Below, one piece after another: positions 1 to 37,027 of a DNA stretch of 37,027 nucleotides. The position numbers and the translations under genes were made by a program. The stretch's first letter is position 1. The number at the start of each line of letters is the position of its first letter. Below the pieces are notes generated by a model. That model was not told where the DNA came from, ran no database searches, and saw only the letters and a program-made list of their open reading frames with translations. This stretch comes from an uncultured Bacteroidia bacterium (GTDB lineage Bacteria; Bacteroidota; Bacteroidia; Bacteroidales; F082), in assembly GCA_902802535.1 (NCBI GenBank), contig CADCML010000018.1, forward strand, positions 1 through 37,027, given 5' to 3'.

Positions 1-996
1 ATTGATTTCTTTTGCTCGTTTCCAATTCTTCACCGCCACTTCCTTGCTTGCATTCGCATAGCAATACTCGCACAAATGCGGACAGGTGTTGTACTCGCCG
101 ATGTCCTTGCTCACCATGCAGCCGCAAAACTGTCGCTGGCCTTTGTCGCGGTTGTCGCGGTGCTTGATGATGGTCGGTTTGGGGTCGAAAAGGTCGCCTT
201 CGGTAATCTCCACGCCGAGAAAGCCCATCAAAGCTTTGTCCTTGTGGGCGAATCGAATCATCAAGTCATCATCAATGCATTGGTTGTGCTGGATGCCGTA
301 CTGTTCAATGTCAATCTTCTCGCCACAGGTGGCCAATCGGTAGTGCCATTTCTGGTTGAGTTCCGAAAGCCTTTGGGCAAACTCTTCCATCTGGCCGGTC
401 GACCATTCCGTATAGTTCACATGGCTTTTCTCAAGGTTGGCTTTCACCTTTTTATATAAGGCGATGTCGGCATAACTGAAAACGAGCTTTTCCGTGTAAC
501 CCTTCAGTTGGTCGCCGATGTTTTCCACTTTTCTCAACAGGTCATCCAAACTGATGTGGTCGGTCAAAATCAGCGGATCGAAACGCCAAATCACACGGCC
601 TTGGCCCAATTGGTCCACAAGTCTTTTGAAGGTGTCAATCCTTTTCTCCAAAGGCGGAACGCCTTTTTCCAATCCTTCCTTTTCGTAATCGTTCAGCGTG
701 TATTGGATATAGCAGCCGATGTTCTTTTCCTCCAGTTCGTCCAAATGCCCAAGTAACGGCTCAGGATTTTTTGACCAAAACACGATGAAACGGCATTTCT
801 CATACGAAACGAAACTCTTCACGCCATTGAAGGGATTCGTCCAGGCAGAATAGCCCACCTTCAGCCGATGGAAAAACCAGTCGGCATAGAAAGCGGGAAT
901 GTCCGTGCTTCGGCTTGCGGAGATGATGACTGGAGCCTGCGCCTCCGCCATCATGCCGTTATCGCGCTGGATTTGTGTCTTTTGCCATTGTGCCAT
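1..996 (-). CDS. DUF1848 family protein, C-terminus cut by window edge
   Basis: The first 332 codons are visible and the 3' end lies outside the window. Near the start is the family-like stretch SASRSTDIPAFYADW. Further on are FWSKNP, a WRFDPL block and, near residues 288-307, a cysteine cluster (CGC, then CPHLCEYCYAN) that looks like a metal or Fe-S site. DUF1848 proteins are conserved but of unproven function; the cysteine motif resembles radical-SAM or spore-photolyase-like proteins, so a redox or nucleic-acid role is only a guess. The ATG at 996 follows a promoter-like box at 1025-1032; about 20 residues precede the conserved start, so a later ATG is possible. Confidence 0.8.
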   Translation of the reverse strand, partial: MAQWQKTQIQRDNGMMAEAQAPVIISASRSTDIPAFYADWFFHRLKVGYSAWTNPFNGVKSFVSYEKCRFIVFWSKNPEPLLGHLDELEEKNIGCYIQYTLNDYEKEGLEKGVPPLEKRIDTFKRLVDQLGQGRVIWRFDPLILTDHISLDDLLRKVENIGDQLKGYTEKLVFSYADIALYKKVKANLEKSHVNYTEWSTGQMEEFAQRLSELNQKWHYRLATCGEKIDIEQYGIQHNQCIDDDLMIRFAHKDKALMGFLGVEITEGDLFDPKPTIIKHRDNRDKGQRQFCGCMVSKDIGEYNTCPHLCEYCYANASKEVAVKNWKRAKEIN

Positions 997-1024
997 GTCG
1001 CGTTTTGTTATTGGTTGCCAAATG

Positions 1025-1056
1025 CAAAATTAGTTAAATCCACCTCATCTTGCAAA
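1025..1056 (-). promoter_or_regulatory. Promoter of the DUF1848 gene
   Basis: Read on the minus strand, TTTG (1053-1056) is followed after 20 bases by TAATTTTG (1025-1032). This matches the Bacteroidota -33/-7 pattern. Transcription would start roughly 20 bases upstream of the ATG at 996. Confidence 0.65.
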
Positions 1057-1084
1057 CGGAAAACCAAAATAGTTTTCAACAATG

Positions 1085-1204
1085 CACCATTCCAAGGATT
1101 TTTAAACATCCCAAAATTACACCATTCCAAGATTTTTTGCAAGCGTTTTTCGCACCATTCCAAGATTTTTTACATACCGATTTCTACACCATTCCAAGAT
1201 TTTT
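1085..1204. repeat. Four direct repeats, period about 34 bp
   Basis: Copies of CACCATTCCAAGATTTTT start at 1085 (with one extra G), 1120, 1153 and 1187, so they are 33-35 bp apart with non-conserved spacers. They fill most of the 997-1373 gap, which holds no convincing gene; the open frame across them is just repeat translation. On the minus strand one copy runs into TAATTTTG, a promoter-like box. The core CATTCCAAGA is related to the CATTCCCCAAGA core of the array at 18356-18440. Confidence 0.85.
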
Positions 1205-1258
1205 GGGAATTGTGAAGGTTTAACTTATTGATGGTTAAAAACTTGGTGTAACTCTCAA

Positions 1259-1363
1259 TCAAATCGCATCCGAGATGTTGGAATTGTCCTCAATCCGCAG
1301 ATTGTCGATGATGAACCGCTGGCGTTCCATGGTGTTCTTGCCCATGTAGTATTCCAGCAATGG
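1259..1363 (-). pseudogene. Detached second copy of the parE 3' end
   Basis: On the minus strand this reads as the last ~34 codons of a topoisomerase IV subunit [19 protein letters not shown], then DNLRIED, then a divergent tail and a TGA stop at 1259-1261. It matches the end of the intact parE at 2645-2750. In the 24 aligned codons from LEYYMG to RIED, the seven base differences I count are all synonymous. It has no start and lies 10 bases past the ATPase stop in a different frame, so it is a remnant, not a gene. Confidence 0.85.
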
Positions 1364-1373
1364 AAATCCGTTT

Positions 1374-2513
1374 TCAAAATATCTTGCCATCCCAAAGCAT
1401 TTTGAGAAAATCCGTCACATAAACGAGTTCCTTGTCTTCGGATATTCTTGTAATTGGGTCGAGTGAGACCAAAACCAAGCGGGCATCAGGGTGTTCCTCT
1501 TTGAAGGATTTCAGTCCAGCCTTATGTCTTGTCTTGACCTCTTCGCACGATTTGATTTCAATGGCAACTTTGGCATCACCGATAACCACATCCACCTCGA
1601 TGTTGGTATAAGTGTGCCAATACGAGATGGTCTCTCTTGACCTTGAGTAGCCATGGTAAGCGATAATTTCTTGGATAACATAGTGCTCAAAGGCGTGTCC
1701 GTAATCTGTCGTTCCTCTTTTCAACGAGTTGCGCCCTAAAAGATAGTTGGTCAGACCTACGTCAAAATAATAGAATCTCGGCGCTTGCACCAAACGCCGC
1801 TTGATGACCTTCCTGTAAGCCGGGATTTCAAAACCTATCAAGGTGTCTTTCAGGATTTGGAAATAGGCTTTCACCGTCTTGGCGGCAATGCCACAGTCGG
1901 ATGCGACGTTTTCGTAGTTGATCATTTCGCCGTCAGAGATGGCAGCCACTTCCATGAAACGCTCAAAGGCATCTATGTTTTGTACCAATGCCTCTTCTTG
2001 GATTTCTTCTTTCAAATACACGTCAACATAGCCTTCTATTCGGTCGGCAGCGTTGCTGGCCATGTAGTGCCTGGGTATCATGCCGTTTTGCACGGCTTTG
2101 TCAATCTCAAAATCGGTCACTTCGGGCCAAACCAAAGGGAACAGCGTTCTGGGTTGCGCCCTGCCACCTAAAGTGTTGGCGCCACTTCTTTTCAGTTTTC
2201 GGGCACTGGAACCACTAAGAATGAAACGCAGTTTCTTTTCCACCATCAACCAATGCACTTCATCAAGCAGGTCGGGAACTTTCTGGATTTCATCCACGAT
2301 AACCAACGTGTTTTCAGGTTGTGATGACAAAGCCTCCCTAAAGGCCTCCGGATTTCGCTTCAATCGACGACGTAGGTCTGATTTCAGTAAATCGTAGAAA
2401 ATGGCATCTGGAAAACGCTCTTTGAGCAGGGTGGATTTCCCTACTTGTCGTGCACCAAAAAGGAACATGGCTTCGTCCAATTGGTACTCTATGTCGAATA
2501 TTCGCTTGTACAT
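1374..2513 (-). CDS. AAA_14/DUF4143 family ATPase
   Basis: This 379-residue protein has the usual length and layout of the family. An N-terminal AAA domain carries Walker [10 protein letters not shown] (residues 20-28) and Walker [10 protein letters not shown] (69-77), followed by a GSSARKL segment. The C-terminal DUF4143 half has EVDVVIG and AIEIKS, which fits a restriction-nuclease-like fold. Such genes are common, mobile-looking and multi-copy in Bacteroidota; the cellular role is unknown. It sits between intact parE, 131 bp upstream, and a detached parE tail directly downstream, so it seems to have arrived by recombination at the parE end. Confidence 0.88.
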
Positions 2514-2566
2514 ATTTTGATGTAAAATCAGGATAGTGAAGTCGGATTTTCAATGAAAATACGGAG

Positions 2567-2600
2567 CAAAGGTAGGAAAATTCTTTAATTTCTGCACAAA
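2567..2600 (-). promoter_or_regulatory. Promoter of the ATPase gene
   Basis: On the minus strand TTTG (2597-2600) and TACCTTTG (2567-2574) are separated by 22 bases, matching the Bacteroidota -33/-7 pattern. The leader would be about 45 bases. The ATPase therefore probably has its own promoter and does not depend on parE. Confidence 0.6.
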
Positions 2601-2644
2601 ATAATAGAAAATTTCCAAGATCTATCCTTCGGTTTACTTGTCAT

Positions 2645-4585
2645 TTATATCTTATCCATCTCCGAGTCATCCTCAATCCTCAGGTTGTCAATGATAAACC
2701 GCTGGCGTTCCATGGTGTTTTTGCCCATGTAGTATTCAAGCAGTTCCTTGATGCCAAAGTCGTAGCGCAAAATGACCGGCTCAAGGCGCATGTTGGGGCC
2801 GATGAAGCCACGGAACTCGTCGGGGGAGATTTCGCCCAAGCCTTTGAATCGCGTAATTTCGGCTTGCTTGCCGCATTTCTCCTTGGCGGCTGTGCGCTCC
2901 TCGTCGCTGTAGCAATAATATGTCTCCTTCTTGTTGCGCACGCGGAACAAAGGCGTCTGTAAGATATAGACGTGACCGTTGCGCACAAGGTCAGGATAGA
3001 ACTGGAGGAAGAAGGTGAGCATCAGCAGGCGGATGTGCATACCGTCCACATCGGCATCGGTGGCGATGACGATGTTGTTGTAACGCAGGTTCTCAATGTC
3101 CTCGTCGATGTTCAGGGCGGCTTGCAAGAGGTTGAACTCTTCGTTCTCGTAGCACACTTTCTTGGTCATTCCCAAGCAGTTGAGTGGCTTGCCGCGCAGG
3201 CTGAACACGGCTTGGGTCTGCACGTCGCGGCTCTTGGTGATGCTTCCCGATGCGGAGTCGCCCTCGGTGATGAAGATGGTGCTTTCTAAGCGTTTCTCGT
3301 GGTTGGTGTTGAGGTGGATGCGGCAATCGCGGAGCTTGCGGTTGTTCAGGCTTACCTTCTTCGCGCTCTCGCGGGCGGCTTTCTTGATACCGGCAATCTC
3401 CTTGCGTTCCTTCTCGTTGGCTTGGATTTTGGCCTGCAAAACGCTGACGGTTTCAGGGTTCTTGTGCAGGTAGTTGTCCAAATGACGCTTCAGGATGTCG
3501 AAGACGTAAGTCTTTAAGAAAGGACTGTCGTTGGTGCCGTCAGGGTTGTTGGGCGCGAGGTGGGTGGAGCCGAGTTTAGTCTTCGTTTGTGCCTCAAAAA
3601 CAGGCTCTTGTATGCGGACGCACAAGGCACAAATCAGGCCTTGGCGGATGTCGGCAGGCTCGTATTCCTTTTGGTAGAACTCGCGCACCACGCGGGCATA
3701 GCCTTCGCGGAAAGCCGACTGGTGTGTGCCGCCTTCGGTGGTGTGCTGACCATTGACAAACGAATAGAAATAGTCGCTCGATTGCCCGTTGACATGGGTG
3801 AAAGCGGCTTCAAAGTCGCCGTCCTTGATGTGGATGATGGGGTAGAGGCCTTCGCCTTCCATATTGTTTTGCAAAAGGTCTAAAAGTCCGTTCTTGGAGT
3901 AATAGCGTTTGTCGTTGTAAATCAGGCTCAAACCACGATTGAGGTAGGCATAATTCCAAACACGTTTCTCGATGTATTCATCAACATAGTGGTAGTTGCC
4001 GAACAGAGCGGAATCAGGGATGAACTCGGTCAGAGTGCCTGTATCACCATCGGAAGGGATGATGCCAGAATCACTCACCAATTTACCTTGTGAAAACTCC
4101 ACAATTCTCGTCTTGCCTTCACGAATGGCCTGCACCTTGAAATAAGACGAAAGCGCGTTGACGGCCTTAGTACCGACGCCGTTCAAGCCGACCGACTTCT
4201 GGAATACCTTGCTGTCGTATTTTGCGCCCGTGTTGAGTTGCGAAACGGCTTCCTTCAGCTTGCCAAGCGGGATGCCCCGTCCATAGTCGCGGATACTGAC
4301 CTTCTTTTCCACCTTGTTGACGGTCACCTCGATTTTCCTGCCGAAGCCCGAAGTGAACTCGTCGATGGAGTTGTCAATCACCTCTTTGATAAGCACATAG
4401 ATGCCGTCGTCCTGCGAGGCACCGTCGCCGAGTTTGCCGATGTACATGCCCGGGCGGCGACGAATGTGCTCCATGTCCTCCAGATGTACGATGCTGTCGT
4501 CGTTATAGTTTTCGGTGGTTGGTGCTGGGTCTTCGCTCTGCGTGAAGATGTCGTCTTGCAGTTCGTCTTTGATTTCGTTGTCCAT
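2645..4585 (-). CDS. parE: DNA topoisomerase IV subunit B (ParE)
   Basis: This 646-residue type IIA topoisomerase B subunit provides the ATPase half of the enzyme that decatenates chromosomes with ParC. Visible motifs are the GHKL ATPase site (EVIDNSIDE, with Glu68 as general base and Asn72; DYGRGIP at 100-106; [14 protein letters not shown] near 133) and the TOPRIM site ([25 protein letters not shown]). The ending [19 protein letters not shown] is more typical of Bacteroidota ParE than of GyrB. No parC is nearby. The last codons are duplicated at 1259-1363, so the 3' end may have been replaced during an integration. Confidence 0.9.
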
Positions 4586-4602
4586 AAAAGCCTATTTGAG
4601 TG

Positions 4603-4610
4603 CAAAATTA
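4603..4610 (-). promoter_or_regulatory. -7 box of a parE promoter
   Basis: TAATTTTG on the minus strand lies in the 34-bp gap between the flippase stop and the parE ATG. This suggests parE has its own promoter with a leader of about 10 bases. I do not see a clear TTG at the right upstream distance. Confidence 0.45.
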
Positions 4611-4619
4611 CGAAAAAAG

Positions 4620-5903
4620 TCAAATAAAACCTTTAATTTCTGTTCTAACCCACTCCCAATCTTCACGATTCGGGACCAATTGCCCCAATCGACTTCCAGT
4701 TTGCTTGTGGAACACAAACCACTGATAAACAAACAAAGCTGAATAAGTCAATGAAGTGGTGATGGCTGCGCCTCGGATGCCTAACCAAGGAATCAATACA
4801 AATGCCGCTATCAGCGTGACACTGAGGCCGATGAGTGAGGCGTAAAGGTTGTATTTCGGTCGTCCAGTGCCAGAAAAATAGTTGGCCAAAATGGTGTGTG
4901 CGGAAAAGAAAACGATACCGGGTGCCATCAGCAAAATGACGGTGCGGATGTTGCTGAACTCACCTGAGAAAACCCACTCGAAGAACGAAGTCGGCAGCAA
5001 ACAAATAACCAACAAAGCACTGAAAGTCAGTAGTATGGAGAGCTTCATGAAACGCAAGGTGAGTTGTGAGGCGCGTTGCTTGTTTTCGGTGTTGCTCAAA
5101 GCAGAAAACGCCACCAAACCGATGCTTTGCCCGACGATGTTCACGCCTTCAGTGACTTGCGTTCCTGAGGCATAGACGCCAATTTGCTGCTCGGTGCAGT
5201 TTGTGCGTAACAGATAGACACTCAGTCGCTTGTTGAGCGTGCTGACCAAAGTGGAGAGTTGCAGGAAAGCCCCATAATGCAGCATTTCCTTGAGGCTGTC
5301 TTTCAGCGGCTCGCCGCCTTCACGTTTCAATGTGGGGAAGAGGAACCCCCAGCCGATGAGTGTTGCCAGACTGTAGCCGCAAAGTTGGGAATATAGCAAG
5401 GCTTTGGCGGTTCTCAAATTCAAGGCGAAAATCAAGACAGCCATCATCGTGACTTGGGTAAGTATCTGCGTGATAAACAGCCAGTTATAGGTTGCCACTT
5501 TCTCTTTCCCAAGGAAATGGTTGAGGTTGAACTCGTGCAGGCTGTAGATGAAAGTCATTAGCAGGACGAGCCAGGCATAGCCTTCGGGGACAATGTTGTG
5601 ATAGAACTCAGGGAAGAAATGTAATATGTTGAACAACAGTAGATAAACCAACATTACGAAGGCAATCCAACCGTAGGAAAGTTTCATCAGTGTGGCGAGT
5701 TTCTTGCGTGGCGTGAAATACACCAATCCGCTGCCAGCAATGAGTTCTATACCTATTAATAAAAAGGTGATGTCGGTTTGTGCGATGAAGGCCTTGCCCC
5801 ATTCGGCGGCACCGAGGCATTTGGTGCCCATGATGAGCGTAGCCATCTGCGTTAGCACATTGATGGCCCTTGCCGCACCCGTTCCGAGGATTTTCTTGAA
5901 CAC
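4620..5903 (-). CDS. Polysaccharide/oligosaccharide flippase (MOP superfamily)
   Basis: The 427-residue protein is almost entirely hydrophobic, with about 12 predicted membrane segments, as expected for Wzx-type flippases that move lipid-linked sugars across the inner membrane. Typical features are the N-terminal KKILGTGAARAINVLTQM segment, a GVYASGTQVTEGVNIVGQSIG block mid-protein, and YFSGTGRPKYNLYASLIG followed by WLGIRGAAI in the last third. There is no glycosyltransferase cluster around it, so its substrate cannot be read from context. It precedes parE by 34 bp and is divergent from the PQQ gene. Confidence 0.85.
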   Translation of the reverse strand: MFKKILGTGAARAINVLTQMATLIMGTKCLGAAEWGKAFIAQTDITFLLIGIELIAGSGLVYFTPRKKLATLMKLSYGWIAFVMLVYLLLFNILHFFPEFYHNIVPEGYAWLVLLMTFIYSLHEFNLNHFLGKEKVATYNWLFITQILTQVTMMAVLIFALNLRTAKALLYSQLCGYSLATLIGWGFLFPTLKREGGEPLKDSLKEMLHYGAFLQLSTLVSTLNKRLSVYLLRTNCTEQQIGVYASGTQVTEGVNIVGQSIGLVAFSALSNTENKQRASQLTLRFMKLSILLTFSALLVICLLPTSFFEWVFSGEFSNIRTVILLMAPGIVFFSAHTILANYFSGTGRPKYNLYASLIGLSVTLIAAFVLIPWLGIRGAAITTSLTYSALFVYQWFVFHKQTGSRLGQLVPNREDWEWVRTEIKGFI

Positions 5904-5925
5904 TTTTTAGCCTTCCGTTGAAAAG

Positions 5926-5959
5926 TTGGGCAAAAGTACAAAGAAAAGCGGTATTTTTG
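5926..5959 (+). promoter_or_regulatory. Promoter of the PQQ-protein/hydrolase operon
   Basis: TTG (5926-5928) and TATTTTTG (5952-5959) are separated by 23 bases. The start lies about 35 bases before the ATG at 6000. The region is interleaved with the opposing flippase promoter. Confidence 0.6.
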
Positions 5960-5962
5960 CAA
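5931..5962 (-). promoter_or_regulatory. Promoter of the flippase gene
   Basis: On the minus strand TTG (5960-5962) is followed after 21 bases by TACTTTTG (5931-5938). It overlaps the plus-strand promoter of the PQQ operon, so the two divergent units share the same 37 bp and may exclude each other. Confidence 0.6.
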
Positions 5963-5999
5963 TTTCTTTGAAAGTTTTGCTTTGATATGCCTTCGAACT

Positions 6000-7589
6000 A
6001 TGAAACGACTGGCCTTGTTATTCCTGTTTAGCATCATTGTTGCCTTTCCGATGTGTTCCTTGGAGCAGCCTCGGATTGTTGTGGAGGAAACTGAAACACC
6101 AATTGCCGATACCATCCCTCCGACCATTGATGACTATGGCTTTCCCGACACGATGTTTGCTTCGGCGGAAAAGGTGAGGTTCGTCATCGATACTTTTTGT
6201 TTGACGGTTCCATCGGAATTATCTGATTATGAGAATGTTTACGATAACTCCAAGGGGATTTTCATGTTTCGTGGCGACCCTTCCCGCAATCCAAACTTTT
6301 ATGGTCGATTGCACGGTGATTCCATCAATATCAAGGTGGACTGGGTTTTTAAAACCGAAAAAGACACTTTCCATACGGCGCACGGCGTTTGGTATGGTGG
6401 TACGGGTTGGACTGGTCAGCCTGTTTATGTGCGCTGGCCCGACAGCCTTTTGCAGCGTTTTCGAAGTTCAAGTGATTCGATAACCGAGCATTTGCATGAG
6501 CAGGAAATCATCGTGGCATCCTTATGCGGAAAGCTCTATTTCATTGATTTTCAGTCTGGATTACCCAGCCGTAAATGTGTTGATGCCAAAAATGTGCTGA
6601 AGGGTACGCCCTCGCTCAATCCCTCGTTGAATGGTCAGCTGTATGTGGGTCACGGCGTGCAGAAACAGGCTCCGTTTGGCAACATGGTTTTCGACTTGTT
6701 CTCTCATGCTACGGTACATTCGTTTGGTCGCGATAGGGAAGCATGGCGTTCGTGGAATGCTTTCGATTCTTCGCCTGCCATCATGGGCGGTTTTTTGTTC
6801 CGTCCGAGCGAAAACGGTACGCTTTACAAGTATTACGTCGCCGACGGAAACTATACGTTACATTCTACATTGCGCTATTCCATGAGCAAATTCAACCGGT
6901 CGCCCGGTATTGAGTCATCGATGGCGATTTGCAAAAACTATGGCTATCTCACTGATAATGATGGCAATGTGTTGTGTGTTAATTTGAATACTTTGAAACC
7001 CGTTTGGCGTTATTGGAACCATGACGATACCGATGCCTCGCCGCTTGTCGATGTGGAAGATGGCGTTCCCTTCGTTTATACGGGTTGCGAGGTTGACCGT
7101 CAGGGCAGTTCGGGAAAGAGCTATTTCGTGAAACTGAACGGACTGACGGGAGAGCTGGTTTGGGAAGACACCATCGCCTGCAACCGACGCCAATTGGGAG
7201 AAAAGATTTTGGACGGCGGCATGTATGCCTCGCCTTTGTTGGGAGCTTTTGATTGCGAAGGATTGATTTTCAGCAATTTCTGTGTCAGCAAAGAAGATAC
7301 TTTAGGCTATTTGGTTGCCTTTGACAAGAGGAATGGCCGAATCGTGTACCGCACCAAGACCAAACATTATTGCTGGTCGTCGCCCGTGGCTTTCTATAAT
7401 GATGACAACGAAATGTTTGTCTTCACTGCCGACGTGGGCGGAAACGTGTATCTCATCAAAGGGAAAACGGGCGAGATTGTGGCCTCCAAGAAGGTGGGAC
7501 ACATCTTTGAATCGTCGCCCATCATCGTCGACGACAAGATTATTTTAGGCTCTCGAGGTAATAAAATCTATAAGATTTCGTTGCAATAA
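6000..7589 (+). CDS. Exported PQQ-like beta-propeller protein
   Basis: The frame opens with a TTG at 5982, but the ATG at 6000 gives a clean signal peptide (MKRLALLFLFSIIVAFPMC). The Cys could be lipidated, though the lipobox is poor. The 529-residue product has repeated beta-propeller blades recognisable from phrases such as GKLYFIDFQSG, GNVLCVNLNTLKPVWRYW, LNGLTGELVWED and GGNVYLIKGKTGEI, each followed by a strand motif like SSPAI or ASPLL. The fold is that of PQQ-binding or BamB-like scaffolds; no dehydrogenase active site is evident, so a binding or scaffold role is more likely. It is in an operon with the hydrolase 3 bp downstream. Confidence 0.85.
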   Translation: MKRLALLFLFSIIVAFPMCSLEQPRIVVEETETPIADTIPPTIDDYGFPDTMFASAEKVRFVIDTFCLTVPSELSDYENVYDNSKGIFMFRGDPSRNPNFYGRLHGDSINIKVDWVFKTEKDTFHTAHGVWYGGTGWTGQPVYVRWPDSLLQRFRSSSDSITEHLHEQEIIVASLCGKLYFIDFQSGLPSRKCVDAKNVLKGTPSLNPSLNGQLYVGHGVQKQAPFGNMVFDLFSHATVHSFGRDREAWRSWNAFDSSPAIMGGFLFRPSENGTLYKYYVADGNYTLHSTLRYSMSKFNRSPGIESSMAICKNYGYLTDNDGNVLCVNLNTLKPVWRYWNHDDTDASPLVDVEDGVPFVYTGCEVDRQGSSGKSYFVKLNGLTGELVWEDTIACNRRQLGEKILDGGMYASPLLGAFDCEGLIFSNFCVSKEDTLGYLVAFDKRNGRIVYRTKTKHYCWSSPVAFYNDDNEMFVFTADVGGNVYLIKGKTGEIVASKKVGHIFESSPIIVDDKIILGSRGNKIYKISLQ

Positions 7590-7592
7590 ATT

Positions 7593-8555
7593 ATGAGGAG
7601 GTTATTGTTGTTTCTGATCGGCTTGTTGCCCTTGTGTTCTTCGGCGCAAATCATAGCGTGCCGCGATTCCATCAAGGACGGCTACGATTTTTGGCTGTAT
7701 TTGCCCGATGATTACAATGCCCCTGATACCAAAAAGCCTGTAGTGATGTTCCTTCACGGGCGAAGCCTTTGCGGCAACAATCTGAGCAAAGTGCGCGACT
7801 ATGGCTGCATCGATGCCCTGACCAGAGGCAGAGCCATTGATGCCATTGTGGTGGCTCCGCAAGCGAACACCAAATGGAAACCCGAAAAAGTGATGGATGT
7901 ATTTGATTGGGTGAAAGCGCGTTATCCCGTCGATACCAACCGATTTTATGTCTTGGGAATGAGCATGGGCGGCTATGGCACCATTGATATGGCGGCACGT
8001 TATCCCGACCGGATTGCGGCAGCCATGGCCATGTGTGGTGGTGCCTCAGTCAAGGAACTGTGCGGCCTCAACGAAGTGCCTTTGTGGATTATCCATGGCA
8101 CGGCCGACAAAGCGGTGCCAGTAAGATGCTCGGAAAGGGTGGTCAATGCCATGATAGAGTGCGGCGACACCAGCCGGCTCATCTTCGACAAGATGAAAGG
8201 GGTCAACCACACGCGATTGGCTCGCGTCTTTTATCTTGGCCAGACCTACGATTGGCTGTTTGCACATTCATTAGCCGACTCCAGCAGAATGGCCAACAAG
8301 GATTTCGAAATGACAAACAAAATTTTGGCCGATGCTTATGACGACTTTGATAAATCCTTTCAGGTCAACATAGTAGAACCGAAGCCCAAACCACAACCGA
8401 ACCCAGAGCACAGGGAGTATTATGTCGTCAAAAAAGGCGACACCTTGAGCAAGATTGCGGTGGAACAACACACTACGGTTAGTCTTCTTTGCAGGCTCAA
8501 CAATATGAAGAAAACCGACACGCTCCGAGTGGGCAGAAAGATTCGAATCCGTTAA
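7593..8555 (+). CDS. Secreted alpha/beta hydrolase with C-terminal LysM domain
   Basis: The 320-residue protein has a signal peptide (MRRLLLFLIGLLPLCSSAQ) and an esterase/dienelactone-hydrolase-type domain. The HGRSLCG oxyanion region lies near residue 55, the nucleophile Ser124 is in GMSMGG, Asp172 in HGTADKAVP and His206 in GVNHTR form a complete triad. After a proline-rich linker (KPKPQPNPE, ~264-272) a LysM domain starts at YYVVKKGDTLSKIA (residues 276-319), which should bind peptidoglycan or related N-acetylglucosamine polymers. The enzyme is thus probably held at the cell wall; its ester substrate is unknown. It starts 3 bp after the PQQ gene. Confidence 0.88.
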   Translation: MRRLLLFLIGLLPLCSSAQIIACRDSIKDGYDFWLYLPDDYNAPDTKKPVVMFLHGRSLCGNNLSKVRDYGCIDALTRGRAIDAIVVAPQANTKWKPEKVMDVFDWVKARYPVDTNRFYVLGMSMGGYGTIDMAARYPDRIAAAMAMCGGASVKELCGLNEVPLWIIHGTADKAVPVRCSERVVNAMIECGDTSRLIFDKMKGVNHTRLARVFYLGQTYDWLFAHSLADSSRMANKDFEMTNKILADAYDDFDKSFQVNIVEPKPKPQPNPEHREYYVVKKGDTLSKIAVEQHTTVSLLCRLNNMKKTDTLRVGRKIRIR

Positions 8556-8574
8556 GTCGTCAACCATGGAAGAC

Positions 8575-8611
8575 AAAACAACCTGCCAGAAACGCTCTGA
8601 CAGGCTGTTTT
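8575..8611. terminator. Bidirectional terminator between converging genes
   Basis: A 15-bp stem (8575-8589 with 8597-8611, two G-T pairs) with a 7-base loop is flanked by A-run and T-run, so it can stop transcripts from both the hydrolase and the sugar transporter. Confidence 0.85.
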
Positions 8612-8632
8612 CGTTAATGGAATGTCGGGCGA

Positions 8633-9922
8633 TTATTCCACAGGGATGTCCTTGTTCACGTTCTTCGAACCCACAAGGGCGTAGAAGAGGATGTAGGCGG
8701 CGCAGAACAGCACGACGATGTAGCTGGTCATGTAGCTGCCCGTCCAGTCGGCAACAAGACCTTGCAGACCCACCATGATGGCGAAGCCGAAGACCATAGT
8801 CATAAAGGCACCAGAAGCGATAGCGGTGTACTTGCCCAAGCCTTCGGTGGCGAGGTTGAAGATGGCGCCCCACATCACGGAGGTGCAAAGACCCACTAGG
8901 ATGAAAGCGAAGATGCCAACCGGCACTTCAGCCCAGATGACCTTCAGGTTGGCCCAGTCGATGCCCGGCACGTTGACCTGCCAACTTTGGGGAGCGAGCA
9001 TACCGAACAGCACCAGGGCGAAAGCGGCGATTGACACCGTGGTCACCATGGCTCTCGATGACACTTTTCCGCCAATGGCACCACCGATGAAACGCCCGAT
9101 GAGCATCATCAGCCAATAAACGGCCACGATAAGGCCGGCGATGGTACCGCTCATGCCGATGCCCGGCGTGGCGGCTGTGGGTTCGGAGGTCAGGTATTGC
9201 AGGATGTAGGTCGGTGTTCCCACCTCGATACCGCCATACAGGAAGATGGCCAAAATGCCGAGTTTGAAATGGCGGAACGAGAAGGCACTGTACTTGTCCT
9301 TGATGGCCGATTTGGTCACTTCGGGCTGTTGCGGCTCCTCAATCTTGGTGAAGAGGATGACGATGAAGCCGATGACGAAGATGGCCAAGGCAATCATCAG
9401 AGCAGGGGTGGCGTCGGAAATCTTGGCCTTGGTAGCCTCGCCGATGAGCGCACCCATGAGGATGTAGACTGCCACGGCAGCCGCCGAGTTGAACACGCCA
9501 CCGATTTGGATGAGTTGGTTGCCCTTGTTGCCGCCACCGCCGAGGAGGTTCAGCATCGGGTTGACGACGGTGTTCAACATGCACATGCAGAAGCCGGCGA
9601 TGAAGGCACCGATGAGATAGACACCGAAGCCCATTTTGCCACTGGCCCATTGCACGAGGATGCCCACGATGCCCACGGCGAGGGCCATCAGTGCAGTCTT
9701 CTTATAACCGTACTTCTTGATCAAGATACCCGAAGGGATACCCATGACGAGGTAGGCGATGAAGTTGCCGTAGTTGCCGATTTGCGACAGGAAGTTGCTG
9801 GCGCCGAATTGGTTTTTCACGATGACGGCCATCGGTGAGCAGAGGTTGGTCACGAAGGCAATCATGGCGAACAGGGCAATCATCACGATGATGGCACCCC
9901 ATTGTTTAGTTTTTGTACTCAT
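8633..9922 (-). CDS. gluP: Glucose/galactose MFS transporter, FucP/GluP family
   Basis: The 429-residue protein has 12 hydrophobic segments and family-like stretches: QIGNYGNFIAYLVMGIPSG in the second helix, KKYGYKKTALMALAVG at the first cytoplasmic loop and a central soluble loop around residues 200-215. FucP/GluP proteins are proton-coupled hexose symporters of the inner membrane. Its place downstream of galM, in line with galK, makes galactose or glucose the likely substrate. It is separated from galM by a 188-bp gap filled with nested palindromes, so co-transcription is not certain. The symbol reflects family plus context, not proof. Confidence 0.85.
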   Translation of the reverse strand: MSTKTKQWGAIIVMIALFAMIAFVTNLCSPMAVIVKNQFGASNFLSQIGNYGNFIAYLVMGIPSGILIKKYGYKKTALMALAVGIVGILVQWASGKMGFGVYLIGAFIAGFCMCMLNTVVNPMLNLLGGGGNKGNQLIQIGGVFNSAAAVAVYILMGALIGEATKAKISDATPALMIALAIFVIGFIVILFTKIEEPQQPEVTKSAIKDKYSAFSFRHFKLGILAIFLYGGIEVGTPTYILQYLTSEPTAATPGIGMSGTIAGLIVAVYWLMMLIGRFIGGAIGGKVSSRAMVTTVSIAAFALVLFGMLAPQSWQVNVPGIDWANLKVIWAEVPVGIFAFILVGLCTSVMWGAIFNLATEGLGKYTAIASGAFMTMVFGFAIMVGLQGLVADWTGSYMTSYIVVLFCAAYILFYALVGSKNVNKDIPVE

Positions 9923-9972
9923 TATTTTTTAGATTTAAGGGTTTTACCATGAATTACTTAACTACGAATTTC

Positions 9973-10098
9973 ACGAATGATACGAATTGTTTGGGATAGA
10001 ATTTTGCAACTTTGTTGCGAATTGGTACGAATTCGTAAAAATTCGCAACAAAGTTACTAAATCTTAATTCCAATATTCGTTTAATTCGTATCATTCGT
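9973..10098. repeat. Nested inverted repeats between galM and the transporter
   Basis: Outer arms 9973-9988 and 10083-10098 are a perfect 16-bp inverted pair (ACGAATGATACGAATT and its complement). Inside them 10008-10023 and 10040-10055 form a second perfect 16-bp pair (AACTTTGTTGCGAATT). The 16-base loop of that pair contains a 12-bp palindrome, TACGAATTCGTA (10026-10037). The region is AT-rich with repeated ACGAAT words and no gene. Confidence 0.9.
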
Positions 10099-10110
10099 AG
10101 TTCCTTTTCA

Positions 10111-11166
10111 TTACAACGTTGAGAATTTGAAGATGATGGTTTCCAAATACTCTTCGCCTGAGCGCAGCACCGTGTTCGGGAAGTTGGGCTTGTTAGGCGA
10201 GTCGGGGAGGGCTTGGCACTCCAAGGCCACGCCGGAATAGTCCTCGTAGATGTGGCCGTTCTTGCCCTTCGGACAACCCGAAAGCCAGTTGCCAGTATAG
10301 ACCTGAATGCCGGGTTGTGTGGTGTAAATCTTCACCATGCGGCCCACGCCTTCATGCGACAACTCAGCGGCAAGGCAAAGTTTGTCCTTTTCAATGCCGT
10401 CGATGACCCAGCAACTGTCGTAACCTTTTCCATTAATGAGGTCGGGGAAGCGTTCCTTGATGTCGCGGCCAATCAGTTTGGCTTGGGTGAAATCCATCGG
10501 AGTATCAGCCACTTGCGCCATTTCGCCCGTGGTAATCAATTCGTTGGTGGCGGGCAAAAAACGTGAAGCGTTTAGGCGCAGTTTATGGTCGAGGATGTCG
10601 CCGTTACCTTCGCCCTTCAGATTAAAATAGGTGTGGTTGGTCAGATTGACGATGGTCGTTCCCGAAGAATAGGCGCAAAGGCGAATATTTAGCTCGTTCT
10701 CGTCGTTAAGGGTGTAATACACCTTCGACACCAACTCAGCGGGATAGCCTGCCTCGCCGTCGGCGGAAAGATAAGTAAACACCACACTCTCGCCGTTGAT
10801 GCGACTCGCCCATTTCTGGTTGGCAAAACCGATGCTGCCACCGTGAAGGTGGTGCTTGCCGTCGCCCGTGTTCAGTTCAAGTTGGTATTCCTTGTCGTCA
10901 ATCTTGAAGCGTCCGTTGGCAATGCGGTTGGCGAAACGTCCAGGGGTCTTGCCTGCGCAGGGACCATCGTTGTAGTAATCCCACGGATGTGGATAACCAA
11001 GGACGATGTCTTCCATGTGTCCGTAACGGTCGGGCGTAACGATGCTCACGATGCCAGCACCGATGTCGCTCAACTGCACCTTCACACCGTTGGAATTGGT
11101 CAGGGTGTAGAGTTTAATGTCTTTATTGTCAGGGGTTTTGCCCCATGTTTTTACTTCGATGTTCAT
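10111..11166 (-). CDS. galM: Cytoplasmic aldose 1-epimerase (galactose mutarotase)
   Basis: The 351-residue protein interconverts alpha and beta anomers of galactose so that galactokinase receives the alpha form. Family marks are GRFANRIANGRF near residue 75, HHLHGG, the catalytic-His block NLTNHTYFNLKGEG near residue 180, and the catalytic-Glu block GVALECQALPDSPNKP near residue 315. There is no signal peptide, unlike the second mutarotase at 25765. It lies between the nucleotidyltransferase and the sugar transporter in the galactose cluster. Confidence 0.93.
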   Translation of the reverse strand: MNIEVKTWGKTPDNKDIKLYTLTNSNGVKVQLSDIGAGIVSIVTPDRYGHMEDIVLGYPHPWDYYNDGPCAGKTPGRFANRIANGRFKIDDKEYQLELNTGDGKHHLHGGSIGFANQKWASRINGESVVFTYLSADGEAGYPAELVSKVYYTLNDENELNIRLCAYSSGTTIVNLTNHTYFNLKGEGNGDILDHKLRLNASRFLPATNELITTGEMAQVADTPMDFTQAKLIGRDIKERFPDLINGKGYDSCWVIDGIEKDKLCLAAELSHEGVGRMVKIYTTQPGIQVYTGNWLSGCPKGKNGHIYEDYSGVALECQALPDSPNKPNFPNTVLRSGEEYLETIIFKFSTL

Positions 11167-11179
11167 TGCTTTCTTTTTT

Positions 11180-11255
11180 GACTTCGGGACTTCGAGACAT
11201 GGGACTTCGAGACTTCTTCCCGTCCCGTAGTCCCGCAGTCTCGTAGTCTCGCGTC
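11180..11255. repeat. GACTTCGAGAC-type hairpin repeat
   Basis: Left half is built from GGGACTTCGAGAC words (11180-11216) and the right half from their complements, GTCCCGTAGTCCC and GTCTCGTAGTCTCG (11221-11255). Together they could form a long imperfect hairpin between the nucleotidyltransferase and galM. Related words are read in frame inside the DUF3987 gene near 34148-34180. Confidence 0.75.
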
Positions 11256-11259
11256 TATA

Positions 11260-12162
11260 TTACCATAAATTATTCGGATAAACTCCCTTTTCAATCAATT
11301 CACGAATCTTGCGCATCACTTCAGGCTTGTCTTCCTTGTAGGTCACGCCGAACCATGAAGCGTTGCTCGACAACACCTTCAGCTTGGCCGAGCCATCATG
11401 GATGCTTTGGTTCACCATCAGCGGGATGAAAAACTCCGCCTTGATGTTGGTTTGGGCAGGGCCTTTCAGGAACTCGATGAAGCCCTTCTCCGAATATGCG
11501 AAGAAGTCGGGTGTGAAGCCAAAGAAGTTCATGGAAACAAGCGAATCCATATCTAAAGGATGGCTGCCCGTTTCATCGGTGTAGGCCGCGCCGCCGTCTT
11601 CCGTGTGACCGATGGCCGTGCGCTCGACGATGGTCTGTAAATAACCTTCATCGTTGGCAGTGCAAATGCCACGGCTCACCGTGCCGAAGTCCGACATGGT
11701 GTTGCGCAGCTTGTAGGCGACCATGCTGTAAGCACCCTTTTTGCCCTCACACTCAGTGAGATACTTGGCCAGCACCTCGTAGGCTTCCTTGCCATAGAAG
11801 TCGTCGGCATTGATGGCGGCAAAGGGTTCGTGAATCACGTCCTTGGCCATCAGCACGGCGTGGCAGGTGCCCCAAGGCTTGACGCGCCCTTCTGGAACGC
11901 TAAAGCCTTCCGGCAGTTTGTCCAATGACTGATAGACATACTCTACAGGGATGCCGAATTTCTCCGTGTTGTTGACTTTCTTGAAAGCCTCGGCGAAGTC
12001 CTCGCGGATGACGAAGACCACCTTGCCGAAACCGGCGCGCTTGGCGTCATAGATGGAATAATCGAGGATGGCTTCGTTGTTCGGCCCGACGCCGTCCATT
12101 TGCTTCAAAGCACCGTATCTGGAACCCATTCCAGCGGCTAAAACTAATAATGTTGGTTTCAT
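11260..12162 (-). CDS. Sugar-phosphate nucleotidyltransferase in the galactose cluster
   Basis: The 300-residue protein begins with an NTP-transferase signature, LVLAAGMGSRYGALKQMDGVG, a variant of GxGxRxxxxxK, and has the acidic metal-binding motif NADDFYG near residue 120. Enzymes of this fold join a nucleoside triphosphate to a sugar 1-phosphate. Because the cluster has galK and galM but no visible galT, it may make UDP-galactose or UDP-glucose from the 1-phosphate; this is inference from context. It follows the T9SS gene by 84 bp and precedes galM by 93 bp. Confidence 0.8.
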   Translation of the reverse strand: MKPTLLVLAAGMGSRYGALKQMDGVGPNNEAILDYSIYDAKRAGFGKVVFVIREDFAEAFKKVNNTEKFGIPVEYVYQSLDKLPEGFSVPEGRVKPWGTCHAVLMAKDVIHEPFAAINADDFYGKEAYEVLAKYLTECEGKKGAYSMVAYKLRNTMSDFGTVSRGICTANDEGYLQTIVERTAIGHTEDGGAAYTDETGSHPLDMDSLVSMNFFGFTPDFFAYSEKGFIEFLKGPAQTNIKAEFFIPLMVNQSIHDGSAKLKVLSSNASWFGVTYKEDKPEVMRKIRELIEKGVYPNNLW

Positions 12163-12212
12163 TTTATGTTGAATTGTTGAATTGTTTATTGTTGAATTGT
12201 TGTTTGTCGTAG

Positions 12213-12234
12213 GGGCGGACCTGCGTGTCCGCCC
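12213..12234. repeat. GGGCGGAC/GTCCGCCC hairpin
   Basis: An 8-bp perfect stem with a 6-base loop (12213-12220 with 12227-12234), slightly extendable, sits in the 84-bp gap between the T9SS protein and the nucleotidyltransferase. It is beside TTGAATTGTTG repeats (12170-12202). It could weaken read-through or protect mRNA ends. Confidence 0.7.
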
Positions 12235-12246
12235 TTTGTTTATTGA

Positions 12247-15200
12247 TTATTGTTTTATGATTTTTCGGATTGTTGCATAACCTGTATTGTCGAAAACCTT
12301 CACCACATATAGGCCTTGCGGCAATCTGCCGAGGTCTATGGTGTTTTGTTTGCTTCGTTTCATCAACCGTCCCGTCAGGTCATAAACCTCGGCATGGCTG
12401 AAATTATCTGTCGTAATGGTCAAAAAGCCTGTAGTAGGATTAGGATAAAGGATAAGATTTTCATTTTCAATGGTTTCTTCGATGTTCCATGTATCGCAAA
12501 CCTCCGCCCAGTCGATGGATGGATTTTCGGCATTGGGCGCAGGTTGAGACTCGCAAAGGTGGCCATATTCATCGCGGAATGTTATAGTGACTTTATAGTT
12601 GTAGCAGGAATAGTCCGTTTCGTCAATCGGGTCGAAATAGCGCACATGGCTCCAATAGCCCGGGAAGGGGAACTGGGCAATTTTCTCGTAACTGCCATTG
12701 TCGTGCGAACGATACAGATTATAATGCAGTTCGCCCATCGTTGGCTCTTCCAATTGCAGCAAGTCTTCACCTTCCGTTTGGTTGTCGATGTCGGCCCTGA
12801 CCATAAATGAGCCATTCATTTCAGGCTTGTACCAATAGCCATCGAGACAAACCCAGCGTCCATCATCCGACGAACCATCATCGTGCGCGTAGGCGGCCGG
12901 ATTCTCAATGCCTTGTTGGTGGATGATGATCCATAATGGCCATGCCATAATCTGGTATGGGTTGTCGAAGGTAAGTGTGTGCCATCGGTTAGCGCCTGTC
13001 AGTTGTACAGTCTGTTGCCAAACCAGCGTGTTGGGTGAAGTATTGCCAGAGTAGATCATGATGTCATATTCTCCATCGGCAACGCAATAAAGCGACACGC
13101 TCTTTACAAATGAACCGAATTGGCTTGGATTGTCAGTCTTAATGCCCCAAGAGAGGTTTCCATAATAGCCTACGGCATCGACGAATTCTCCGTTTTCATA
13201 CTGATAATGCGCCATGTGAAGGTCCTCACCCCATTCCAACCTTACGCCGTCAGAACCTTGGTTCCAATCGGCCTCGGCTGATATGCTACCTATAATCGCA
13301 CATTCGCCGTATTGTTCGGCAAAACCGCTTTGGCAAGAGCCTGTGGGGAAGACATTGTAGTCGTTCACCTTATAATAATATGTGCCTTGGGGAACGGTGT
13401 CAAGATATTCAAAGGAATCCGATGTGTTGTCCTTGGCCAAAGTGCCAATCAAAGCATATTGATCTTCCAAAATGCTTCTGCGGTAAATCTCATAGAAAGT
13501 CTTCACGTCGTCGCGCAAGGGGATGTCGTCTTCCTTGTCCCAAATCAGGTGATTGAGTTCGTCCGTTCCGTTCAAAGGCTCGGTGCTGACTTCAAGATTC
13601 TTCGGAGGATAGCAAGGCCTGACCTCAATGCTTTGCAGGCAGGCTTTGGTAGGATATTCAAAGAAAAGTGGGTCATAATAGACATTTTGGATGCTGTAGG
13701 TGTGGATGCCGTGAGGAACATTCTCATCGACATAATAGCATTGGTTCACGCCGTGGGCAATCAGTTCTCCGTCGCGGAAGATGTCACTATAGGCCACGTC
13801 AAAATAAAGTGGTATATAGCCAATGATGTCAAAAGCAATGCCTTGTTGGGTTTGTGTCCCTGGGTCAAGCATGGGCTGCCACCCCGTAGCCTCGGAATAG
13901 ATGCGAGCCTCGCCCGTGGTGGTCTCGCCCAACCGAGTGACAGGAATCACATGCACATCGTCGCGCAACGACCCCTTGAACGATGCCACAAACCAATAGG
14001 TATGATTCGACTCCAATTGTATTCCCATTCCCACATGCTCCAAATGGGCAAGGGCGTAACACACGGGCCGACTGACATCCGAGAAATCGTCCTCGCCGGT
14101 GCGGTAGATATGTGCCCATTCGTAGCAATCCAACCAACCTTGATAAAGGCAGTTGATGGCCTCTGAACCGCCAATAAGGTTTCCTCCATTCAGCGGGTCG
14201 CCGTCATAAATGGTAAGGTAGGCATCCGTAATGGTTGAAGTCGGTGTCGGACCTTCATAAACATAGAAGCGAAGGCCGGCAAAACTAGTGGGAGCAGCTT
14301 CGGGAATGGTGAACTTGTCCATCACCTTGAAACCTGCTTCTTTATCGGCGTTGAAACCGTAAGCTGTTAAGCCGTCATGCAATGCACTGACATCCCAACC
14401 ATCGTTGTAGCCCGCGCCCGGATGGGTGATAACATCGGGCTCACCAATGAACCACTTCTGATTTTCTCCGTCTTTGGATTTGAAAATCTCATACGGCGTA
14501 TCCCAAGTCAGTTCCACATGGGTCGAGTCGATGAACTTGCCGTGAAATTCGTAAACACCGTCGAAATTGGAGCAGGAAGAATAAGTGAAAGTTAACGATG
14601 TGGTATCGGAGATGCCGTCGGTGAGGATGCTTGCCACCGAAAGGGTATAGTCGTGGCCTTCCTGCAAGGTGTCCGTGTCGATTTGGTACTCGTTTTCAAT
14701 AATATCGCCAATCAGAACATCATTCAGCCACAACCTGAAACCGAGGATGTTGTTGGAAACAGGTTCTTCCGTTTCACCAATAATGCACACATTGTCGATG
14801 GCAAAATGGTCTTGGGAGTAGCGACTCTTGAAGCGGAAACGCATCTCGAAATGATGTGAAATCATCTCGGTTATTTCACCAAGGAACCTTCCTGACTGGG
14901 CGTTCCAAGGCCCGAAAAGACTATTCCATAACCAAGACACGCCATCACTTCTCATTTGACACTCGCCCTCGGTATCGCTCCAATCCTCCATATAATCATA
15001 GTCGAACATGACGAAAGCCCTTTTGTAGCCACGCAAATCGATGGCGGGTGAATGGAAACACTCTTCCATGTAATCTGTGCTGTTCAATTGGTTGGATTGG
15101 GCATAGAGGTATGTAGAACCGTCAGGCGGAAAGTTGAGTTGCGGATTGGTGGCAGGCGACTCAAAACGCCATGGCTCCACAATATTGCCTTCGCTGTAAA

Positions 15201-15375
15201 TGGTCCAGCCTTCAGGCAGTTGGCCATCATTAAAGTCGAAAACGGTTTGTTCGAGGTAGTCCGGATTTATCCAATTGGCATACCCCGTGGCTCCGACTTG
15301 GAGCCTGAAGGGTTTCTGCGCCCAGACTCCCAAAGTTATGAGGATCAAGACCAATATGATGGAAAATCTTTTCAT
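12247..15375 (-). CDS. Large secreted protein with type IX sorting tail
   Basis: The 1042-residue protein has a signal peptide (MKRFSIILVLILITLGVWAQ) and ends in a classic T9SS tail from about residue 968 (LILYPNPTTGFLTI, then VYDLTGRLMKR, LPQGLYVVKV, final KIIKQ). Residues ~45-200 look like a 'choice-of-anchor J'/MAM-like domain (LPEGWTIYS, SPAIDLRGY, SQDHFAIDNVCI). The middle has repeated fibronectin-like segments (HVELTWDTPYE, DELNHLIWD, GVRLEWGED). No catalytic motif is evident, so an adhesive or glycan-binding surface role is likely. It sits between galK and the nucleotidyltransferase, which is unusual for a surface protein. Confidence 0.85.
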   Translation of the reverse strand: MKRFSIILVLILITLGVWAQKPFRLQVGATGYANWINPDYLEQTVFDFNDGQLPEGWTIYSEGNIVEPWRFESPATNPQLNFPPDGSTYLYAQSNQLNSTDYMEECFHSPAIDLRGYKRAFVMFDYDYMEDWSDTEGECQMRSDGVSWLWNSLFGPWNAQSGRFLGEITEMISHHFEMRFRFKSRYSQDHFAIDNVCIIGETEEPVSNNILGFRLWLNDVLIGDIIENEYQIDTDTLQEGHDYTLSVASILTDGISDTTSLTFTYSSCSNFDGVYEFHGKFIDSTHVELTWDTPYEIFKSKDGENQKWFIGEPDVITHPGAGYNDGWDVSALHDGLTAYGFNADKEAGFKVMDKFTIPEAAPTSFAGLRFYVYEGPTPTSTITDAYLTIYDGDPLNGGNLIGGSEAINCLYQGWLDCYEWAHIYRTGEDDFSDVSRPVCYALAHLEHVGMGIQLESNHTYWFVASFKGSLRDDVHVIPVTRLGETTTGEARIYSEATGWQPMLDPGTQTQQGIAFDIIGYIPLYFDVAYSDIFRDGELIAHGVNQCYYVDENVPHGIHTYSIQNVYYDPLFFEYPTKACLQSIEVRPCYPPKNLEVSTEPLNGTDELNHLIWDKEDDIPLRDDVKTFYEIYRRSILEDQYALIGTLAKDNTSDSFEYLDTVPQGTYYYKVNDYNVFPTGSCQSGFAEQYGECAIIGSISAEADWNQGSDGVRLEWGEDLHMAHYQYENGEFVDAVGYYGNLSWGIKTDNPSQFGSFVKSVSLYCVADGEYDIMIYSGNTSPNTLVWQQTVQLTGANRWHTLTFDNPYQIMAWPLWIIIHQQGIENPAAYAHDDGSSDDGRWVCLDGYWYKPEMNGSFMVRADIDNQTEGEDLLQLEEPTMGELHYNLYRSHDNGSYEKIAQFPFPGYWSHVRYFDPIDETDYSCYNYKVTITFRDEYGHLCESQPAPNAENPSIDWAEVCDTWNIEETIENENLILYPNPTTGFLTITTDNFSHAEVYDLTGRLMKRSKQNTIDLGRLPQGLYVVKVFDNTGYATIRKIIKQ

Positions 15376-15413
15376 TGCTGTTTGTCTAATTATTTGTTCT
15401 TTTCGGGTCTTTG

Positions 15414-15521
15414 AATCCCCCGTCTTTCGGACACCCCCTTAAAAGGGGGACACCTGCCGGACGTATTTTCTTCCCCGCGTCGCTTTGCGCGTCCCCCTCT
15501 TGAGGGGGGCAGGGGGGAGTC
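15414..15521. repeat. Two C5/G5 palindromic repeats
   Basis: The 160-bp gap between galK and the T9SS gene holds two copies of a repeat family that also occurs in the mobile element. One (15414-15452) reads on the minus strand like the copy at 34041-34077: CCCCCTTTTAAGGGGG, then GGGGGATT. The other (about 15491-15521) reads CCCCCTCTTGAGGGGGG and ends GGGGGGAGTC. Confidence 0.85.
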
Positions 15522-15535
15522 AAACCCGCTTTGTG

Positions 15536-16684
15536 TTATTCTATTTTCCTTGCGCCATCGGATATCACCACATCATAAACCTTCGGCTCATGCCCGAATT
15601 TGGCGGCAAATTTCTCCTTTGCCGTGGCAATGAAGGCGTCATAAAGGCCTTCTTTCACTAGGTTGATGGTGCAACCGCCGAAGCCGCCGCCCATCACGCG
15701 GGAACCGGTCACGCCGCACTGCTTGGCGAGGTCATTGAGGAAATCCAATTCCTCGCAACTCACCTCGTAGAGTTTGCTCATGCCGTAGTGTGTGCCGTAC
15801 ATGCGGTCGCCAACGGTCTCATAGTCACCTTTTTCCAAGGCATCGCAGACATCGAGGACGCGCTGCTTTTCACCTATTACATATTCCGCGCGCATGTAAT
15901 CCTCAGCAGGAATCTCCACGTCTATCTCATTCAGCATGGCCATCGTGGCATCACTCAAGTATTTCACCTCGGGATGCTTCTTTGCGATGTGGGCGCAGGC
16001 ATTCTCACACGACTCGCGACGACGGTTGTAGGCCGACGAAGCCAACTCGTGTTTCACAACGGTGTCAAGCAGCACCACCTTGTAGCCCTTGGGGTTGAAG
16101 GGGAAGTACTCAAACTCCATCGTGGCGCAGTTAAGGCGCATCAGGTGGCCGGCCTTGCCGAAGAGCGAGGCGAATTGGTCCATAATGCCGCACTTCACGC
16201 CGACATAGTTGTGCTCAGTGGCCTGACCAATGCGGGCCAACTCGAACTTGTCGATGTTCAGGTTCAGCAACTCATTGAGTGCGAAGGCAATAGTGCTTTC
16301 CAAGGCTGCCGATGACGACATGCCTGCGCCAATCGGGACATTGCCATAAAACACGGTGTCGAAGCCTTCGAGTTTGTAGCCTCGCTTGATGATTTCGCGG
16401 CACACGCCAAAAATATAGTTGGCCCAGTGTACATGCGGATGGTCTTCCTCGTTCATGCCAAACTCGCGGTAATCCTCCTTGTCGATGGAGTAGGCGCGAA
16501 CCTTATCAGTCCCGTTGAGGCGGATGCAGGCGTAGATGCCCTTGTCGATGGCGCCGGGGAAAACATAGCCGCCGTTGTAGTCGGTGTGTTCGCCAATCAG
16601 GTTGATGCGCCCAGGCGAAGTGTAGACAACGCCCTCATTGTCAAAGCGTTGCTTGAAAACAGATTTTAATTCTTCAGTAGTCAT
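15536..16684 (-). CDS. galK: Galactokinase
   Basis: The 382-residue GHMP kinase phosphorylates galactose at C1, the entry step of the Leloir pathway. It shows the substrate motif GRINLIGEHTDYNGGYVFP (residues 25-43), the ATP-binding motif PIGAGMSSSAALE (~116-128), the catalytic-Asp block GIMDQFASLFG near residue 165 and the C-terminal GSRVMGGGFGGCTIN motif. Length is normal. It is the first gene of the galactose cluster on this strand and diverges from the M64 peptidase gene. Confidence 0.95.
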   Translation of the reverse strand: MTTEELKSVFKQRFDNEGVVYTSPGRINLIGEHTDYNGGYVFPGAIDKGIYACIRLNGTDKVRAYSIDKEDYREFGMNEEDHPHVHWANYIFGVCREIIKRGYKLEGFDTVFYGNVPIGAGMSSSAALESTIAFALNELLNLNIDKFELARIGQATEHNYVGVKCGIMDQFASLFGKAGHLMRLNCATMEFEYFPFNPKGYKVVLLDTVVKHELASSAYNRRRESCENACAHIAKKHPEVKYLSDATMAMLNEIDVEIPAEDYMRAEYVIGEKQRVLDVCDALEKGDYETVGDRMYGTHYGMSKLYEVSCEELDFLNDLAKQCGVTGSRVMGGGFGGCTINLVKEGLYDAFIATAKEKFAAKFGHEPKVYDVVISDGARKIE

Positions 16685-16756
16685 ATACGTTGGATTAATT
16701 TGGGCGCAAGTTAGGAAAAAATACCGATACCCAACATCAATTGATGGATAATTTTG

Positions 16757-16764
16757 TATTTTTG
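16757..16764 (+). promoter_or_regulatory. -7 box of the M64 peptidase promoter
   Basis: TATTTTTG, with a second overlapping candidate TAATTTTG at 16749-16756, lies 43 bases upstream of the ATG. I see no good TTG at the expected distance, so the promoter may need an activator. Confidence 0.45.
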
Positions 16765-16807
16765 CACTCTAAAGTTTTCAGATTTCTAACAAAACAAACC
16801 ATTAGTG

Positions 16808-18337
16808 ATGAAAAAAACTATCGTTTTCCTGTTTGCAATCGCGTTTTCGCTGCTTTCGAGAGGGCAAAACATCAATTTTGAGCAGTATTTCCTTGACGAG
16901 GGTTCGTTGCGCATGGATGTTTTCCAATGCGGCATGTCCGACAGCTCGCACTATGTGTTTGAGCGTTTCATCATCGAGCCGCATTTTGGTGGCTCCAAGG
17001 TCAATCTGATTGACCCTTTCAATTTCGGGACAAACCGAGTGAAAGTGATTGATGCACAAACTAATACGCTCATTTATTCCAGAGGTTACAATACTTTGTT
17101 CCGCGAATGGCAAACCACCGATGAAGCTAGAGTGATGGAACGCTGCTATGAGGAATCCGTGAGCATTCCGTTACCACGCAATGGAGCCTATATCATCCTC
17201 GAAATCAGGGATTTCGATGGCGAGTTTGAAGAAGTTTTCTCAAAACTTTACAACCCTAACGAAATGTTCAACAGCACCGAGCAACGCTATGTGTTTCCCG
17301 TTCAGGATATTATGGTCAATGGCACACCAGAAAGCAAGGTGGACGTTGTGATTTTGCCCGAAGGCTATACCGCTGATGAAATGTCGCAATTCGTGCAAGA
17401 TTGCCAGAATTTGGCCAATGTGTTTGCACAAGCGGAGCCGTTTGCAAGCCATATCAATGACTTCAATTTCCGTGCCGTGCTTGCCCCTTCGGAGGAGAGC
17501 GGCGTCGACATTCCGGCCTCTCACACCTGGGTACGCACCATTCTCAATTCGCATTTCTACACCTTTCATATTGACCGCTATTGCACCACACGCAATTACT
17601 TCTCGGTGAAAGACGTGGCGGCCAACGCGCCTTACGACCAAATCTACATTTTGGTGAACAGCGATGTTTATGGCGGCGGTGGATTCTACAATTTCTATTC
17701 GATGAGCACTGCGGGCAATATGTCGGCTTCCAGTGTGATTGTGCATGAGTTTGGCCATGCTTTTGCGGGTTTGGGCGATGAGTACGAAGAGCCTGACAAT
17801 TCCATGGGCTTGCTCTACAATCTGAATGTGGAGCCTTGGGAGCCCAATCTGACCACTTTGGTGGATTTTGATTCGAAATGGGCTGACCTTGTCGCACCCA
17901 ATACACCCATTCCCACACCCAATACCAGTCAGTATAACAATACGGTAGGGGCGTTTGAAGGCGGAGGCTATTTGGTGGAAGGCATATACCGACCGCAACG
18001 CAATTGCATGATGCGCAACTATGCACCTTTCTGTGCCGTGTGCAACAGGACGATTGAGGCTGTGATTGAAACGCATTCCGATACTCCCGTTTCGGTGAAA
18101 TCGGATTATATGCAGGCTGGACCCTCGCTTCGCGTTTGTCCCAATCCCGCCACTGACTATATCGATGTCTTTGTAAACCAAGAAGATGACCAAGCTGAAA
18201 TCATCGATTTGAACGGAAAGGTGGTGATGACAGTCCAACTCAAAAACGAGGTAAACCGAATCTCTATCAGCGACCTGCCGAAGGGCGTGTATATGCTTCG
18301 TGCGAATGGCGAGGTGCGGAAGTTTTTGAAACAATAA
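16808..18337 (+). CDS. Secreted M64-family metallopeptidase with T9SS tail
   Basis: A GTG directly precedes the ATG; the ATG at 16808 gives a good signal peptide (MKKTIVFLFAIAFSLLSRGQ). The 509-residue product has the zinc site HEFGHAFAGLGDEY (His313, Glu314, His317), the signature of the IgA-peptidase M64 family, preceded by VDVVILPEGYT typical of these proteins. The last ~75 residues form a T9SS sorting tail (VCPNPATDYIDV, IDLNGKVVM, LPKGVYMLR, final KFLKQ), so it should reach the cell surface or medium. Family members include host-IgA-cleaving enzymes, but the substrate here is unknown. It diverges from galK. Confidence 0.9.
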   Translation: MKKTIVFLFAIAFSLLSRGQNINFEQYFLDEGSLRMDVFQCGMSDSSHYVFERFIIEPHFGGSKVNLIDPFNFGTNRVKVIDAQTNTLIYSRGYNTLFREWQTTDEARVMERCYEESVSIPLPRNGAYIILEIRDFDGEFEEVFSKLYNPNEMFNSTEQRYVFPVQDIMVNGTPESKVDVVILPEGYTADEMSQFVQDCQNLANVFAQAEPFASHINDFNFRAVLAPSEESGVDIPASHTWVRTILNSHFYTFHIDRYCTTRNYFSVKDVAANAPYDQIYILVNSDVYGGGGFYNFYSMSTAGNMSASSVIVHEFGHAFAGLGDEYEEPDNSMGLLYNLNVEPWEPNLTTLVDFDSKWADLVAPNTPIPTPNTSQYNNTVGAFEGGGYLVEGIYRPQRNCMMRNYAPFCAVCNRTIEAVIETHSDTPVSVKSDYMQAGPSLRVCPNPATDYIDVFVNQEDDQAEIIDLNGKVVMTVQLKNEVNRISISDLPKGVYMLRANGEVRKFLKQ

Positions 18338-18355
18338 TCAGGTTGCAATCTTGTC

Positions 18356-18440
18356 ATTCCCCAAGAAAAGTGTAAGTTTTTCGTTGGATTCCCCAAGAAA
18401 AGTGTAATTTTTTCATTGACATTCCCCAAGAAAAGTGTAA
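18356..18440 (+). repeat. Three promoter-like direct repeats
   Basis: ATTCCCCAAGAAAAGTGTAA occurs exactly three times, starting at 18356, 18388 and 18421 (periods 32 and 33 bp). Each copy has TTG just before it and TAAnTTTT at its end, which mimics the -33/-7 promoter spacing. Only the last copy ends in a perfect TAATTTTG. The array fills the gap between the M64 and fucosidase genes. Open frames across it (HFSWG-type translations) are artefacts. Confidence 0.9.
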
Positions 18441-18445
18441 TTTTG
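18416..18445 (+). promoter_or_regulatory. Fucosidase promoter within the third repeat
   Basis: TTG (18416-18418) and TAATTTTG (18438-18445) are separated by 19 bases, and the repeat core forms the spacer. The leader to the ATG at 18463 would be about 12 bases. Confidence 0.65.
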
Positions 18446-18462
18446 CAGTCGTAGCAACAACC

Positions 18463-19920
18463 ATGATTATGACATTCAGACGATTACGTATTTTTTGTTG
18501 TTTTTTTGTGCTTGCCATTTTGCTTATCTCTTGCACCAAAAGACCTGAACCTAGTTATCCAATCCCAACTGCACAACAACTTGAATGGCAGCAACTTGAA
18601 ACCTACGCCTTCATCCACTTCGGGCTGAACACCTTCAACGACATGGAATGGGGTTACGGCAACACGCCGTCCTACACCTTCAATCCCACCAACATTGACT
18701 GCGAGCAATGGGTCTTGACCTTGAAAGCCGCTGGCATGAAAGGCGTGATTTTCACCGCGAAGCACCACGACGGTTTCTGCCTTTGGCCGACCGAAACCAC
18801 CGATTATTCCATCAAGAACACCTATTATAAAGATGGGCAAGGCGATTTGGTGCGCGAGCTTTCCGAGGCTTGCCGCAAGCACGACTTGAAGTTCGGGATT
18901 TACGTCTCGCCTTGGGACCGGCATCAGGCCGAGTATGGCTATCAAGGCTATGTGGAAATCTATCACAAACAGATTGAGGAACTTACGAGCAACTACGGCG
19001 AGTTGTTCGAGTTTTGGTTCGACGGTGCCAACGGCGGCACGGGCTGGTATGGCGGCGCCGATGAGATGCGCTCCATCGTGGCGGAGAAGTATTACGACTA
19101 TGAGAAAGCCCGCGAAATCGTTTGGAGCCACAGTCCCAACGCGGCCATCTTCGGCGGCACGGTGCCCACATTGCGCTGGGTCGGCAACGAAAAAGGCTTT
19201 GCTGAGCCTACGCAATGGTGTATGTACAAAACGGATTTCCAGTCGCTTAACGATGAAAAAAGTCTTGTTAGAGGCTTCAAGGACGGCGATGCTTGGCTGC
19301 CCGCCGAGGTGGATGTCTCGATTCGTCCGGGATGGTTCTATCACGAGAGCGAGGACAATCAAGTGAGAACTGTGGAGCAATTGATGGATTTGTATTTCAA
19401 CAGCGTAGGCCACAACGCCAACCTGTTGCTCAATTTCCCTGTGAATCAAGAAGGTAGGATTCCTTCGATTGATTCTGCCAATGCCGTGAATTGGTGTAAA
19501 AAGTTGCAAAAGGATTTCTCCAACAATCTGCTGAAAGACTGCAAGGTGACAGCCAGCAATACAAGAGGTTCACGCTTCAAGGCCAAATATGTACTCAGCG
19601 ACGAATACACCCAATATTGGGCCACCGAGGACAATGTGAAACAAGCAGAACTCATTTTCGATTTCCCCGAAGCCACTGCTTTCAACCGATTACAGTTACA
19701 AGAATATGTTCCTTTGGGTCAGAATGTTGATGCATTCTATTTGGACTATTACTTTAATGGTAAATGGTTGCCGATTGAAGTGAACGAACCAACAACCACT
19801 ATAGGTTACAAACGACTTGTCCGTTTCAAGACCGTTAAGGCCGAAAAATTGAGAATTAGGTTTAAGGTGTTCAAGGGCACTTTGTGCATTAATCATGTGG
19901 GGGCATATTTAGCTGAATAA
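18463..19920 (+). CDS. GH29 alpha-L-fucosidase lipoprotein
   Basis: The 485-residue protein starts with a lipoprotein signal (hydrophobic segment, lipobox LISC with Cys24). The GH29 catalytic domain shows the substrate block TAKHHDGFCLWP (His101, His102), YVSPWDRH near 147 and the nucleophile Asp187 in FEFWFDGANGG. The C-terminal ~120 residues form a discoidin/F5-8C-like beta-sandwich that probably binds sugar. The enzyme would release fucose from glycans at the cell surface or in the periplasm. Its stop overlaps the next start by one base (TAATG), though the neighbour has an unrelated function. Confidence 0.92.
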   Translation: MIMTFRRLRIFCCFFVLAILLISCTKRPEPSYPIPTAQQLEWQQLETYAFIHFGLNTFNDMEWGYGNTPSYTFNPTNIDCEQWVLTLKAAGMKGVIFTAKHHDGFCLWPTETTDYSIKNTYYKDGQGDLVRELSEACRKHDLKFGIYVSPWDRHQAEYGYQGYVEIYHKQIEELTSNYGELFEFWFDGANGGTGWYGGADEMRSIVAEKYYDYEKAREIVWSHSPNAAIFGGTVPTLRWVGNEKGFAEPTQWCMYKTDFQSLNDEKSLVRGFKDGDAWLPAEVDVSIRPGWFYHESEDNQVRTVEQLMDLYFNSVGHNANLLLNFPVNQEGRIPSIDSANAVNWCKKLQKDFSNNLLKDCKVTASNTRGSRFKAKYVLSDEYTQYWATEDNVKQAELIFDFPEATAFNRLQLQEYVPLGQNVDAFYLDYYFNGKWLPIEVNEPTTTIGYKRLVRFKTVKAEKLRIRFKVFKGTLCINHVGAYLAE

Positions 19921-20486
19921 TGATCGAATACCATCCATTAAAACCTTTCTTGCCCGCCAATGCCAAAGTGTTGTTCTTGGGCAGTTTCCCACCGCCCAAG
20001 AAACGCTGGTGCATGGATTTCTTTTACCCTAATTTCATCAACGACCACTGGCGCATCGAAGGACAAATCTGGTTCGGCGAAAAAAACCATTTTGTGGACA
20101 TGGAGCGCAAATGCTTCAAAATGAATGAAATCATTGCGTTTCTTAATGAAAAAGGCATTGCTTTCTTTGATACAGCTACGGCAGTCAATAGGCTGAAGGA
20201 CAACGCCTCGGATGCCTTTTTGGAAATTGTTGAGCACACCGACATTAGGGCTTTGCTTGCCCAAGTGCCGCAATGTCACGCCATCGCCACCACAGGCGAG
20301 AAGGCCACCACCGAAGTGTGCAATTATTTCAATGTCGATACAATCCCTTCACCCAATACAAAAGTGGCTCTCAAAGATGGTTTAACCTTGTATCGATTAC
20401 CCTCATCCTCAAGAGCCTATCCTTTGTCATTTGACAAAAAGGTTGAAGCCTATCGAAAGATGTTTGAAGCGGTGTTTGGTGCTTGA
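19920..20486 (+). CDS. Uracil-DNA-glycosylase superfamily protein
   Basis: The 188-residue protein has the UDG-like N-terminal block KVLFLGSFPPPKKRW followed by FFYPN and a C-terminal SSSRAYPLSF, positioned like the LPSTSPA-type motif of the superfamily. These proteins excise damaged or mismatched bases; which lesion is handled here cannot be told. The start overlaps the fucosidase stop by one base. The end abuts the stop of the Sir2 gene on the other strand with no gap. Confidence 0.7.
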   Translation: MIEYHPLKPFLPANAKVLFLGSFPPPKKRWCMDFFYPNFINDHWRIEGQIWFGEKNHFVDMERKCFKMNEIIAFLNEKGIAFFDTATAVNRLKDNASDAFLEIVEHTDIRALLAQVPQCHAIATTGEKATTEVCNYFNVDTIPSPNTKVALKDGLTLYRLPSSSRAYPLSFDKKVEAYRKMFEAVFGA

Positions 20487-21242
20487 TTAACGCGTCATCA
20501 AAGCATCAATCGCCGGCAGAATCTCACCCGATTTGCCTTCGAGATAAATGTCCGTGATGTAGTTTGTGTAAGTCGAAGGTTCCATGTTGATTTCGATGAT
20601 CTTGGCACCATTGCGTTTGGCAATGCCAGGTATCATGTTGGCCGGACTGACCTGTCCCGAAGTGCCAATGATGACAAAAGCGTCGCAGTTCTCGGCAGCC
20701 CTTACCGAGCCGTAGTAGGCGTCCTCGGGGATGCCTTCGCCGAAGAAGATGAAGTCGGGCTTCATCAGTCCGCCGCATTGTGCGCAACGGGGCGGTTCCT
20801 CGGTGAGTGTCAGGCTCTTAGCGTCGACCTTGTGGCCGCATTTGGTGCACACGAAGCGCGACATATTGCCGTGGAACTCATACACGACCGTGTTGCCCGC
20901 CACGGTATGCAGGTCGTCAATGTTCTGCGTGATGACGCTGCTCAGGCGGCCTTCCTTCTCCCATTTGGCCAGAACAAGATGTCCGGGGTTGGGCTTGATA
21001 TCCTTGTTGCTGAAGAAGTTATAAAACACCTCGCGGATAATTTTCCACGACTCCTTGGTGTGGCGGTAGTAGAAGTCGATGTCCAAGGAATTGGGGTCGT
21101 ACTGGTTCCAGATGCCGCCCTCGCCACGGAAAGGCGGAATGCCGCTCTCAGCGGATGTGCCTGCGCCAGTGAAGCCCACAATGTTCTTCGCCTTTGACAG
21201 GATTTCAGCGGCTTGCTTGATTTTTTCTTCGTTGGTTTTCAT
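20487..21242 (-). CDS. cobB: Sir2-type NAD-dependent protein deacylase
   Basis: The 251-residue protein has all sirtuin marks: NAD-binding GAGTSAESGIPPFRG (residues 26-40), TQNIDDLH (105-112), catalytic His124 in YEFHGN and a four-cysteine zinc site (Cys132, 135, 153, 156). It should remove acyl groups from lysines using NAD. It is preceded by an AT-rich repeat and converges with the UDG-like gene. Confidence 0.93.
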   Translation of the reverse strand: MKTNEEKIKQAAEILSKAKNIVGFTGAGTSAESGIPPFRGEGGIWNQYDPNSLDIDFYYRHTKESWKIIREVFYNFFSNKDIKPNPGHLVLAKWEKEGRLSSVITQNIDDLHTVAGNTVVYEFHGNMSRFVCTKCGHKVDAKSLTLTEEPPRCAQCGGLMKPDFIFFGEGIPEDAYYGSVRAAENCDAFVIIGTSGQVSPANMIPGIAKRNGAKIIEINMEPSTYTNYITDIYLEGKSGEILPAIDALMTR

Positions 21243-21250
21243 GGAGTTAT

Positions 21251-21306
21251 GGATTTAAGGATTTAAGATTCAAAATTCAAAATTTAAAATTCAAGATTTA
21301 AGATTT
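21251..21306. repeat. AT-rich AAGATTCAAAATT repeat
   Basis: Short overlapping words (GGATTTAAG, AAGATT, CAAAATT, TTTAAAATTCAAG) fill the 82-bp gap between the histidine kinase and the Sir2 gene. The stretch is partly self-complementary. No clear promoter box could be fixed within it. Confidence 0.6.
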
Positions 21307-21324
21307 CGGGATTGGGGTTGTGGA

Positions 21325-23781
21325 CTAACTGATGCCGTACTTTTCGGCGAGCAAGTCCATCAGCTCGTCGGTTTGGGTCATGAATTGCGTGGCATCGTCT
21401 TTCCAGTTCGGGTAGTCGGCTTCGGTTTCGCCTTTGCCCCGCATGGCGTTCATCTTGGCAAGGAAGGTGGTGTCACGCTCCAATTGGATGAACATGGGCA
21501 GCATCTTGTGGCAAAGGCTCTGTGCGCCAACAAAATCGGATTCCTCAATTAAAGTGTTCATTGCAACCATATCGTTGGCCGTGGATTGCACAAAGACCGT
21601 CAAAATGCTGATTATGGCATCGCTGTCGTTGCCCATCATTTCACTGAAGGCAGGAAAATCGGAGAAGACGACATCTTTTTCTTCCTCACTTGAAGCGATA
21701 CTTCCAAACATGGTCTCCAACTGCTTCATGTTGAATGGTTTCTGTAAGAATCCATCGAAGCCTTCTTCCAAGGCTTTTTCGGTGGTGTATTCGATGCGGC
21801 CGGTCATCAGGATGACGGGCTTAGCGGCGTCGGCTTCCTTGATCATGAAAAGGATATCGTTGCCCGTCACGGCACCCATTTCGCGGTCGGTGAGGATATA
21901 GTCGTAGTCGTGGATGTGCTCCATCGCCTTGTCGAAATCGCTCACCGAACGACAGGCAATGGCTTGGTGGCCGAGACGGTGGAGCATGGAGCCAATGACG
22001 GACAATAAGGTGTTGTCGTCGTCGAATACCAATATATTGAGGCTCTTTTTGTTGGTATCCTCTTCCTCAACCTTTTCTTCAATAGGGTTTTGCACCATTT
22101 CCACAGGGATTCTGATTTCAAAATGAGAGCCTTTGCCCACTTCCGACTCGATGTGGATTTCGCCGCCAAGAAGGTCGACGAGGCCCTTCACCACGGTCAT
22201 CCCGTAACCGCTACCCTCGGCAAACTGGTTGTAAGTCTCGATGCGGACAAAAGGCTTGAACACCTCTTCCAACTTGTCGCTCGGGATGCCCACGCCGGTG
22301 TCGATGATGTCGAAAACGGCCAGATTGCGGCCTAATCGCGCCATGAATCCGACACTGCCTTCCAAGGTGTATTTGATGCCGTTGGAAACAATGTTGGTTA
22401 GTATCTGCCTGATTTTCAGTTTGTCGGCATTGAGTAGAGTGCCAGCTTCGATGTTGTTCTCGAAGTTGAACTGAAGGTTCTTGTGCTTGGCTATGGGCGC
22501 AAACATCTCCGCGATTTCCTCGCAGAGTTGGCCGATGTCGAAGGTCTCTTTGCTCACTTGCAGCTTGCCTTGTTCGAGGCTGGAGTATTCCAATAGGTTG
22601 TTGAGCAGGTTGAGGATGTGGTCGGCGGATTGTTGTATCGAGCTGATTTCCTTTTCGTTGCCAGCTTTCTCCATGAGTTCCACATGACCCATGATGGAGC
22701 TGAGTGGTGCCTTGATGTCGTGGCTCACCGAGAGCAGCAATTTGTGGCGGCTCTCCATGATTTCCTCGGTTTTCTTTTTGGCTTCCTCGGCGGCGCGACG
22801 AGCGCGGTATCCTTTGTTTACATCGCTGATAATCAGAATGATGAATATAATGATTAATAGTAAGGTAACGGCACCGATGAGCACCGAGGTGTGCATGTTT
22901 TCCTGAATGTTGGCTTCGCTTTTTTCGATTTCGGCCACGGTGGAGTCGAGGATTTCCTGGTTGAGGCGGATGAGCATGGTGGAAATCTGTTCTGAGAGCT
23001 GGTTGTCGGCCTTCACCAATTCCTGTGTCTTCTTCTCGTAGGTCTTGATTTTGCTCCAGTATTCCTTCTTGGCCTTATCGGACAGCACGCGCAAGTCGGC
23101 GAGGATGTTCACCGTGTCGGGGCGTTGCTGTTGGATGTGTAGGGTGTCGGTGCGTTCGATGCTGATGTGGACGAGGCTGTCTTCTTCGGTGGTGGTGGGT
23201 TTGAACACCTTGCCGACGCGATGCCAGAAGCCGCTTTTGCTTTCGGTTTTCGGGACGCGGATGACGGTGTCTTTCGAGACGGTGGTGACCACAATCTCGT
23301 CTTCGGGTTGTGGCGGCACGTAGTCGTCGATGGTGCGGTCAAATTCGGCCAAGGGGTTGAAGTCGTGGAACTGGCGCGACAGCTCGTTGCTGATTCTGCC
23401 TTTGCTTTTGATGAGGTTTTCTATCTCTTTAATCATCAGCTTGTTGTCTTCGCTGATTTCAAACATCATGAGCGAGTCGGTTTGGGCGGTGATGCTGTTG
23501 CGATAGGCGTTGAATTGCCGCTTGTATTTCTTTTGTTCAGTGAAGGCGTAGAGGTTGGCTGCGTTTTGTGCGCCGTGCACGTTTTTCGTGAAACGGTTCA
23601 CCCAGTTGAGCGCGGTGTGTTGCGTGGCGATGTTGGAGCGTTGGCTCTCGATGTTCTTGCGTAGGTTGAAGATATAATAGAACAGAGCGGTGCAAAGGGC
23701 CATGACGAAAAGGTAGGTGATGACCACCTTCCAGCTCGTGCGGCTCCCACTTGGGTATTCGTTTCGGCTTTTCTTCGACAT
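21325..23781 (-). CDS. Hybrid histidine kinase with receiver and HPt domains
   Basis: The frame extends to 23853, but MSKKSRNEYP at 23781 sits just after a -7 box and starts the conserved layout, giving 818 residues. Membrane helices lie at ~19-38 and ~299-320 around a periplasmic sensor of ~260 residues rich in coiled-coil. Then come HisKA (SVSHDIKAPLSS, His354), HATPase (NIVSNGIKYT, DTGVGIP, GSGYGMTVVKG), a receiver domain (LVFDDDN; acceptor Asp in ILTDREMG; LQKPF) and a C-terminal HPt with LCHKMLPMF. The full phosphorelay in one protein implies a response regulator elsewhere. The signal sensed is unknown. Confidence 0.92.
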   Translation of the reverse strand: MSKKSRNEYPSGSRTSWKVVITYLFVMALCTALFYYIFNLRKNIESQRSNIATQHTALNWVNRFTKNVHGAQNAANLYAFTEQKKYKRQFNAYRNSITAQTDSLMMFEISEDNKLMIKEIENLIKSKGRISNELSRQFHDFNPLAEFDRTIDDYVPPQPEDEIVVTTVSKDTVIRVPKTESKSGFWHRVGKVFKPTTTEEDSLVHISIERTDTLHIQQQRPDTVNILADLRVLSDKAKKEYWSKIKTYEKKTQELVKADNQLSEQISTMLIRLNQEILDSTVAEIEKSEANIQENMHTSVLIGAVTLLLIIIFIILIISDVNKGYRARRAAEEAKKKTEEIMESRHKLLLSVSHDIKAPLSSIMGHVELMEKAGNEKEISSIQQSADHILNLLNNLLEYSSLEQGKLQVSKETFDIGQLCEEIAEMFAPIAKHKNLQFNFENNIEAGTLLNADKLKIRQILTNIVSNGIKYTLEGSVGFMARLGRNLAVFDIIDTGVGIPSDKLEEVFKPFVRIETYNQFAEGSGYGMTVVKGLVDLLGGEIHIESEVGKGSHFEIRIPVEMVQNPIEEKVEEEDTNKKSLNILVFDDDNTLLSVIGSMLHRLGHQAIACRSVSDFDKAMEHIHDYDYILTDREMGAVTGNDILFMIKEADAAKPVILMTGRIEYTTEKALEEGFDGFLQKPFNMKQLETMFGSIASSEEEKDVVFSDFPAFSEMMGNDSDAIISILTVFVQSTANDMVAMNTLIEESDFVGAQSLCHKMLPMFIQLERDTTFLAKMNAMRGKGETEADYPNWKDDATQFMTQTDELMDLLAEKYGIS

Positions 23782-23788
23782 GATGGCG

Positions 23789-23796
23789 CAAAGATA
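23789..23796 (-). promoter_or_regulatory. -7 box directly before the kinase start
   Basis: TATCTTTG on the minus strand ends 7 bases before the ATG at 23781, so the mRNA would be nearly leaderless. No TTG is seen at the usual upstream distance. Confidence 0.45.
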
Positions 23797-23808
23797 GAAC
23801 TTTTTTCG

Positions 23809-23816
23809 TAAATTTG
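23809..23816 (+). promoter_or_regulatory. -7 box before the broken lipoprotein gene
   Basis: TAAATTTG ends 5 bases before the ATG at 23822, facing away from the kinase promoter. A promoter surviving here supports the idea that a gene was once expressed from this site. Confidence 0.4.
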
Positions 23817-23821
23817 CAGTC

Positions 23822-24124
23822 ATGAAAACAATCTGCCTGATAGGATTTGCCATCTTGCTGGCCCTGGCCGCCTGCGTTTAGGTTCTTGAGCTTGTCGATG
23901 GATCATGTTATATGTACAAAGCCGCCAATAATGACACAATTGTTGTCGTTAAGGATGGTTACGTGCTAAAGTTCAAGATGCCTCAGCCAGACACGGTTTC
24001 GCGAAGGATGAGGCTATTGAGGGATTGATACAGCAATTCTCCATTCCCTTCGGGAATCTCAATCAGCATCAAAGCCAATCCGCTGGAAATGGGATTCAGA
24101 AGACCCGAAACAGGAACGAAATGA
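23822..24124 (+). pseudogene. Small lipoprotein gene broken by two in-frame stops
   Basis: One frame starts with a convincing lipoprotein signal (MKTICLIGFAILLALAAC, lipobox LAAC). It is interrupted by TAG at 23879, runs on as VLELVDGSCYMYKAAN and VVVKDGYVLKFKM, meets TGA at 24026, continues as SISIKANPLEMGFRRPET and ends at TGA 24122-24124. Protein-like sequence on both sides of the stops in the same frame suggests a ~100-codon gene with two nonsense mutations. The family is not recognised. Apart from this remnant and the next promoter, the 23782-24227 gap holds nothing. Confidence 0.6.
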
Positions 24125-24141
24125 GGAGAGACGTGTTGTTA

Positions 24142-24174
24142 TTTGCGGGGAAACGCAAACTTTTCCTATTTTTG
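24142..24174 (+). promoter_or_regulatory. Promoter of the 5'-nucleotidase gene
   Basis: TTTG (24142-24145) and TATTTTTG (24167-24174) are separated by 21 bases. The leader is roughly 47 bases. Confidence 0.65.
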
Positions 24175-24227
24175 CAATTCGAAATCATCAGTGCTTTCTC
24201 GATCAGGAGCCTGTAAACAAACGAATT

Positions 24228-25691
24228 ATGAATAAGAAAAGATTGTTGCTGCTGCTCGTCATGCTGGCGGTAGTGGCCTATATCTATCTCCGGCCCGAAC
24301 AAAAGGAGCCAGTCGAGTCCACACAATCCACCGAAAAGCCTGCCTCCATGGCGGGCGATGCCGAAGTGAACATCCTGTCGGTCAACGATATGCACGCTTC
24401 CATCGACATGTTCCCGAAATTTGCTGCGCTGGTCGACAGCCTGCGTGGCGTTTATCCCGACCTGTTGGTGTTCTCGGCGGGCGACAACCGCACGGGCAAC
24501 CCCGTCAACGACCAGTACGACTCCGTTAACTACCCGATGACGGCACTGATGAACAAGGTGGGCTTCGATGCGTGCACCGTCGGCAACCATGAGTGGGATG
24601 CTGGCATCGCCAACCTCAATAACGACATCAAGCGGGCCGATTTCCCCTTCCTCTGCGCCAATGTCATCATTCCCAGTACGGTCGACCTCGACATCAAGCC
24701 CTTCGTCTTCATCGAAAACCAAGGCGTGAAGCTGGCGGTGATAGGCTTGATTGAAATCCGTCACGATGGCATTCCAGGCTCGCATCCCGACAACCTCAAA
24801 CAATTGAGTTTCAGAAGACCCGAAACGGTGTTGCCGCAATACAAATACCTTAAAGACCAGAATGATGCGGTGATTTTGCTTTCGCATTGCGGCTTGGAAA
24901 CCGACCTCGAACTGGCCCAAACCAATCCATGGCTCGATGCCATCCTCGGTGGCCACACGCATACCTTGGTGGAAAACCCGACGGAACACAACGGCGTTTT
25001 GGTCACGCAGGCAGGCTCGCACCTGAAAAACGCCACCTTGTTGACGCTGAAGTTCAAGAACGGGAAACTGGTAGGGAAGAAGGCTACCGTGCTGGATGTC
25101 AACGCCGTAAGGAAGGAAAACGTGGAAGTGGCCCAAATGGTGAACGAGTTCAACGATGCTCCCGTCTTGAACGAGGCCATCGCTGTGGCGAAGACCACTT
25201 TCAAGAATTCCGAGGAGTTGGGCTGTATGCTCACCGATGCCATCAGGGAAATGAGCGGCGCCGATTTTGCTTTCCAAAACACGGGCGGCATTCGCATCAA
25301 TACGCTCAAGAAAGGCCCCATCACGGTGAAGGATGTCTACAGTATCGACCCGTTCAACAACGAAGTGGTGGTCTATCAGATGACTGGAACACAGGTGAAG
25401 AGGTTTATTCTCAACTCGTTCCGCAAAAACGGCGGCTATCCTTCCTACGTTTCGGGCATGACCTACAAGGTGAGCGTCGACGGCAACAGCGTGTGGATTA
25501 CGAAGGAGCACGGCAATTTTTCGACCCAACAATTATATAAGGTGGCGATGAACAGCTATATGGCCTCAACGGTCAACATCGAAAGTGAGGACGAAGGTCA
25601 GAGCACGTTCATGACTTCGGAGGAGATGCTGGTGGCATTTTTGCGTAAGCATAAAGAAGTTGATTATCAGGGTGTTGTTAGAACGAAATAA
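24228..25691 (+). CDS. Membrane-anchored 5'-nucleotidase/metallophosphatase
   Basis: The 487-residue protein begins with an uncleaved-looking anchor (KKRLLLLLVMLAVVAYIYL). The calcineurin-like domain shows NDMHA (54-56), AGDN (85-87), GNHEWD (119-124), LSHCG (219-222) and GGHTHT (241-246). The C-terminal 5'-nucleotidase domain has the NTGGIR substrate motif near 352. UshA-type enzymes strip phosphate from external nucleotides. The first motif lacks the usual DxHG glycine, which is a small departure. It has its own promoter. Confidence 0.9.
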   Translation: MNKKRLLLLLVMLAVVAYIYLRPEQKEPVESTQSTEKPASMAGDAEVNILSVNDMHASIDMFPKFAALVDSLRGVYPDLLVFSAGDNRTGNPVNDQYDSVNYPMTALMNKVGFDACTVGNHEWDAGIANLNNDIKRADFPFLCANVIIPSTVDLDIKPFVFIENQGVKLAVIGLIEIRHDGIPGSHPDNLKQLSFRRPETVLPQYKYLKDQNDAVILLSHCGLETDLELAQTNPWLDAILGGHTHTLVENPTEHNGVLVTQAGSHLKNATLLTLKFKNGKLVGKKATVLDVNAVRKENVEVAQMVNEFNDAPVLNEAIAVAKTTFKNSEELGCMLTDAIREMSGADFAFQNTGGIRINTLKKGPITVKDVYSIDPFNNEVVVYQMTGTQVKRFILNSFRKNGGYPSYVSGMTYKVSVDGNSVWITKEHGNFSTQQLYKVAMNSYMASTVNIESEDEGQSTFMTSEEMLVAFLRKHKEVDYQGVVRTK

Positions 25692-25698
25692 AAAAGGG

Positions 25699-25730
25699 TT
25701 TGCACGGTTGAAACCGATTTTGTAATTTTG
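25699..25730 (+). promoter_or_regulatory. Promoter of the lipoprotein mutarotase gene
   Basis: TTTG (25699-25702) and TAATTTTG (25723-25730) are separated by 20 bases, a good Bacteroidota match, with a leader of about 28 bases. Confidence 0.65.
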
Positions 25731-25764
25731 CAGCCCAAAATTTGAAGACTTGGAATCGAAAAAG

Positions 25765-26907
25765 ATGAAAAAAGTATTATCGATTTTTGCAATTGCCTTA
25801 TTGTTAGTCAGTTGCAGTCATAAGAAAGAGGTTAAGTTGATTCCTGCCGAGAACTTCAATACCGAAGTGGACGGCAAGAAAGTGTCACTCTATACATTGC
25901 ACAATGGTTTCCTTACTATGCAAGTGACCAACTATGGTGGTCGTGTGGTGGCCCTGTGGATGCCTGACAATCGCGACAGTTACGAGGACATTGTGTTGGG
26001 TTACGACCATATTGACAAGTATCTGAACAACAGTGGTGAACGCTATCTCGGTGCCGTGGTCGGCCGTTGCGCCAACCGCATCTCCAATGCTTCTTTCACC
26101 CTGAATGGCGTGGAATATCAGCTGCCTAAGAACGACGGGGAGAACACGCTTCACGGTGGCCTCATCGGTGCCGACAAGCATGTTTGGGACGTGACTTCGG
26201 TCAACGACAGCCTGATTCAGATGCACACCGTGTTTGCCGACGGCGAAGACGGTTTCCCCGGCAACCTCGATGTGACAATGAGTTACATGCTGACGCACGA
26301 CAACCAGTTCCAAATCCGTTATGCCGCCACCACCGACAAGGCGACGCTGTGCAACTTCTCGCACCATTCCTTCTTTAACCTGAAGGGCGAAGGCCGCGGC
26401 ACCATCCTCGACCAAGAGCTGCAAATCAATTCGCGTTACATGACCACCATTAACGACAAGTTGGTGCCCGACGGGAAATATTCGGGCGTGAAAAACACCC
26501 CCTTCGATTTCCGCGAGAAACATGCCATCGGCGACAACATCGCTGCCGACGACGAACAGCTGAGAAACGCCAAAGGCTACGACCATAACTGGATTATCGA
26601 CAAGAACGACCCCAAATCCTACACTTGGGACGCCACCTTGTTCGACCCGGCCAGCGGACGTGAGATGCAGGTTTGGAGCGACCAGGTGGGAATGCAGTTC
26701 TACAGCGGCAACTTCTTCAACGGCAAGGAAAAAGGCAAATGCGGGAAACCTTTGAATTTCCGCGAAGGCCTGGCCCTCGAAACGCAATACTTCCCCGATG
26801 CCATCAACCACGAATCGCTGTCACCCATGCCGATTTTGAGGCCAGGAGAGGAGTACCATCAGCTCTGCATCTACAAGTTCGCGGTGCGGCCCAAGGAGAA
26901 GAAATAA
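25765..26907 (+). CDS. galM: Lipoprotein galactose mutarotase (aldose 1-epimerase)
   Basis: The frame opens at a TTG (25750), but the ATG at 25765 gives a proper lipoprotein signal (MKKVLSIFAIALLLVSC, Cys17). The 380-residue product has the GalM marks GRCANRISNASF, NTLHGG, the catalytic-His block FSHHSFFNLKGEG and the catalytic-Glu block LALETQYFPDAINH. It would act in the periplasm or at the cell surface, converting anomers of released sugars before uptake, and so complements the cytoplasmic GalM at 10111. It ends in its own terminator. Confidence 0.92.
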   Translation: MKKVLSIFAIALLLVSCSHKKEVKLIPAENFNTEVDGKKVSLYTLHNGFLTMQVTNYGGRVVALWMPDNRDSYEDIVLGYDHIDKYLNNSGERYLGAVVGRCANRISNASFTLNGVEYQLPKNDGENTLHGGLIGADKHVWDVTSVNDSLIQMHTVFADGEDGFPGNLDVTMSYMLTHDNQFQIRYAATTDKATLCNFSHHSFFNLKGEGRGTILDQELQINSRYMTTINDKLVPDGKYSGVKNTPFDFREKHAIGDNIAADDEQLRNAKGYDHNWIIDKNDPKSYTWDATLFDPASGREMQVWSDQVGMQFYSGNFFNGKEKGKCGKPLNFREGLALETQYFPDAINHESLSPMPILRPGEEYHQLCIYKFAVRPKEKK

Positions 26908-26927
26908 CGCTAATCGTGTAAAAATTG

Positions 26928-26958
26928 AAGCCTCGTGTCTGCGGATGCGGGGCTTTTT
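26928..26958 (+). terminator. Terminator after the lipoprotein mutarotase
   Basis: AAGCCTCG (26928-26935) pairs with CGGGGCTT (26948-26955, one G-T) and is followed by a T-run. Confidence 0.75.
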
Positions 26959-26960
26959 CC

Positions 26961-26968
26961 TATTTTTG
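26961..26968 (+). promoter_or_regulatory. -7 box of the VOC/ABC-F operon
   Basis: TATTTTTG directly follows the terminator T-run. The upstream -33 region would lie in the terminator hairpin, and no TTG is visible at the right distance. Confidence 0.45.
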
Positions 26969-26988
26969 CGGTATCAAAACTGAAAGCT

Positions 26989-27453
26989 ATGTTGAAATTC
27001 AAATGTCCGCTGCTCGTGGTGACCGACATGGAGAAAGCCATCACTTTCTATGAAGAAGTGGTTGGCGACCGCGTTGCCATGAACTTTGGTGAGAACGTCC
27101 AATTCGAGGGCGGTTTCGCACTGCAAGAAATCAATAAATGGAAGGAAATGATTCATACGAACGTGGTTCGGAGGAAGTCGAACGACGCCGAGCTGTATTT
27201 CGAGGAGGAAGACTTCGACAATTTCCTTGAATACCTGAAGGAATTCCCCGAAATCCAGTATGTCCATCCCGTTGAGGAAGCCCCTTGGGGACAGCGTGTG
27301 GTTCGTTTCTATGACCCTGATTTCCATATTATTGAAGTCGGCGAGCCGATGGATGCCGTCATCAAGCGATTGTTTGAGTCGGGCATGACGGTCGAGCAGG
27401 TTTCGGAGAAGTCACAGTATCCCATCGAATACGTCAAGCGGTTCGCGAAATGA
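26989..27453 (+). CDS. VOC family (glyoxalase/bleomycin-resistance fold) protein
   Basis: The frame extends to 26935, but that part overlaps the terminator and promoter; the ATG at 26989 is preferred, giving 154 residues. It starts FKCPLLVVTDMEKAITFYEEVVG, the typical first beta-alpha unit of the fold, and ends its domain with VVRFYDPDFHIIEVGEP, where Glu would be a metal ligand. A C-terminal ~35 residues (GMTVEQVSEKSQYP) looks helical. The substrate is unknown. Its stop overlaps the ABC-F start by four bases (ATGA), so translation is probably coupled. Confidence 0.85.
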   Translation: MLKFKCPLLVVTDMEKAITFYEEVVGDRVAMNFGENVQFEGGFALQEINKWKEMIHTNVVRRKSNDAELYFEEEDFDNFLEYLKEFPEIQYVHPVEEAPWGQRVVRFYDPDFHIIEVGEPMDAVIKRLFESGMTVEQVSEKSQYPIEYVKRFAK

Positions 27454-29210
27454 ACTATCTGTCGGTCAATGCAATATCCAAGTCTTACGGCATCAAGACG
27501 CTGTTCGACGATGTCACCTTCGGCATCGAGAAGGGCGACAAGACCGCGCTGATTGCCACCAACGGTTCGGGCAAGTCGACGATGCTGAAAATCCTGGTGG
27601 GGCAGGAGTCGCCCGATTCGGGAACCATCACCTACGCCAACGACATCAAAATCGGCTACTTGGAGCAATTGCCCGTGTATCCCGCAGGGACGCGAGTTTC
27701 GGATTTGTTGGCCGACCTCAGCGAGGAGCAGCATCTCAAAGCGCGGCAATATCTGACACGCTTTTCGCTCAACGACTTGGAGCAATCCGTTGACGAGCTT
27801 TCGGGTGGACAGGTGAAGCGTTTGGCGTTGGCCTTGGTGCTGCTGCATGAGCCTGATTTCCTGATACTTGACGAACCTACCAACCACTTGGACGTGGAGA
27901 TGGTGGAGTGGTTGGAGAAGTTCCTCACCCAGTCGAGCATGACCTTGCTCATGGTCACCCACGACCGCTATTTCCTTGATAGAGTGTGCAATAAGATTTT
28001 TGAGCTTTACCAAGGCGTGATGTACACCCACAACGGCAATTTTGACTATTACGTTCAAAAGAGCCGCGAGCGAGAAGAGGTGAAACGTGCCACAGCCGAG
28101 CGCAACAGTCAGCTGCTGAAGTACGAGCTGGAATGGATGCGCAGCACGCCGCAGGCCCGCACGAGCAAGTCGAAGAGCCGCATCGATGCATTCTACGACC
28201 TGAAGGAACGTTCAAAATACCAAGAACAGGACGAGCGTCTCGAGTTTGGCCTGCAAATGCAACGCTTGGGCGGAAAAATACTGGAACTCAGCAATGTGTC
28301 AAAGTCGTTCGGCGACTTGACCGTATTGAAGGACTTCGACTATGTCTTCAAGCGCGGCGAACGCATCGGCCTGATTGGCAAAAATGGGGTAGGAAAGTCC
28401 ACCTTTTTGAACCTCATCACCGGCACAATGCAGCCCGACAGGGGAAGGGTAAAGACCGGTGAAACAGTGACATACGGCTATTACCGACAGGAAGGCATAC
28501 AATTCGATGAGAGCAAGACCGTCATCAGCACCGTGCGCGACATCGCCGAGGTGGTCAACTACGGAAAGGATAAGGTCTACACCGCCGACCAGCTTTTGGC
28601 GCATTTCATGTTCCCTTACAAGATGCACCGCCAGCCCGTGGCATTGCTCAGTGGCGGTGAGAAACGGCGTTTGTATTTGTTGACCATTTTGGTGCAGAAT
28701 CCCAACTTCCTCATCCTCGACGAGCCCACCAATGACCTGGACTTGTTGACTTTACAAAAGCTGGAGGACTTTCTGCAAAGCTACAAAGGCTGTCTTTTGG
28801 TGGTTTCCCACGACCGTTTTTTCATGGACCAAGTCGTCGACCAACTCTTTGTTTTCCAAGGTGATGGCATGGTGAAAGGCTTCATGGGCAACTACAGCCA
28901 GTATAAGGACTATTTGGATACCAAGCAACGGGAGGAACGGAAAGAGAAATCGGCGCAGAAAGCGACGGAAACCCGCCCGACGAAACAGCGCGAAAAGGTG
29001 AAACGCTCATTCAAGGAACAGCGTGAGTATGAGACGCTAATGCAAGAAATGGCCGACCTTGAGACTGAAAAACAAACCTTGACCGAGGGCTTGAACACCG
29101 AAACCGATTACCAAAAACTCCAACAGATGGGCAGCCGCCTGCAGGAAATCAAGGACTTATTGGACGAGAAGGAGCTTCGCTGGCTTGAACTGGACGAAAT
29201 TGGAGGATAG
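27450..29210 (+). CDS. ABC-F family ATPase, Uup-like
   Basis: The 586-residue soluble protein has two ABC ATPase domains and no membrane segment. The first Walker A is ATNGSGKST (36-44, Ala in place of the usual first Gly), with LSGGQ at 117-121 and LDEPTNHLD near 140. The second half has GKNGVGKST, LSGGEKRR and LDEPTNDLD. The C-terminal charged region (~500-580) is a coiled coil as in Uup. ABC-F proteins act on ribosomes or branched DNA; Uup types are not usually resistance factors. It is coupled to the VOC gene upstream. Confidence 0.92.
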   Translation: MNYLSVNAISKSYGIKTLFDDVTFGIEKGDKTALIATNGSGKSTMLKILVGQESPDSGTITYANDIKIGYLEQLPVYPAGTRVSDLLADLSEEQHLKARQYLTRFSLNDLEQSVDELSGGQVKRLALALVLLHEPDFLILDEPTNHLDVEMVEWLEKFLTQSSMTLLMVTHDRYFLDRVCNKIFELYQGVMYTHNGNFDYYVQKSREREEVKRATAERNSQLLKYELEWMRSTPQARTSKSKSRIDAFYDLKERSKYQEQDERLEFGLQMQRLGGKILELSNVSKSFGDLTVLKDFDYVFKRGERIGLIGKNGVGKSTFLNLITGTMQPDRGRVKTGETVTYGYYRQEGIQFDESKTVISTVRDIAEVVNYGKDKVYTADQLLAHFMFPYKMHRQPVALLSGGEKRRLYLLTILVQNPNFLILDEPTNDLDLLTLQKLEDFLQSYKGCLLVVSHDRFFMDQVVDQLFVFQGDGMVKGFMGNYSQYKDYLDTKQREERKEKSAQKATETRPTKQREKVKRSFKEQREYETLMQEMADLETEKQTLTEGLNTETDYQKLQQMGSRLQEIKDLLDEKELRWLELDEIGG

Positions 29211-29296
29211 GTTTTTCCTTTAGAGTTTGTTTTTGGGGTTGGGGTGACATGTCTGCGTGCAAATCGAGTGCAATTCTCCAGTATCGAAACGAAAAT

Positions 29297-29322
29297 AGGA
29301 GTTACAAGATTTTGTAACTCCT
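29297..29322. terminator. Bidirectional terminator between ABC-F and the tRNA fragment
   Basis: A perfect 11-bp stem (29297-29307 with 29312-29322) with a 4-base loop. It can end ABC-F transcripts and would also have ended the ancestral tRNA transcript on the minus strand. Confidence 0.8.
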
Positions 29323-29333
29323 TGATTTTCAAG

Positions 29334-29378
29334 TCGGGGCAAAAGGATTCGAACCTTCGACCCCCTGCTCCCAAAGCA
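29334..29378 (-). pseudogene. 3' fragment of tRNA-Pro(TGG): element attachment site
   Basis: Read on the minus strand this gives an anticodon loop TTTGGGA (anticodon TGG), stem GCAGG, variable loop, T-arm GAAGG/TTCGAAT/CCTTT, acceptor strand TGCCCCG and discriminator A. The 5' half of the tRNA is missing: upstream of TGC the sequence no longer fits the CCTGC stem. This is the expected remnant when an element integrates in the tRNA and carries a copy of its 3' half; the intact tRNA would lie at the far end, outside this window. Confidence 0.85.
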
Positions 29379-29446
29379 AAATCGGACTCTTTTATATCCC
29401 TTTCTATTTGCGTCAAAATTTATATATCTTTTTATCTACCAAATAC

Positions 29447-29477
29447 TTGCGTATTTGAAAAGTTTTGTGTATTTTTG
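29447..29477 (+). promoter_or_regulatory. Integrase promoter
   Basis: TTG (29447-29449) and TATTTTTG (29470-29477) are separated by 20 bases. The predicted leader is about 100 bases and runs from within the attachment region. Confidence 0.6.
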
Positions 29478-29582
29478 CATTGTTTTATAGGATTGTGTCC
29501 TTTTTGTGTCCTACTTTTTGCGCAAATCGTGTCCTCTCCTGCTTGAAAACTAACATTTTACGCAAATAAAAAGTTTTTAATC

Positions 29583-30917
29583 ATGTCTACTGAAAAAAGA
29601 AAAATCGAACCGATTTTTGTCGAAATTATCGACGGAATCACGGTTTCAGCCATCTGGAACCTCAAAAATCAGAGCAAAAAAGACTATCAACCCGTCTCTG
29701 TGAGGGTGAATTGCAACCGCGAACGCTGGTATTACCCCACCGGTTACCGCGTTTCCTTCGAAGATTACGAGGCAATCCGCACCGCTTCCGGCGCAAAAAA
29801 CCCCAGAGCCATCGCCCGTGCCACCATCAAACAGCACTTCGATGACGTGTGTCTTACCATCCGTCGCCTCATCCGCGAGGAAGACTTCACCCTCTCCAAC
29901 CTGGCCGAGGCCATGAAGCTCCCCATCAAGCGCGATGTCGGCTTCACCTTATTAGAATACTGGACCACCTTCGGCGAGGGCAAGAAGTCGCCAAAGACCC
30001 AAGAGCAATATCGTTGCGCAGCGCGCAGCTTCTATCGCGCCATGGGTTGTCACCTGGTCCCCATCAAGGACGAGTTCGGCAAAGACACCTTTAAGAAGAC
30101 CATCGTGGGCAAGCCCACCAAGATGAAGCCCGCCGAAGCCACTGCCGCTGTCGTCGCAAGGTGGGAGCAGTTCATGGACGAGGAATGCCTGTCGGCATCC
30201 ACCAAGAGCATCTATCTCCGTGCCTTCCGTGCCGTGATGAACAGCCTAGTCAAAGAGAAGGCCATCACCAAGCGCCCCGAGTTGACCATCAAGGCGGGTG
30301 CCCGTCGCAAGCAGGATTTCCTCACCGTCCCCGACATCATCAAAATCCGCGACTATGACGGCCCTTCCAAGCTCGCCGCTGATTGGTGGATCATCCTCTA
30401 TCTCTGCAATGGCTCCAACCTGAAGGACATCGCCTCGCTGCAGTGGTCTGAAGATGCCATCTATGGCACGGAGTTCAGCTATGTCCGCGCCAAGATTGAG
30501 AACAAGGTGCCTGTCGTCGTCAACATCCCCATCACCGCCCCGCTCCGCGAGTTGCTCAACAAGTACGCATCCGCTCCCAATCTGGGCTCCCGTGTCTTCC
30601 CGCAAATCCTTTTGGATGCCGAGACACCGCAGCAGATTGACTATCGCGTCCACGACTTCAACCGCCAAATCCGACTGGGCATGCAAAACGTATGTGCTGA
30701 GCTGGGCATCCGCCCAGTCACCGCATCCACCGCGCGTAATTCCTATATTACGACGCTCACCTGGCACGGCATTTCCGATGCCTTCATCGACTCCATGGTC
30801 GGCCATGTCGACTCCAAGAATGTCCTCCGTGGCTATCAAGGCGTCATCAGTCCGAAGAAGAGGATGAAGCTCAACGATCTCCTCTTCGTCGACCCGGAGA
30901 GCGAATCCGAAGAGTAA
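29583..30917 (+). CDS. Tyrosine recombinase (integrase) of the element
   Basis: The 444-residue protein has an N-terminal arm-binding part, a SAM-like core-binding domain (~120-240) and a C-terminal catalytic domain. Recognisable sites are Arg385 in STARNSY, His408 in MVGHVDS and the nucleophile Tyr418 in RGYQG. The first catalytic Arg position reads CNGSNLKDIASLQW, so Asn stands where Arg is usual, and the HxxR His is Ser382. Such changes are seen among Bacteroidota integrases. It lies beside the tRNA fragment it probably recognises and ends in a strong terminator. Confidence 0.92.
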   Translation: MSTEKRKIEPIFVEIIDGITVSAIWNLKNQSKKDYQPVSVRVNCNRERWYYPTGYRVSFEDYEAIRTASGAKNPRAIARATIKQHFDDVCLTIRRLIREEDFTLSNLAEAMKLPIKRDVGFTLLEYWTTFGEGKKSPKTQEQYRCAARSFYRAMGCHLVPIKDEFGKDTFKKTIVGKPTKMKPAEATAAVVARWEQFMDEECLSASTKSIYLRAFRAVMNSLVKEKAITKRPELTIKAGARRKQDFLTVPDIIKIRDYDGPSKLAADWWIILYLCNGSNLKDIASLQWSEDAIYGTEFSYVRAKIENKVPVVVNIPITAPLRELLNKYASAPNLGSRVFPQILLDAETPQQIDYRVHDFNRQIRLGMQNVCAELGIRPVTASTARNSYITTLTWHGISDAFIDSMVGHVDSKNVLRGYQGVISPKKRMKLNDLLFVDPESESEE

Positions 30918-30928
30918 ATCTTCCAGCC

Positions 30929-30967
30929 AAAAAAGGGAAAGTCGCCAAGCGCGTCTTTCCCTTTTTT
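30929..30967 (+). terminator. Strong terminator after the integrase
   Basis: A perfect 13-bp stem (30929-30941 with 30955-30967), AAAAAAGGGAAAG and its complement, with a 13-base loop and a T-run. It separates integrase expression from the genes behind it. Confidence 0.9.
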
Positions 30968-30992
30968 GTCCCCTTTCCATGCAATCATCAAA

Positions 30993-32315
30993 ATGTCAAA
31001 TCGTCAAAATAGTACCATTATGTTACGTGAAAAAATCTACTGTGACAGAAAGGAGCTTGACGACTTTCTGTTATTGTTGCCCTCGGCAACCTTAAACAAA
31101 AGCATTTACGAGACGTTGCTTGCAGTCCGTGAGCCTGACCCCAAACACGACAGGCCGCACCGCCTCAATGTCCCTGCGCTGCAGATCTTCAATGAGGCTT
31201 ACTATCAATGCACCAAGCTGCACATCGACAAACACCCCGAAGAGGACATCTACACCAACTACTTCGTCGATGCCCGCGAGAACCTGGGCAGCACCATCGC
31301 CGCCGAAGTCGTCTTCTCCATCATCTTTGTCCTCTTGAAATCCATGACAAACCGCACCGTAAAATCCGAGAACTTTGCGCAGATTATCCGCGAAAAGCTC
31401 TCGTCCAAGTCACCCTATTTCGGTCCTTTTGTCCCCATCACAGAGCAATACCATTCCATGGGCGCATCCTTCCCGCTGCAGTTCATCCCGTCGCCCATCG
31501 ATGTCAAAGCCCCCGACAAACTCAGCTGGGCTCAAATAACCCACAACTTCAACCCCGAGCATATCGCTGAGGCCGTGCTGTTGGCCAACAACGAGGAAGG
31601 CCAACACGCCATCCTTGATGCCATCGAAGCGCAGTTCCGACAATCCCATCCCTTCAACGAAAACGGTACTCTCGACACCGCTTTCGCTACGCTCCGCGCT
31701 GCCATCGTCACGCGGTTTCCCAAAGGCTCACACTGCTTTAAGAAAGAGGATTGTCTGGCCATCAATCATTCCCTAATCGCTCAGAATAAAGAGCTGGAAG
31801 ATGCCTATGCCCAACTTTCCCAGAAGTACCGCGACACGCTCACCGAAAACCACTATCTGAAGAAAAACCAGTTCACCATCACCGCGCTCCTTCAGATAGC
31901 CCGTGAGCAAGGCATCAATGATATCTATCAGGTGCTGCGCGTCTTCGCCTCCGGCATCGACGACCTCCCTGAGCGTATCAAGGCTGAGCAGGAAATAGCC
32001 GCATCCGCTCCCGAAATCCCTGTGCCGTACACGTCTGAAATCTACCTCAATCCCCATAGAGGGTTCAAACTCAATATCGAGCGCGTCATCAACAACCTTT
32101 GGCGGCTGGGCTTTTTTATTAATAAGGTAGGCGAAAATGCTACCCAAGTACAAGTCTTTGATGCCTTTGGCCGTCTTCTGAACAACGACATGAGCAACTT
32201 CGCTGGCTCCCTGAGCGAAGGGCGCAACCGCGCCAATGCCGACTGCCGCAGCGAGTTGGCCATCTTCCATGCCATGCTCGAAATGCAAAAGGAAATCAAT
32301 GGTTTATCTTCATGA
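30993..32315 (+). CDS. Unknown mobile-element protein, 440 residues
   Basis: The frame opens at a TTG inside the integrase terminator (30966), so the ATG at 30993 (MSNRQNS) or the one at 31020 (MLREKIY) is more likely. I do not recognise the family. The protein is soluble, with a coiled-coil-like stretch near residues 260-290 (NKELEDAYAQLSQKYRD). Its C-terminal ~80 residues (NNLWRLGFFINKVGENATQ, then FGRLLNNDMSNF) are shaped like the C-terminal helical domain of RteC-type proteins, a weak resemblance only. It lies between the integrase and the DNA-binding/replication operon, so a regulatory role is possible but unproven. Confidence 0.75.
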   Translation: MSNRQNSTIMLREKIYCDRKELDDFLLLLPSATLNKSIYETLLAVREPDPKHDRPHRLNVPALQIFNEAYYQCTKLHIDKHPEEDIYTNYFVDARENLGSTIAAEVVFSIIFVLLKSMTNRTVKSENFAQIIREKLSSKSPYFGPFVPITEQYHSMGASFPLQFIPSPIDVKAPDKLSWAQITHNFNPEHIAEAVLLANNEEGQHAILDAIEAQFRQSHPFNENGTLDTAFATLRAAIVTRFPKGSHCFKKEDCLAINHSLIAQNKELEDAYAQLSQKYRDTLTENHYLKKNQFTITALLQIAREQGINDIYQVLRVFASGIDDLPERIKAEQEIAASAPEIPVPYTSEIYLNPHRGFKLNIERVINNLWRLGFFINKVGENATQVQVFDAFGRLLNNDMSNFAGSLSEGRNRANADCRSELAIFHAMLEMQKEINGLSS

Positions 32316-32333
32316 TTTGATAAAACCTTTGCT

Positions 32334-32349
32334 TACTCTATATAGAGTA
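32334..32349. promoter_or_regulatory. Perfect 16-bp palindrome, possible operator
   Basis: TACTCTATATAGAGTA is a perfect palindrome in the 146-bp gap before the helix-turn-helix/replication operon. Its place about 115 bases before the first start suits an operator for one of the adjacent DNA-binding proteins or an excision factor. Confidence 0.55.
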
Positions 32350-32383
32350 TAGTTTTTACCCTTTTTCGTCACCGTTACTTTGC

Positions 32384-32410
32384 AACCGCATTCCAACCAG
32401 GAGTGCGGTT
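32384..32410 (+). terminator. Leader hairpin, terminator or attenuator
   Basis: AACCGCATTCC (32384-32394) pairs with GGAGTGCGGTT (32400-32410) with one G-T pair and a 5-base loop, followed by TCTTCTT. It sits between the unknown protein and the operon, 51 bases before the next start, after a TACTTTG promoter-like word (32376-32382). Confidence 0.6.
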
Positions 32411-32461
32411 TCTTCTTGTGGCCACGGGAAAAACCATCCACCAACGCAAATATGTAAGACT

Positions 32462-32854
32462 ATGATCCAACCTAACGAAATCCAAACCCTCGAACAGCTA
32501 CCCAAGGCCGTGTTCAAGTTGTTCCGAGAGATTGACGATGTGAAGTATCTCATCAGGAACATGATCCAACAAAACGAGCAGTCCGCCGACCGCTGGATGA
32601 ATGTGGACCAGCTCATCGAGTACCTGCCTGGCAAGCCCTCAAAGCAAACTGTCTATTGTTGGGTAAACAATGCCACCATCCCGCACCACAAGCCCAGCCA
32701 AGGCCGTCTCGCTTTCCGCAAGTCGGAAATCGACAAATGGCTTGGCATTGAAACACTGGTTTACAACAGCGACCTTGATGATGAGGACAACAAGCCGCTG
32801 CTCCCCAAGTCCGCTTGTGGTACCACCATCAGCAGGAAAGGAGGCTACAAATGA
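32462..32854 (+). CDS. Helix-turn-helix (excisionase/MerR-like) protein 1
   Basis: The 130-residue protein has a helical N-terminus (~1-40) and a winged helix-turn-helix region (MNVDQLIEYLPGKPSKQTV, then YCWVNNATIPHHKP and LAFRKSEIDKWL), the layout of excisionase-type DNA-binding proteins. It probably helps excision or regulates the element. Its stop overlaps the next start by four bases (ATGA). Confidence 0.82.
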   Translation: MIQPNEIQTLEQLPKAVFKLFREIDDVKYLIRNMIQQNEQSADRWMNVDQLIEYLPGKPSKQTVYCWVNNATIPHHKPSQGRLAFRKSEIDKWLGIETLVYNSDLDDEDNKPLLPKSACGTTISRKGGYK

Positions 32855-33123
32855 AGACACAGAAGCAGAACGGCAAGCCGCTGCCTAAGCGATGCCAAAA
32901 GTTCATCCACCTGAACCATCCCAACCTCTCCGGCATCTGGCTCGACTCAGGCGATGTCATGCGCCTTCTCCATTGCAGCGAACGCACCCTTCAAACGCTC
33001 CGCAATGCTGGCCTTCCTTATTATTCCGTCCATCAACGCCTCTTCCTCTACAAGCTGGATGAGATCCAGGCCTTCGTCGAAGAACGCAAAAACCAAAGCA
33101 ATGAAAGGACCAGCAATGTTTAA
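32851..33123 (+). CDS. Helix-turn-helix (excisionase-like) protein 2
   Basis: A longer frame starts at 32815, but the ATG at 32851 forms the ATGA overlap with the previous gene and is preferred, giving 90 residues. The core WLDSGDVMRLLHCSERTLQ, then LPYYSVHQRLFLYKLDEI, is a HTH_17-type DNA-binding domain. It is related in fold to its neighbour but not a close copy. The end overlaps the next gene by at least 8 bases. Confidence 0.82.
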   Translation: MKTQKQNGKPLPKRCQKFIHLNHPNLSGIWLDSGDVMRLLHCSERTLQTLRNAGLPYYSVHQRLFLYKLDEIQAFVEERKNQSNERTSNV

Positions 33124-33691
33124 CGACTTTTCTTATTTCCGTGCTCCCATCACCAACACGGTGCCACATTCCGCTTTCTCCCTGTTGGATGCCTACCACT
33201 ACATCACAGGTGGCATTGCCAAGGAAACCACGGCTCACCTTCGCACGTTGTCAGGCAAGGCGCACTCCGTCTACAAACAAAACTCCTTCGACTACTGCAC
33301 CTTCTCGGGCATCTTCTCCACGCGGCACAATGGCGATTTGCTTCGCCATTCCAGCCTGGTCTGCTTCGACTTCGACCATCTTCCCAATGTCGAAGACACC
33401 TTCAAACTGCTCCTGAAAGACAAATACTTTCCGACGCTGCTGCTCTTCCGCAGCCCGTCCGGCGACGGCCTGAAATGGGTCATCTCCATGGAGCGGCAAT
33501 TTCTCTGTCGAGAGAAATTCTTCCCGCTCGAAAACCAGGTGGACTACCATCCCTCATTCTTCAAGTCGGTATCTTACTACCTCCAGAACGAATATGGCCT
33601 TACCACCGACAAATCCGGGAAGGACATCGCTCGCGCTTGTTTCCTTCCTCACGACCCCGATGCCTACATCTGTGAAAAGATCCTACAATGA
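33116..33691 (+). CDS. VirE_N (BT4734-like) primase-polymerase-like protein
   Basis: Two starts fit: ATG 33101 (MKGPAMFND) and ATG 33116 (MFNDFSYF); either overlaps the upstream gene. With the second the protein has 191 residues. The family marks are a central LVCFDFDHLPN acidic pair and, later, LLFRSPSGDGLKWV, as in archaeo-eukaryotic-type primase folds. It probably supplies the priming part of the element's replication, with the ATPase in the next gene. Its stop overlaps the next start by four bases (ATGA). Confidence 0.85.
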   Translation: MFNDFSYFRAPITNTVPHSAFSLLDAYHYITGGIAKETTAHLRTLSGKAHSVYKQNSFDYCTFSGIFSTRHNGDLLRHSSLVCFDFDHLPNVEDTFKLLLKDKYFPTLLLFRSPSGDGLKWVISMERQFLCREKFFPLENQVDYHPSFFKSVSYYLQNEYGLTTDKSGKDIARACFLPHDPDAYICEKILQ

Positions 33692-35697
33692 GCAACCCAC
33701 GCAAATCCTCCGACAGCACCAAAGATGCCGTCGAAGCCCTGACCATCCTCATCGAGTCGCAGGGCATCGACATCACGGCCAACTACTCCGACTGGCTCCG
33801 CATCGCTTTCGCTCTCGTCGATGAGTTCGGTCTCGACGGTGAATCCTATTTTCACCGCATTTCGGCCTTCTATCCCAACTACTCCCACGAAGCCGCTTCC
33901 CAGCAATACATCCATTGCCTCCAGAGTGCATATCCCCCTCTGAGAGGGGGTGGCCACAGGCCGGGGGAGTCAGGCAAGTCCCGTGTCACCATCGCCACGC
34001 TCTTCTACATCGCCAAAAACCACGGCATCAACTTGCCATGTCCCCCTTTTAAGGGGGTGCCCGAAGGGCGGGGGATTCTTCCCCCTCTGAGAGGGGGTGG
34101 CCATTTCCCCCTTCAAAGGGGGCTAGGGGGATTGCCGGGGGAGTCAGTCCCGCGTCTCGCGTCTCGAAGTCTCGCGTCCTCAACCCAACCAGTTGAGGAA
34201 TTTGAGGAATATGAGGAAAACTTCTCTGGGCTCGCGGACGGCTCGTCCGCCCACAGGCTTGCGGACGGCCCGTCCGCATACAATCTTGCAGACGGCTCGT
34301 CCGCACATCTTAAATCCTTGCCAACCTTCTCCCAATCCATCCACGAAAACCTTCCGCTCATCATGCAGCGCGTCATCGCTGACTCGCATTCGGATGAGGA
34401 TGCCGACATCCTCATCCTCGGCTCGCTTACGGTGATTTCCGCTTGCACTCCTAATGTCTACGGGGTCTACGACCGTCGCCCTGTCCACGCCAATCTGTTC
34501 CTCTACGTCACCGCTCCTGCATCGGCTGGCAAAGGACGGCTCTCCCTGTGCCGTCATCTCGCTGAGCCGTTGCATCAGTACCTCCGCGACAAGTACAAGC
34601 GCGACATGCAGAAGTACAACGAAGAGCTGGCCGCTTACGCGGTCAACAAAAAGACGTCTTTGGCTGTGCAGCCAAAGGAACCGCCTTTTCTCTCGTTGAT
34701 CATCCCGGCCAACAGCACCGCCACAGTCGTCTATCAAACCCTCTCCGAAAACGACGGCGTAGGCCTTCTTTTCGAGACCGAGGGTGACACTCTGGCCAAC
34801 GCTTTCAACTCCGACCTGGGCAACTACTCCGACGGCTTCCGCAAAGCGTTTCACCACGAAACGATTTCCTATCTCCGCAAGAAAGATCACGAGTATGTCG
34901 AAATCCTCAGGCCAAAGTTTTCCGCTGTGCTGTCAGGCACTCGTCAGCAGATTTACAGCCTCATCCCCAACGCTGAAAACGGCCTGTTCAGCCGTTTCAT
35001 CTTCTATTCCATGCAAACCGAGCTGGTTTGGCGTGATATGTTTCCCACCATCGACGGTGCCACCGCCGATGAGCGTTTCCGCCAAATCGGTAAAGACTTC
35101 TACACCTTCCTGAAGGACTTCCCCAAAGATGATGTCCAATTCACCCTCAGCTACACACAAAAGCAGCGTTTCAACGACTTCTTCGCTGAAACGCAGCGCA
35201 GCTATGCCTACTCCTTCGGCGACGACATCGTGGCCTCTGTCCGTCGCCTCGGCCTCATCCTCTTCCGGATAGCGATGATCCTTTCAGTCCTTCGCCTCAT
35301 GGACTCCTTTCCCGCAGCTTCAAAAACCGCTCCGCTCTCCGAAGTCAAAAAGTCGAAGCGCATTGTCTGCACCGACATCGACTTCCAGTCTGCCCTTGAC
35401 ATTGTCAAGGTGCTTCTCCTTCACACCGTCGAAGTGTACCAATCCCTTCCACGGCATTCTTACGAACGCCTGGCCACCATCGCGCCCAAGGGCTCGCGTC
35501 AGCTTGCCGAGGCATCGCGTTCACGCTTCCTAGAAGCACTTCCAAAGGCCTTCGACCGTCCCACCTACATCGAAGTCGCAGCATCGCTCAACATCACCGA
35601 CAAAACCGCTGAGCGTTACATCCGTGAGTTCTGTACCTCTGGCCAGCTCGACCATCCTTCCAATGGCCAGTACCTCAAGACCTCATCGCGGGCTTGA
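33688..35697 (+). CDS. PriCT-2/DUF3987 helicase-like ATPase with repeat-derived linker
   Basis: The 669-residue protein opens with a PriCT-2-like domain (YSDWLRIAFALVDEFG, SYFHRISAFYP, then VTIATLFYIAKNHGI at ~99-113). From about residue 212 it is a DUF3987 domain with a P-loop, APASAGKGRLS, near 276, and SGTRQQIYSLI and NGLFSRFIFY blocks typical of the family. Residues ~82-208 are largely made of genomic palindromic repeats read in frame. The C-terminal 90 residues look like a winged helix (VAASLNITDKTAERYIREF). The stop codon itself lies in a 24-bp tandem repeat. It probably drives element replication together with the VirE_N protein. Confidence 0.88.
   Translation: MSNPRKSSDSTKDAVEALTILIESQGIDITANYSDWLRIAFALVDEFGLDGESYFHRISAFYPNYSHEAASQQYIHCLQSAYPPLRGGGHRPGESGKSRVTIATLFYIAKNHGINLPCPPFKGVPEGRGILPPLRGGGHFPLQRGLGGLPGESVPRLASRSLASSTQPVEEFEEYEENFSGLADGSSAHRLADGPSAYNLADGSSAHLKSLPTFSQSIHENLPLIMQRVIADSHSDEDADILILGSLTVISACTPNVYGVYDRRPVHANLFLYVTAPASAGKGRLSLCRHLAEPLHQYLRDKYKRDMQKYNEELAAYAVNKKTSLAVQPKEPPFLSLIIPANSTATVVYQTLSENDGVGLLFETEGDTLANAFNSDLGNYSDGFRKAFHHETISYLRKKDHEYVEILRPKFSAVLSGTRQQIYSLIPNAENGLFSRFIFYSMQTELVWRDMFPTIDGATADERFRQIGKDFYTFLKDFPKDDVQFTLSYTQKQRFNDFFAETQRSYAYSFGDDIVASVRRLGLILFRIAMILSVLRLMDSFPAASKTAPLSEVKKSKRIVCTDIDFQSALDIVKVLLLHTVEVYQSLPRHSYERLATIAPKGSRQLAEASRSRFLEALPKAFDRPTYIEVAASLNITDKTAERYIREFCTSGQLDHPSNGQYLKTSSRA
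33933..34311 (+). repeat. In-frame repeat cassette within the DUF3987 gene
   Basis: Copy 1 (33933-33971) and copy 3 (34080-34145) share CCCCCTCTGAGAGGGGGTGG and GGGGGAGTC; copy 2 (34041-34077) is CCCCCTTTTAAGGGGG-type ending GGGGGATT; copy 4 (34105-34133) is a CCCCCTTCAAAGGGGG-type unit lying inside copy 3. Next come GTCTCG words (34148-34180), a GAGGAA-rich stretch (34194-34220) and three 27-bp units (34231-34311) around GCGGACGGCTCGTCCGC, coding for LADGSSAHR-like nonapeptides. None contains a stop in this frame. Confidence 0.92.
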
Positions 35698-35760
35698 CCC
35701 GCGACCTCATCGCGGGCTTGATCCGCCACCTCATCGCGGGCTTGACCCGCGACCTCATCC
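35681..35760 (+). repeat. Three 24-bp tandem units over the DUF3987 stop
   Basis: Units start at 35681, 35705 and 35729 with a partial fourth. Each contains TCGCGGG-cttga-CCCGCGA (7-bp stem, 5-base loop). The stop codon of the DUF3987 gene (35695-35697) falls in the first unit. A further copy is at 36771-36794. Confidence 0.9.
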
Positions 35761-35799
35761 CCAACTGAACAACTGAACAACTTAAAACTGCAAACTAAA

Positions 35800-36123
35800 A
35801 TGATTTACACCATCTTTCTCAGCACCTTCTCGATGCCAGCCTACGCGGCCATTCATCCCATAGTGATAAAGTCCCATGTCATCAAACGCAAATTATTATT
35901 TGTCGCTTATCACTGCACCATTACAACCCGTAAAGGCCCTGAACTATACAACAAGCTGCTCTCAGCCTTCCAAGAAGCCGGCATCCCCAAAGGTGCCTAT
36001 AAAATCAGAATTGAACCACCTTTAGACCCCCAAAAGGGCAGTAACGACAATCATGGGACTGCTCCCCGTGTAAAGTACAGTAGGCCACCCATATCCCCCT
36101 CTGAAATCGAAGATTCGACGTAG
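35800..36123 (+). CDS. Small unknown protein A (107 residues)
   Basis: The family is not recognised. Residues ~14-75 (AYAAIHPIVIKSHVI, AYHCTITT, YNKLLSAFQEAGIPKGAYKI) match the small protein at 36352 position by position, so the two are probably tandem paralogues. The first 16 residues are hydrophobic (MIYTIFLSTFSMPAYAA) and could be mistaken for a signal peptide, but they align with the paralogue's first strand. The last ~10 residues (ISPSEIEDST) and the stop come from a palindromic repeat that has replaced the native end. Confidence 0.6.
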   Translation: MIYTIFLSTFSMPAYAAIHPIVIKSHVIKRKLLFVAYHCTITTRKGPELYNKLLSAFQEAGIPKGAYKIRIEPPLDPQKGSNDNHGTAPRVKYSRPPISPSEIEDST

Positions 36124-36156
36124 TCAAAGGGGGTGCCGCAAAGCGGCGGGGGAGTC
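36094..36156. repeat. C5/G5 palindromic repeat with enlarged loop
   Basis: Same family as the copy at 33933 (CCCCCTCTGA, AAAGGGGGTG, then GGGGGAGTC), but the hairpin loop carries about 19 extra bases including TCGAAGATTCGA. It supplies the stop of the preceding gene. Confidence 0.8.
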
Positions 36157-36178
36157 AAGTTCACAATCCAATGACTCC

Positions 36179-36253
36179 AACCCCGAAGGGGTGACCCGAC
36201 CCTAAGAACCCCGAAGGGGTGACCCGACCCTAACCAGGGGTTTCAACCCCTGG
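36179..36253. repeat. Two 28-bp tandem units plus palindrome
   Basis: AACCCCGAAGGGGT-containing units lie at 36179-36206 and 36207-36234, differing only in the last base. They are followed by CCAGGGGTTTCAACCCCTGG (36234-36253), another palindrome. Confidence 0.88.
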
Positions 36254-36271
36254 GCATCGTGCGTCAGCCCA

Positions 36272-36310
36272 TCCCCCTCTGAGAGGGGGTGGCCGCAGGC
36301 CGGGGGAGTC
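36272..36310. repeat. C5/G5 palindromic repeat, near-identical to 33933-33971
   Basis: The 39-base unit differs from the in-gene copy at 33933-33971 by one base (GGCCGCAGG here, GGCCACAGG there). It lies just before the second small unknown protein. Confidence 0.9.
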
Positions 36311-36351
36311 TCAGTCCCATCAGTCCTATAACTCCTATAAAAACTCTCACA

Positions 36352-36585
36352 ATGAAAGCAATCATCCTCATCGAAACCCACACCATCTCCGCCTACCGCG
36401 CCATCCGTCCCGCCGTCGTTGCCTCCAATGTCGGCACCTTCGGCGTGTCCGGCCTTACCATTTCGGCCACCATCAAACAGTCAGACTATGCCTACCTCGT
36501 CGATGTCGTCAACCATGCTGCGCAAAGCGCAGGCATCCCTCGCGACGAGTACGACATCAAGACCGTGCACGCCATTTCAAGATGA
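36352..36585 (+). CDS. Small unknown protein B (77 residues), paralogue of A
   Basis: A longer frame starts at 36289 inside a repeat; the ATG at 36352 is preferred because MKAIILIETHTISAYRA aligns with the start of protein A. Shared positions include AYxAIxP, a central strand and AGIPxxxYxI near the end. No domain is recognised. Size and beta-alpha-like pattern would suit a small binding or toxin/antitoxin-type protein, but nothing supports a definite role. It ends just before a strong hairpin terminator. Confidence 0.65.
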   Translation: MKAIILIETHTISAYRAIRPAVVASNVGTFGVSGLTISATIKQSDYAYLVDVVNHAAQSAGIPRDEYDIKTVHAISR

Positions 36586-36897
36586 CAAAAAGCCCCGCCA
36601 TCCTTCCCCCTTCAAAGGAGGTCAGGATGGCGAGGCTTTCCTCATTTCCTCATTCCTCACTCACGTTTTTCGTGAGGAAATAACAACAGCAGTGGAGTCC
36701 TCCCTCCTTGAAGGGGCCAATGGGATTCCGTCGTTAGCACGTTAGTACGTCAGTACGCATAACGAGACCCCCTCATCGCGGGCTTGACCCGCGATCTCAC
36801 TCCCAACTAACAACTCCCAACTCAACACTCCCCACTTCCCCCTTTGTAAAGGGGGCCTGGGGGATTAACTCTAAACTCTAAACTCTAAACACTAAAC
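36586..36897. other. Repeat-filled gap without a gene
   Basis: The 312-bp gap between two opposing genes holds a terminator (36589-36639), degenerate CCTCC/GGGG palindrome remnants (about 36699-36727), ACGTTAGTACGTCAGTACG words (36730-36757), a TCGCGGG/CCCGCGA unit (36771-36794), a CCCCCTTTGTAAAGGGGG unit ending GGGGGATT (36836-36866) and AACTCTA heptamers (36867-36899). No open frame here looks real. Confidence 0.75.
36589..36639. terminator. Terminator with 15-bp stem
   Basis: AAAGCCCCGCCATCC (36589-36603) pairs with GGATGGCGAGGCTTT (36625-36639) with one mismatch. The loop contains a CCCCCTTCAAAGGAGG palindrome of the repeat family, so the hairpin may have arisen around a repeat. Confidence 0.8.
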
Positions 36898-37027
36898 TCA
36901 CTTATCGCTCTCCCACCTACTCATCCCGCCATGCAGCACCCTCCACCGCATCATCCGCTCATTGAAGGCCTCCACCGAGTCCTTTTTCAGGCTGTCGGCA
37001 GGCTCCTTACCGCTTTGGATAGCGGTT
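36898..37027 (-). CDS. C-terminal end of a minus-strand gene
   Basis: Forty-two codons are visible before a TGA at 36898-36900, including KKDSVEAFNERMMRWR and a final RWESDK. Codon use and composition look real and charged-helical. The rest lies beyond the right edge, so no family can be given; mobilization genes are often found at this position in such elements, but that is only context. Confidence 0.6.
   Translation of the reverse strand, partial: TAIQSGKEPADSLKKDSVEAFNERMMRWRVLHGGMSRWESDK

Follow-up and report, generated by a model that had tools for sequence, protein, structure and literature searches.

Primase-helicases of the BT4734/DUF3987 type are widespread on bacterial mobile elements, and we know of no mapped origin for the elements that carry them. 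Satellite P4 has two separated cis sites, ori1 and crr; to our knowledge neither P4, in the portion of its alpha gene that encodes the linker, nor pRN1 has an in-gene site of this kind. In the sections of the papers drawn on here, P4 alpha is named as a fused primase-helicase (PMC7145576), and in the archaeal plasmid pRN1 essential DNA lies directly downstream of the replication-protein gene (PMC4234260). In phage lambda the iterons to which the initiator binds lie midway along the initiator gene itself, O, and additional iterons make the protein 13 residues longer (PMC7466680). The minimal set of the PICMI satellites of Vibrionaceae, which adjoin fis and are packaged by a helper phage, is an integrase, AlpA (PF12728 allowed) and a DUF3987 primase, and the word iteron does not occur in the main text of the paper (PMC10803314). 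Palindromic repeats within genes have been described as well. Rickettsia palindromic elements (RPEs; Ogata et al. 2000/2002) of about 150 bp lie in frame in unrelated genes and are tolerated by the protein (summarised in PMC10969869), and intragenic GTAG/CGTC REPs, palindromes of 20–40 bp, occur within ORFs singly or in clusters that code for 43–82 amino acids, in hosts including replication/repair genes and tRNA synthetases, tolerance by linkers having already been proposed (PMC3733652). Neither iterons in a DUF3987 gene nor in-gene C5/G5 repeats in Bacteroidota were found in the open-licence literature, searched mostly by title and abstract.

The window, i.e., the whole stretch of 37,027 nucleotides analysed, belongs to a 3.7-Mb MAG, and its near-identical relatives are Bacteroidales/Bacteroidia MAGs. 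An integrase, two HTH_17 proteins and a split primase-helicase (Table 1) are best explained as a small integrative element; no relaxase was detected among the proteins profile-scanned within the element and just past its edge. The real start codon of the BT4734-like_N ORF probably lies further inside it. In the PriCT-2/DUF3987 protein the PriCT_2 domain covers residues 22–109 (E 1.5e-10) and the DUF3987 domain residues 238–585 (E 3.6e-54), the latter with an MCM-like AAA+ helicase fold. The structure model showed confident folds on either side of stretches with pLDDT below 50 (residues 86–90, 92–98 and 122–207), and the linker between the two domains is disordered in this model. A decaying or untranslated gene, or repeats created by assembly error, would be in keeping with the completeness (85%) and contamination (6.3%) of the MAG and with the broken frame of three relatives, two of which lost it within the linker (L021/L008, L022/L011) and the third of which has the gene split within the DUF3987 part (L071). 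This explanation is nevertheless very improbable: the frame is open in the window, a separate MAG (L007) has insert 1 at the identical base, and a dN/dS of 0.019 over 552 domain codons, window gene versus L007, indicates that selection acts on the reading frame in the lineage of the window, as the initial annotation had supposed.

Table 1. Coordinates of the element's genes, palindromic inserts and arrays in the window.
Feature	Position	Strand	Remarks
Tyrosine integrase of the mobile element	29583..30917	+	Phage_int_SAM_5; PHROG integrase E 1.6e-18
HTH_17 protein, excisionase/AlpA-like	32462..32854	+	Pfam HTH_17 E 1.1e-8; PHROG excisionase and regulator E 8.7e-6
Second HTH_17 protein	32851..33123	+	Pfam E 2.5e-6
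BT4734-like_N ORF (primase N-terminal part)	32954..33691	+	Pfam E 4.9e-21, residues 112-238; PHROG DNA primase/helicase
PriCT-2/DUF3987 primase-helicase gene with linker repeats	33688..35697	+	669 aa
Palindromic insert 1, CTGAGA unit, residues 82-95, in PriCT-2 domain	33933..33971	+	Net +33 nt; present in L007; empty site in 7 homologues
Palindromic insert 2, TTTTAA unit, residues 118-130	34041..34077	+	In L008, not in L007
Palindromic insert 3, CTGAGA unit, broken by insert 4	34080..34148	+	Both flanks match the intact unit; unbroken in L007
Palindromic insert 4, inside insert 3, 30 nt, in frame	34104..34133	+	From comparison with L007
Linker array (inside residues 163-178): one inverted TCCTCA followed by three TGAGGAA with a 9-nt period	34177..34218	+	
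Three 27-bp GCGGAC palindromes, LADGSSAH-type peptides	34229..34309	+	One copy in L025-L028; none in L009, L010, L011, L016
Three GCGGGCTTGA(C/T)CCGC palindromes	35684..35757	+	First one provides the gene's stop codon
Intergenic palindromic insert, 76 nt, CAC at either side	36086..36164	+	No counterpart in L007
Complete CTGAGA unit, extragenic	36272..36310	+	
Downstream array, in opposite orientation to that in the linker	36637..36681	-	51 nt past a 77-aa ORF (36352-36585)

At least four C5/G5 palindromes and three 27-bp GCGGAC palindromes had been claimed to be translated as part of the protein, and all were located in frame: C5/G5 units at 33934, 34042, 34081 and 34107 (four, one of them nested), and three GCGGAC units with a mutual likeness of 100/85/74%. 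Residues 82–95, 118–154 and 181–208 are encoded by repeats. The claims that the first copy lies inside the PriCT-2 domain, that both CTGAGA copies are read in the same frame and that an alternative frame would give a stop (the third forward frame reads CTC TGA) were equally correct, and the same families do lie between genes, with C5/G5 palindromes beyond the gene at 15434, 15493, 36273 and 36838. Among the features that had escaped the initial annotation are the nesting of insert 4 in insert 3 and the location of the stop codon within a further palindrome, GCGGGCTTGACCCGC (35688–35702). The C5/G5 positions in the whole genome were obtained with the pattern CCCCCTN{3,9}AGGGGG; a hairpin scan with arms of 7 would overlook some C5/G5 units. 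Hairpin-covered DNA in 51 homologues amounted to 158 nt/kb in the linker, a figure that counts the hairpin of the conserved TGAGGAA array too, as compared with 32 nt/kb for the remainder of the gene and 10 nt/kb after dinucleotide shuffling of the linkers (L021, L022, L061 and linkers shorter than 60 nt left out), so that linker palindromes exceed chance.

The palindromes are derived insertions, since relatives show an empty site (33 nt net) and different insertions. The homologue alignment proposed for a gap at residues 82–95 gave a clean empty site: L009, L010, L011, L012, L015, L016 and L017 continue directly after GCC and are 33 nt shorter, with SA(S/P)PSGK where the window has SAYPPLRGGGHRPGESGK. 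The linkers of other homologues hold different peptides (PPLRGGGRRPGES, LADGSSAH, IAGCAPQS and VIARSAATKQS, the last of which, in L035, we take to be repeat-coded). L007/L020, a close relative with 98% identity over the aligned sequence, has an unbroken insert 3 and is without both the nested unit and insert 2. Four units of the window are missing in L007 (the TTTTAA unit, the nested 30-nt unit, and extragenic inserts of 76 and 28 nt), which demonstrates that units are gained and lost between near relatives. The coding indels between window and L007 (33, 15 and 33 nt) have a sum divisible by three, and neither of the larger intergenic ones (76 and 28 nt) is divisible by three. A 34-mer identical to that of insert 2 was found also at C56 and C77.

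The same empty sites led to the rejection of a hardly credible reading, in which the repeat-coded region is an ancestral domain conserved as protein. An acidic EExEExEE motif does recur in many homologues; however, homologues exist without the insert residues, other lineages retain the DNA layout but have SA..AE, GET or FAK in place of the motif, and the linker has no confident predicted structure. The earlier proposal of linker growth by a moving repeat is upheld as regards derived insertions and polymorphism among near relatives, but no sign of benefit was seen and part of the linker is a conserved array. The linker inserts would fit neutral tolerance in a disordered loop.

A genome-wide count of the repeats and of their share in genes, suggested by the initial annotation, gave 35 places for the C5/G5 pattern in the whole genome (reversed-pattern control, 4), about 10 of them within ORFs of recognisable proteins, including IleS; one lies in the Lnt ORF, upstream of the Lnt domain. 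Among 173 family genomes, 18 carried the 22-mer CCCCCTCTGAGAGGGGGTGGCC, in 26 exact copies altogether, and every one of these 18 belongs to genus g1. By ORF and family match, 19 of the 26 copies are in ORFs of recognisable proteins and the other seven are not; the hosts are DUF3987 proteins (8), TPR lipoproteins (5), secreted proteins (3; a T9SS sorting domain is present in L110 and L114, and Cleaved_Adhesin/fn3 in L099), SNase lipoproteins (2) and Rho (1). This in-ORF share is no higher than coding density predicts and shows that genes are scarcely avoided by the palindromes. The C5/G5 unit has five open reading frames, three of which are used in the genes bearing the 22-mer (PPLRGGGRRPGES, LPRPAATPSQRG and TPPACGHPLSEG).

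That the same kind of insertion strikes many unrelated genes was not noticed in the initial annotation: in-frame palindromes were found in DUF3987, Rho, IleS, SNase, secreted proteins and TPR lipoproteins. The Rho insert is missing in relatives of 84–85% identity, and the IleS loops differ among relatives and contain repeat-like peptides. Lipoprotein tethers were obtained from 27 of 30 loci, and among the 24 of those that passed the lipobox pattern, 14 hold repeats from at least one of three palindrome families; the tether label 'SPRPSPGGEG' was assigned by fuzzy matching, possibly wrongly in the case of L192. In-frame palindrome insertion is thus genus-wide, a kind of event already described in other bacteria. 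Palindromes of several families would insert and be kept where length and frame spare the protein, at a loop, linker or tether. Mobilisation by a RAYT was rejected, as none of the 35 C5/G5 sites lies within 1.5 kb of any of the five Y1_Tnp genes of the genome; the closest site, on C4, is at a distance of about 7 kb.

The disordered linker would be written by two kinds of DNA, the mobile palindromes and a conserved array. The hairpin with repeats listed in Table 1 as the linker array is a separate conserved element with a downstream partner, both overlooked earlier. Its general form, found via the hairpin scan, is TCCTCA, a spacer and three to four TGAGGAA, mostly 9 nt apart, and this 9-bp step accounts for the tripeptide repeats (EEx, AET, FAK, FAD) of the linker protein. 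Over 57 aligned rows, EE pairs were coded GAG-GAA in 95 of 101 cases in linkers versus 22 of 76 in the other parts of these genes (Fisher 9e-21, indicative only, the rows being related), and the array is therefore fixed at the DNA level and not by protein conservation. Its units also cross the reading frame (EEMRNEE in L025, EEVRK in L033). In 44 of 49 homologues a de novo scan detected repeated 6-mers within the linker, against one of 49 for the remaining gene, the top unit in the window and L007 being GCGGAC, i.e., a mobile palindrome. Over 48 rows, self-match of the linker peaked at lag 9, with 0.385 as compared with 0.290 for the remaining gene. Near-duplicates L044, L054 and L039 were left out of some counts.

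Several unrelated repeat families collect in the linker and in other tolerant sites, and outside DUF3987 loci three distinct arrays of this kind were found in 617 kb, as would be expected if the whole linker, TGAGGAA array included, were neutral repeat debris and the array one more dispersed repeat. This debris reading appears improbable, however, because within its own genome the tandem pattern is almost confined to the element (TGAGGAN{1,4}TGAGGA at six places, of which the two arrays account for four; three places for the reversed pattern as control), because the array occupies the same position in all 29 rows of clade 1 (support 100/100 in the tree), which contains the window's lineage, with its codon order fixed, and because its unit changes jointly with that of the downstream copy.

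The downstream array of the window is probably non-coding, although a 108-aa ORF with a TTG start spans it. The longest ORF across this array is below 110 aa in 14 of 21 relatives, with lengths of up to 321 aa (L211; L225, 222 aa); in some rows the array could be coding. Anywhere in the available downstream sequence, it was present in 24 of the 25 clade-1 rows having at least 1.2 kb downstream (L010, L247, L016 and L050, with less, were left out of the pairing count), and none was found in L210. The distance from the gene is at most 1.2 kb in 21 of the 25 rows and 2.5–3.9 kb in L009, L214 and L226. The third base of the unit matches between linker and downstream array in all 21 rows with arrays within 1.2 kb. 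GCGGA stands at both sites in L212 and L215, for which two separate changes are needed on the tree, and GAGGAT units stand at both sites in L211, L216, L224 and L225; in L213 and L214 the downstream array mixes GAGGA and GGGGA, and the linker has GAGGA only. Generic alignment of linker and downstream DNA against mismatched partners was weak (rank 0 in 4/44, rank ≤2 in 9/44), since units are common to closely related rows and matches arise from mobile palindromes as well, and pairing was afterwards judged by unit-based counts. Covariation within clade 1 rests on few switches, and the swap between genera is stronger evidence.

In genus g16 of the same family, GACTTTGCA units in the linker of L255 (protein TDFADFADFA) match an inverted copy directly after the last codon in 32 of 32 bases, and L256, L257 and L258 have TTTGCAAAG units (FAKFAKFA) in the linker, with an inverted set no more than 16 nt from the last codon. 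The eight family loci outside the genus gave a pair in four, none in three and, in one (L259), too little flank; among the ten loci taken together for this step, L263 gave no ORF in the 6-mer scan. No matching pair was seen in L254, L260 and L262, in the distant same-genus L261 or in L019. Clade 2 of the window's genus (20 rows) has repetitive linkers in 16 rows by the 6-mer scan, and an acceptable downstream match was found in at most two (L227, L233); in L234 and L236 the arrays lie solely behind the gene. Five relatives were found on viral contigs, and one of the three examined, L264 (34% identity, gene frameshifted), had a pair, TGGGACA units at 3964–3995 and inverted at 5307–5338, in a scan run without a mismatch control.

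The short repeated units, which stand with a hairpin in and behind the gene and whose sequence changes completely yet jointly, are best taken for iterons with a common binding protein. With a probability of about 0.6, judged from sequence comparison, the arrays are origin-type iterons of a mobile replicon, one array within the coding linker and its inverted partner downstream, the palindromes being tolerated insertions. Both arrays would be bound by the element's own initiator and would form a two-site origin that works once the element is excised. We infer that the DUF3987 protein, perhaps via its C-terminal domain, would be the binder and that replication would start at the arrays. Relatedness of the rows inflates the counts, and the data are from MAGs.

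Pairing and covariation by themselves imply a shared binding partner and leave the purpose unstated, so that the arrays might instead be a functional DNA site other than an origin, such as autoregulation operators, a hairpin for single-strand initiation, or a site that serves excision, transfer or copy-number handcuffing. HTH_17 proteins are encoded next to the array, and no clear A+T-rich block or obvious A+T-rich tract was seen behind the gene in the window. On the other hand, L255–L258 have 66–80% A+T (loci 58–61%) over a stretch directly behind the downstream copy, and further units, an origin-like layout; the arrays are located in and behind a primase-helicase gene; and an origin within a gene has a precedent in the part of the lambda O literature cited (PMC7466680). 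A site of another kind is considered unlikely, and origin-type iterons are preferred.

A fuller version of the origin reading is tentative, its odds being a little short of even. DUF3987 replicons would have an undescribed two-site origin, linker iterons with an inverted twin behind the gene, whose arrays co-change completely between lineages; the tripeptides would be the shadow of a DNA site, and palindromes would gather at both arrays on account of frequent single-strandedness or a permissive structure of the DNA around them. Should the arrays prove to be origin sites, the origins of many elements could be located at once by computer, from repeats that match between linker and downstream DNA, and the changing yet matching units would be a natural experiment in the coevolution of initiator and DNA site. 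With the palindromes, Bacteroidota join the groups in which non-coding repeats are known to have turned into parts of proteins; here they form linkers and lipoprotein tethers and extend even to Rho and an aminoacyl-tRNA synthetase, and the case comes with empty sites and with polymorphism among near relatives.

As far as the cited sections of the literature allow a comparison, the palindromes resemble RPEs in lying in frame in unrelated genes with the protein staying readable, and differ in unit length (27–39 nt here, about 150 bp in RPEs) and in the stacking and nesting of several families in one linker, in Bacteroidota (PMC10969869). In contrast to the intragenic REPs described in the passages used, which bear a GTAG or CGTC tag at one end, the C5/G5 units are without GTAG or CGTC, and the GCGGAC units hold CGTC only inside the palindrome (PMC3733652). 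REPtron units flank the RAYT gene, whereas no listed C5/G5 site lies beside the five Y1_Tnp genes. The element shares with PICMI, in its described minimal set, an integrase, AlpA/HTH_17 and a DUF3987 primase; the hosts differ, Vibrionaceae there and Bacteroidales/Bacteroidia here (PMC10803314). The likeness to P4 lies in the primase-helicase of a small integrative element and in the two-site layout, the proteins being different. With pRN1, as far as its replication region is covered in the source, the window shares DNA behind the replication gene, functional there and a candidate array here (PMC4234260). The lambda O gene, in the portion of its description drawn on, likewise has repeat units within a replication gene, here under DNA-level constraint; the initiator is another one, the iterons are proposed here from sequence alone, and the window adds a second, inverted array downstream and a protein that is part of a primase-helicase (PMC7466680).

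Palindromes of the kind found in the linker of the DUF3987 gene were also found in frame within the N-terminal linker of a Rho factor (locus L118/L101, G105:C12, genome and contig, respectively), where they read GEITPPPFGHPLSEGEISPTPLKGGEN, and this insert is missing in the Rho relatives L119-L121, which show 84-85% identity. The loops of isoleucyl-tRNA synthetase (L148-L177) contained repeat-like peptides that differed among relatives, e.g., of the SPFAKGD and NQLSTLNPQLST types. In T9SS sorting-domain proteins of one genome (L110 and L114, G102), palindrome-coded peptides were present together with a VIASEAKQSS-type peptide within one protein.

In a paralogous family of TPR lipoproteins (L178-L207), 14 of the 24 tethers read behind the lipobox carried palindromes, belonging to three families: C5/G5, CTGAGC..TCGAAGG and the SPRPSPGGEG type. 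In G137:C25 and G082:C25 a TPR lipoprotein gene was located 1.7-1.9 kb downstream of the DUF3987 gene, and is perhaps cargo of the element.

Among the relatives of the DUF3987 gene, the frame was broken in the linker in L090/L021 (G057:C150), with a 7-nt length difference there, and in L022/L247 (G138:C84), and in the DUF3987 part in L071 (G076:C8).

The palindromic insert between genes of the window (see table) is missing in L007, a near relative of the window's locus, and in L090. It contains a second inverted repeat, and its CAC flanks are perhaps a small target-site duplication. Two further repeat-bearing loci belong to the window's own genome (G000).

Location of the intergenic insert and of repeat clusters elsewhere in the same genome
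Feature	Location	Description
Palindromic intergenic insert	window 36086-36164	76 nt, CAC at either side
C5/G5 cluster, L076	G000:C71:6761-12167	12 palindromes in 5.4 kb, several spaced ~85 nt
TTCCTCA/TGAGGAA array, L080	G000:C100, 2257	third in this genome; TPR lipoprotein ORF ~200 nt downstream
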